A stretch of 38,778 bases of DNA from a virus: positions 1 to 38,778 of IMG/VR virus record IMGVR_UViG_3300028857_000015, one strand, 5' to 3'. Each line of letters begins with the position of its first letter. Position 1 is the stretch's first letter. The position numbers and the translations under genes were made by a program. The notes under the pieces are model-generated. The model was not told the origin of the DNA, did not search any database, and saw only the letters and a program-made list of their open reading frames with translations. Below, in pieces: positions 1-38,778 of this stretch.

Positions 1-89
1 GGACCCTTTCCCGCGATAACCACTTGGACTATTTCATAATTCGGTTCAACATAATTAACAGGAAATTGAAGCACTTTTCCGGAATTCAT
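1..89 (-). CDS. Partial leftward gene, start only
   Basis: Only the first 29 codons are inside the window (it begins MNSGKVLQFPVNYVEP) and the frame stays open to the edge. The ATG at 89-87 is preceded on the minus strand by an AAGGG ribosome site at good spacing. The start lies 9 bases after the stop of the ribbon-helix-helix gene, so the two are probably one operon. No family can be recognised from so few residues. A toxin paired with the upstream RHH protein is conceivable because RHH antitoxins usually precede their toxins, but nothing seen here supports a particular toxin fold. Confidence 0.6.
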   Translation of the reverse strand, partial: MNSGKVLQFPVNYVEPNYEIVQVVIAGKG

Positions 90-98
90 CGTTAACCC

Positions 99-425
99 TT
101 ATTTTTGTTCTAAATTATTTTGCAAATCCTTTTGAGTATCGTCATTTTCTCCAATTTCATCAAAGGATTTTTTCGTACCATACCGAACTGTCGTTTCCGC
201 TGCATGAAATTCGGAATTTCCAGTCCTGGTAACTTGGAATTGTGTCTTTTGCTCCCCCTGAGGATATGAACCCTCCATGATTTCTCTGCTATTCACAAAG
301 CGCTCGAGAATAATCGCGATCTCATTGTTCACGCTTCGTTTATTGTAACTGGCGCGTTTTATGATTGCGTCATAGAGCCATGTTGGTATCCGCAGGTTAA
401 ACTTACTGATTTCGTCTTGATCCAT
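99..425 (-). CDS. Ribbon-helix-helix (Arc/CopG-like) DNA-binding protein
   Basis: 108 residues. The N-terminal third has the RHH pattern: a beta strand (FNLRIPTWLYDAI, about residues 9-21), then two helices rich in Arg/Lys and ending in NEIAIILERFV. The family binds DNA as a dimer with the beta ribbon in the major groove. The remaining 60 residues are polar and low in hydrophobics, perhaps disordered or a partner-binding tail. It is transcribed leftward, divergent from the rightward RHH gene at 536. The 110-bp gap between them must hold both promoters; a GATAAT box lies just upstream of the start on this strand, with only a poor -35. It could be a phage regulator or an antitoxin. Confidence 0.7.
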   Translation of the reverse strand: MDQDEISKFNLRIPTWLYDAIIKRASYNKRSVNNEIAIILERFVNSREIMEGSYPQGEQKTQFQVTRTGNSEFHAAETTVRYGTKKSFDEIGENDDTQKDLQNNLEQK

Positions 426-500
426 ATTCCTATTATCGTACTTTCAACAGAAAAAATAAACAAATTGACCCAAAATAATACCAAAATGATATTTTTATGC

Positions 501-536
501 TTGACGTGGGATTATGGTGGGATTATGATAATCCCA
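501..536 (+). promoter_or_regulatory. Promoter with embedded RHH-type operator, likely leaderless transcript
   Basis: A -35 box TTGACG (501-506), a 17-bp spacer and a -10 box TATGAT (524-529) place transcription start at or next to the A of the ATG at 536. The 9-mer TGGGATTAT occurs at 507-515 and again at 518-526, exactly 11 bp apart. Its perfect reverse complement ATAATCCCA sits at 528-536, giving a 19-bp palindrome (518-536) over the -10 box. Tandem half-sites one helical turn apart are typical of Arc/CopG-family operators, so autorepression by the RHH gene starting here is the natural inference. Confidence 0.65.
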
Positions 537-751
537 TGAAAGACAAATTAGAGAAAACAACGGTTGATCTCAACCTGAGAATACCAACAGGAACATTTTC
601 AAAACTTACCGAAGCCAGATCATTCAAACCGCATCTCAGCATGAACGCCTTTATCATCGAGGCGATTGAAAGGGATCTTTCGTACAAACCGAGCGCCGAA
701 GAAATTGAACTTGCGAAGGTAATCCTCTCCCAATCCGGAGGAGTCCAATAA
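536..751 (+). CDS. Small ribbon-helix-helix regulator
   Basis: 71 residues from ATG 536. The beta strand (TVDLNLRIP, about residues 9-17) is followed by helix 1 and by helix 2 around SMNAFIIEAIERDL, the RHH architecture. An in-frame ATG at 497 would add 13 residues, but it lies upstream of the predicted -10 box, so 536 is preferred; the message would then be leaderless, which fits the lack of a ribosome site. The start codon overlaps the palindromic operator, suggesting autoregulation. Its stop overlaps the start of the excisionase-like gene (TAATG), so the two are translationally coupled. Confidence 0.75.
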   Translation: MKDKLEKTTVDLNLRIPTGTFSKLTEARSFKPHLSMNAFIIEAIERDLSYKPSAEEIELAKVILSQSGGVQ

Positions 752-1017
752 TGACCAAAAACCCGAAGCTCCAATCCATCGAGAATCAGATCGGTATGGT
801 TGAACAAACCATAATCGCTCTCAAGTCGGAAGCGTCGACTCTCACCCAAGAGGATCTCGATCCACTGCTGACCGCCAAAGAGGTTTCCCTTCATCTCCGC
901 TGTTCACAAAAAAACGTCTATGACATGGCAACGATCGGAGAAATTCCTTGTATTCGGGTTGGCCGGCTTATTCGCTTCAAAAGAAGTGCGATCGATAACC
1001 TTGGTGTGAAGCAATGA
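751..1017 (+). CDS. Excisionase-family helix-turn-helix protein
   Basis: 88 residues. The C-terminal half matches the MerR-like HTH_17/excisionase family: LLTAKEVSLHLRCSQKNVY, followed by GEIPCIRVGRLIRF, the winged segment typical of these proteins. The N-terminal 35 residues look helical. Members bend DNA as recombination directionality factors or act as small transcription regulators. No integrase is in the window, so excision is only one possibility. It forms a tight operon with the RHH gene upstream and with the cysteine-containing ORF that starts at 1014 through an ATGA overlap. Confidence 0.75.
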   Translation: MTKNPKLQSIENQIGMVEQTIIALKSEASTLTQEDLDPLLTAKEVSLHLRCSQKNVYDMATIGEIPCIRVGRLIRFKRSAIDNLGVKQ

Positions 1018-1178
1018 ATCTGAAAGAGGCCCGGTACCGGCTCGCTCGGAATAATCAGAAGTGTTACTTCTGCAAACATTGGTATGTCACCCGGTCAGAT
1101 AATACGAGTCAGCTTTGCCGCTTAATTGGTGAGTACGTCGAAGAAAATTACACCTGTGATTATTGGGGGGTTGTATGA
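1014..1178 (+). CDS. 54-residue cysteine-containing small protein
   Basis: A short gene tied into the operon by ATGA overlaps at both ends (start 1014 inside the stop of the previous gene, stop inside the ATG at 1175). It carries a CYFC pair at residues 17-20 and further cysteines at 35 and 48, a spacing that could bind one zinc ion. It is also rich in Tyr and Trp. Similar small Cys-pair proteins are common in phage early operons, usually without known function. I do not recognise a specific family. Confidence 0.6.
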   Translation: MNLKEARYRLARNNQKCYFCKHWYVTRSDNTSQLCRLIGEYVEENYTCDYWGVV

Positions 1179-1369
1179 AGCAAATTGAACTTGTCGATTC
1201 GATCATGGCTGAGGTTGAAGGTTCGGTGTCTCCGGAGGAACTCAGGCACAAAATTGACTGCCTGGTAAATCAGTATACCAGGGAAGTCGCCGAGGGCGTT
1301 GCCGGAACTATTCGTATCGCGGTTGGAACCATGGCGAAGACCGTGGTGGAGACAATCAAACAGTTTTGA
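1175..1369 (+). CDS. Hypothetical helical protein
   Basis: 64 residues, beginning MKQIELVDSIMAEVEG. A TTG at 1163 is in frame, but the ATG at 1175 overlaps the preceding stop and follows a G-run, so it is the more likely start. The protein is predicted helical and ends in a hydrophobic stretch alternating Val/Ile with Thr/Ala (AGTIRIAVGTMAKTVVETIKQF), without a clear transmembrane span. No family recognised. It is the last gene of the left-hand regulator operon before the RNA-rich region. Confidence 0.5.
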   Translation: MKQIELVDSIMAEVEGSVSPEELRHKIDCLVNQYTREVAEGVAGTIRIAVGTMAKTVVETIKQF

Positions 1370-1402
1370 ACAGCTCTTCCGTATGGAGTGAGCTTATTTT
1401 CC

Positions 1403-1426
1403 TACCATGCCGGAACCGCATGGGTA
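1403..1426. other. Intergenic hairpin in a stretch without genes (1370-1511)
   Basis: The arms CCATGC (1405-1410) and GCATGG (1418-1423) pair perfectly around a 7-base loop, and TA/TA extends the stem with one bulged G. There is no T-run, so it is not an intrinsic terminator. It lies in the non-coding stretch before the first tRNA-like element and could be part of an RNA or a processing signal. I see no gene between 1370 and 1511. Confidence 0.3.
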
Positions 1427-1511
1427 CATATGGCAAACGAATAATATGGTGAGCCGGCCTGCACGGCGTCAACTCTTCTGGAAGGCTGAGCGAAATGACA
1501 AGCAGGCACCC

Positions 1512-1585
1512 GCCGAGATAGCTCAATGGTAGAGCGGATTGCGAATGTGGCAATCAGATTTCTGGTTCGACTCCAGATCACGGCT
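1512..1585 (+). tRNA. tRNA-like gene with an enlarged anticodon loop
   Basis: A near-complete cloverleaf: acceptor GCCGAGA (1512-1518) with TCACGGC (1578-1584), one A-A mismatch; D-stem GCTC/GAGC around AATGGTA; anticodon stem GATTG (1537-1541)/CAATC (1551-1555); variable loop of 5; T-arm TCTGG-TTCGACT-CCAGA (1561-1577). The odd part is the anticodon loop, which is 9 bases (CGAATGTGG), or a 6-bp stem with 7 bases, and has no U at the normal position 33. A U followed by GTG (His) can be read, but off-centre. No CCA is encoded. It is either an atypical phage tRNA or a decayed one. Confidence 0.55.
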
Positions 1586-1625
1586 AGTTCTATTCAAAAT
1601 GGATGGGAAAAGGAGGTGAAGTCCT

Positions 1626-1820
1626 ATGAGATCGATTTTGTTTTTCGTGTCATTGCTTAGTCGTTTCGTTTCTCTCGTGGTCAGAATTGTTTCGGCAATT
1701 GTGAACCCCATCGGTTATAAACCGGTACTTGCAATGATTCGTTCGGTATCGGCCCAGGTCATTGGTGTGAAATACATCTTTGATAAGCAGCCGTGCTCAG
1801 CGACTGGCGGCACCGCTTAG
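1626..1820 (+). CDS. Small hydrophobic protein
   Basis: 64 residues with a very strong AAGGAGGTG ribosome site just upstream of ATG 1626. The first 30 residues are hydrophobic (ILFFVSLLSRFVSLVVRIVS), consistent with a membrane-inserted or amphipathic helix; the rest is short and weakly polar. It sits alone between tRNA-like elements. A holin-like or other membrane role is conceivable but not supported by a family match. The strong ribosome site is the main reason to believe it is translated. Confidence 0.4.
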   Translation: MRSILFFVSLLSRFVSLVVRIVSAIVNPIGYKPVLAMIRSVSAQVIGVKYIFDKQPCSATGGTA

Positions 1821-1852
1821 TTTCGCCCAGGAGGTGATTCATCGTCCTGATC

Positions 1853-2074
1853 ATGTGTTTTGTTCTGCCGTTTTTCTTTCCTGTTGCGATAGAGCCTGGA
1901 AAAATTACCTTGCGTTTTCGTGAAACGGTTGAATGGATCTGGTTGCGCGAAAAGTCCGGAAAATCCCGGTCAAACGCGCGTGTTATAAGCAGAGACCGCA
2001 AGGAAATGGCCTTTGCATGGTTCTTTATCATGACTGCATGTACTACCCAAAGCCGATCGGCAACAGGTAAGTAG
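1853..2074 (+). CDS. Doubtful small hydrophobic-start protein
   Basis: A 73-residue frame beginning MCFVLPFFFPVAIEPGK, with a hydrophobic N-terminus and a basic remainder. An AGGAGGTG motif lies at 1829-1836, 16 bases before the ATG; an in-frame CTG at 1847 would be better placed. Composition after residue 20 is not convincing for a real protein, and the region lies among tRNA-like elements. A terminator follows at 2103-2134, which supports a transcript ending here but not necessarily a protein. Confidence 0.25.
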   Translation: MCFVLPFFFPVAIEPGKITLRFRETVEWIWLREKSGKSRSNARVISRDRKEMAFAWFFIMTACTTQSRSATGK

Positions 2075-2102
2075 CAGGTGATAACGAAAATCTTTTTCTG
2101 GT

Positions 2103-2134
2103 AACCGGCTGAATGATGAGCTCGGCCGGTTTTT
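2103..2134 (+). terminator. Rho-independent terminator
   Basis: AACCGGC (2103-2109) pairs with GCCGGTT (2125-2131) around a 15-base loop, and the T-run continues through 2134. It ends the transcript from the small ORFs upstream and immediately precedes the next tRNA-like element. Confidence 0.65.
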
Positions 2135-2135
2135 A

Positions 2136-2228
2136 TGAACCGTGGCGGAAAGGGTAGACGCATGTCCCAGCGACAGCAGGTTAGCTGGCCATAGACCTGT
2201 TTGCAAGGTTCAATTCCTTTCCGGTTCG
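2136..2228 (+). tRNA. Degenerate leucine-type tRNA-like element
   Basis: The acceptor strands TGAACCG (2136-2142) and CGGTTCG (2222-2228) pair over 7 positions with one wobble. The segment after the 5' strand, TGGCGGAAAGGGTAGACGC, matches the position 8-25 region of bacterial class II tRNA-Leu. A T-arm AAGG-TTCAATT-CCTT is at 2205-2219. The part between, where anticodon and long variable arms should be, folds only into CCAGC/GCTGG or CAGGT/ACCTG alternatives and gives no normal 7-base anticodon loop. It may be a decayed tRNA-Leu or a tRNA mimic. Confidence 0.4.
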
Positions 2229-2234
2229 AGAAAT

Positions 2235-2293
2235 CCGGTTCGATTCCGGTCAGTGGCGAGTTTTGGTAAAGAAAAAGATGGTTCAATTCCATC
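2235..2293 (+). ncRNA. Two further T-arm-like hairpins with D-arm-like sequence between
   Basis: CCGG-TTCGATT-CCGG (2235-2249) and GATGG-TTCAATT-CCATC (2277-2293) are T-arms with canonical 7-base TTCRA-type loops. Between them GTGGCGAGTTTTGGTAAAG resembles a D-arm. There is no room for an anticodon arm, so these are fragments or minimal tRNA-like structures rather than working tRNAs. Confidence 0.35.
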
Positions 2294-2363
2294 CTTCAGG
2301 GGAAACCTTGATGACCTGCAGGTGCCAGGCGGCCCGCGTTTTCCCGGCGATACGGGGAGCCAA

Positions 2364-2465
2364 GGAAGCTGAATAGCGTTTTATAAACTGCTGTATCCAG
2401 TTTATACAAACGGTGTGATCTCCACTCACACGGACTATGCGCGGGTTCGAATCCCGCCGCTTCCA
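2364..2465 (+). tRNA. tRNA-like element with long extra arm, possible GTA anticodon
   Basis: GGAAGC (2364-2369) pairs with GCTTCC (2459-2464), with discriminator A2465. The T-arm GCGGG-TTCGAAT-CCCGC (2441-2457) is perfect. A 9-bp stem, TATAAACTG (2382-2390) with CAGTTTATA (2398-2406), closes the 7-base loop CTGTATC, which has U33 and the anticodon GTA (Tyr). A second stem GTGTGA/TCACAC (2413-2431) would be an oversized variable arm. The D-arm is short and irregular and no CCA is encoded. Class II size fits Tyr/Ser/Leu tRNAs, but the geometry is abnormal. Confidence 0.45.
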
Positions 2466-2691
2466 TGCTTGCCGGGTAAAAAGCAACCGGACGACTAAGA
2501 CCCTGCAGTCGTAATAAAAAGGGGCAGTCATGGCAAGGTTAAAGGCCGTGCGGTCCGAAAGGGCGTCAATGATCCCCCGCCCAGGGTTACGAGGAGCTTC
2601 GTTGTCTTATATCCGAAAGGTGCGGAATAACGAGCCGGAAATGAGTAACCGGCCATTGTTACGGTGTTTCGGCCCGGACAGTGAAGAACCC
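2466..2691. other. Stretch without a supported gene
   Basis: After the last tRNA-like element there are about 225 bases with no convincing gene. A frame from ATG 2530 to 2757 exists behind a GGGG motif, but it runs straight through the terminator at 2692-2740 and its composition is Arg/Ser-rich without structure, so I do not call it. The stretch may be the 3' part of the RNA transcript that the terminator closes. Confidence 0.4.
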
Positions 2692-2740
2692 GCCCGGGGC
2701 GTTCGGTTTTCAGTGACTACCAGTTCGCTCCGGGCTTTTT
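2692..2740 (+). terminator. Strong rho-independent terminator
   Basis: GCCCGGGGCG (2692-2701) pairs with CGCTCCGGGC (2726-2735) over 10 positions with one G-T pair, and is followed by TTTTT (2736-2740). The loop is 24 bases. It closes the tRNA-like RNA region 13 bases before the start of the nuclease gene. Confidence 0.75.
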
Positions 2741-2753
2741 ATCAAAGGACAGA

Positions 2754-3137
2754 ATGAAAACGAAAAACGCAATTGCGGATAAATCAATTACTGAGATTCT
2801 TGACGATAAGAAACTTGAATCAGCGGTGAATCGTGAAATTGATAGGCTGCTTAATCTCTATGGTATTTATCATTGGCGTAATAATTCTGGTGCAGTTAAA
2901 AAAGGGAAATCAAAACGTCCTATCAAGTTCGGTAAGCCGGGATCATCGGATTGGCTTGGAATCTGTCCGGACGGTCGATTTCTCGCCATTGAATCAAAAC
3001 GGCCGGTTGGCGGAGTTACTTCTGATCTGCAGAAACAATTTCTGGATAGAATTAATAGTGATGGTGGAGTTGGAATTGTTGCACGTAGCGCCGTTGAGTG
3101 TTACGAAAAACTTAAGGAAGCGGGAGTTATCAAATGA
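2754..3137 (+). CDS. VRR-NUC domain nuclease
   Basis: 127 residues. It shows the VRR-NUC (PD-(D/E)xK) layout: RNNSG near residues 42-46, FGKPGSSDWLG with Asp66, then LAIESKRP giving Glu80 and Lys82, and a conserved Gln around 95. Phage members are small structure-selective DNA nucleases encoded near helicases and recombination genes, often serving as Holliday-junction resolvase substitutes. An AAAGGA ribosome site precedes ATG 2754. The gene overlaps the next by ATGA and opens the early DNA-metabolism operon; no promoter between the terminator and the start is obvious. Confidence 0.85.
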   Translation: MKTKNAIADKSITEILDDKKLESAVNREIDRLLNLYGIYHWRNNSGAVKKGKSKRPIKFGKPGSSDWLGICPDGRFLAIESKRPVGGVTSDLQKQFLDRINSDGGVGIVARSAVECYEKLKEAGVIK

Positions 3138-3778
3138 GCGATGTTCAGGAAAAAGAAGGGCCGAAAACCAGGGTACTTTCTCTGAAACTTGGCGGCGATT
3201 GGGATTATAACGTCACCTTCGAACAAACTTTTCAGAAACAGAAGGTACAAACAAATGACGCTCCGATGGATTCCATGACATCAGCGATCGCCCGGGTCGT
3301 AATCAAGGCTATGGACTACATCAAAATACCGAACATCAATGCCCTTCTGGACAGTATCAGCTTTTCCCAGGCAGATGACGGGGACTATTTCACGCTCAAT
3401 CTAAATGTTAAATCCCGTGAAAATGCCTATGTATATTTGAAATGGTCCATCTCGAAGATTAGTCGCGAACAGAAGCTCACCGAAGATACTCTCGATGATG
3501 TTCCCGGATTCGAAGAACGGAACTGGTTGAATGACGCCGTTGATCAGCTCGAAGAAGAGATCAGGAAGTATGCGCTCGGCGAACGCCTGCAGCGTGAATT
3601 GGTAATCAAAGATCCAGAAGTAAAAACGAATCCGCAGGGAGATTTCTTCCAGAGTACAAAAGATATCATTCAGAAAGGTAAGGAATTTCGGAAACAAATG
3701 AAGGATATGGGTGCAAAAGTCACAGGACATCCGATCATCAACGTCGATTTCACACACCCTGAGGCTGCTGAAAAATGA
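3134..3778 (+). CDS. Hypothetical early protein
   Basis: 214 residues, acidic to neutral, with a beta-rich N-terminal half (RVLSLKLGGDWDYNVTFEQ) and a helical C-terminal half that includes Lys-rich segments (STKDIIQKGKEFRKQMKDMG). No recognisable domain, signal peptide or membrane segment. It overlaps the nuclease upstream and a small membrane protein downstream by ATGA, so it belongs to the same operon as the VRR-NUC nuclease and the helicase. A role in DNA metabolism is inferred only from this context. Confidence 0.7.
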   Translation: MSDVQEKEGPKTRVLSLKLGGDWDYNVTFEQTFQKQKVQTNDAPMDSMTSAIARVVIKAMDYIKIPNINALLDSISFSQADDGDYFTLNLNVKSRENAYVYLKWSISKISREQKLTEDTLDDVPGFEERNWLNDAVDQLEEEIRKYALGERLQRELVIKDPEVKTNPQGDFFQSTKDIIQKGKEFRKQMKDMGAKVTGHPIINVDFTHPEAAEK

Positions 3779-3912
3779 CCGGGAAATTCGAGGAAGCAAT
3801 GCGTGAAATTAGTCGGCACAAAACCAGTAAACCTATTCTGAATGTCATGATATTTTCAGGCATTGCTTTTTTCGTTCTTTTCGTGGTCGCCGTAGGGATG
3901 GGCCTGATATGA
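3775..3912 (+). CDS. 45-residue single-span membrane protein
   Basis: A short gene in the ATGA-coupled operon: its ATG overlaps the stop at 3778 and its stop overlaps the helicase start at 3909. The first 22 residues are charged (MTGKFEEAMREISRHKTSK). The last 25 form one transmembrane helix (VMIFSGIAFFVLFVVAVGMG). Topology is probably N-in. Function is unknown; single-span micro-proteins are common in phage early operons. Confidence 0.65.
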   Translation: MTGKFEEAMREISRHKTSKPILNVMIFSGIAFFVLFVVAVGMGLI

Positions 3913-5465
3913 TCCTCCGGAAGCACCAAGCCGCGACAGTCGAAGCCTGCAGGGATATCCTCGCCGGGGCGCCGATCACCGAGATAATCGAATCGGTCAC
4001 CCCGGGCGGCGGAAAGTCTTTCGTACCTGTTATTCTGGCTGAAAACCTTATTCCAGCAAACATTGACCAGACCCGTTTAATCGCGGACCGGATCTGCTGG
4101 ATCGTCCCGCGGAACTCGCTGAAATATCAAGGCGAGGCGGAATTCCTCAATCCAATCTGGAAGACCTCGAAACGCATCAGGGCGGCTGATAACGGCTCTG
4201 ATCTCTCCCGTGGATACGAAGGGTACGTGACGACTTATCAGGCTGTTGGTGCCAATCCTCAATGCCATGCAGACGAATTTACGAAGCATCGCTACATTCT
4301 ATTCCTTGACGAACCGCATCATGTTGCCGAGGGCTCCGAATGGCACAAAGCCCTTCAACCGCTCGTCGATCAGGCCGTGCTCGTCGTCTACGCTTCCGGA
4401 ACGCTCTCCCGAGGCGACGGCGAGAAAATAGCCTTCATGCCCTATAAAAACGGTGAAATAGACCTCACGAATACAGAAAAACGCCGAGTGATCACCTATT
4501 CCCGCAGCGAAGCGATCGCCGACGGCGCGATCCTCAAAGTCGACTTCAAATTGGTCGACGGAGCGGCCGAGTGGGAAGAACTCGACGGAACGAAAGGGGA
4601 GTCGGCGCTCTCCGGAGAGGAATCAGCCAAAGCGCTTTTTACTGCGCTCCGGACGGATTACGCGAATCAGCTCTTGAATGAATGCCTCGATGATTTCGTT
4701 CGGGAAACGGAAGTCTACGACCAGGCGAAAGCGCTCGTCGTGGCGCCGAATATCGAAATCGCTCAAGGGTATTACGCATACCTCGCCGGTCGAGGCCTGC
4801 ATGCCCGGATCGCGACGTCCGACGATACCCCCGGGGCCCGGAAGAATATTTCGGACTATAAGCGCGGGACCTTCCGGATACTCGTAACGATCGCCATGGC
4901 ATACGAAGGCTTAAATGTCCCGGAAGTCACTCACATCTGCTGCCTGACGCATATCCGGTCCATACCCTGGCTCGAACAGTGTTTCGCCCGCGGTAACCGG
5001 CTGGCACCCGGCAAGCGCCGCGCGGTAGTTTTCGCGCCGGCCGACCACAATTTCAAGAAAGCGGTCCGGATGATCGAGCGGGAGCAGCTTGTTCCGCTGT
5101 CAAATCCAGACGATCAGATGGAACTCGGAACGAGTGAAGAAAAACGCCCGGAAGGCGCCGGCGAGTCCCGCCCCTGGATTATCCCGATCGGATCCAACGC
5201 CGCGCTCGATGGCCGGTCCGCGCATCCCGCGCTCGAACTCCCCCCGTGTTCCCCCTCTGATGCCGAGAAATACCTCCGGAAGAACATCCACTCGATCATT
5301 GAAGGATATCTCGAAACGGTTGGAAACGGCTCGAAGCTCGCAACGCAACAGATTCTCTACCGCCGGATCCGGCTGCAGGTGGATAAGAAGATCCCGGAAA
5401 TGAACACGAAAGAGCTCACAGTAGTCTGGCAATGGCTCAAGAAAAATATCGAGGTGAAAGCATGA
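3909..5465 (+). CDS. Superfamily 2 DEAD/DEAH-type helicase
   Basis: 518 residues. Motif I is TPGGGKS (residues 31-37), motif Ia lies around IVPRNSL, motif II is DEPH (134-137), motif III is ASGTL (about 162-166), and the C-terminal RecA lobe ends with ARGNRLAPGKR (about 360), the arginine-finger region. The N-terminal LRKHQAATVEAC acts as a Q-motif-like element. This layout matches phage SF2 helicases of the RecG/type III-restriction-like group that unwind or remodel DNA during replication and recombination. The last 100 residues carry no known domain. It overlaps the ParB-like gene by ATGA. Confidence 0.85.
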   Translation: MILRKHQAATVEACRDILAGAPITEIIESVTPGGGKSFVPVILAENLIPANIDQTRLIADRICWIVPRNSLKYQGEAEFLNPIWKTSKRIRAADNGSDLSRGYEGYVTTYQAVGANPQCHADEFTKHRYILFLDEPHHVAEGSEWHKALQPLVDQAVLVVYASGTLSRGDGEKIAFMPYKNGEIDLTNTEKRRVITYSRSEAIADGAILKVDFKLVDGAAEWEELDGTKGESALSGEESAKALFTALRTDYANQLLNECLDDFVRETEVYDQAKALVVAPNIEIAQGYYAYLAGRGLHARIATSDDTPGARKNISDYKRGTFRILVTIAMAYEGLNVPEVTHICCLTHIRSIPWLEQCFARGNRLAPGKRRAVVFAPADHNFKKAVRMIEREQLVPLSNPDDQMELGTSEEKRPEGAGESRPWIIPIGSNAALDGRSAHPALELPPCSPSDAEKYLRKNIHSIIEGYLETVGNGSKLATQQILYRRIRLQVDKKIPEMNTKELTVVWQWLKKNIEVKA

Positions 5466-6100
5466 ATTTCAAACACATTCCCGTCGGTCTCGTTTACAAA
5501 AAGAACAATGTGCGCGATGAGCCGGAAGACGAACTACTCGATTTGCAGGCGAGTATCGACCGGTTTGACATCATTCAGCCGATCCTTGTACGCGCGGTCG
5601 GCGGCCGATTCGAGATTATTTCCGGACACCGCCGGTTTATGGCGCTCAAGCTCCACGGGGATCCGCTCATTCCGTGCGTAATCCGTGACGATATCGATGA
5701 AGCCGATCGCATTTATGTCCAGATCGTCGAGAACACCCAGCGGAAGCAGATGAGCGCCTTCGAACTCGTCGAGGCCTTCAACCGGCTCAAAAAGGAAACA
5801 CCCGGGCTGACTAACGCCGGAATCGCGTTGAAAATTGGCCGATCGATCTCTTGGGTAGCCAATCAATACGGCGCGGCGGCGTATGCGGACAAGATGGTCG
5901 GAGTCAGTGAACTTAAAACGAAAACGGCCGGCCAGATTATTGCGCACAAAAAGAAAATCGAAGGTACCCGAAAAGAAAATAAAAAGCTAAAACTCAAGAT
6001 GTATATAACCGGAAACAGCATTCAGATTTCATCAACCGAAAAGGAGGTTCGGGAGCGAATTATTCAGATCATTGAATCAGAGTTCCCGTTTCAATCATGA
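5462..6100 (+). CDS. ParB/Spo0J-like N-terminal domain protein (first of two)
   Basis: 212 residues from ATG 5462, which overlaps the helicase stop and follows GAGGTG; a start 30 bases upstream is less likely. It has the ParB CTPase fold signatures: ISGHRRFMAL (residues 53-62, the GERR-like motif) and VENTQRKQMSAFELVEAF (about 88-105), followed by the HTH region NAGIALKIGRSISWV. The C-terminal third is Lys-rich. No ParA-type ATPase is seen next to it. It may be a DNA-binding regulator or nuclease-like ParB homologue rather than a partition protein. Confidence 0.8.
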   Translation: MNFKHIPVGLVYKKNNVRDEPEDELLDLQASIDRFDIIQPILVRAVGGRFEIISGHRRFMALKLHGDPLIPCVIRDDIDEADRIYVQIVENTQRKQMSAFELVEAFNRLKKETPGLTNAGIALKIGRSISWVANQYGAAAYADKMVGVSELKTKTAGQIIAHKKKIEGTRKENKKLKLKMYITGNSIQISSTEKEVRERIIQIIESEFPFQS

Positions 6101-6363
6101 ACACAATGCTCCAAATCTCTACCAGTAATTTCATTACTTCGCTGATCTTCATGTTTTGCATAGGCGCGGCCGTTATTTCATTCGCCTGGCTTCATTTCAA
6201 TCAGAAGGAAGTAAATCCGTCTCCGGAGCAAGTTGATGAGGCATGTACTGAGTTTCGCTCTGATTTCACACGACTTTCGGAAGATGAGAAAAACTTTATT
6301 CGCTATGACGCCCGACGGTGGATCCATTCCTGGGAAAGAGCCTTCGATAAGGATTATGAATAA
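6097..6363 (+). CDS. Small membrane-anchored protein
   Basis: 88 residues. One N-terminal membrane segment (FITSLIFMFCIGAAVISFAW, about residues 12-31) is followed by an acidic soluble tail of about 55 residues rich in Glu, Asp and Trp. The ATG overlaps the ParB-like stop. No family recognised. The arrangement suggests a type II or N-anchored inner-membrane protein with a cytoplasmic or periplasmic acidic domain. Confidence 0.6.
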   Translation: MNTMLQISTSNFITSLIFMFCIGAAVISFAWLHFNQKEVNPSPEQVDEACTEFRSDFTRLSEDEKNFIRYDARRWIHSWERAFDKDYE

Positions 6364-6626
6364 TGAAATACCATTATCGGAACCCCTGGGCACGTCCGGA
6401 ACAGGATCAATTCTATCATACCGATACAGAACCCTTTGAACATGCCGGATGCCAGATATTTCATGTGCTGAAGGATCAATGGGATGTCGTGAGCGCCGGT
6501 AAATGTATCGCGCAACGAGCTGGGAAGCTCGGCGCCATGTTATGTGCCGAATCGGTAACGGCTTTCCTATTGCCTACCCATGAGGATGTCAGAACATCGA
6601 TGCTGGCGAAACACGGACACTTATGA
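6363..6626 (+). CDS. Hypothetical early protein
   Basis: 87 residues beginning MKYHYRNPWARPEQDQFYH. The start overlaps the preceding stop by one base (TAATG) and the end overlaps the next gene by ATGA. It is rich in His, Tyr and Trp, with two separated cysteines and no membrane segment. No family recognised; operon context is early DNA metabolism. Confidence 0.6.
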   Translation: MKYHYRNPWARPEQDQFYHTDTEPFEHAGCQIFHVLKDQWDVVSAGKCIAQRAGKLGAMLCAESVTAFLLPTHEDVRTSMLAKHGHL

Positions 6627-6886
6627 AGCAGCTCTCAGTGACCCGCGTAGTATATGAGGTTCTCGATTCGCTTCCGGAAGGAAAAATATCGGGCCGGGAA
6701 CTTCAGTATATGGTCACGCTTCGCCTAGAAAACAAAGACCCGTATCATTCGACGGTTCTTGATAAAGCGAGGGATTACGCGGATATCACTGGGGCTGATT
6801 TTCAATGTGTTGACGGGAAACGAAGTATTTATCACTTCCGGCCGGGGTTCCGGTTGGGAAATACCAAAATTGAAGGAAAGGAATAG
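6623..6886 (+). CDS. Hypothetical protein, winged-helix-like
   Basis: 87 residues. The order of elements (VTRVVYEVLDSLPEG, then SGRELQYMVTLRL, then STVLDKARDYADITG, ending in a beta hairpin DGKRSIYHF) resembles a small winged-helix domain. The same pattern appears in short phage proteins of unknown function. It overlaps the upstream gene by ATGA and is followed 4 bases later by the GNAT gene. DNA binding is an inference from the fold pattern only. Confidence 0.55.
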   Translation: MKQLSVTRVVYEVLDSLPEGKISGRELQYMVTLRLENKDPYHSTVLDKARDYADITGADFQCVDGKRSIYHFRPGFRLGNTKIEGKE

Positions 6887-6889
6887 GGA

Positions 6890-7558
6890 ATGAACGACAA
6901 AATAATCAAAGAAGAGATAATCGAAGGGTTTGTACGTGACCAGTACGGGTATTGCCACTACTTCGTAGAAAATAAAAAAGCATTTATTTATAACCTATAT
7001 ACTTATCCAGAGTATAGAAAAAAAGGTCATGCAAGAAATCATATCGAATATGTAATAAAAGAAATAATCAAAACTGGATACACGGGATCGATAGGAATAG
7101 AAGCAGATCCAAGAGAAAATAGTATATCGGTTGAACGTCTTTCGTTATTTTATATCAGCATGGGTCTTTATGTTTTAGAAACTGACAAAGAAGAACCTCT
7201 GCGTTGTCCCTCATGTCATTGCATAGTCGATGAAAAAGGGAAAGGTCATCATTCAGCGGCTGATTGTATATTCCTGAAAATTGAAGATGTTAAACCGACA
7301 GAATGGGAACCGTCCAGATCAAAACTCATGCGGAACCGACGGGATGAAATGAATGAAAAATTGTTATCAGACGAATATGGCATAGAGGATAGAAAGCGTA
7401 TCGCTGAAATTTCAAAACAATTGGAAAAAGAAATAGCTGAAATGGATGCAGAGGAAATTGCAATTTGTGAATCCTACCATGCGTACCTATGCGCGGGGTG
7501 TAACGGAAAACATCTGGCATTCCCGAATAGGGAGGATACCCATGTCAGTGCAATTTGA
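6890..7558 (+). CDS. GNAT-like acetyltransferase with zinc-binding C-terminal part
   Basis: 222 residues. Residues about 30-60 carry the GNAT acetyl-CoA motif (YNLYTYPEYRKKGHARNHI, the R/Q-x-x-G-x-A type), and YISMGLYV near residue 90 fits motif B. The middle holds CPSCHC and later CAGC pairs that probably bind zinc, separated by a helical charged segment. The gene is visibly richer in A and T than the helicase and ParB genes to its left, which suggests separate acquisition. It lies in the early operon; the acetylated target is unknown. Confidence 0.6.
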   Translation: MNDKIIKEEIIEGFVRDQYGYCHYFVENKKAFIYNLYTYPEYRKKGHARNHIEYVIKEIIKTGYTGSIGIEADPRENSISVERLSLFYISMGLYVLETDKEEPLRCPSCHCIVDEKGKGHHSAADCIFLKIEDVKPTEWEPSRSKLMRNRRDEMNEKLLSDEYGIEDRKRIAEISKQLEKEIAEMDAEEIAICESYHAYLCAGCNGKHLAFPNREDTHVSAI

Positions 7559-7982
7559 AAACTTCATCAACGACGAAGCGATACCAACGAATTGGAGGGT
7601 AATATCCTCCCGGTTTGATATGTCGAATTGGACGTTCAAACAACAGCGGCTGAAAATAATCGGTGAAATATTGGAATTGGCGGATGAACAGGATCAGTAC
7701 GCCCAGCACGGCGATTCGCTCTCATACGAAAAATTGTGCCTCGAACTCGCCGACGTCTGTATCGCTATTTGTACGCTGATGCACCTGCAGGGCCGAAAAT
7801 TCTTGATTGTGAAGGGTAAGTTTGAAAGCGGTCCCGAAGGTTGGATTCGTCAGCTGCTTTCCAGGGACTCAGCGTTTCTACTTTCAAGCGTCTTCGCATA
7901 TGCGACAACGAACTCGATCGATATCGTTGGATATATCCGAAAAAAGATCAAATACAACAGAACTCGGAAGGATTGGAAGTGA
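7542..7982 (+). CDS. MazG-like nucleotide pyrophosphohydrolase
   Basis: 146 residues from ATG 7542, which has a GGGAGG ribosome site and overlaps the preceding gene by 17 bases. The all-alpha NTP-PPase pattern is visible: GEILELADEQ (ExxxE-type), then LCLELADVCIAI (ExxD), and near the end KIKYNRTRKDW, the N-x-x-R motif of the MazG/HisE fold. Such enzymes hydrolyse NTPs or ppGpp-like nucleotides and are common in phage early regions. The C-terminal 60 residues are more variable. It ends 5 bases from the convergent repressor gene. Confidence 0.6.
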   Translation: MSVQFENFINDEAIPTNWRVISSRFDMSNWTFKQQRLKIIGEILELADEQDQYAQHGDSLSYEKLCLELADVCIAICTLMHLQGRKFLIVKGKFESGPEGWIRQLLSRDSAFLLSSVFAYATTNSIDIVGYIRKKIKYNRTRKDWK

Positions 7983-7987
7983 AAACC

Positions 7988-8275
7988 TTACTTCGCGGCC
8001 TTCAGGGCCTCTTCCAGAATGACTTTCACGTTCTCAAGACGTTCTGCAGCGCTGTTCTTCGGCTGCTCGCCGGTGACCAGGTATTCGACAGACGTATTCA
8101 GCTCCCGGGCGATATTGGCGGTTTGAAGACCATCAGGGAACGTCTTTCTGGTTATCCATCCCCGAAAGGTCTGATAACTGATGTCGCATTTTTGCGCAAC
8201 GGTTTCCTGTTTTTTATCCTGACTTTTTATCAGATCGTTCACACGTTTCCAAAATGCAACAGCTATGTCTTCCAT
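7988..8275 (-). CDS. cI-like XRE-family repressor
   Basis: 95 residues from ATG 8275 (MEDIAVAFWKRVNDLIK). The HTH is classical: QETVAQKCDISYQTFRGWI, then LQTANIARELNTSVEYLVTGE, the usual SinR/cI-type tail. There is no C-terminal peptidase domain, so it is a short repressor. A start at 8293 is possible, but the -10 box TATAAT at 8288-8283 places transcription start next to ATG 8275, a leaderless message as for lambda cI from PRM. It faces the strong rightward promoter at 8322 and probably controls it. Confidence 0.8.
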   Translation of the reverse strand: MEDIAVAFWKRVNDLIKSQDKKQETVAQKCDISYQTFRGWITRKTFPDGLQTANIARELNTSVEYLVTGEQPKNSAAERLENVKVILEEALKAAK

Positions 8276-8282
8276 AGGCTCT

Positions 8283-8312
8283 ATTATACCCATGAAATGC
8301 GCAATAATGCAA
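8283..8312 (-). promoter_or_regulatory. Repressor promoter with operator-like palindrome
   Basis: On the minus strand TTGCAT (8312-8307), 18 bp and TATAAT (8288-8283) precede the repressor. The near-palindrome AATGCGCAAT (8296-8305) lies in the spacer. The same ATGCGCA core recurs at 8339-8346 in the divergent promoter, 42 bp away, as expected for repressor operators on one face of the helix. Confidence 0.6.
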
Positions 8313-8321
8313 CTTATTTGC

Positions 8322-8351
8322 TTGACAATGTTTTATATATGCGCATATTAT
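8322..8351 (+). promoter_or_regulatory. Strong rightward early promoter with operator
   Basis: TTGACA (8322-8327), an 18-bp spacer and TATTAT (8346-8351). A perfect palindrome ATATGCGCATAT (8337-8348) covers the end of the spacer and the -10 box, so a bound repressor would block RNA polymerase. Transcription would start near 8358. Confidence 0.75.
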
Positions 8352-8357
8352 AGGGTA

Positions 8358-8485
8358 ATTAGTTTCAGAAATGAAACTTTTAAGAGAAACGGGACGGGAG
8401 AACTACTACCTGCCGCCCCGGGTTTCGAGCCCAGCAGGGCCAGACGGAAGCGGGTAGTAGCGCGAAAGTCTGGCCCTTTTCTTTT
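8358..8485 (+). ncRNA. Highly structured leader RNA or small RNA
   Basis: From the predicted start to the terminator there are about 128 bases with dense pairing. Hairpin 1: AGTTTCA-GAAA-TGAAACT (8361-8378), a 7-bp stem with a GNRA tetraloop. Hairpin 2: 8390-8397 with 8413-8420, one mismatch. CTACTACC (8403-8410), in the loop of hairpin 2, is perfectly complementary to GGTAGTAG (8453-8460), so a pseudoknot is possible. A GGGT/GCCC hairpin lies between. The terminator stem (8437-8445 with 8468-8476) interleaves with that long-range pairing. It is either an attenuator or antitermination leader, or a separate phage small RNA. Confidence 0.55.
8437..8485 (+). terminator. Rho-independent terminator of the early leader
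   Basis: GGGCCAGAC (8437-8445) pairs perfectly with GTCTGGCCC (8468-8476), followed by TTTTCTTTT (8477-8485). It lies between the strong promoter and the first early gene, so downstream expression needs readthrough or antitermination. Confidence 0.8.
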
Positions 8486-8499
8486 CCAGGGAGGTTGCT

Positions 8500-8670
8500 T
8501 TGAACGTCTATGAGAACCTGATGAAACAGATCGAGATAGAAAAACAATGCGCAATTGCGTGTCAGAAACGAAACAGTATGGCCCTCGTTCCGCTTTTTAC
8601 GAACGAGGTGGATCAGCTTAAAAAAATCAGGGACGAAATGTTTATCGAGGAAGCGATCCTCGAGGCATAA
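8500..8670 (+). CDS. Small helical early protein
   Basis: 56 residues from TTG 8500, which has GGGAGG 5 bases upstream; an ATG at 8521 is the alternative (49 residues). It is mostly helix with heptad-like spacing (MKQIEIEKQCAIACQKR, then VDQLKKIRDEMFIEEAIL), which suggests a short coiled-coil. It is the first gene after the leader terminator. Another copy of the operator core, AATGCGCAAT, lies inside it at 8546-8555. No family recognised. Confidence 0.55.
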   Translation: MNVYENLMKQIEIEKQCAIACQKRNSMALVPLFTNEVDQLKKIRDEMFIEEAILEA

Positions 8671-8711
8671 ATTGGATTTTACCGGTCAAAAACCGGATAT
8701 CAGGAGGATAT

Positions 8712-8891
8712 ATGGACGGATCGAGAACGAGAATGAACATTTCCATGACCGCAAAAGGAACCGCGCAGTGGGAAGTCACGGCAGAATACGCCGAACCGGC
8801 CGAAACAGCTGCGAAGCTCAAGGAAGCGATCGCCGGTGTCCGGGCAGAAATCAAAGCTGCCGGGCTGGTCGAATGCGGAGCAAACGCGTAA
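8712..8891 (+). CDS. Small Ala/Glu-rich protein
   Basis: 59 residues beginning MDGSRTRMNISMTAKG, with AGGAGG four bases before the ATG. A short beta segment (TAQWEVTAEY) is followed by an Ala-rich helix (ETAAKLKEAIAGVRAEIK). The pattern resembles small phage proteins encoded next to recombination genes, but I do not recognise a family. A 9-bp hairpin follows its stop. Confidence 0.6.
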   Translation: MDGSRTRMNISMTAKGTAQWEVTAEYAEPAETAAKLKEAIAGVRAEIKAAGLVECGANA

Positions 8892-8898
8892 ATCGGAT

Positions 8899-8927
8899 TT
8901 CCGGCGCTTGAAAATCAGGCGCCGGAA
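8899..8927. other. Intergenic hairpin without T-run
   Basis: TTCCGGCGC (8899-8907) pairs perfectly with GCGCCGGAA (8919-8927) around 11 bases. No T-run follows, so it is more likely an RNA stability or processing element before the recombination operon than a terminator. Confidence 0.45.
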
Positions 8928-8957
8928 TACTTTCAAAAAATTAAGTGAGGTACGTAT

Positions 8958-10010
8958 ATGGACAATACAGCATTAGCGATTGTAGAAAACGCAAAAAACA
9001 GGGGTGCATTGATTTATGTAGACATGAACAGTCTCAATCAGATGACCGAACTGTTCCGGGCGGAAGCAACAGAGATATCTTTCGACAAAAAACAGTTTCA
9101 CTCCATGAAGGGCGGAAAGTTTCAGCCGGATAAAGCCACAACCGACAAAATCGGAGAGCTTTCCGGAATAACCTTCATAAACGGTTCCAGTACGGAAAAG
9201 CTTATTCATCGAAATGATAGTATTTGCGGTGAACGTGACTCCTGGGTTGTTACCGCTCAGGGAAAAAAGCTTTGTTCCGATGGTAATTGGCAGGAATCGA
9301 ATATCGAAGCCTATGAGTTTGACCCGTGTGTAAGGGCAATGGAAGAACTTGGATATTCGGAAATAACCGCAACGAACAAAGCGGCGTTTAACCGAAAGGT
9401 TATTGAATTTACCAAAGTTGCACTTGCCCGGGCAAAGACCGGCGCGCGGCTTCGCGTAATCCGCGCTCTTGCCGGTCTTCCGAGTTCTTTTGATGCCGAT
9501 GACATGAAAAAACCAATGGTTTTCTCCCGGGTCGTCATGAATACAGCATTCGTCTTGTCAACACCGGAAGGTAGAACTATGGCAACTGCGAAAGCTCTCG
9601 GAATGGATGTGAGCTCCCTTTTGTATGGACAGAAAAAACCGCAAATCGAGGAGACACCTTCGGCTCAAGATCATTCGGCAGAAACCGGTTCCGAACCCGC
9701 CGAGGAAGACCTCAAGCCGGCCGACACCACCGGTTTTGAACAGGCATCCGGTCAGTCTCCTGCGGATCTCGCCGCGGCGGCCGGATCTGATTCAGGAGAT
9801 CGGGAGTTTGAAAACCTCACCGCCGACCTGGAAGCACTGGTCGAATCGAACAAAGCCGTTTTGGATATTGATACCAACGGAAAAAATCCCTACAAACTGG
9901 CCCAGGCTGAAATCGATGATTTCAACGGTACCATCGAAAGTCGGAAGAAAATGCTTTCAAAAATCAACACGTTCATCACAACCATGAAAGAAAGGGGGTT
10001 GGCATCGTGA
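8958..10010 (+). CDS. Putative recombination-associated protein upstream of the SbcCD fusion
   Basis: 350 residues. The N-terminal 230 residues look globular, with a conserved-looking core ARAKTGARLRVIRALAGLPS followed by DMKKPMVFSRVV. The region around 235-285 is a low-complexity acidic/Ala linker. The last 60 residues form a coiled-coil (FNGTIESRKKMLSKINTF). It sits directly upstream of an Mre11-Rad50-type nuclease with a GTGA overlap, the place where phages encode single-strand annealing or exonuclease-partner proteins. I cannot assign a RecT, Erf or Sak family from the residues, so the role is inferred from position. Confidence 0.55.
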   Translation: MDNTALAIVENAKNRGALIYVDMNSLNQMTELFRAEATEISFDKKQFHSMKGGKFQPDKATTDKIGELSGITFINGSSTEKLIHRNDSICGERDSWVVTAQGKKLCSDGNWQESNIEAYEFDPCVRAMEELGYSEITATNKAAFNRKVIEFTKVALARAKTGARLRVIRALAGLPSSFDADDMKKPMVFSRVVMNTAFVLSTPEGRTMATAKALGMDVSSLLYGQKKPQIEETPSAQDHSAETGSEPAEEDLKPADTTGFEQASGQSPADLAAAAGSDSGDREFENLTADLEALVESNKAVLDIDTNGKNPYKLAQAEIDDFNGTIESRKKMLSKINTFITTMKERGLAS

Positions 10011-13000
10011 AAATAGCCCATATTTCAGACCTGCACTGCAACCGCGAAAATGCGGAAGCAGCGCTCAAGTCTTTGACCGAGTTTCATGCGCATATCAGCT
10101 CCAAGCCGGTTGATATCGTCGCAATTTCGGGCGACATCTGGGATGCTTCGATGCTCAATACCGAAGCGTCCGGTTTCGACCGGTTCGTGGAAGCCATTCA
10201 GAGGATTGCGGACATTGCGCCGGTTGTCATGGTTTATGGAACTCCGAGTCATGATACCGACGGTTCGCTCGAGGTTTTCAAGCGTGTTCAGAGCAGACGC
10301 GGGATTACCGTACTCGAGCCAGGTACGCCGTATTTTCTTGATGTGGGCATAGTCAGAAACAAATCAACATTGGCTGGGTCTCCCGGTTCGCTCCTCATCC
10401 TCGGAATCCCTGAGCCCCGCAAGAAATACCTCCTCGCTGGCGCCACGACGGGCAAGGACGCCACCGATGAAGCCGTCCGCGCCGCTATGCACCAGCTTTG
10501 TTTCCAGCTCGCCGCCGTGCGCTCCCAGTACGCCGATCTCCCGTGCCTGGTCGTCTATCACGGTGACGTCGCGGGAACCACCCTGCAGAATGATGAGACC
10601 GTCGAGCGCGGAACGGGAATTGCGATCACCATCGATGAACTCGCCGATATCGGAGCCGATTACGTGGCATGCGGTCACATTCACAAGCCCCAGCAGATCG
10701 GAACGCTTCCGGCCTATTACGCAGGATCAGCCTATCCGAAAAACTTCGGGGAAGGACACAAAGCGGGCTTTAATGTGGCGACGGTTGGACAAGATGGGAC
10801 AGCGGTTGAACGGGTTGACTTTTCGCATCCCCAGAACTTGAAGATCGCAACGAAATACCCGTTTACTATGTTCGATGCAGAACGGTTTTACGGAATACGG
10901 TTATGGGTAGAAATATCCTGCAAAAAGGAGGAACAGGCACTCGTAGACGCTGATAAGGTGCTCGCGACCATCATGAAAGTCGGTGCTGCGCCGGGCTCTC
11001 GGGTGACAGTTTCCGTTCAGGCCGTCGAAACTGTGCGCGCGGACGAGATCACCGGCGCCGTATCCCCTGAGAAAAAGCTCGAGATTTGGGGCGAACAGTC
11101 GAAGATCACAATCACCGACTCCCTGAAAGCGAAGCTCAAGACCCTCGAGGATAAGCGGGAAACCGCCGGCGCGGTGACCTCAGGCGACTGGGCGCTCGTA
11201 TCCCTCCGGCTGCGCGGCTCGATCGGAATCAAGAAGGGCGTCAAGAAAGACGAGATATTCATCAATTTCGACACTTACGAGCCGGGCCTGATTGCGCTTT
11301 CCGGGAAGAACGGGAAGGGGAAAACGACACTGATCGAGAACTGCCATGCCTATCCGCAATTGCTGACCAGAAAGGGAACCCTCAAGGACCACTTTTTCCT
11401 GCGCGATTCAATCCGGGAAGTCATCTATCGTGATCAGAAAACCGGCGCGGAAAAGCGCTACCTGATCCAGATCGACGGCGCCACGAAGTCCGGCGGGTCA
11501 AAGTACTACATTTTCGACCGCGCGGGATCGGGGTCCGACTGGGCGCCGGCCGCGGGGATCGACGGGAATCTCGTTCCTTATACCGAGGCTGTCGAGCAGA
11601 CGTTCGGGCCGATGGAGCTTTTCCTCCGGACCGCGTTTACGACTCAGCGGGCCAATAAGGACGTTCCGGATCTCACCGAGGCGACAAAGGGTGAAAAAAA
11701 GGCCCTGTTCACGAACCTTGCCGGCATCGATTACCTACAGAAATTCGCGGACAACGCGAAAACCGAGGGCGATCGCGTCCAAGCGGAATCACATGACGCG
11801 GAAATCAAGATCGGTGTAATGGAGGCGTCGGTCGGGAAAAAGGAGGAGATTGTTAACTTGATAGGAAATCTCCGGTCAGTATGCGTTGTTAAGTCAGTCG
11901 ATCTTCAACAGATCCAGAATCAAGGCACAGCCGAAAAATCAAAAGTTGAAATCCTCCGGAAAGGAGCGGAGGCAGAGCGGGCGAGGGTAATAAAGGAGAA
12001 TAACCTTAACCAATCGATTAACGATATCGAGTTTGAGATTGGCGGGCTTAAATCCGATATTGGCAGTTTCGAAGTCATAGCAGCCAATCGTACGAAGTAC
12101 GAAGCGGATATCACCCGGTACGACGATGCAAAACGCATCGAGACAGTAGAGACCGAGAAACTCCGGGCCGTCGAGCAGCAGAACCTTACGAAAACGACTG
12201 AATTCCGCACAGCAATGGATACCTTCAACACTGAAAAGCGCCGAATCGAGAATCTCCTGAACACGGCCCGTCTCGGTGCGAACAACGCCCGGGGCGATGC
12301 CGCGAAGATTCAGCACTCGATTGAGCTCTTGAAGCACGAAGCGGCTGATTTTGATCAGAACTGCCCGACTTGCGGACAGATTCTCCCCGCGGATAAGCTC
12401 GCGGAACTGATTCAGAAGCGCGATACGGCCCGTACACGCATCGAAACCCTGCAGGTCGAGGCATTGGAGCAAAATAGCGCAATTGCCGCACAGGACGCGA
12501 GCGTGGACGCTCTCCAGGCGGAATTGGCCGGTCTCGGATTCGACGAACCGGAGGCAGAGAAACCGGAAGAGTTCGATCGGGCTATCCTCGACGGGGCGCT
12601 CCAGGTGATCCGCTCGATCGAAATCGATTCAATCCGCGCACTCCTCACAAAATCGGCTGAGTCGGCCGCCCGGATCGAAGGTTTTCGGGCCCAAATTGCG
12701 GATAAGACCAAGCTGCAGGCGGAAAAACAGGTTGAGCTCATAGAAGTTCAGGCCCTGGCGAATACCAGTGTGATCGTTGACCTTAAAACGGCCGAGGACA
12801 GCCTGACGACCCTAACCGAACAGTACCGAACTCTCACCGTAGAGATCGCGGCAGCCGATGCATCTCTCAAGGCTCAGGATAAGGCTCTCGCTGATATCGC
12901 CGCTCAGGAAGCGGAACTCGAAGCCCTCCGGAAGCAGATTCTCACCGCAAAGACTGAATTCGCTGAATGGGATCTCCTGAAACGCGCTTTCGGACCGGAC

Positions 13001-13531
13001 GGGATACAGGCGCTCGAACTCGACGCGCTGGCCCCGGGGATTGCTGATACGGCGAACCGGATCCTCTCCAGTGCCTACGGCGACCGCTTCCGCGTGGAAT
13101 TTCAGACAACGCGCATTGGCGGTACCGGTAAAAACACGAAACAGATCGAGGATTTCCTGATCTACATCATCGATTCGGAAGACGGGGAGCAGACACTTCT
13201 CGAAAATAAGTCCGGCGGCGAAGCGGTATGGGTTAAGCGGGCGATTTACGATGCCTTCGCAGTAATCCGCGCGCGGAACACGGATTTCCGTTTCCTAACT
13301 TGTTTCCAGGATGAAACCGACGGCGCGCTCGATTCTGATTCGAAGACGGCCTATGCCCGGATGCTCGAAGCAGCTCACGCGGAAGGAAAACTCCGGCACA
13401 CGATTGTCATCACGCACTCGGACGAGGTGAAGGCGATGATAGCGCAGAAGATCGAAATGGAGGCGTTCGCGGGAATCGCGGAGCCGGTGGAAGCGCAGGA
13501 AACGGAATTCGCACTGGAGGCAGCGGTATGA
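10007..13531 (+). CDS. Natural SbcD-SbcC (Mre11-Rad50) fusion nuclease-ATPase
   Basis: 1174 residues in one frame. The N-terminal metallophosphoesterase has D8/H10 (SDLH), GDIWD (42-46), a variant third motif GTPSHD (78-83) where GNHD is usual, YHGD (184-187) and CGHIH (222-226). The ATPase half starts near 395: Walker A GKNGKGKT (433-440), a long coiled-coil, the zinc hook CPTC (786-789), a second coiled-coil, signature KSGGE (1068-1072), Walker B ending DE (1102-1103) and an H-loop His at 1137. Mre11-Rad50 resects DNA ends and opens hairpins; here both subunits are covalently linked. The start is GTG overlapping the upstream stop. Confidence 0.9.
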   Translation: MKIAHISDLHCNRENAEAALKSLTEFHAHISSKPVDIVAISGDIWDASMLNTEASGFDRFVEAIQRIADIAPVVMVYGTPSHDTDGSLEVFKRVQSRRGITVLEPGTPYFLDVGIVRNKSTLAGSPGSLLILGIPEPRKKYLLAGATTGKDATDEAVRAAMHQLCFQLAAVRSQYADLPCLVVYHGDVAGTTLQNDETVERGTGIAITIDELADIGADYVACGHIHKPQQIGTLPAYYAGSAYPKNFGEGHKAGFNVATVGQDGTAVERVDFSHPQNLKIATKYPFTMFDAERFYGIRLWVEISCKKEEQALVDADKVLATIMKVGAAPGSRVTVSVQAVETVRADEITGAVSPEKKLEIWGEQSKITITDSLKAKLKTLEDKRETAGAVTSGDWALVSLRLRGSIGIKKGVKKDEIFINFDTYEPGLIALSGKNGKGKTTLIENCHAYPQLLTRKGTLKDHFFLRDSIREVIYRDQKTGAEKRYLIQIDGATKSGGSKYYIFDRAGSGSDWAPAAGIDGNLVPYTEAVEQTFGPMELFLRTAFTTQRANKDVPDLTEATKGEKKALFTNLAGIDYLQKFADNAKTEGDRVQAESHDAEIKIGVMEASVGKKEEIVNLIGNLRSVCVVKSVDLQQIQNQGTAEKSKVEILRKGAEAERARVIKENNLNQSINDIEFEIGGLKSDIGSFEVIAANRTKYEADITRYDDAKRIETVETEKLRAVEQQNLTKTTEFRTAMDTFNTEKRRIENLLNTARLGANNARGDAAKIQHSIELLKHEAADFDQNCPTCGQILPADKLAELIQKRDTARTRIETLQVEALEQNSAIAAQDASVDALQAELAGLGFDEPEAEKPEEFDRAILDGALQVIRSIEIDSIRALLTKSAESAARIEGFRAQIADKTKLQAEKQVELIEVQALANTSVIVDLKTAEDSLTTLTEQYRTLTVEIAAADASLKAQDKALADIAAQEAELEALRKQILTAKTEFAEWDLLKRAFGPDGIQALELDALAPGIADTANRILSSAYGDRFRVEFQTTRIGGTGKNTKQIEDFLIYIIDSEDGEQTLLENKSGGEAVWVKRAIYDAFAVIRARNTDFRFLTCFQDETDGALDSDSKTAYARMLEAAHAEGKLRHTIVITHSDEVKAMIAQKIEMEAFAGIAEPVEAQETEFALEAAV

Positions 13532-14028
13532 ACGAAACAAACTCAAACTCACGCGGACACCGTGCTTCAATATGCGTTCGGGCCTGCAACGATATTCCGG
13601 ACGAAATACTGGAGGTTCCGGGTTACTCGATCAAATCGGAGCTGGACACACTCGATACGCAAATAGCCGGCAGATTGGCTGCAGAATCTCAGCGCGATAC
13701 CGCCTGGAAAGAGCTCCACGAGATCCGCGAGGCGATCAATGCCGATGCCCTGGAATCGACGGCGGATGAGGTTAAGAGCCTGGTTTCGAAATACAATGCC
13801 GCGCGCCGAACTCTCGAAGACCACGGGCCGGAAGGTCATAACTGTACGAATCAACAATTTACTGATCTTCGAAAAGAACTTGATGAAATCGAGGTAAAGG
13901 TAAAACAAGCTTGCGCGAATGCATATTGCGGAAATGTGTGTGCATGCGAGGAAGAACAGTACAAGGATCCTGGTTATTGTTGTTGCTCCGTAAGAGATGC
14001 AATTCTTTCAGCAAAACACATCATATAG
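13528..14028 (+). CDS. Hypothetical protein with cysteine-rich C-terminus
   Basis: 166 residues, coupled by ATGA to the SbcCD fusion. The first 100 residues are helical with coiled-coil character (IAGRLAAESQRDTAWKELHE). The C-terminal part has about ten cysteines in CGNVCAC and CCC clusters, probably a metal-binding module. No family recognised. Its tight coupling to the nuclease suggests a role in the same recombination step. Confidence 0.6.
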   Translation: MNETNSNSRGHRASICVRACNDIPDEILEVPGYSIKSELDTLDTQIAGRLAAESQRDTAWKELHEIREAINADALESTADEVKSLVSKYNAARRTLEDHGPEGHNCTNQQFTDLRKELDEIEVKVKQACANAYCGNVCACEEEQYKDPGYCCCSVRDAILSAKHII

Positions 14029-14042
14029 AAGGACGGTGAGTA

Positions 14043-15563
14043 ATGAGCGAAATAATTGAACAAATACCTTTACATATGATCACTCCAAGTAAAGGGAATC
14101 GGGCGATCGGCGGGTTTGACCAGGATAAATTGGCGAATCTTGCCGAGAGCATCAAGTCCGTCGGCGTCCAGCAGCCGGCCGTCGTTCGCGCCATGGGCGA
14201 CGGATATGAGCTTGTCGCCGGCGAGCGACGTTGGAGGGCCTCAAAGCTCGCAGGGCTCGAAACTTTGCCGTGCGTTGTCCGCGATCTCACTGACGATCAG
14301 CTCCTCAAGATCCAGGTGATCGAGAACCTGCAGCGGGAAGACGTCCACCCCCTCGATGAGGCTGACGGATACGAAAGACTTAGCGCCGAGGGTGGATATG
14401 ACCCCGAACTGATCGCCCACGAGGTCGGAAAATCATTGACCTATGTATACCAGCGCCTTCGCTTGTTGAAACTCTGCGACGAAGCACGTCTTCTGTTGGT
14501 CGAGGGTAAAATAAACGTGGCCGTTGCGGTTCTGCTTGCTCGACTCGGTGAAGATCAACAGCGCCTCGTGATCAAAGCACAGATTCAGGACTGGAATATC
14601 AGGCGCGGAGTTACAGCGCATGAGGTTGATGATTGGATCAGTATCAATATCATGCTCGAAATGAAAAGGGCAGCCTGGAAAATGACGGATGCAACCCTCG
14701 TAAAGCAAGCCGGACCATGTTCAACTTGCGAAAAACGAACTGGAGCAGATCCCGCGCTTTTTGATGATATCACAAACGACCATTGTACTGATGGTGTCTG
14801 CTATAAATCTAAACAGAAAGCAATCATGGAACGAAACATCAAAAGCCTTGAAGGAAAGGAATATTTGTTAGTTCGTGAGACCTATGGTGTTCCAAATACC
14901 CGCGGCGCCCTGTATCCCCATGATTGGAAGAAAGCAAAAAAATCTGATGTAGGTGCATTTCCAGCAATCGTTATCAACGGTCCGTCGCCTGGAAAAATGG
15001 TCTATGCGATAAAAAAAGAACAGATAAAATCGACAGTCCCGGACAGCGAAAAAAAAGATCCGGAACGGACTGCCCGTGATGAAAAACGAATAGCGAGACT
15101 TCAAGCCAGAACAAACACAAATAAAAAGCTGTTTGAAAAGGTCATGGAATCCCTCGATAACAGCGAAAATCAGCTTTCACTTCTTCATCTCTTCGCAAAA
15201 CAGGAAGTCGAATGCAATGATATCGACAACCTTGTTGACTATTACGGTTGGAAGCCGAGCGAGGAAAACCCGGATGATCCGGATTCGATCGAAACGGCTG
15301 TCTATAAAGTAATTAATCAGATGGATGCCTGGGATACGATTGGTTTCCTTCTTGCAATGAAAATCGAACAAGCATTGGATATTCCGGGTTGGGGTGGCCT
15401 GATCGCTTCATCGATTCAGCCATTTCTTGAATTGTACCAGATTAATCATGAGGAAGTACAAGAAGCCGAATACGCTGCCCTCGGGGTGACGGTAACGGAT
15501 CAAGCCGAACAGGAACCTGAAGACCAGGATGACGATGATCAGGGCGACGGGGAGGACGAATAA
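14043..15563 (+). CDS. Large ParB-like protein with zinc-type insert (second of two)
   Basis: 506 residues. The N-terminal ParB/Spo0J domain has the CTP-binding motif AGERRWRA (59-66) and VIENLQREDVHPLDEADGY (about 96-114), followed by the HTH region (IAHEVGKSLTYVYQRLRLL). A middle CSTC...C...C segment (about 228-260) could bind zinc. The C-terminus is acidic and ends in an Asp/Glu run. Length is nearly twice a standard ParB. It lies between recombination genes and SSB, and no ParA is present, so a replication or nucleoprotein role is as likely as partition. Confidence 0.8.
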   Translation: MSEIIEQIPLHMITPSKGNRAIGGFDQDKLANLAESIKSVGVQQPAVVRAMGDGYELVAGERRWRASKLAGLETLPCVVRDLTDDQLLKIQVIENLQREDVHPLDEADGYERLSAEGGYDPELIAHEVGKSLTYVYQRLRLLKLCDEARLLLVEGKINVAVAVLLARLGEDQQRLVIKAQIQDWNIRRGVTAHEVDDWISINIMLEMKRAAWKMTDATLVKQAGPCSTCEKRTGADPALFDDITNDHCTDGVCYKSKQKAIMERNIKSLEGKEYLLVRETYGVPNTRGALYPHDWKKAKKSDVGAFPAIVINGPSPGKMVYAIKKEQIKSTVPDSEKKDPERTARDEKRIARLQARTNTNKKLFEKVMESLDNSENQLSLLHLFAKQEVECNDIDNLVDYYGWKPSEENPDDPDSIETAVYKVINQMDAWDTIGFLLAMKIEQALDIPGWGGLIASSIQPFLELYQINHEEVQEAEYAALGVTVTDQAEQEPEDQDDDDQGDGEDE

Positions 15564-16034
15564 ATGGCAGACGTCAATCACGTTATTCTTATCGGCCGCC
15601 TCACCCGCGATGCAGAACTGAAATACACCTCCGGAGGCATGGCTGTCTGTAAATTCGCTATTGCGGTCAATAAGCGCCGGAAGCAGGGTGAAGAGTGGGT
15701 CGAAGAAGCTAACTTTTTCGATATCGTTCTCTGGGGCCGGTCCGGCGAATCCCTGAACCAATACCTCGTGAAGGGTAAGCAGATCGCCGTGGAGGGTGAA
15801 CTGAATCAAAACCGATGGGAGCAGGACGGGCAGGCCCGGAGCAAGATCGAGATTATGGCGAATAACGTCCAGCTTCTCGGTGGGCAGGCACCGGCCGGGG
15901 GCGGGCAAGGGACGGCAAGCGGCGGGCAGGGACCGGCAAGCGATGGGCGCCCCTATCAGAAACGCGCTGACACGAAAAACACAGCGCGGGGGAACGCTGA
16001 ACCGCCTGATTTCCCCGACGATATTCCATTTTAA
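15564..16034 (+). CDS. ssb: Single-stranded DNA-binding protein
   Basis: 156 residues starting right after the ParB-like stop. The OB-fold core (NHVILIGRLTRDAELKYTSG, FDIVLWGRSGESL, VEGELNQNRWEQDGQ) is canonical. A Gly/Gln/Ala repeat linker with GGGQG and GGQGP units (about 108-130) leads to the acidic tip DFPDDIPF, which recruits partner proteins. It coats ssDNA during phage replication and recombination, matching the neighbouring nuclease genes. Confidence 0.95.
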   Translation: MADVNHVILIGRLTRDAELKYTSGGMAVCKFAIAVNKRRKQGEEWVEEANFFDIVLWGRSGESLNQYLVKGKQIAVEGELNQNRWEQDGQARSKIEIMANNVQLLGGQAPAGGGQGTASGGQGPASDGRPYQKRADTKNTARGNAEPPDFPDDIPF

Positions 16035-16049
16035 CCAAGGAGGATGAAT

Positions 16050-16247
16050 ATGGACAGAAAAAGCATTGTTTTAGCATGGAAAAAAGATCATGCTCCAAAA
16101 ATTGAACAGCGGTCCCTTTCTGTTCGTATTCTTCCGGGTTATCGACTGGACTTCGGAGATCGTGAGCAGCTTCAGCTCAATTTTGAAGGAATTGAAGTAC
16201 GTGAGAATAACCCGAAACTGGCAGTACTATACCGTCGGTTTATCTAA
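16050..16247 (+). CDS. Hypothetical small protein
   Basis: 65 residues from ATG 16050, six bases after AAGGAGG; an ATG at 16044 abuts the ribosome site and is unlikely. It is basic and beta-rich (SLSVRILPGYRLDFGDREQLQL), with no membrane segment or metal motif. No family recognised. It continues the operon after ssb. Confidence 0.55.
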   Translation: MDRKSIVLAWKKDHAPKIEQRSLSVRILPGYRLDFGDREQLQLNFEGIEVRENNPKLAVLYRRFI

Positions 16248-16261
16248 ACTGGAGGATTAAA

Positions 16262-16630
16262 ATGGGACAACTGATAGTAATTGCATCGTTAACAATTTTG
16301 TTTTTTGGATTTGTAGCCTTTCTTTGTTGGTTGGTTACAGATGATAAATATTCAACGGCAATCGCACTGCAAGCCGAACGTGCAAATCCGAAGGTGTGGG
16401 ATGGTGCAGAACCGAGCGAAACGACAGCGGAAGTATTCTTTGGTGGTTCAGTTTTAATGGACGGATCACCAAGAAAAACATACACCCGCGAACTTCCGAA
16501 AACGAGAGCAAGGGAGATAGCGGAGGAAGCGTGGAACCGTCTTAATGAAGTTCATAATAATGAACGGACGGTCGACGCAATCGAATCAGCGATCCTGAAA
16601 GCACAGGCAGAATGGGAGGAGGGGAGATGA
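16262..16630 (+). CDS. Membrane-anchored hypothetical protein
   Basis: 122 residues with GGAGG 7 bases upstream. The N-terminal segment (LIVIASLTILFFGFVAFLCW, about residues 4-23) is one transmembrane helix. The remainder is soluble and charged, ending in a helix (AIESAILKAQAEWEEGR). No family recognised. It is the last phage gene before the cassette array, whose first recombination core lies 29 bases after the stop. Confidence 0.6.
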   Translation: MGQLIVIASLTILFFGFVAFLCWLVTDDKYSTAIALQAERANPKVWDGAEPSETTAEVFFGGSVLMDGSPRKTYTRELPKTRAREIAEEAWNRLNEVHNNERTVDAIESAILKAQAEWEEGR

Positions 16631-16635
16631 GTATA

Positions 16636-16653
16636 TTAGGCTGAACTGCCTAA
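16636..16653. repeat. Inverted repeat at the left boundary of the cassette array
   Basis: TTAGGC (16636-16641) and GCCTAA (16648-16653) form a 6-bp inverted repeat around TGAACT, just before the first cassette core GTTGGAT (16659-16665). The arms resemble integron core halves (GTTAGGC/GCCTAAC) lacking one base each. This may mark a degenerate attachment site or the original insertion point. Confidence 0.4.
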
Positions 16654-16676
16654 TTATTGTTGGATGGACACTTTTG

Positions 16677-16696
16677 CCGTGTAACAAGTTACACGG
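16677..16696 (+). promoter_or_regulatory. Cassette 1 leader hairpin
   Basis: CCGTGTAAC (16677-16685) and GTTACACGG (16688-16696) are a perfect 9-bp inverted repeat, flanked by GGACA on both sides, upstream of the AGGAGG site of the cassette gene. The same arrangement occurs in every cassette. Confidence 0.6.
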
Positions 16697-16731
16697 ACAC
16701 GCGCCACGTCGCCAATTCAGGAGGAAACGAA

Positions 16732-16947
16732 ATGGATTTACACGGACAGATTATGAACATTCAAATTACCAGCGCCAACATCGGAAAAGCCGTGGAGGCT
16801 GGCATGGCCTACGATAATGACTGGGAAAGTCGCCTGGCGCTGGCCTACAAAATGGGTCATCGTGATGCAAGACACGCCGCCGCTGATTTGGCGACTATCC
16901 AACAACAAGTTCAACCGGACGGCGCGGACAAGCCGCTTGCCGGTTAA
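16732..16947 (+). CDS. Cassette 1 protein, hypothetical
   Basis: 71 residues from ATG 16732, behind AGGAGG; an upstream in-frame start at 16657 would cross the cassette junction and is rejected. The sequence begins MDLHGQIMNIQITSANIGKA and is helical with several His and Asp residues. The last 14 codons and the stop are encoded by the attC site itself, so the C-terminus is shaped by the recombination site. No family recognised. As usual in cassettes there is no promoter of its own; expression would come from the phage early transcript. Confidence 0.7.
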   Translation: MDLHGQIMNIQITSANIGKAVEAGMAYDNDWESRLALAYKMGHRDARHAAADLATIQQQVQPDGADKPLAG

Positions 16948-16960
16948 CTTAATGTTAGCT
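16897..16960 (+). repeat. attC site 1 (64 bp)
   Basis: Outer cores ATCCAAC (16897-16903) and GTTAGCT (16954-16960). Inner arms AAGTT-C-AACCGG (16907-16918) and CCGGTT-AACTT (16940-16950) pair perfectly except for the extra C16912, the extrahelical base that integron integrase reads on the folded bottom strand. Confidence 0.9.
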
Positions 16961-16970
16961 CGACAACCAG

Positions 16971-16994
16971 CCGCCTTCAATAAATCGAAGGCGG
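16971..16994 (+). promoter_or_regulatory. Cassette 2 leader hairpin
   Basis: CCGCCTTC (16971-16978) pairs with GAAGGCGG (16987-16994) around 8 bases. It is followed by ACAAGTTGCGGGAAG and the AAAAGGAG ribosome site, nearly identical to the leader of cassette 3. Confidence 0.6.
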
Positions 16995-17025
16995 ACAAGT
17001 TGCGGGAAGAAAAAGGAGCTTTACC

Positions 17026-17262
17026 GTGGAAATAAAAGACATTGTTTTGAAACTGACTGGCCCGGTCGATCCGGTCGGCGAATCTAATGCAGACGATTAC
17101 CGTTTTGAAAACCTCAAGACGCTTTGCAAGCTTACGGAGCACCTTGTATGCGTAATCGACGAGGTTAGCTATCGCAATAAAGACCGTGCCGAATACTCAA
17201 TGAGCCGCGCCGGAAGATACGCTTTCGACTTCATTGACAAGAAGTTGAATATCAAAGAGTAG
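17026..17262 (+). CDS. Cassette 2 protein, hypothetical
   Basis: 78 residues from GTG 17026 with AAAAGGAG seven bases upstream. It begins MEIKDIVLKLTGPVDPVGES and continues as helices (FENLKTLCKLTEHLVCVI, then AEYSMSRAGRYAFDFIDK). The pattern resembles small uncharacterised proteins found in other phages and mobile elements, but I give no function. The TAG stop at 17260-17262 overlaps the attC core, so the cassette has almost no spare sequence. Confidence 0.75.
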   Translation: MEIKDIVLKLTGPVDPVGESNADDYRFENLKTLCKLTEHLVCVIDEVSYRNKDRAEYSMSRAGRYAFDFIDKKLNIKE

Positions 17263-17318
17263 CTAACAACATGTTCCACCTGACAATCAGTAGATTGCAG
17301 GTGAACAAAATGTTAGAA
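17261..17318 (+). repeat. attC site 2 (58 bp)
   Basis: Outer cores AGCTAAC (17261-17267) and GTTAGAA (17312-17318). Arms TGTTC-C-ACCTG (17272-17282) and CAGGT-GAACA (17298-17307) pair with the single extrahelical C17277. The apex contains an additional CAATC/GATTG stem. Confidence 0.9.
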
Positions 17319-17328
17319 CGACAAACAA

Positions 17329-17357
17329 CCGTGTACCGGCCTTCGGCCACTACACGG
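17329..17357 (+). promoter_or_regulatory. Cassette 3 leader hairpin
   Basis: CCGTGTA (17329-17335) pairs with TACACGG (17351-17357), with an inner GGCC-TTC-GGCC stem. It is followed by ATAATTTGCGGGAAG and AAAAGGAG. Confidence 0.6.
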
Positions 17358-17386
17358 ATAATTTGCGGGAAGAAAAGGAGAAGAAC

Positions 17387-17767
17387 ATGAAGAAAGCATT
17401 TATCGCTATTCTTGTGGCTGTTGTGATTGCAGTATCAATCACCGGATGTACCGAGGCAGAAGTAGCCTCGAACAATCTTTCAAAAGAGGCAGATCAGTTC
17501 AACGTATACCGACGGGTCGTGTTCTACAACGGAATTACCGACCAATACATTCTGGAAATTGACGGATATTGTTCCGTCGAGTTTCTTACCGACAAATTTG
17601 TCGTAACCGTAAAGACGGATGACGGGAAATACATGAAACATTATCTTGGCCGCGCCGACAATGTTTTCCCGTTTGTGGAACAGCTTGACTCAAGAGGCGT
17701 ATCTACCAGACAGTACAAGGTTATTTTCAGGCCGTCCGTAATTATCCCCGACATTGACTTAAAGTAA
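17387..17767 (+). CDS. Cassette 3 beta-sandwich-type lipoprotein
   Basis: 126 residues from ATG 17387 behind AAAAGGAG. A signal peptide with lipobox ends ITGC (Cys21), so the mature protein is lipid-anchored in the envelope. The following sequence (SKEADQFNVYRRVVFYNG, DQYILEIDGYCSVEF, KYMKHYLGRADNVFPF, QYKVIFRPSVIIPDIDLK) matches, from memory, a family of small beta-sandwich lipoproteins found in phages and prophages of Proteobacteria and other bacteria. Lipoproteins of this kind are plausible superinfection-exclusion factors, but that role is inference. The stop lies 4 bases before the attC 3 core. Confidence 0.8.
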   Translation: MKKAFIAILVAVVIAVSITGCTEAEVASNNLSKEADQFNVYRRVVFYNGITDQYILEIDGYCSVEFLTDKFVVTVKTDDGKYMKHYLGRADNVFPFVEQLDSRGVSTRQYKVIFRPSVIIPDIDLK

Positions 17768-17771
17768 GAGT

Positions 17772-17905
17772 TTCTAACAACAAGTTCAACCTGACAAGCC
17801 CAAATGTACTCACGTTGGTAAATACGAGTGTTGCGGGTCATGGAACAGTTGGGACGATACCTGTAAGTTTCCGGGAGGGGCTTGCAGGTTAACTTAATGT
17901 TAGGC
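17772..17905 (+). repeat. attC site 3, long form (134 bp)
   Basis: Outer cores TTCTAAC (17772-17778) and GTTAGGC (17899-17905). Arms AAGTT-C-AACCTG (17782-17793) and CAGGTT-AACTT (17885-17895) pair with extrahelical C17787, and CAAGCCC/GGGCTTG extends the stem. The apex holds about 80 bases of extra sequence, making it more than twice the length of the other three. Confidence 0.85.
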
Positions 17906-17914
17906 TGACAACTA

Positions 17915-17941
17915 CGGTATAACCGCTACACGCTTATACCG
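17915..17941 (+). promoter_or_regulatory. Cassette 4 leader hairpin
   Basis: CGGTATAA (17915-17922) pairs perfectly with TTATACCG (17934-17941). It is followed by ACACGTTGC and AAAAGGAG. Confidence 0.6.
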
Positions 17942-17963
17942 ACACGTTGCAAAAGGAGTTTAT

Positions 17964-18146
17964 ATGGCATTGTTTGACATGGATTTTGAATACCAGTGTC
18001 CGCATTGCGGATACCATTTTCTCGATGAACACGATCTTGAAAAAGAAACGTGCGAACATACGGTTGTCTGCGATGAGTGTGGTAAGAAATATACCATAAA
18101 ATCAAAGGCAGTAATAAACATAGAAGTTGATGTAACGAAAGCCTAA
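17964..18146 (+). CDS. Cassette 4 zinc-ribbon protein
   Basis: 60 residues with AAAAGGAG upstream. CPHC (residues 12-15) and CDEC (36-39) give a four-cysteine zinc ribbon, with another Cys and several His between. Such mini zinc-ribbons bind nucleic acid or partner proteins, including transcription factors. The TAA stop (18144-18146) lies within the GCCTAAC core of attC 4, so the gene fills the cassette completely. Confidence 0.8.
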   Translation: MALFDMDFEYQCPHCGYHFLDEHDLEKETCEHTVVCDECGKKYTIKSKAVINIEVDVTKA

Positions 18147-18198
18147 CAACTGCTTCAACTCGACTCGCGGTAGCTCGCGAGTTAAGCAAATGTTAGGA
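18141..18198 (+). repeat. attC site 4 (58 bp)
   Basis: Outer cores GCCTAAC (18141-18147) and GTTAGGA (18192-18198). Arms TGCTT-C-AACTCG (18151-18162) and CGAGTT-AAGCA (18178-18188) pair with extrahelical C18156. The apex is GC-rich and offers an alternative CTCGCG/CGCGAG stem. Confidence 0.9.
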
Positions 18199-18208
18199 CG
18201 ACCGACAG

Positions 18209-18235
18209 CCGCATATCGGCTACGCCAATACGCGG
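18209..18235 (+). promoter_or_regulatory. Cassette 5 leader hairpin
   Basis: CCGCATAT (18209-18216) pairs with ATACGCGG (18228-18235) with one mismatch. An AGCCG/CGGCT stem competes. It is followed by ACAATTCGCGAAAGGAT, the divergent form of the leader tail seen in cassettes 2-4. Confidence 0.5.
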
Positions 18236-18259
18236 ACAATTCGCGAAAGGATAAAAAGG

Positions 18260-18508
18260 ATGGAAATACGATGTTTATTCGCGCAAAGAAAATGTAGTTA
18301 CGAGGGGCAGTATGCGCCGGAATTACTCGCCGCCATAGATGAATACGGCGACGATGAAAACCCTGATTATCTGAATGAATCGCAGGAGAAAGCCGACAGC
18401 GATAACGATTTGCTTTTCTCAAAGCGGATTACTATATCAGTTCCCGAAGAAAAATTTGACGAAGTTTTCTTTGGTGAAAATCAGTTGGAAGGATCAATCA
18501 AACTATAG
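18260..18508 (+). CDS. Cassette 5 acidic protein, hypothetical
   Basis: 82 residues beginning MEIRCLFAQRKCSYEGQY. The middle is strongly acidic (DEYGDDENPDYLNESQEKAD) and the end has a beta-rich segment (KRITISVPEEKFDEVFF). A GAAAGGAT ribosome site precedes it. It follows a normal attC and cassette leader, but no matching 3' core (TCCTAAC) is found before the next gene, so this cassette has lost its own attC or the gene has become fixed in the phage operon. No family recognised. Confidence 0.6.
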   Translation: MEIRCLFAQRKCSYEGQYAPELLAAIDEYGDDENPDYLNESQEKADSDNDLLFSKRITISVPEEKFDEVFFGENQLEGSIKL

Positions 18509-18521
18509 CGGGAGTAAATAA

Positions 18522-18764
18522 ATGATTCAGCCGGATTTTTTCCTGGAACCGATTGAGGAAAACCGAGAATCGAAGCTCATAATGGATATCTGGCATTGCA
18601 TCGTTTTCGCGCATCCGCTTCCAGGAATGTGGATTCAAGAGATGGGCCCGGATCAAATCAGAAAGGGGTTATCAGTTTTGGATACTTATTTTAGCGAGAC
18701 CGAGAAAGAAATAAACGAGCGATTACAAAAAATTGAAGCGCTTTTAGAGAGCGTGGGACTTTAA
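18522..18764 (+). CDS. Hypothetical small protein
   Basis: 80 residues with GGGAG upstream, 13 bases after the cassette 5 gene. Two helices are evident (LIMDIWHCIVFAHPL and ETEKEINERLQKIEALLESV), the latter coiled-coil-like. No family recognised. It is the first gene after the cassette array and precedes the replication initiator, so it is probably phage-derived. Confidence 0.55.
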   Translation: MIQPDFFLEPIEENRESKLIMDIWHCIVFAHPLPGMWIQEMGPDQIRKGLSVLDTYFSETEKEINERLQKIEALLESVGL

Positions 18765-18800
18765 GAAAATTAGGAATATAGGGTAGGGGGAAAACAGATT

Positions 18801-19946
18801 ATGGGCGAGGTTCAACGATATATATCTTCATCATTTTGGTCAGACGATTGGGTAGATTCTCTTTCTATCCAGGGAAAATTGCTCTATATGTACCTGCTTA
18901 CTAACGAATGTACAAATATTGCCGGCGTCTACAAAATCACCATGAAACGCATGAAAGATGATACAGGAATTCCGAGAGATGAAATCAAAACACTCTTGGA
19001 AGGATTTGAGGAAAAACGAAAAGTATTCTACTTTCAAGAATATATGATCATTCCAAAATGGCCAAAACACCAACGAATCGGTGAGCGAAGTACCCTTTGC
19101 ATGGGTATGTATGCAGCCCTTCGGGGCCTTCCGATCGAGATCAGGGCATTCCTTTGTTCTGATCCGAACCACTATATCTATGATTTACGCAAGGTTTTCG
19201 ACAATTTCGATCAATATGTAAAGATGATAGACGATGCCAAAAAAGGGATAGACGACCCCGAAAATGGCATAGACGACCACCTAAAACAGCCTTTAGGTGC
19301 TGAAAACACCGAAAATACCGATCGTCTATCTCATAAGTTAGATTTAGATCTTGATTCTGATATTGATCTTGATTCTGATTTAGAAATAAGAAGTAGTGGT
19401 AGTAATCTTAATGTAGTTTCCCCTGAGGAAAAACAACCACCACTTTCCTTACTCAGAGAATCAGTCAAAGAATCCGGATACATCATCGACGACAAGATCG
19501 CCGAAAAGTTCCAGAACTCGAAAATCCCGGAAGAGTGGACTCAGGGTCAGAAATCATTCTTCGCATATGCGAAGATCTGCATTGACGAGAAATATCCAGA
19601 AAAACCAGTATCCGAGAAACGGACACTTTTCATAACTGCCGTTCAGACCTGGGAGAACCTTCGAGAAGAATATCCAGCCTGGAAGAATTCTCAAGAAAAA
19701 ATCGAACAGACGGCCGCGAAGAAACAGGCTATTAACAACAAACCGACGCACTGCGAAAAATGCCAGGTAGAACTGAGTTTCAAAACGTCACTTCCGAGAT
19801 GCCCATCATGCAAGGGCTTTTATGAGTTTGACTCGAAATCCGGAAAGTATGTATTTTCAGAGACTTTCAAACCGACTACCCAGGGAGTCATGAACGAAAT
19901 CAGGCACAAAGAGACATTTCAGTCCGGAGTTCCAGATTTTGTGTGA
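18801..19946 (+). CDS. Replication initiator / replisome-organiser-like protein
   Basis: 381 residues. The N-terminal part (YISSSFWSDDWVDSLSIQGK, LLYMYLLTNECTNIAGVYKI) matches the winged-helix N-terminal domain of phage replisome organisers, where a replication-initiation protein recognises its origin. The centre (about 140-205) is low-complexity with a 7-residue IDD repeat and an Asp/Leu run; its DNA contains the candidate origin. The C-terminal third has CEKC...CPSC, a zinc ribbon, probably for helicase-loader or DNA contact. The layout parallels lambda O, with the origin inside the initiator gene. Confidence 0.75.
   Translation: MGEVQRYISSSFWSDDWVDSLSIQGKLLYMYLLTNECTNIAGVYKITMKRMKDDTGIPRDEIKTLLEGFEEKRKVFYFQEYMIIPKWPKHQRIGERSTLCMGMYAALRGLPIEIRAFLCSDPNHYIYDLRKVFDNFDQYVKMIDDAKKGIDDPENGIDDHLKQPLGAENTENTDRLSHKLDLDLDSDIDLDSDLEIRSSGSNLNVVSPEEKQPPLSLLRESVKESGYIIDDKIAEKFQNSKIPEEWTQGQKSFFAYAKICIDEKYPEKPVSEKRTLFITAVQTWENLREEYPAWKNSQEKIEQTAAKKQAINNKPTHCEKCQVELSFKTSLPRCPSCKGFYEFDSKSGKYVFSETFKPTTQGVMNEIRHKETFQSGVPDFV
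19226..19379 (+). other. Candidate replication origin (iterons plus AT-rich repeats)
   Basis: GATAGACGA occurs at 19226-19234 and 19247-19255 and as CATAGACGA at 19268-19276, an exact 21-bp period. The surrounding unit also repeats (Y-S-C-C followed by an A-run and GG). The perfect inverse TCGTCTATC lies at 19322-19330. An 8-bp hairpin CACCTAAA/TTTAGGTG is at 19278-19299. An AT-rich tract follows, with the 15-mer GATCTTGATTCTGAT at 19347-19361 and 19365-19379. Confidence 0.65.
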
Positions 19947-20161
19947 ACCGACACCGGGGAAACAGTCCAAAACAACTTTGGTCAGTAATGGCGGACAAAC
20001 AAGAGGGGGATGCCGCGATTTTGATGAATGGATCCGAAAAGGATCTGAATAATGCGTTTAAGGGCCTGTTTTACGGTTTTCAGGGAAGCGCTCTTCTTGA
20101 CATATTCCGCAATTGCGTTAAATATCAAAGTTATACCGGTAAGCCAACTGACACAAAATAA
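19943..20161 (+). CDS. Hypothetical small protein
   Basis: 72 residues from GTG 19943, which overlaps the initiator stop (GTGA); ATG 19988 is the alternative start (57 residues, MADKQEGDAAILMN). The C-terminal part (NNAFKGLFYGFQGSALLDIF) is hydrophobic but not a clear membrane helix. No family recognised. It is the last gene before the packaging genes. Confidence 0.45.
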   Translation: MNRHRGNSPKQLWSVMADKQEGDAAILMNGSEKDLNNAFKGLFYGFQGSALLDIFRNCVKYQSYTGKPTDTK

Positions 20162-20175
20162 AACGAGGAGGGGAT

Positions 20176-20823
20176 ATGGCCACTGAGAAAAAACCACCAG
20201 CAAAAAAGAAAACTCCTCCGAAAGCAGCTGTTAAGAAGGCACCGGCCAAGAAAAAAACAGTTAAAAAAACCGTTTCAAGAACTAGAGCGAATAAAACCGT
20301 AAAGAACGATACAAAACCGGAAGGAAAGAAGCCCAGAGGCCGGCCAACTGACTACCGGAAGGAATATAACGACCAGGCATTCAAATATTGCCTGCTCGGA
20401 GCGACGGATGCGGTACTCGGAAACTTCTTCGGAGTTTCAGAGCAAACAATCAATTCTTGGAAAAAAGAGTTTCCGTCTTTTCTTGAGTCCGTTTCGAGGG
20501 GTAAGGATAAGGCAGACGCCGAAGTGGCGCTGTCTTATTACAAACGGGCAACCGGTTTTACCCACAAGGTTGAGAAGCCTCTCGTCATTTCTGTTGGGAA
20601 CTTCAAATCGAAAGTTGAAATCGCAACATACAACGAAACTGTTCTCGCCGACGCGAACGCTGCTCATAAATGGCTTCACAACCGGCAACAAAAGCTTTGG
20701 CCGGACAAGCAAAATATTGCATTGGGTGAATTGCCGATGATTGGCGTTCTGCTCGATCTTCCGGAAGGTTACGAGCAAGAAGCAAAAAAGGATCAACATG
20801 ATGGCGACGATAGCGGCGAGTAA
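20176..20823 (+). CDS. terS: Terminase small subunit with histone-like Lys-rich N-terminal tail
   Basis: 215 residues with GAGGAGGGG upstream. Residues 1-58 are a Lys/Ala/Pro tail (KKPPAKKKTPPKAAVKKAPA) like the C-terminal tails of histone H1 or bacterial HC2-type proteins. From about residue 60 it is a typical TerS: YCLLGATDAVLGNFFGVSEQ is the DNA-recognition HTH, SRGKDKADAEVALSYYKRAT follows, and the C-terminal WLHNRQQKLWPDKQ ends the fold. TerS selects packaging sites and stimulates TerL. The basic tail presumably adds nonspecific DNA affinity. Confidence 0.85.
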   Translation: MATEKKPPAKKKTPPKAAVKKAPAKKKTVKKTVSRTRANKTVKNDTKPEGKKPRGRPTDYRKEYNDQAFKYCLLGATDAVLGNFFGVSEQTINSWKKEFPSFLESVSRGKDKADAEVALSYYKRATGFTHKVEKPLVISVGNFKSKVEIATYNETVLADANAAHKWLHNRQQKLWPDKQNIALGELPMIGVLLDLPEGYEQEAKKDQHDGDDSGE

Positions 20824-22075
20824 CGCGCGGCACGGTGAACGACCAAACCTCAGATTAATAAAGCCGACTCGCCCTCAGTCTCTCGTTTACGCCCATCCGG
20901 CGCGATTCAAGGTTTTGAATGCCGGCCGTCGCTTCGGGAAAACGTTTCTTGCACTCATTCTGCTTTTTACTTTCGCGGTTAATCATGCAAATTCGATTTG
21001 CTGGTATGTCGCTCCGACTTACAAACAGGCCGAGCAGATCGCCTGGGAGGATCTCAAGCGCCTCGTCCCGGAGGCCTATGTTCTCAAGAAAGACGAAACC
21101 GATCTTTCAATCACCTTGCTGAACGGATCAATTATCGCTCTCCGCGGGTCAGATAATCCTGATTCACTCCGCGGGCCCGGCCTCGATGCTCTGGTTCTCG
21201 ATGAAGCAGCATTCCAGAAAAAGGAAGTCTGGAAGGTCATGCGTCCGATGCTCGCCGATAAAAAAGGGTGGTGCCTCTTTATTTCGACTCCGAAAGGATA
21301 CAACTGGTTTTATGATCTCTATTGCGCGGCCGAGAATCGAAAGGGATGGAAACGATTTCAGTTTACAACAGCCGAAGGCGGGAACGTTGATCCGGAAGAA
21401 ATCGAGGACGCAAAAGGTGAACTCGATGTTAAAACCTTTAACCAGGAATTCCTTGCGTCGTTCGAAACGCTCAATGGGCGCATTTACTACAATTTCTCAC
21501 GAGAACTGAATAAAATCGATGCCTACGAAATCACCTCCTCGCCAATTCTGGTTGGGATGGATTTTAACGTTAACCCGATGTCCGCAGCGATCGCACAACG
21601 GTCGGGCGGAAACCTCATTTTCTTTGACGAAATTGATATTCCGGACGGAAACACGGACGCAATGTGTTCGGAGCTCCGCCGGCGATACCCTAAAAACCCG
21701 ATTTATGTATACCCGGATCCAACGGGAAACAGCCGGCATACAAACGCGCCGCTCGGTCAGACCGACTTCACAATAATCCGTTCGCACGGGTTCACGGTAC
21801 TGGCCCCATCTCATCCGTACTCGACAGCTGATAAGTTCAATACGGTAAACGCTGCGCTCTGCAACGTTAAAGGCGTTCGCCGCGTGTTTGTTAAAAAAGG
21901 TACCTGTCTCTTGCTCTGTAAATGTTGGGACGGGTATTGCTGGAAAGATAATACCGGTATTCCAGATAAATCGGGCGGCCTCGATCATAAAACCGATGCC
22001 GCAGCGTATCTCATAAATTACGAGCTTCCAATTCTCGGCGGTGGCGTTGTCCAGTCAAAAGCACAGGGGGTGTAA
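20798..22075 (+). CDS. terL: Terminase large subunit
   Basis: 426 residues from ATG 20798 (AAAAGGAT upstream, overlapping terS by 26 bases). Walker A GRRFGKT (43-49), Walker B LVLDE with D135/E136, and the coupling motif FISTPKG follow each other in the ATPase domain. The RNase H-type nuclease starts at GMDFNVNP (D255) and ends with LDHKTDAAAYL. It packages DNA into the prohead by ATP hydrolysis and cuts the concatemer. All catalytic positions seem intact. Confidence 0.93.
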   Translation: MMATIAASNARHGERPNLRLIKPTRPQSLVYAHPARFKVLNAGRRFGKTFLALILLFTFAVNHANSICWYVAPTYKQAEQIAWEDLKRLVPEAYVLKKDETDLSITLLNGSIIALRGSDNPDSLRGPGLDALVLDEAAFQKKEVWKVMRPMLADKKGWCLFISTPKGYNWFYDLYCAAENRKGWKRFQFTTAEGGNVDPEEIEDAKGELDVKTFNQEFLASFETLNGRIYYNFSRELNKIDAYEITSSPILVGMDFNVNPMSAAIAQRSGGNLIFFDEIDIPDGNTDAMCSELRRRYPKNPIYVYPDPTGNSRHTNAPLGQTDFTIIRSHGFTVLAPSHPYSTADKFNTVNAALCNVKGVRRVFVKKGTCLLLCKCWDGYCWKDNTGIPDKSGGLDHKTDAAAYLINYELPILGGGVVQSKAQGV

Positions 22076-22076
22076 A

Positions 22077-23552
22077 ATGGGTGTTGATCAGGTCTGTACT
22101 GAATATTCAAATAACCAGACGCGGTGGAAAAACGTCCGGGATGCCGTTGAAGGCGAAGCATCGATCAAGGCCGGCGGAACGGTGTATCTTCCGAAGCCCT
22201 CCGGCCAGGATAATGAGGATTACCGGGCTTATTGCATCCGACCGCATTGGTTCGGAGCAACCGGACGAACCGCCGAGGGCCTTCACGGCATGATCTTCGC
22301 CAAGAAGCCGATCCGGAAGGATATTCCTCCGGCTCTTGAGGAGCTTCTGAAAAACATCGACCGGTCCGGCAAAGACCTCGATCAATTTACCTCCGACTTA
22401 TCCTGGGACGTTCAGCAAACGAACTGGGGCGGGATCCTCGTGGACTTCCCGACGGCACCCGAAGGAATTAACAAGCTCGACTCTGGAAAACTCGGACTTC
22501 GGCCGTATGCCGCCTGGTACAATGCCGAGTCCGTGATCAACTGGCGGAAAGAGTCGGTCAATAATCAGCAGGAACTTACCCTGGTGGTTCTCAAAGAACC
22601 CTATCAACGGAAAATCGTTGGTAACGAATTCGCAACGGAAACAAAAAACCGGTACCGCGTTCTGTCGTTCGATGAAGCCGGCGATTACATGCAGCGTATC
22701 TATGACGACGGAGAAGTCGGAGGTATTGCGAATCCGATCGGAGAACCTACCTATCCGAAAATTGACGGTAAAAACCTCAAGCGGATCCCGTTCTTCACGG
22801 TGCCCGGAAAAGCCCCTGAAAAATCCATGCTGCTCGATCTCGCCTACGAGAATATCGGGCACTTCCAGAAAATGGCCGATTACGAGAACGGTCTACACTG
22901 GACCGGGGTACCGACTCCATATGCGACAGGTCATAATGCAGCTCGTGACGATAAAACCGGTGAAGTAATTCCGATAAAACTCGGAGGATCCACATTCCTG
23001 ATATTTCCTGAACCTGATGCAGTCGTCAGTTATCTCGAATTCGAAGGCAAAGGCCTCGATCAAGGTGAAAAAGCTATCCAGAACTGTGAGGAACGCATGG
23101 CCATCCTCGGCGCCCGAATCATCTCGGCCGAGAAAAAGGGCATCGAATCCGCTGAAGCCGCCAAAATCCACCGCGCCGGCGAGAATGCGGTCCTCGGTGC
23201 CTTCGCGCAGAACATGGCCAATACGATCACCCAAGTGATCCGCCTGATCGGCGAATGGGCGGGAATCCCCGGATCCGAGAAAGCCACTTACGAGCTGAAT
23301 ACCGATTATGATGTCGCCGGCATGGATTCGCAGTCATTCGCTGCCCTGACAAATGCTCGGCTTCAGGGGAAAATCCCTGAGACAGTCTATTTCTGGAACC
23401 TGCAGCATGGGGAATATACACCGCCGGGAATGGATCTCGATCAGTTCGTTGATGAACTCGCCAAGGAAGGTGTGAAACATGGAACGGACGGGGATGATTT
23501 GACGGATCCAGCAGGAACTGAATCGAAAAATAAAGGAACACAAACTGCATGA
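22077..23552 (+). CDS. Portal protein, DUF4055 type
   Basis: 491 residues from ATG 22077 behind AGGGGGTG. The N-terminal pattern RPHWFGATGRTAEGLHGMIFAKKP is the hallmark of the DUF4055 portal family, and LQFGA-like and long helical segments follow (GEKAIQNCEERMAILGARII, SAEAAKIHRAGENAVLG). The portal forms the dodecameric ring at one capsid vertex through which DNA enters and to which the tail joins. It sits between TerL and the MuF protein, the usual order, and overlaps the latter by ATGA. Confidence 0.88.
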   Translation: MGVDQVCTEYSNNQTRWKNVRDAVEGEASIKAGGTVYLPKPSGQDNEDYRAYCIRPHWFGATGRTAEGLHGMIFAKKPIRKDIPPALEELLKNIDRSGKDLDQFTSDLSWDVQQTNWGGILVDFPTAPEGINKLDSGKLGLRPYAAWYNAESVINWRKESVNNQQELTLVVLKEPYQRKIVGNEFATETKNRYRVLSFDEAGDYMQRIYDDGEVGGIANPIGEPTYPKIDGKNLKRIPFFTVPGKAPEKSMLLDLAYENIGHFQKMADYENGLHWTGVPTPYATGHNAARDDKTGEVIPIKLGGSTFLIFPEPDAVVSYLEFEGKGLDQGEKAIQNCEERMAILGARIISAEKKGIESAEAAKIHRAGENAVLGAFAQNMANTITQVIRLIGEWAGIPGSEKATYELNTDYDVAGMDSQSFAALTNARLQGKIPETVYFWNLQHGEYTPPGMDLDQFVDELAKEGVKHGTDGDDLTDPAGTESKNKGTQTA

Positions 23553-25228
23553 CCGCGAATGAATCCCTTCTCGACAGCATGATTTCCCACGCCGTTTACT
23601 TCGAGCGCTACAAAACGCACGAGGTAAATCAGCTGCTCGAGGTATTGGATAATGCCAATGAGCAGGCAAAAGCGGTAGTGCGTCGGACAAACGGTGCCGC
23701 GACAAGGAAGCGTTACCTGGATATCATGCGGGAGATTCAGAGCATCAGCTCACAGGCCCGTGAGACGATGGACAAGCAGCTTACGCTCAATCTGGGAGAA
23801 TTTGTGAATACAGAGATCATTTCTACTGTCGGGATGATCAACAAAGCCGTCGGCGTGAATCTCGATCTTACGCTCCCGGCGCCGAAACAGGTTTACACCG
23901 CGGCGACATTCATGCCTTTCGCTTCGAGTCAGTCTTTCACGAAAATGCTTAATGATATCGACAGCAAATTGTATTCCACCTGGGATATGTCGGTCCGGAC
24001 CGGTTACCTCATGGGTGAAACCGCGCAGCAGATTAACAGGCGGGTACTCGGAAGCGTCAAAGAGGGTACCGTCGGACAGATCCAGGCGCTCCGGCGTGCG
24101 CTCGAGACAAATACCCGGACAATGATCTCCCACTATGCCGAACAGGCCCGGAATTCGGTCTATCGGGAAAACGAGGATATCTTCCAGGGGTACCAGCGTA
24201 TTGAAACGCTCGATACCCGTACTTGCCTGGCTTGCGGCGTTGAGGATGGGAAAATCTATAAGTCGCTCGAGGTTGCTCCGGCGCTCCCCGCGCACTACGG
24301 ATGCCGCGGGCTGTATTTACCGATCCTCAAGGGTTGGGAAGGGCTCGGTATCACCGAACGCGCTTCAGTTGACGGCGCGGTCCCAGGGAACATGACCTAT
24401 GAAGATTGGCTCCGGAATCAAAGTGAGGATCGGCAGCGGGATATTTTAGGACCTGCCAGGTATGCACTTTTCAAGAATGGTGCGTCATTAAAGGGTTTTA
24501 CTTCTGATGGTCGAACAGTAAATCTTTCAAAATGGAAAGAGTTTGAAGGAACGGCGGTTATTGGTCCGAAAGATAAAATTCAAACAGCTATTGGATCATC
24601 ATTGAAAAATGAACAAGATATAACAAAGGCAGGAATGCTCGTACTCGAACAAGCACGAAAAGACGGGGTAGATGTTTTTACGGTTCTCAAGCGTTATCGG
24701 GAATTCGATTCACCTGAAAAACATGGATATGCAAAAGGCTCGAATAATTATGCGAAGGATGAGATGGTTAGAGCTCAAGCCTATTATCCTCGTGATTGGA
24801 TAACAAAGTCGGTATCCCAATCCAATCGAAATCCGATTCTTTTCAAGAAAATCCAACGAGGATATTACGCCCACGGAAATAAACCGATTTTCAGTGTTTC
24901 TCAGCGAACGGATTGCGCTGTTCATGAGTTAGCTCATCGCATGGAAGCAATTAAGCCTGAAATAGTCGCCGCAGAGAAAGAGTTTTACAACCGAAGGACA
25001 GCCGGAGAACAATTACAATATCTTCGAAATCTGACGCCAATAAACTATCCTCTTACTGAAAAAGCGCGGCCAGATAAGTTCAGGGATCCGTATGTTGGCA
25101 AGGATTATGGCGGAAGTGCTTATGAAATATTAAGCATGGGCATTGAAAAATTGAAAAATCATGCGTATATTAAAGGCGATGACGATGATTTTGATTCATT
25201 TATCATTGGGCTTCTTTTGGGGGTATGA
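23549..25228 (+). CDS. MuF-type minor head protein fused to a C-terminal HExxH domain
   Basis: 559 residues. The first 300 are the SPP1 gp7/Mu F head-morphogenesis domain: MGETAQQINRRVLGSVK, ALRRALETNTRTMISHYAEQ, and the CLAC...HYGCRG metal site. From about 310 the DNA becomes richer in A/T and a different domain follows, with CAVHELAHRMEAIKPE (HELAH at 459-463) and YEILSMGIE (Glu526 as a possible third ligand), a gluzincin pattern. MuF proteins are packaged in the head and in many phages carry C-terminal polymorphic toxin domains. Whether this one is a toxin or a maturation protease is not decided by sequence. Confidence 0.8.
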   Translation: MTANESLLDSMISHAVYFERYKTHEVNQLLEVLDNANEQAKAVVRRTNGAATRKRYLDIMREIQSISSQARETMDKQLTLNLGEFVNTEIISTVGMINKAVGVNLDLTLPAPKQVYTAATFMPFASSQSFTKMLNDIDSKLYSTWDMSVRTGYLMGETAQQINRRVLGSVKEGTVGQIQALRRALETNTRTMISHYAEQARNSVYRENEDIFQGYQRIETLDTRTCLACGVEDGKIYKSLEVAPALPAHYGCRGLYLPILKGWEGLGITERASVDGAVPGNMTYEDWLRNQSEDRQRDILGPARYALFKNGASLKGFTSDGRTVNLSKWKEFEGTAVIGPKDKIQTAIGSSLKNEQDITKAGMLVLEQARKDGVDVFTVLKRYREFDSPEKHGYAKGSNNYAKDEMVRAQAYYPRDWITKSVSQSNRNPILFKKIQRGYYAHGNKPIFSVSQRTDCAVHELAHRMEAIKPEIVAAEKEFYNRRTAGEQLQYLRNLTPINYPLTEKARPDKFRDPYVGKDYGGSAYEILSMGIEKLKNHAYIKGDDDDFDSFIIGLLLGV

Positions 25229-25497
25229 TGTTTACGATTACTGGATTCATTAACAAAGGCAAATACACTCTGAATTACACCGAAGGGGAACTTTCTGGTG
25301 ACAAGGAAGCTGTTCATAAAGCCACTGAAGAATCAAAAATCAATCACGGATCTGTTGGATTTCATCCTGACGTAATCGAATCAGAGTATTTATCTCAGGA
25401 AATCCCCGCATATGCCCTGATCACCTCATTCGTGTTCGACTCGATAGAGTCTGAAGAAAACGACTGGGAAGCGGTTCCGGATAATGCCGTATTTTAG
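25225..25497 (+). CDS. Small acidic protein, candidate partner of the MuF fusion
   Basis: 90 residues whose ATG overlaps the MuF stop, followed by a terminator, so the two genes form one unit. The protein is acidic, beta-rich at the start (MMFTITGFINKGKYTLNYTE), and ends in Glu/Asp (SIESEENDWEAVPDN). Size, acidity, tight coupling and shared A/T-rich composition resemble an immunity gene behind a polymorphic toxin. No family recognised; the immunity role is inference. Confidence 0.65.
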   Translation: MMFTITGFINKGKYTLNYTEGELSGDKEAVHKATEESKINHGSVGFHPDVIESEYLSQEIPAYALITSFVFDSIESEENDWEAVPDNAVF

Positions 25498-25519
25498 TAT
25501 TTTTCCACGTTCACTTCTA

Positions 25520-25546
25520 AGGGCGCCCATTCCGGCGTCTTTTTTT
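25520..25546 (+). terminator. Rho-independent terminator
   Basis: AGGGCGCC (25520-25527) pairs with GGCGTCTT (25534-25541) with two G-T pairs around CATTCC, and the T-run continues to 25546. It separates the packaging/portal operon from the scaffold-capsid operon. Confidence 0.75.
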
Positions 25547-25835
25547 ATCGATTTTTGAAAATATTGTAATTTTATTTTTGGTATCTGAAATATACACAAA
25601 GATATAATGCTCCACGAACTGCATTAAATCTTTATAACCCTGTATGTAGTTTTATAACACAATAACGAAAACACTAACATTTGATTGAATATTCCGCACT
25701 TGCGCTATTTAATTTCCCGTGTATACACTTACCTCAAACAAATCTGATCTACACGTTTTATCAGCGCTGGGCGCAACGGCAGGAGCCGGATGAAACAAAT
25801 CACGCTACATATCGCGCAGGAGCGCAGGAGACAAC
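25547..25835 (+). promoter_or_regulatory. A/T-rich intergenic region with possible capsid-operon promoter
   Basis: About 290 bases without a gene, clearly richer in A/T than the flanks. TATAAT (25603-25608) has TTGGTA 19 bp upstream, a weak -35. TTTATAAC is repeated nearby. A very short frame, 25790-25885 (31 residues), has an AGGAG site but overlaps the scaffold gene; it could be a leader peptide or chance. Scaffold and capsid genes need strong expression, so a promoter here is expected, but the exact boxes are uncertain. Confidence 0.4.
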
Positions 25836-26552
25836 ATGCCAATCAATGCAGAATTTCTGACCAAGACACTTTCAGGAGAAGGTGAAGCGGACGCCAAGGT
25901 GAAGGCTATTCTCGCCGAATTCGACGCTGATGTGAACGGGCTCAAACTGAATCGCGATGTGATCAAGGGTGAGAAAGACACCGCACTCACGAAACTGAAA
26001 GAGTTCGAAACCAAGGCCGCCGAGTACGACAGACAGATCAAGGAACTTTCCGACAAGGTGAAGTCTTCCGGATCTGAAGAGGCAAAGCTTTTTTACGAAG
26101 CCGAGAAAAAGCGCCTGACCGAGGAATACGAATTAAAGGTCACGAATCTTTCTGTAGAACGGGATACTGCCTCCAAACGTATTACCGAACTCATGAGCGT
26201 TTCGGAGTTCGAAAAGGCGCTTGATGGGAATACCAGTATCAAGCCCGAGGTGAAAGGTGCCCTTCGAGACCTGTTCTATGTGCGCAACCAGTTTGACCGG
26301 AAGACGATCGACGGAAAGGAAATGTTTCTGTCCGGCGAAAACAAAACGGTCAAAGATACTCTTGCGGCATACCTCGGAACGCCTGAAGGTAAATATTTTG
26401 TTCAGGAAACGAACTCCGGAGGCGGGGCGGGCGGAAGCCACAACGCGAACAACTCCGGTGCCAAAACCATGAAGCGCGCTGACTTCGAAGCGCTTGATGC
26501 CGCCGCAAAAACCAAAGCAGTGACGGTCGACAAGATCGCTGTTGTTGATTAA
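25836..26552 (+). CDS. Scaffold-type protein
   Basis: 238 residues with AGGAG upstream. It is dominated by charged coiled-coil (TKAAEYDRQIKELSDKVKSS, EKKRLTEEYELKVTNLSVER), with a compact segment about residues 130-185 and a Gly/Asn-rich stretch before a C-terminal helix (MKRADFEALDAAAKTKAV). This, plus its position directly before the major capsid gene, is typical of phage scaffolding proteins, which template prohead assembly and leave before DNA packaging. Confidence 0.75.
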   Translation: MPINAEFLTKTLSGEGEADAKVKAILAEFDADVNGLKLNRDVIKGEKDTALTKLKEFETKAAEYDRQIKELSDKVKSSGSEEAKLFYEAEKKRLTEEYELKVTNLSVERDTASKRITELMSVSEFEKALDGNTSIKPEVKGALRDLFYVRNQFDRKTIDGKEMFLSGENKTVKDTLAAYLGTPEGKYFVQETNSGGGAGGSHNANNSGAKTMKRADFEALDAAAKTKAVTVDKIAVVD

Positions 26553-26566
26553 AAAGGAGCCTTTAT

Positions 26567-27712
26567 ATGGCAAATAGCCTGACGGGGTTAATCCCCACTC
26601 TGTACGAAGCAATGAATGTTGTATCCCGCGAAATGGTGGGATTTATTACGGCTGTCCGTTCCGACTCCAATGCTGAACGCGCTGCTATCAACCAGGTTGT
26701 TCGCGTACCGATCGGTGAATCCGGTGCGCTCGAAGCAATTACCGCTGGTCCGGCCCCTGCCGCTACCGGGGACACCACTGTCGGATATGCCGATGTGGCG
26801 ATTACTAAACAGTATGCCGCCCCCATTCGCTGGAATGGTGAGGAGCAGAAAGGTGTTGGAACTACCGGTCAGTTTAACAAGGTACTTGCTGATCAGTTCG
26901 CCGACGGTATGCGTAAGCTCGTCAACGCGGTCGAAATTGATCTTGCGGCCGCTGCTTATAAGGGTGCGTCTCGTGCCTATGGAACCGCCGGTACCGCTCC
27001 ATTCGGAACCGCAAGTGATTTCAGCGATTTCGCTGGAGTTCTTAAAATTCTGAAAGACAACGGCTCACCTGATACCGATCTGCAGCTTGTCCTTAACTCA
27101 ACTGCTATTTCGAATCTTCGCGCAAAACAGTCTGTATTGTTCAAGGTAAATGAAGCAGGTACCAACGATATGCTCCGTAACGGCATGACCGACCGCATCA
27201 TGAAAATGGCACTTCGTGAATCTGCGGGTCTCGTTGCTGTCACCAAAGGTGGCGGTATGCTGTATGTCGCAAACGGTGCATCTGCTATCGGCGCAAACTC
27301 CATTACCCTGAAAACTGGTTCCGGAACTCTTCTCGCTGGTGACGTTGTAACCTTTGCTGGAGACACTAACAAATATGTCGTTGGTACAGGCCTTGCCGCT
27401 CCCGGAACCATGGCTCTCAACAAACCCGGACTTCTTGCAGCCCTTGTTGACTCCCAGGCAATGACGATCGGTGCCAGCTTTACCCCGAATATTGCTTTCG
27501 CCCGCAGCGCTATTGTACTTGCCGCTCGTGCGCCGGCAGTACCCGAAGGCGGTGACTCTGCCGACGATTCAATGATGATTTCAGATCCCATCACTGGGTT
27601 AACCTTCGAGGTTCGCGTTTATCGCCAGTACCGCCAGGTGAAGTATGAAATTTGTCTGGCATGGGGTGTTTCGGTCATCAAGAGCGAGCACATCGTCAAC
27701 CTCCTCGGCTAA
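26567..27712 (+). CDS. Major capsid protein
   Basis: 381 residues with AAGGAG upstream. The N-terminal region (MANSLTGLIPTLYEAMNVVS, VVRVPIGESGALEAITAG) and the order of strands fit the P22 coat/HK97-fold capsid group, and the C-terminal EVRVYRQYRQVKYEICLAWG closes the A-domain. It is followed by a strong terminator and preceded by a scaffold gene. Codons are biased towards frequent ones (GTT, GCT, GGT), consistent with very high expression. I infer P22-like rather than HK97-like from the N-terminus; this is not certain. Confidence 0.85.
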   Translation: MANSLTGLIPTLYEAMNVVSREMVGFITAVRSDSNAERAAINQVVRVPIGESGALEAITAGPAPAATGDTTVGYADVAITKQYAAPIRWNGEEQKGVGTTGQFNKVLADQFADGMRKLVNAVEIDLAAAAYKGASRAYGTAGTAPFGTASDFSDFAGVLKILKDNGSPDTDLQLVLNSTAISNLRAKQSVLFKVNEAGTNDMLRNGMTDRIMKMALRESAGLVAVTKGGGMLYVANGASAIGANSITLKTGSGTLLAGDVVTFAGDTNKYVVGTGLAAPGTMALNKPGLLAALVDSQAMTIGASFTPNIAFARSAIVLAARAPAVPEGGDSADDSMMISDPITGLTFEVRVYRQYRQVKYEICLAWGVSVIKSEHIVNLLG

Positions 27713-27719
27713 CAAACTG

Positions 27720-27750
27720 AGCCTCGGCCTTAACCGGTCGAGGCTATTTT
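27720..27750 (+). terminator. Terminator after the capsid gene
   Basis: AGCCTCGGCC (27720-27729) pairs with GGTCGAGGCT (27736-27745), 10 bp with one G-T, then ATTTT. It probably attenuates transcription after the most heavily expressed gene while some passes into the connector genes. Confidence 0.75.
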
Positions 27751-27766
27751 CAGAAAAGGAAACCAA

Positions 27767-28195
27767 ATGAAACTTGTGAAGATGATTCGCGATGTTCCGG
27801 AAGTACCGAATGCACCGACCACCACTGAGGTCCAGGAACAGGATATCCCGGCGCTTGAATCCCGCGGATGGAAAGTTGTGGGTGAACCCTACGAAATGGG
27901 AATTCCTTCCGGCGATGACAAAGCGGTCCTTCTGGCCCGTGCCCTTGAACTTGACCTCGGCGATCCCGCAGAACTTGAATCGATGACCGCCGACGAACTC
28001 ACCGCCCTGATCGCGGATAACACTGACGATACCCGTGGCGATGACAAATCCGCCCTGGTCGCGAAGGCCCTCTCCCTCAAGGAATCGAATCCGAAAGCTG
28101 TCCATGCATCTCCTTCCGCAATCCCCTCGATGAGCGTCAATAAACTCACAGCCCTGATCGCGGAAGCTGAAGCCATCATCAAGGAACAGGTTTAA
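27767..28195 (+). CDS. Hypothetical head-associated protein
   Basis: 142 residues beginning MKLVKMIRDVPEVPNAPTTT. The first 45 residues look like a short beta domain (VQEQDIPALESRGWKVV), similar to small head-tail joining or capsid-associated proteins. The rest is helical with a repeated MTADELTALIADN / MSVNKLTALIAEAE motif preceded by a similar DDKA.L.A.AL unit, which resembles a duplicated HeH/SAP-like helix pair. Its location between capsid and connector genes suggests a structural role. Confidence 0.6.
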   Translation: MKLVKMIRDVPEVPNAPTTTEVQEQDIPALESRGWKVVGEPYEMGIPSGDDKAVLLARALELDLGDPAELESMTADELTALIADNTDDTRGDDKSALVAKALSLKESNPKAVHASPSAIPSMSVNKLTALIAEAEAIIKEQV

Positions 28196-28197
28196 CC

Positions 28198-28749
28198 ATG
28201 GCCCTGATAGTCGAAACCGGTACCGGAATAGCTGACGCAAACTCATACATCGATATCGCTTTCGCTGATACCTATCAGGCGGATCGCGGTCGTTCTGCAT
28301 GGGCGTTACTCACCGAACCGGTTAAGACTGTCGCCTTGATTGCCGCTACCCAGTTTGTTGATGAATCGTTACCCTGGATCGGCTCGAAAGGAACTGCAGC
28401 GCAGGGCCTTAAGTGGCCGAGAATCGCCGGGGTTGATTCGTTGGGTGATTCTATCCTTCTTATCGATCGCGACGGTTTCGATATCACCGGTGTCCCTGCG
28501 GCGCTCAAGAAAGCAATCGCGGAAGCAGCGTTTCTATCATCAACCGATGCTGAATTCTTCACCGAAGCCGATTCCAATGGAAAGATCATCCGGAAAAAAA
28601 CTGATGTTCTTGAAACAGAATACCAGGCTGAATCATCTGCGCTCAAGCCTGCCCAGCCAACCGTCTACAGCGTCTTAAACCTTCTTTTGAAGGGTTTGTA
28701 TGTCGCTCCCTCGACGGGCTTCGCATGTGCGAAGGTGACGCGCGTATGA
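28198..28749 (+). CDS. DnaT-like / head-tail connector protein
   Basis: 183 residues. The start MALIVETGTGIADANSYIDI followed by FADTYQADRGRSAWALL, AATQFVDESLPWIGSKGTAA and GLKWPRI is characteristic of the phage family labelled DnaT-like ssDNA-binding, which occurs in head-tail connector position in many siphophages. A connector function is more plausible here than DNA binding. The stop overlaps the next gene by ATGA. Confidence 0.8.
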   Translation: MALIVETGTGIADANSYIDIAFADTYQADRGRSAWALLTEPVKTVALIAATQFVDESLPWIGSKGTAAQGLKWPRIAGVDSLGDSILLIDRDGFDITGVPAALKKAIAEAAFLSSTDAEFFTEADSNGKIIRKKTDVLETEYQAESSALKPAQPTVYSVLNLLLKGLYVAPSTGFACAKVTRV

Positions 28750-29102
28750 GCTATGCCAGTGATGCGAAAGGGGTCAGAAAAGATCTCAAGAAATCCGGCG
28801 CGAAATGCACGTTGAAGAAACCTATTGGAGCACCTGTTTACAGCCCTGAACTCGACGCCCTGGTTGAGAATTTTGACGATTACCCGGGGTTTTGCCTTCC
28901 GACGGGATACTCAGCTTCCATGGTTGATGGGACGGCAATCCAGGCGGGCGATGTAAAGCTGCTTTGTTCGCTCGATGTGGAGCCGACCATCGGAAAAGAC
29001 AAGATAGTCGTCGGTCTGGATACCTACCGGGTTATGAACTGCGCGAAGCTCGCTCCGGATGGAAAGACGGTGATCATGTACACGATTCAGGGGAGGAAGT
29101 AA
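28746..29102 (+). CDS. Head closure-type connector protein
   Basis: 118 residues from ATG 28746, overlapping the previous stop. The pattern (MSYASDAKGVRKDLKKSGAK, ALVENFDDYPGFCLP, GDVKLLCSLDVEPTIGKDKI, TYRVMNCAKLAPDGKTVIMY) matches small beta-barrel head-closure proteins of the SPP1 gp16 / HK97 gp7 position. It would sit below the portal and adaptor. One-base overlap with the next start (TAATG). Confidence 0.7.
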   Translation: MSYASDAKGVRKDLKKSGAKCTLKKPIGAPVYSPELDALVENFDDYPGFCLPTGYSASMVDGTAIQAGDVKLLCSLDVEPTIGKDKIVVGLDTYRVMNCAKLAPDGKTVIMYTIQGRK

Positions 29103-29313
29103 TGAACTCGAAAAATGCGAAAGCTATTCGCCGATCAGTTCGCAAAAATCAAAACAAGCTTGCACTGACCATGGTCAGTGCAAGCTTGAGTACGGTTTCA
29201 AGCTGCGTTTGTCCTTCGCGTTCAATCTTCTTTGGATTCCGATCAAACGAAAGATATTGGCGAAAATCGCTGTTTTCAAAGAGAAGCTGAAAAATGTCCC
29301 AGTGGTCGCTTGA
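29102..29313 (+). pseudogene. Small amphipathic protein gene split by a perfect palindrome
   Basis: From ATG 29102 (GGAGG upstream) the frame reads MNSKNAKAIRRSVRKNQNKL and then enters a 34-bp palindrome, after which this frame becomes Ser/Cys/Arg-rich nonsense to a stop at 29290. In the -1 frame, from 29188, the sequence EYGFKLRLSFAFNLLWIPIK continues to a stop at 29313 and looks like a genuine amphipathic phage protein. Removing 26 bases (one copy of the 8-bp repeat CAAGCTTG plus the 18-bp inner palindrome), or 32 bases, restores one frame: ...KNQNKL-EYGFKL.... It is either an inactivated gene, an assembly artefact, or a translational bypass site. Confidence 0.6.
29155..29188. repeat. 34-bp perfect palindrome inside the small gene
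   Basis: The left arm CAAGCTTGCACTGACCA is the exact reverse complement of the right arm. It can be read as two direct copies of the self-palindromic 8-mer CAAGCTTG (29155-29162 and 29181-29188) around an 18-bp palindrome. Its centre is at 29171/29172. Confidence 0.95.
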
Positions 29314-29728
29314 TCTGGAAAAATGGGCGGCCCAACAGAAAACTAAAATGGAAGATGTGCGCCGTTATTTTGCTTTTGCTATGTATGCCAAGATTGTTAT
29401 GCGAACACCTGTTGATAAAGGCGGAGCCCGACAAAATTGGCTGGTAACTTTGAATAATCAGACCAGCGAAGTCGTGGCAGCCAACCGCGGCCACTATTTG
29501 GATAAAGGAAAAGCGATAATCGATTCTGCGAAAGGTGATGAGAAGATAATCTTTCAGAATAACTTACCGTACATCGAAAAGATCGAATACGGCGGATATG
29601 GGCCGAAGAGCCCAACCGGAAAAACGGTAAACGGATTCAGCAAGCAGGCCCCCCAGGGAATGCTTGGTATTTCGATGCTCGAGGCAGGGGCAACCTTGAC
29701 GGAAGCAATAAGCGAGGTAGGGAAGTGA
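29294..29728 (+). CDS. Tail completion / HK97 gp10-like neck protein
   Basis: 144 residues. The motif RTPVDKGGARQNWLVTLNNQ, followed by NNLPYIEKIEYGGYGPKSP and a helical end, is diagnostic for the HK97 gp10-type neck/tail-completion family, in which V/T-x-D-x-G-x-x-R-x-x-W recurs. It lies between connector and tail terminator as in many siphophages. It overlaps the restored form of the palindrome-split gene by 20 bases, and the next gene by ATGA (here GTGA). Confidence 0.8.
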   Translation: MSQWSLDLEKWAAQQKTKMEDVRRYFAFAMYAKIVMRTPVDKGGARQNWLVTLNNQTSEVVAANRGHYLDKGKAIIDSAKGDEKIIFQNNLPYIEKIEYGGYGPKSPTGKTVNGFSKQAPQGMLGISMLEAGATLTEAISEVGK

Positions 29729-30147
29729 CAGATACATTTATCGAAGAAACGCTGATCACCGCTCTGAAAACGCTTACGAAATACATAACGAGCACGAATA
29801 CGGCCTACCAAAATGAATCGTTTACGCCGCCCGCCGAAGGTGGATGGTATGAAGTTGATTTCCTTCCGGCGCCTCCGGTTCAGTCAGAATTGGGTGAATC
29901 GGGTCAGAACCGTTGGACTGGTTTGTTCCAGGTGACGATTTGTGTTCCGTTGAATAGTGGAAAGGAAATGTCGAATTATCGATATAACATGATCGCGGGA
30001 CTTTTTAAGCGCGGCTCGTTTTTTTCAGGTGTTGAGGTGGTAAATATCCATCGAAGCACCAATTTGCTTTCTGAACATGAAGGCGTTAACCAGGCGCATT
30101 ACCGGCTACCAGTCCGGATTGAATATAAAGCTGATCTCGAAAATTAA
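29725..30147 (+). CDS. Tail terminator protein
   Basis: 140 residues from GTG 29725. It has the tail-terminator layout (DUF4128-like): WYEVDFLPAPPVQSELGESG, RWTGLFQVTICVPLN, the helix NYRYNMIAGLFKRG, and the terminal HYRLPVRIEYKAD strand. The hexameric ring caps the tail tube and joins it to the head. It is directly followed by the tail-tube gene, as expected. Confidence 0.8.
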   Translation: MTDTFIEETLITALKTLTKYITSTNTAYQNESFTPPAEGGWYEVDFLPAPPVQSELGESGQNRWTGLFQVTICVPLNSGKEMSNYRYNMIAGLFKRGSFFSGVEVVNIHRSTNLLSEHEGVNQAHYRLPVRIEYKADLEN

Positions 30148-30158
30148 AGGAGAATAGT

Positions 30159-31343
30159 ATGGCAAGAAAGAAATCCGGTGCAAACCGCGCCCTGTATATC
30201 GGGCAGTACAATGGACTCGGAGTAATCCCCGCAACCTCGACCCCTGCTATGTATCTCCGCAACCAGAGCGACAGCCTGGACGGTACAACCGAGGTACTCA
30301 AATCAAACGAGCTGCTCCCCGGGCGCGCGACGGCCGAGCCCCAGATCGGAGCCAGTTCGGTCGGCGGCGGTGTTCCGATTGAATTTTCAGCGCTTTCTTT
30401 CGATCGCCTACTCGCAGCCGTCCTGATGTCCAACTGGGTCCAGGATGGAACGGATCCGAAGATCGCAACCCTTAACGCCGGTTCGATCTCGAAAAAGTTC
30501 TGGATCCTGAAAAAGTTCGCCGAGTCCGATTACCCGATGTTTCAGCTCTACAAGAAACTCGTGGTTGATTCCTTCGATCTTTCACTGGCCGTAAACGCAC
30601 TCGTTACCGGAAACTTCGCGTTCATGGGAGTCAATGACCCGATCCTAGAAACCATCAATCCGGTAACCGGCCTCACGGTTTTCCCGGCCGCTTTAACTAC
30701 TTCGGCGTTTACCAGCCGCCGGGGATTTCTGAAGGTCGACGCGGTTACCTTCACCTATGCGAAGGAACTCAAGTTTTCGCTCAAGAACAACAACGCGCTG
30801 CTTCCGGCCCTTTTCGTAGATGAATCGGATACGGTTGAAAAGATGTTCGACGTTACCGGATCGCTGTCCGCGTACCTTTCCGATGAGATCCTATTCAATA
30901 AAGCCGTGAATGGTACCAAAATCACCATCGGCGTTGAAGTGGACGACGCGGCTGGAAACAAATATCTCATTGAGTTTTCGAATATCAAACTCGAATCGCA
31001 CAGCTCGGCAGCTTCCGGAAAAGACGAACTTGTTCCGTCCTACAATTGGACCGCCTTCGGCTCTGATGTCGTGAAGATCACCCGGACCCTCGTGACTGCC
31101 GCCCCGGTGTTCTCGTTGACCTATGACGGAAATACATCTACTGGCGGTACCGTGCCGCCCGTGGTAACCAAACTGGAAGCCGGATCCGTGTCCTATGCCG
31201 CGGCTAACTCCGGGCTTTTGGTCAAAACCGGTAAGGTTTTCTCCGGATGGAACACCCTGGCAACTGGCCTCGGAGACGATTACGCCGTCGGAACTCCGGT
31301 CGTTGTCGAAGTCGCCCTGACGCTCTATGCGAAGTGGGTGTGA
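30159..31343 (+). CDS. Major tail tube protein with C-terminal InlB B-repeat-like domain
   Basis: 394 residues with AAAGGAG upstream. Residues 1-315 fit a tail-tube protein of the 300-residue class (MARKKSGANRALYIGQYNGL, EPQIGASSVGGGVPIEFSAL, a repeated beta-rich core). From about 322 the sequence FSLTYDGNTSTGGTVPP, then NSGLLVKTGKVFSGWNTLA and a final TLYAKWV is the InlB B-repeat/Flg_new domain common in surface proteins. Siphophage tubes often carry decorating C-terminal Ig-like domains; this is an unusual choice. Confidence 0.8.
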   Translation: MARKKSGANRALYIGQYNGLGVIPATSTPAMYLRNQSDSLDGTTEVLKSNELLPGRATAEPQIGASSVGGGVPIEFSALSFDRLLAAVLMSNWVQDGTDPKIATLNAGSISKKFWILKKFAESDYPMFQLYKKLVVDSFDLSLAVNALVTGNFAFMGVNDPILETINPVTGLTVFPAALTTSAFTSRRGFLKVDAVTFTYAKELKFSLKNNNALLPALFVDESDTVEKMFDVTGSLSAYLSDEILFNKAVNGTKITIGVEVDDAAGNKYLIEFSNIKLESHSSAASGKDELVPSYNWTAFGSDVVKITRTLVTAAPVFSLTYDGNTSTGGTVPPVVTKLEAGSVSYAAANSGLLVKTGKVFSGWNTLATGLGDDYAVGTPVVVEVALTLYAKWV

Positions 31344-31346
31344 TGA

Positions 31347-31937
31347 ATGAAAAAGATCATTGAAGCACCTCTGACAGTCAACGGATTCTCAAGACCTGGG
31401 AAAGAACTGCCGGAAGTGCGCGGAATCGTGATTCATTACCTCGGAAAAGCAAAACAGACCGCAATGGAAGCCCGGGATTACTTCGAAACGCTAAAGGGGC
31501 AGGATGCCATGGATGCAATCCCGGACCGGTCGGCCTCGGCGCATTACATCATTGACCAAACAGGAGAGATAATCCGGTGTATCCCGGAAAACGAAAAGGC
31601 CTATCACGTTGGATCCGAAGTATATACCGATCTTGCTCGAAAGGTTTTCGGAAAATACGCCTCCGATCCAAAGAATATCTCACCGAACAGCTGCTCAATC
31701 GGAATTGAACTGGCCCACATCGACGATCAGGGCCGGTTCACTGTCGATACCATAGAATCCGCGACCGGTTTATGCGCGTACCTCTGCCGGAAGTACAAAC
31801 TTGATCCGGCCACGCAGATTCTCACGCACTATGAAGTTGTGGGCTGGAAAAAATGCCCGCTATTATTCGTAACCAAGCCCGCGCTTTTTGAAGCGTTCAA
31901 GGCTGACGTCAAAATAAAGATGAAGGATGAAAACTGA
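31347..31937 (+). CDS. N-acetylmuramoyl-L-alanine amidase (endolysin type)
   Basis: 196 residues. It is a PGRP/amidase_2 fold: GIVIHYLG gives zinc ligand His30, SAHYIID is at about 66, THYEVVGWKKCP supplies His161 and Cys170. This is the T7-lysozyme-like zinc triad; the enzyme cuts the amide bond between MurNAc and the stem peptide. There is no signal peptide and no holin next to it. It lies between tail tube and tail chaperones, an unusual place for a lysis gene, so a tail-associated role cannot be excluded. Confidence 0.88.
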   Translation: MKKIIEAPLTVNGFSRPGKELPEVRGIVIHYLGKAKQTAMEARDYFETLKGQDAMDAIPDRSASAHYIIDQTGEIIRCIPENEKAYHVGSEVYTDLARKVFGKYASDPKNISPNSCSIGIELAHIDDQGRFTVDTIESATGLCAYLCRKYKLDPATQILTHYEVVGWKKCPLLFVTKPALFEAFKADVKIKMKDEN

Positions 31938-32412
31938 AATGAAACTCGATGGATTTGTAACTCAGGAAAACGCGGAGAAGGGTGTTTGGTTCGAGCCCGA
32001 ACTGAACGGAAAGAAAATTGGTGTCGAATTTCTCGTAATCGGAAAGGATTCCGATATCGTGAAGAAGTTCATCACTGAGCAGTCCCGGATGTTCCCCAAG
32101 ATGACCAAAGAAGAAGCGGAACAGTTTGATATCAACGAACAGGCCCGGAAAGGCGTCGCACTTCGGATCCGCGACATGCGCTCTACCGATGGTCAGCCGA
32201 TTGTTCTTGCCGGTGAAACCCTCACGGCTTCGAAAGCGTCGTACCTGAAGATCTTTGAAGCGATTCCTGATATCCAGGACTCGATCTGGTTTTTCTCGGA
32301 GAAACGCGCCAATTTTTTATCCAAGCCGAAGAAGGCCTCGAGCGAACCGTTCGAAAGTTCTTCTTCCTCAACTTCCCCCATTCCGTCGGAAAAGGGAGAG
32401 ACCGACAAATAA
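31927..32412 (+). CDS. Tail assembly chaperone (G-like, upstream frame)
   Basis: 161 residues, overlapping the amidase by 11 bases. The first 130 residues (WFEPELNGKKIGVEFLVIGK, EQFDINEQARKGVALRIRDM, YLKIFEAIPDIQDSIWFFSE) fit the chaperone that precedes the tape-measure gene. After the slippery site the C-terminus turns into a Ser/Glu-rich tail that is just the non-shifted reading. In lambda the G product and its frameshifted GT form are both needed to load the tape measure. Confidence 0.75.
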   Translation: MKTEMKLDGFVTQENAEKGVWFEPELNGKKIGVEFLVIGKDSDIVKKFITEQSRMFPKMTKEEAEQFDINEQARKGVALRIRDMRSTDGQPIVLAGETLTASKASYLKIFEAIPDIQDSIWFFSEKRANFLSKPKKASSEPFESSSSSTSPIPSEKGETDK

Positions 32413-32720
32413 TCCGGAACCGGGATGATCGAGACTTCTTTTTCAAAGAGTTCGGCATTCCGGAAAAAGGATCGGACGAATATAACGCATTTGCGGATTA
32501 TATGGAGATTCCGCCGCCTGAATGTTTCGCCTGGCTCTTTGGTCAATTCATCGATCTGTATAACGCCAGCGATTCGATTATAACTCCGGCGACCGTCGAA
32601 AGTTTCCAGGGGATTTATCAGTTCCGGTTCACGATTTACGAAGTACATCTCATTTTTCGGATGAAAAACTGGGCTGAAGATGAAAAGCAAAAACTACTTG
32701 AGGAGGTGAACGATGCCTGA
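31927..32720 (+). CDS. Frameshifted tail assembly chaperone (GT-like fusion)
   Basis: A -1 shift at T-TTT-TTA (32313-32319) joins the G-like frame to the -1 frame, which has no stop until 32720. The join would read ...RANFL-IQAEEGLERTVRKF..., giving about 264 residues. The downstream part (DFFFKEFGIPEKGSDEYNAF, IPPPECFAWLFGQFIDLY, RFTIYEVHLIFRMKNWAED) is a clear protein and lacks a well-placed start of its own (an ATG at 32502 would lose most of it). It ends overlapping the tape-measure start. Confidence 0.8.
32313..32319 (+). promoter_or_regulatory. Programmed -1 ribosomal frameshift site U UUU UUA
   Basis: Six T followed by A, in phase T|TTT|TTA with the chaperone frame (codon boundary at 32314). 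This is the canonical X XXY YYZ slippery heptamer. It sits near the end of the G-like gene, the conserved position for tail-chaperone frameshifting. Confidence 0.85.
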
Positions 32721-35157
32721 TTTATCGAAACTTGTACTTGAAATTGACTCTAAAGGCGTCGTAACTGCTTCCGGTAATCTCGATGTATTTACGAAAAAGG
32801 CTAAAGAGGTTGGCGCAGAATCTGAAAAAGCCGGAAAGAAAGCTACTGGTTTCGGCGCTGACCTGAAGAATGGACTGATTGGTTCAGTTGCTGCAGGAAC
32901 CTTAGCTGCGGAAGCCATTAAAAAAGTTGCTCAAGCCGGAGTAAACCTGGTTCAATCTTCCTTGGCCGCCTCAGGTCAACTGGAAATGATCCGCGCAAAC
33001 CTTGAAACCGTAATGGGTAGCGCAGAACTGGCAGGAAAAACTTTTCAAGACCTGAAAGATTTTGCCAATCGAACCCCATTCAATATGCCCGGTATTACCG
33101 ACTCAGCAATTATGCTGAAACAATCCGGTGTCGCCGCCGGCGATCTGATTTCGACGCTTCAGAACCTCGGAGATGCTGCAGGCGGAAGCCAAGAAAAACT
33201 CGATCGGATCGCACTCAATTACGCTCAAATTATGTCCGTTGGAAAAGCGTCAACTATGGATATCAAACAGTTTGCCATGGCCGGCCTGCCTATTTATGAC
33301 GCTCTAGCGAAGGTTCTCGGGGTCTCAAACGAAGAACTCGGCGATATGGTAGGAAACGGTAAGGTAACGAAAGAAGTCGTCGTAAAGGCCTTTCAGGACA
33401 TGACAGGGGCCGGCGGGGCTTTTTATAATGGAATGGCCCGTGGAGCAGTTACTCTTGAAGGAAAAATGTCCACTTTGCAAGATACCTGGAAAAGCTATAT
33501 TGCATTGGTTGCCGATGCAAATGGTATTTCAGATCTGGCCAAGAATAGTGCCGACGTGCTCACAGTAGCCCTTCAGGGACAATCAAACGAGCTCGAGTAT
33601 CAATTAGCATTAAAACAAGCCATAGCGGCCCAAGATGCCGGGGAAACGCTTAGCATAGATCAACAGATCGTTCTTTTGAAAGCAAAAATCGGGCAGGTCC
33701 ATATTATCCGCGGTCTTTTGTTTAACCGCGCCGAGCTTATAGGCGAAGTCGCTCATTTTGTAACAACCAGCCAAAAAGAAGTCACAGCGTTAAATTCCCA
33801 AATTGATGCCCTGAAGGTAAAAGCGGAATGGGAGGAACGTATTGCGAAATTTCGATCCGATGCCGCCGAAGCTGAAAAAAAACAAAAGGCCGATGCTCTT
33901 AAAGATCAGAAAGAAAAAGATCAAGCTTCTAAAAGTAAATGGCAAGAACCACTAAAATCAGCTTTGGGAGTTGAAAATGTTAGCTCCGGAAGTGCAGCCT
34001 TTGAAGAATATCAATCAAAAACTGAATCCTCATTAAACGGTGCCCTTGCTTTCGCTAAAATGACCGGCGGAAGTATTCGCGATGTGTATACAGAATATGC
34101 CTCAGATATATCGAAAGCGCTCGAAACGCTCATGAAATCAGGACTTTGGAAATCTGATGAAAAAACAATTGTCGAAATGGATAATTATCGTAAAAAGATT
34201 CAATCCATGGCCGATGCAAAAACTGGAATGACGGGATATCAGTATGGATCTCCTGAAAATCCGAATTTCATGCCAGATACAAAGAATCCATTTGCTCTTG
34301 CACCTGTCGAAAATCAAACAGGGTTCAGCATGAATTATGGTGATCTTCAATCCGGTGAAGAAACAGACCTTGATAAAAAAAATACGCAAATAATGTCTCT
34401 TACCGATTCACTGAGTGGGCTTGAAGATAAACTCAAATCGCTCGGTCCACAATTTGCTCAACTCGCCGCAAACGCCACTTTCGACGGACTTCGGGATGTG
34501 GGCGCTGCTTTATATGATGGAGCAAATGCCGCAGAAGCATTCGGCCGTTCGATGTTAAAGTCTATTATCAATAACGTTCCAGCCATGTTATTCCAGGCAG
34601 GTTTTGAACTCGCCATAAGCGGGAATATTTATGGTGGACTTGCATTAATGGCCGTATCAGGACTTGCCGGAGTTGCCGGCGGTTATCTGAATGCCATGAT
34701 GAATGATACCAGCAGCCAGTCCGAGGCCGATAAACTCCAAACAATCGCCGATCAGCTCTCAAGCCTAATCGATCAGGCCAGAAGCGATGCGCTGTATTAT
34801 CAGACAACCCTTAAAAGTAAATCAGCTGATTACGCAAATTCAACCGTATCAGTAAATGACGCGATCATCGCCCCGGGTGGAAAAGTAATTACCACCGATC
34901 CGGATGATTATTTGATTGCCACGAAAACACCCGGGTCTCTCGGAAATTCTGGTGATACGAAGGTCTATTTCACCGTTGTCAATAATGTCGGATCAGACGT
35001 TGAGGTATCAAAAGAAGAGAAAACGAATTCAGATGGAACAAAAGAGATAGTCGCAATCGTTCGGAAAATTACACGAAATGATATTGCCTCTGGAGAACTC
35101 GATGGAGCCCTGGATGCCAGGGATCGTCGACTCCAAGGAAGGAGGTTGAGCAATTGA
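32713..35157 (+). CDS. Tail tape measure protein
   Basis: 814 residues with a strong AGGAGGTG site. The N-terminal tape-measure domain is present: GQLEMIRANLETVMGSAELA, FANRTPFNMPGITDSAIMLK, MDIKQFAMAGLPIYDAL, GKMSTLQDTWKSYI. A charged coiled-coil follows (about 370-410). A hydrophobic segment (PAMLFQAGFELAISGNIYGG) near 620-670 is the usual membrane-active part. Length would predict a tail of roughly 120 nm at about 0.15 nm per residue. It ends overlapping the next gene by TTGA. Confidence 0.9.
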   Translation: MPDLSKLVLEIDSKGVVTASGNLDVFTKKAKEVGAESEKAGKKATGFGADLKNGLIGSVAAGTLAAEAIKKVAQAGVNLVQSSLAASGQLEMIRANLETVMGSAELAGKTFQDLKDFANRTPFNMPGITDSAIMLKQSGVAAGDLISTLQNLGDAAGGSQEKLDRIALNYAQIMSVGKASTMDIKQFAMAGLPIYDALAKVLGVSNEELGDMVGNGKVTKEVVVKAFQDMTGAGGAFYNGMARGAVTLEGKMSTLQDTWKSYIALVADANGISDLAKNSADVLTVALQGQSNELEYQLALKQAIAAQDAGETLSIDQQIVLLKAKIGQVHIIRGLLFNRAELIGEVAHFVTTSQKEVTALNSQIDALKVKAEWEERIAKFRSDAAEAEKKQKADALKDQKEKDQASKSKWQEPLKSALGVENVSSGSAAFEEYQSKTESSLNGALAFAKMTGGSIRDVYTEYASDISKALETLMKSGLWKSDEKTIVEMDNYRKKIQSMADAKTGMTGYQYGSPENPNFMPDTKNPFALAPVENQTGFSMNYGDLQSGEETDLDKKNTQIMSLTDSLSGLEDKLKSLGPQFAQLAANATFDGLRDVGAALYDGANAAEAFGRSMLKSIINNVPAMLFQAGFELAISGNIYGGLALMAVSGLAGVAGGYLNAMMNDTSSQSEADKLQTIADQLSSLIDQARSDALYYQTTLKSKSADYANSTVSVNDAIIAPGGKVITTDPDDYLIATKTPGSLGNSGDTKVYFTVVNNVGSDVEVSKEEKTNSDGTKEIVAIVRKITRNDIASGELDGALDARDRRLQGRRLSN

Positions 35158-35498
35158 TAACATGGCCTGTTGGTGTGAACCAAATAATCAGAAATGAATC
35201 CTCAGGTGCCGGCCGAAACGGAATTACCAGCGATACCATGCGCAGCGGAAAGAAAAAAATCCGGGTTCAGTCGACTTCGGCTCCCAAACCGTTATCAATC
35301 GTAATGGTATTCACACGAGCCGAATTTCAACTATTCGAATCGTGGTTTGAAGGGTCCCTTCGCCTCGGGTCACTCTCTTTTCAGTTTCCGAAGGTGGCCG
35401 GTACCGGAAATGCGGAATATATAATTCTTCCGCCGTATCAATGGTCTCAATATGGCCGAGATACCCTGAAAGTCACGATGTCATGGGAGACAGCATGA
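35154..35498 (+). CDS. Minor tail protein (distal-tail position)
   Basis: 114 residues from TTG 35154, with AAGGAGG 9 bases upstream and overlapping the tape-measure stop. The sequence (MITWPVGVNQIIRNESSGAG, MRSGKKKIRVQSTSAPKPLS, TRAEFQLFESWFEGSLRLGS, FQFPKVAGTGNAEYIILPPY) has the beta-rich look of lambda-M-like small tail proteins that follow the tape measure. Family assignment is by position and general pattern. Confidence 0.65.
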   Translation: MITWPVGVNQIIRNESSGAGRNGITSDTMRSGKKKIRVQSTSAPKPLSIVMVFTRAEFQLFESWFEGSLRLGSLSFQFPKVAGTGNAEYIILPPYQWSQYGRDTLKVTMSWETA

Positions 35499-35974
35499 AC
35501 CCTTCACCTAAGGCACTTCAACAAATGTATCGACTCAGAACAAATGCACAATTTCCGGCACTTATTGAAATTACCCATGCCGATATACCTGGAGGAGTTA
35601 TTCGGCTAGTAAATTCAGATGAAAACATGACATATCTTGGATATGTATACCTTGCATCATGTTTTAAATATACACCTCCAAAATATAACGATAAAAAAAT
35701 GGGCGACGGTTCGATTACAATCTCAGCGATTGATAGTGAGATAATCCTAGTAATACGGAATTTATTCGGTAGAGCAAAGGCCGTTGTAACTGCTTCTTTT
35801 TATTATGACAATGGGGCCATTTTATTTGAACCGATTGAGGAATGGAAATTTGACCTTGCATCGGTAAGTTGGGACGGATCGGCCGCCACCTGGCAAATGA
35901 AATATGACACAAGAATGGACATCGTTACCCCTTGCGATAAAATGACGGCGCAGAAATGCCCAGGCGTAGCATGA
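35495..35974 (+). CDS. DUF1833-type minor tail protein (lambda L-like)
   Basis: 160 residues from ATG 35495, overlapping the previous stop. The pattern FPALIEITHADIPGGVIRLV, NMTYLGYVYLASCFKYTPP, MGDGSITISAIDSEIILVIR matches DUF1833, found at the tail tip of many siphophages. The C-terminus contains only two cysteines and lacks an obvious Fe-S cluster set. It is coupled by ATGA to the NlpC/P60 gene. Confidence 0.8.
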   Translation: MNPSPKALQQMYRLRTNAQFPALIEITHADIPGGVIRLVNSDENMTYLGYVYLASCFKYTPPKYNDKKMGDGSITISAIDSEIILVIRNLFGRAKAVVTASFYYDNGAILFEPIEEWKFDLASVSWDGSAATWQMKYDTRMDIVTPCDKMTAQKCPGVA

Positions 35975-36348
35975 TAGAGGTTCGTGATCTCATCGGAAAA
36001 CCCTACAAGGTACATGGACGCGGTCCTGACGCTTACGACTGCTACGGACTCGCCATTGAGGCCTGCAAGCGTTTTGGAAAGATACTTCCAGATGCTTTTT
36101 ACTCATCAATTGATAGATCATCGAATGAAATCTTAATAGAATCTCAAAAATTTACAGCCAAAGCTAAAAGAATAAACACTCCACTACCTGGAGCGGTTGT
36201 AGTAATTACCGTCGGAGGAAGACCAAGCCATATAGGTGTTTGTCTCGGAGACGGAAGCTTTATTCATGCAATGAAAGATATAAACGTTCGAGTTTCAGAA
36301 TTTAGTGGCTACAGCAAGCGGATCGAGGGGTATTATACATGGCAATAA
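35971..36348 (+). CDS. NlpC/P60-type tail peptidase (lambda K-like)
   Basis: 125 residues. The catalytic Cys24 lies in DAYDCYGLAIEAC and the His87 in RPSHIGVCLGD, followed by GSFIHAMK with the third polar residue. This is the NlpC/P60 fold. Phage tail-tip members cut peptidoglycan stem peptides during DNA injection. Its place before the J-like protein is conserved. It overlaps the next gene by 10 bases. Confidence 0.88.
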   Translation: MIEVRDLIGKPYKVHGRGPDAYDCYGLAIEACKRFGKILPDAFYSSIDRSSNEILIESQKFTAKAKRINTPLPGAVVVITVGGRPSHIGVCLGDGSFIHAMKDINVRVSEFSGYSKRIEGYYTWQ

Positions 36349-38778
36349 TTACAATTTTCAGAAATCCTTTTTCTGATGAAAAAGAACAATTTGAATTCAA
36401 AGAAGCCATCGCTCTAAAAGATGCAATAATTTTCAACCATGGAAATTCAACAGTTTTTATTAATGGGATTAAACGCGACGAAAATTACATTTTGCAAAAC
36501 AATGATGTATGTTTAATCCGCGAATATCCAGGTGCGGCTGTGGCTGTCGTTGCTTTTGTATTTAAGATAATTGTTATCGGTGGTGCTTTTATTGCTGCCG
36601 ACCTGATCACATACGGTATTTCTGGAAAACACATCTGGGAACATTTTGTTTCATGGATGAAAGGAATTTTAACTCCTGACACATCCGATACGAGCTCGCT
36701 TGAAAAAATACCTCAACTCAGAGGAGCAAAAAATCAATCCGGATTAGGGATGTCGGTACCGCTCATACTTGGTAAACATCTTTTTACACCGTATTATTGC
36801 GGAAGCCCATATACCTGGATTGATCCGACTGATGGCAGTGATGGTGAAAACCAATATTTCATCGGTCTATACATGCTGGGATATTCCAATATTAAGGTAT
36901 CGCAATTACAGTTGGGAGATCTACTGCTTGCAAGTAATGATGTCGGCGTATTCAATGGCTTTATCTCCCCTGATGGTTTATATCCTTATGCGGATGATGG
37001 AACTCGAAAAGGATATAGAACTCAGATTGAAATTCAACAATCTAATGAAGTATCTCTCTATACCCAAAAAGTAATTGAAGAACAGCTAAGTATTGAACTA
37101 TATAATGTCGCGACGGAAGTTGGTCCGAGTAATCCGATTAGATTCAGTGCTAACAACCCAATGAAAATCGAATTGGAAATACTTTTTAATAACGGCCTTT
37201 ATGGAAATAGTAGTAACGGTGATATAGAGAACAGATCCGTAATGGTCAGGGCTCAGTGGAGGCCATTAAGTAGTCCGGGGGATGATCCGGATACGGGATG
37301 GACCAATTTTCCTTCTTTTCATGGATCTACTAGTTATAATGCTGTTACCGGAACAAGCACATTTACTCGAAATAAAAACAAGCAAGCCCGTTTTGTATCA
37401 ATCTATGAATTTGAATATTCAGAAATAACGGCTGTTCCGGAAGGTGTTGTCGAACTAAGAATGACTCGAATGAATCATCAGGCCAACGACAATCGATCCG
37501 CCGATACAATAATTTGGTCAGCGATTCGAACATATTGTTTTGATAAATCGAAATCAAAAACAGAACTTTCACTCATACCTCAAGTTCCTTTGATCGAAAA
37601 AACAAGACAGATCACCTGCCGTATTGGTTTCAAGATTCGGGCCGGTGATGAAATAGCAGGAACAATTTCTAAGTTTAATATGATTCTCGAATCTGTTGCG
37701 CGCACCTGGTCAGGATCATCGTGGACGACCATGGCTGATGCGAAAACATCCGGAACGGTCTCGAATAATCCCGCCTCAGCAGCATTACTGGGCCTCCAGC
37801 AGCCATCGATGGGTAAAGAGCCATACCTTGATTCTGAACTCGATATGAATGCGTTTGGGGCTCTTTATACCTTTTGTGCGACGAAAGGATTTACGTGCAA
37901 CGCAGGAATAACCGCTGATACTAAGGAGAGAGATCTAGTTGATCAGATATTAACAACCTGTCGATCTCAATTAATCATTCGGGATGGAAAGTATGCTCCC
38001 CTGATCGATAATGAACGTTCATATCCGGTAACCGTTTTGAATCAACAAAATACAATATCGGCAACCAACACCAAGACCTTTGATATTTTGCCGGATGGAT
38101 TAAAAATAACTTTTATTGATGAAGCCGATGGATATCAAACAAACGAAATGTACGTCATGTACGACGGAAAGTTATCTGAAGATCCGGACATGGTTTTTCA
38201 GGATATTGAGCTTCCGTTTATAACCAATCGAAATCATATTTTTAAGCAAGGTCGATACATTCTTGCCTGCATGAAACTGCGGCCCGAAGTTTGGTCAAGA
38301 AAAGTGTCCCTTGAAGGGTATAATATTCCTATTGGTTCACTTATTTCTGTTCAGGATGAAACTATTTCCGTTGGCTTGAATGAAGGTGGCATTATCACGG
38401 AATTGATCACTTCCGGAGGATTTATTACCGGAATCGTGTGTGATTCATTTTTCGAAATGGCCGATGGGCTTCAATATGGTATTAAAATTATTCAGGCTGA
38501 TGGATATTCAAACCCATCTGTCCGGACTCAGCAGGTAATTACTTTTATCGGTTATGTGAACTCATTTACCTTTACAGTACCCATACCCGTAATTGATTCC
38601 ATTCGCCCTTCCATTGATGATATCGTCACTTTTGGTGAATACTCAAAAATCGCAATTGATGCCCTGGTGGTAGGAAAAACTCCTGGTGATGATCAGACGT
38701 TCGATTTGATACTGGTTCCTTATGATCCTGCAATTTATACGGCTGACTCCGGACCGATGCCGGAATTTGATTCGAAAA
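36339..38778 (+). CDS. Tail tip / host-specificity protein (J-like), partial
   Basis: The frame from ATG 36339 stays open to the window edge, giving more than 810 residues. The N-terminal part has a small ubiquitin-like domain, then a hydrophobic segment (AAVAVVAFVFKIIVIGGAF) as in lambda I, so I and J appear fused. The region SLEKIPQLRGAKNQSGLGMS, VPLILGKHLFTPYYCGSPY is the typical start of phage tail-tip hub proteins. The receptor-binding C-terminus is outside the window. From about 35500 on the DNA is richer in A/T than the packaging genes. Confidence 0.85.
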   Translation, partial: MAIITIFRNPFSDEKEQFEFKEAIALKDAIIFNHGNSTVFINGIKRDENYILQNNDVCLIREYPGAAVAVVAFVFKIIVIGGAFIAADLITYGISGKHIWEHFVSWMKGILTPDTSDTSSLEKIPQLRGAKNQSGLGMSVPLILGKHLFTPYYCGSPYTWIDPTDGSDGENQYFIGLYMLGYSNIKVSQLQLGDLLLASNDVGVFNGFISPDGLYPYADDGTRKGYRTQIEIQQSNEVSLYTQKVIEEQLSIELYNVATEVGPSNPIRFSANNPMKIELEILFNNGLYGNSSNGDIENRSVMVRAQWRPLSSPGDDPDTGWTNFPSFHGSTSYNAVTGTSTFTRNKNKQARFVSIYEFEYSEITAVPEGVVELRMTRMNHQANDNRSADTIIWSAIRTYCFDKSKSKTELSLIPQVPLIEKTRQITCRIGFKIRAGDEIAGTISKFNMILESVARTWSGSSWTTMADAKTSGTVSNNPASAALLGLQQPSMGKEPYLDSELDMNAFGALYTFCATKGFTCNAGITADTKERDLVDQILTTCRSQLIIRDGKYAPLIDNERSYPVTVLNQQNTISATNTKTFDILPDGLKITFIDEADGYQTNEMYVMYDGKLSEDPDMVFQDIELPFITNRNHIFKQGRYILACMKLRPEVWSRKVSLEGYNIPIGSLISVQDETISVGLNEGGIITELITSGGFITGIVCDSFFEMADGLQYGIKIIQADGYSNPSVRTQQVITFIGYVNSFTFTVPIPVIDSIRPSIDDIVTFGEYSKIAIDALVVGKTPGDDQTFDLILVPYDPAIYTADSGPMPEFDSK

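Follow-up and report, generated by a model that had tools for sequence, protein, structure and literature searches.

The 38,778-base virus record analyzed here (hereafter the window, meaning this whole stretch) most probably carries a phage integron platform that lacks an integrase, on which a host IntI would act in trans and through which spirochaete phages would exchange single genes. Judged by its sequence, the platform opens with an attI-like docking site, behind which lie four complete gene cassettes and one truncated cassette. Since the docking site is present and a recombinase is absent, the virus probably borrows the integron enzyme of its host to swap accessory genes. The evidence for this platform is comparative throughout, and most of the compared records are metagenomic contigs.

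The window encodes terminase, portal-like, tape measure, amidase, SSB, and ParB proteins. Its cassette array lies within a co-directional run of phage genes, inserted between an SSB gene (15564–16034, plus strand; PF00436, E = 3e-32) and a replication initiator gene (18801–19946, plus strand; phrog_6251, E = 1.5e-14), and the array has the same two neighbors in the closest relatives found, L093 and L094, both from Spirochaetales MAGs. L093 is a prophage-like region within a long chromosomal contig of 843 kb (compared to the window, SSB 79%, TerL 74%, portal 57%), and L094 is a 24-kb contig from a second MAG (SSB 62%, TerL 76%, portal 55%) that is possibly misbinned. As these two are nearest to the window, its host is likely a spirochaete. 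An SSB gene was often found close to cassette arrays (L001, L009, L010, L011, L012, L088, and the window), a proximity which may matter because attC sites recombine as folded single strands. Elsewhere in the window, a single protein (10007–13531) combines a metallophosphoesterase with an SMC-like part, resembling an SbcD-SbcC fusion, and is encoded near a row of DNA hairpins.

All five cassettes are on the plus strand. Cassette 1 (16659–16903) runs from core GTTGGAT to core ATCCAAC, with an ORF (16732–16947, 71 aa) to which no function was assigned, and cassette 2 (16954–17267) encodes a 78-aa protein (17026–17262) with a weak match to phrog_26501 (E = 1e-5). Cassette 3 (17312–17778) carries a phage lipoprotein gene (17387–17767; PF25682, E = 9e-48; phrog_478, E = 4e-46), and cassette 4 (17899–18147) encodes a 60-aa zinc-ribbon protein (17964–18146). 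The fifth gene (18260–18508, 82 aa), which a first-pass annotation of this DNA had included in the array, qualifies as a cassette (18192–18508) through its core GTTAGGA and its leader, while its own attC has been lost and none follows it. That annotation had also claimed that the 5′ core of each complete cassette (GTTGGAT, GTTAGCT, GTTAGAA, and GTTAGGC) is the exact reverse complement of the same cassette’s 3′ core, and this holds for all four. Across 22 array loci, including the window, the two cores match in 40 of the 46 complete cassettes, a mark of units that once existed as circles.

Most cassettes, including those of the window, encode proteins without known function. Identified cargo elsewhere comprises Mom, N6/N4 and D12 methyltransferases, phage Dam, RtcB (in two phages), HNH and DUF551 proteins, and, by a weak match only, a Lar protein; in the array region of L015 (2757–4373), genes for a Mom-family protein and an N6/N4 DNA methylase stand side by side. 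For cassette 3, the phrog_478 label “recombination directionality factor” conflicts with a lipoprotein-like signal and with PF25682 at 17387–17767, and we set that identity aside.

To score the attC sites, we built a covariance model (R1) that contains no window sequence: IMG/VR was searched with a pattern from the window sites, and 18 matching sites on other contigs were aligned, with arm pairing far above slid controls. Because the pattern was drawn from the window, this training set favors the attC type found there. Model R1 recovered all four sites that had been claimed, at 52–74 bits on the plus strand: attC1 (16897–16960, 52.4 bits), attC2 (17261–17318, 66.9 bits), the 134-nt attC3 (17772–17905, 52.1 bits across the whole site), and attC4 (18141–18198, 73.9 bits). 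The minus strand of the window gave only weak echoes (best, 21.7 bits). With filters off, attC3 initially scored 18.2 bits, as a wrong 3′ end had been matched, and reached 52.1 bits over its entire length. A home-made arm-pairing scanner was dropped in favor of the covariance model because its core expression was too strict, missing sites while returning chance matches. The window sites have the paired R and L boxes and the extrahelical bases of attC sites; the four paired-core sites thus stand, while the description of one extrahelical C in each does not, the top strand having a C and a later A. Relatives of the ParB (L027–L052) and of the replication initiator (L003–L006) had no attC detectable by R1, nor did one phage examined (L002) among the others that encode the cassette 3 lipoprotein family. 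In several arrays, the last attC is cut near the hairpin apex with the 5′ half alone left (L093, ~11300; L094, ~6600, minus strand; L082, 11018; L088, 6699), which could result from hairpin cleavage or deletion, and L018 contains a tandem attC pair without a gene in between (2472–2601).

Directly before cassette 1, the window contains an exact match to the phage attI consensus (16635–16665, plus strand), made up of ATTAGGC (16635–16641), an inverted box GCCTAAT (16648–16654), 4 nt, and the core G/TTGGAT (16659–16665). At up to two mismatches, this was the one match in the window, against 0.02 expected by chance. The same register (box, 6 nt, inverted box, 4 nt, core) precedes the first cassette in 13 arrays including the window, with a constant 24 nt from box to core across phage arrays. 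Searching for the attI motif alone returned 25 stretches: besides arrays already known, these included six new arrays (L074, L080, L082, L087, L088, and L091), each with a leader directly behind the core, and the remainder were mostly chance-like or belonged to an unrelated conserved gene. From its sequence and position, we take this attI-like element to be a putative docking site, i.e., the primary recombination site of the array. Two phage contigs carry two separate cassette arrays each (L010 with L013, and L012 with L026), and the L010 and L013 arrays each have their own attI.

A tyrosine recombinase (PF00589) was found neither in the window, as had been claimed for intI, nor in 18 attC-bearing virus records, a set separate from the six contigs found later through attI. 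By the CALIN definition (at least two attC and no intI), the window is therefore a CALIN with four attC; of the further elements of a complete integron, it has an attI-like sequence and no intI beside the array. The label “CALIN-like” used in the first-pass annotation was accordingly apt for the attC sites and the missing integrase, and understated the locus, since its description left out both the attI-like site and the leader hairpins shared by the cassettes.

A full IntI scoring above the TIGR02249 cut-off is encoded in both genomes that carry L093 and L094, the syntenic phages. Among 247 Spirochaetota genomes, 27 have an IntI above the cut-off. Downstream of spirochaete intI, we identified attI at 11 loci, with the consensus ATTATGAGGAAGGGTCGAAGGGAT/GTT, and the phage attI-like site resembles, in register, these chromosomal sites. 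Under the phage attI matrix without core, the 11 sites rank 2–83 of about 7,000–7,800 positions; five of them had been found through the phage matrix and are therefore not independent, and the six found without it rank 3, 8, 16, 63, 82, and 83. These ranks suggest that phage attI is probably homologous to spirochaete attI, though diverged. Some of the spirochaete sites score low under the phage matrix, and for many spirochaete intI loci the seed motif revealed no attachment site. Nor did the phage matrix pick out the attI in the host that carries the best syntenic prophage. Searching 393 Spirochaetota genomes with the phage attI pattern gave one, chance-like, match: the chromosomal sites are diverged and were detected only by combining the matrix with an intI anchor.

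Every cassette in the window opens with a structured leader, i.e., N-G-A-Y and a hairpin directly behind the core, and we found five such bulged-A hairpins on the plus strand (16666–16705, with an imperfect outer stem; 16961–17004; 17319–17367; 17906–17951; and 18199–18245). Of 43 phage leaders, 42 have at their third base an A bulged out of the outer stem. Pairing was assessed by permutation rather than with a covariance model because MAFFT alignments of the leaders misplace the outer stem: across 16 leader types, the leader’s own 5′ and 3′ strands pair at 57.0, compared to 28.0 ± 5.1 when shuffled (best of 5,000 shuffles, 49.5). Rfam gave no match above chance for the leader region. In bacterial arrays, the hairpin is shorter, and the bulged A is kept in 19 of 20 hand-picked cassettes.

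Leaders recur independently of the genes that they precede. Among 62 leader-bearing cassettes, 45 pairs of leaders across contigs are at least 85% alike, and only 3 of these pairs have homologous genes. The 62-nt leader of cassette 2 has a nearly identical counterpart before an unrelated gene in L012, and the leader of cassette 5 has such counterparts in six other cassettes. An attC interior in common at 90% was seen in none of 32 leader-similar pairs and in 17 other pairs. Leaders, genes, and attC interiors being thus unlinked, we conclude that leader, gene, and attC hairpin reassort. Simple cassette exchange at the core leaves this reassortment unexplained, and candidate routes are R″ box exchange or short-homology recombination. 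We infer the function of the leader: most likely, it stops the neighboring attC hairpin from obstructing the ribosome-binding site within their common operon transcript, the main alternative being a role in integrase recognition.

Whole cassettes differ between related phages and are shared between dissimilar ones. At the site between SSB and replication initiator, L093, L094, and the window have the surrounding gene order in common and no cassette in common, with two, three, and five cassettes, respectively. Two phages without other DNA similarity in the stretches compared (L009 and L020) share one cassette at 97% identity over 383 bp; the identity starts at the core, upstream of which lies an attC in L009 and an attI in L020. 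Cassette 4 of the window recurs as the first cassette of L018 (80% protein identity; 78.7% DNA identity over 356 bp), with a leader of the same family. The cassette trading proposed in the first-pass annotation is thus supported by turnover and by transfer, with cassettes varying at one place and shared as whole units. Neither of the two outcomes that the annotation had named as refuting it was obtained: R1 scores all four sites, and related phages differ in their cassettes at the locus. Portal proteins of the array-bearing phages belong to different PHROG families (phrog_12, 533, 146, and 145), hence the arrays cross lineages.

In the platform that we propose, the IntI of a spirochaete host would insert circular cassettes at the phage attI, and would excise and reorder phage cassettes, while the phage infects the cell or persists as a lysogen. 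Phages that encounter each other in these hosts would then exchange single genes, some of which may counter host defence. We infer both the action of IntI in trans on the phage array and a benefit to the phage from the sequence comparisons above.

Cassettes could instead be moved by homologous recombination of the phage between repeated leaders and attC arms, with no integrase involved. The window phage does encode an SSB and a metallophosphoesterase/SMC-type protein, and both 62-nt leaders (at ≥85%) and attC interiors recur next to unrelated genes. We nevertheless consider this unlikely, because the L009/L020 identity begins at the core, where the upstream attC and attI share little sequence, and because attI is conserved without any need for homology to attC. 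Quite improbable, in our assessment, is a relic, i.e., a fragment of a chromosomal host integron that a single illegitimate recombination event brought into the phage, where it is inert today. Off-target or illegitimate recombination was proposed by Qi et al. (PMC9892861), none of the virus records checked (the window and 18 others) encodes an integrase, and the last attC is truncated in L082, L088, L093, and L094. A single inert capture, however, fits poorly with arrays of the same kind in phages of at least four portal families, most of them with attI, with related phages differing in cassettes at one locus, with the 97% identical cassette of two dissimilar phages, or with core matches preserved in 40 of 46 cassettes.

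The hairpins might also be read as intergenic terminators or translation signals only, their likeness to attC being due to chance: leaders do resemble 5′ UTR structures, and in Tetrasphaera phage TJE1 the site that we interpret as attI carries the annotation of a putative terminator. Scores of 52–74 bits under an independent attC model, the exact core match in each window cassette, and dissimilar phages sharing a cassette with identity from the core onward make this reading scarcely credible, cassette-level transfers already contradicting it.

More tentatively, and as a reading that may well prove wrong, phages could keep their own pool of cassettes, each built from three independently exchanged modules (bulged-A leader, gene, and attC hairpin); the cassettes would dock at a phage-borne copy of the host’s attI and be moved by the host integrase. 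If so, spirochaete-type integrons would have the leader as a third structural component, recognized by the integrase or working as an RNA insulator, and the exchange of modules would reveal how new cassettes originate. Since leaders and attC hairpins are reused around different genes, cassette formation becomes testable. These observations bear on two open questions, the origin of integron cassettes and their carriers between cells: unrelated phage lineages share cassettes, leaders, and docking site, with cargo that includes DNA-modification, restriction-alleviation-like, and RtcB genes. If the platform is confirmed, phages would be both parasites and vehicles of the integron system, turning it against their hosts.

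Phage CALINs, IntI1 activity on their attC, and an attI at a prophage CALIN are already known (Qi et al. 2023, PMC9892861). New here is the leader with a bulged-A hairpin at the start of every cassette. In the open-licence papers searched, we did not find a shared phage attI, its likeness to spirochaete attI, whole-cassette transfer between dissimilar phages, or a modular bulged-A leader, nor did we find shared attI, leaders, inter-phage cassette exchange, or a spirochaete link in the text of Qi et al. (PMC9892861). The CALIN of Shewanella prophage M16-3 (PMC9892861) is likewise a cassette cluster located in a phage, with attI, but this inactive prophage carries a complete, intI-containing integron as well. 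Chromosomal integrons of Treponema and other Spirochaetota (PMC3607928) have in common with the window the attI register, the bulged-A leader, and similar attC ends; they differ in having intI beside attI and short single hairpins as leaders, and in the bacterial arrays L057 and L059, included in this comparison, attC are mostly 100–136 nt long. Among published phage CALINs is that of the virulent phage TJE1, an attC cluster without intI, as in the window, and when Qi et al. (PMC9892861) assayed IntI1, it recombined attC sites of phages including TJE1. The interior of one TJE1 attC is 98% identical to that of attC4 in the window, and TJE1 also has a leader and, at the attI place, a palindrome, as in window-type arrays. 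Qi et al. (PMC9892861) describe this palindrome as a terminator bearing inverted core motifs. It immediately precedes cassette 1, at the end of the record, and is one base shorter than the attI-like register; annotated as putative terminator P1 (49197–49217; L137, 498–518), it sits exactly at the attI position of the other phage arrays. As TJE1 is an actinobacterial phage of activated sludge, the hosts of such arrays are not spirochaetes only.
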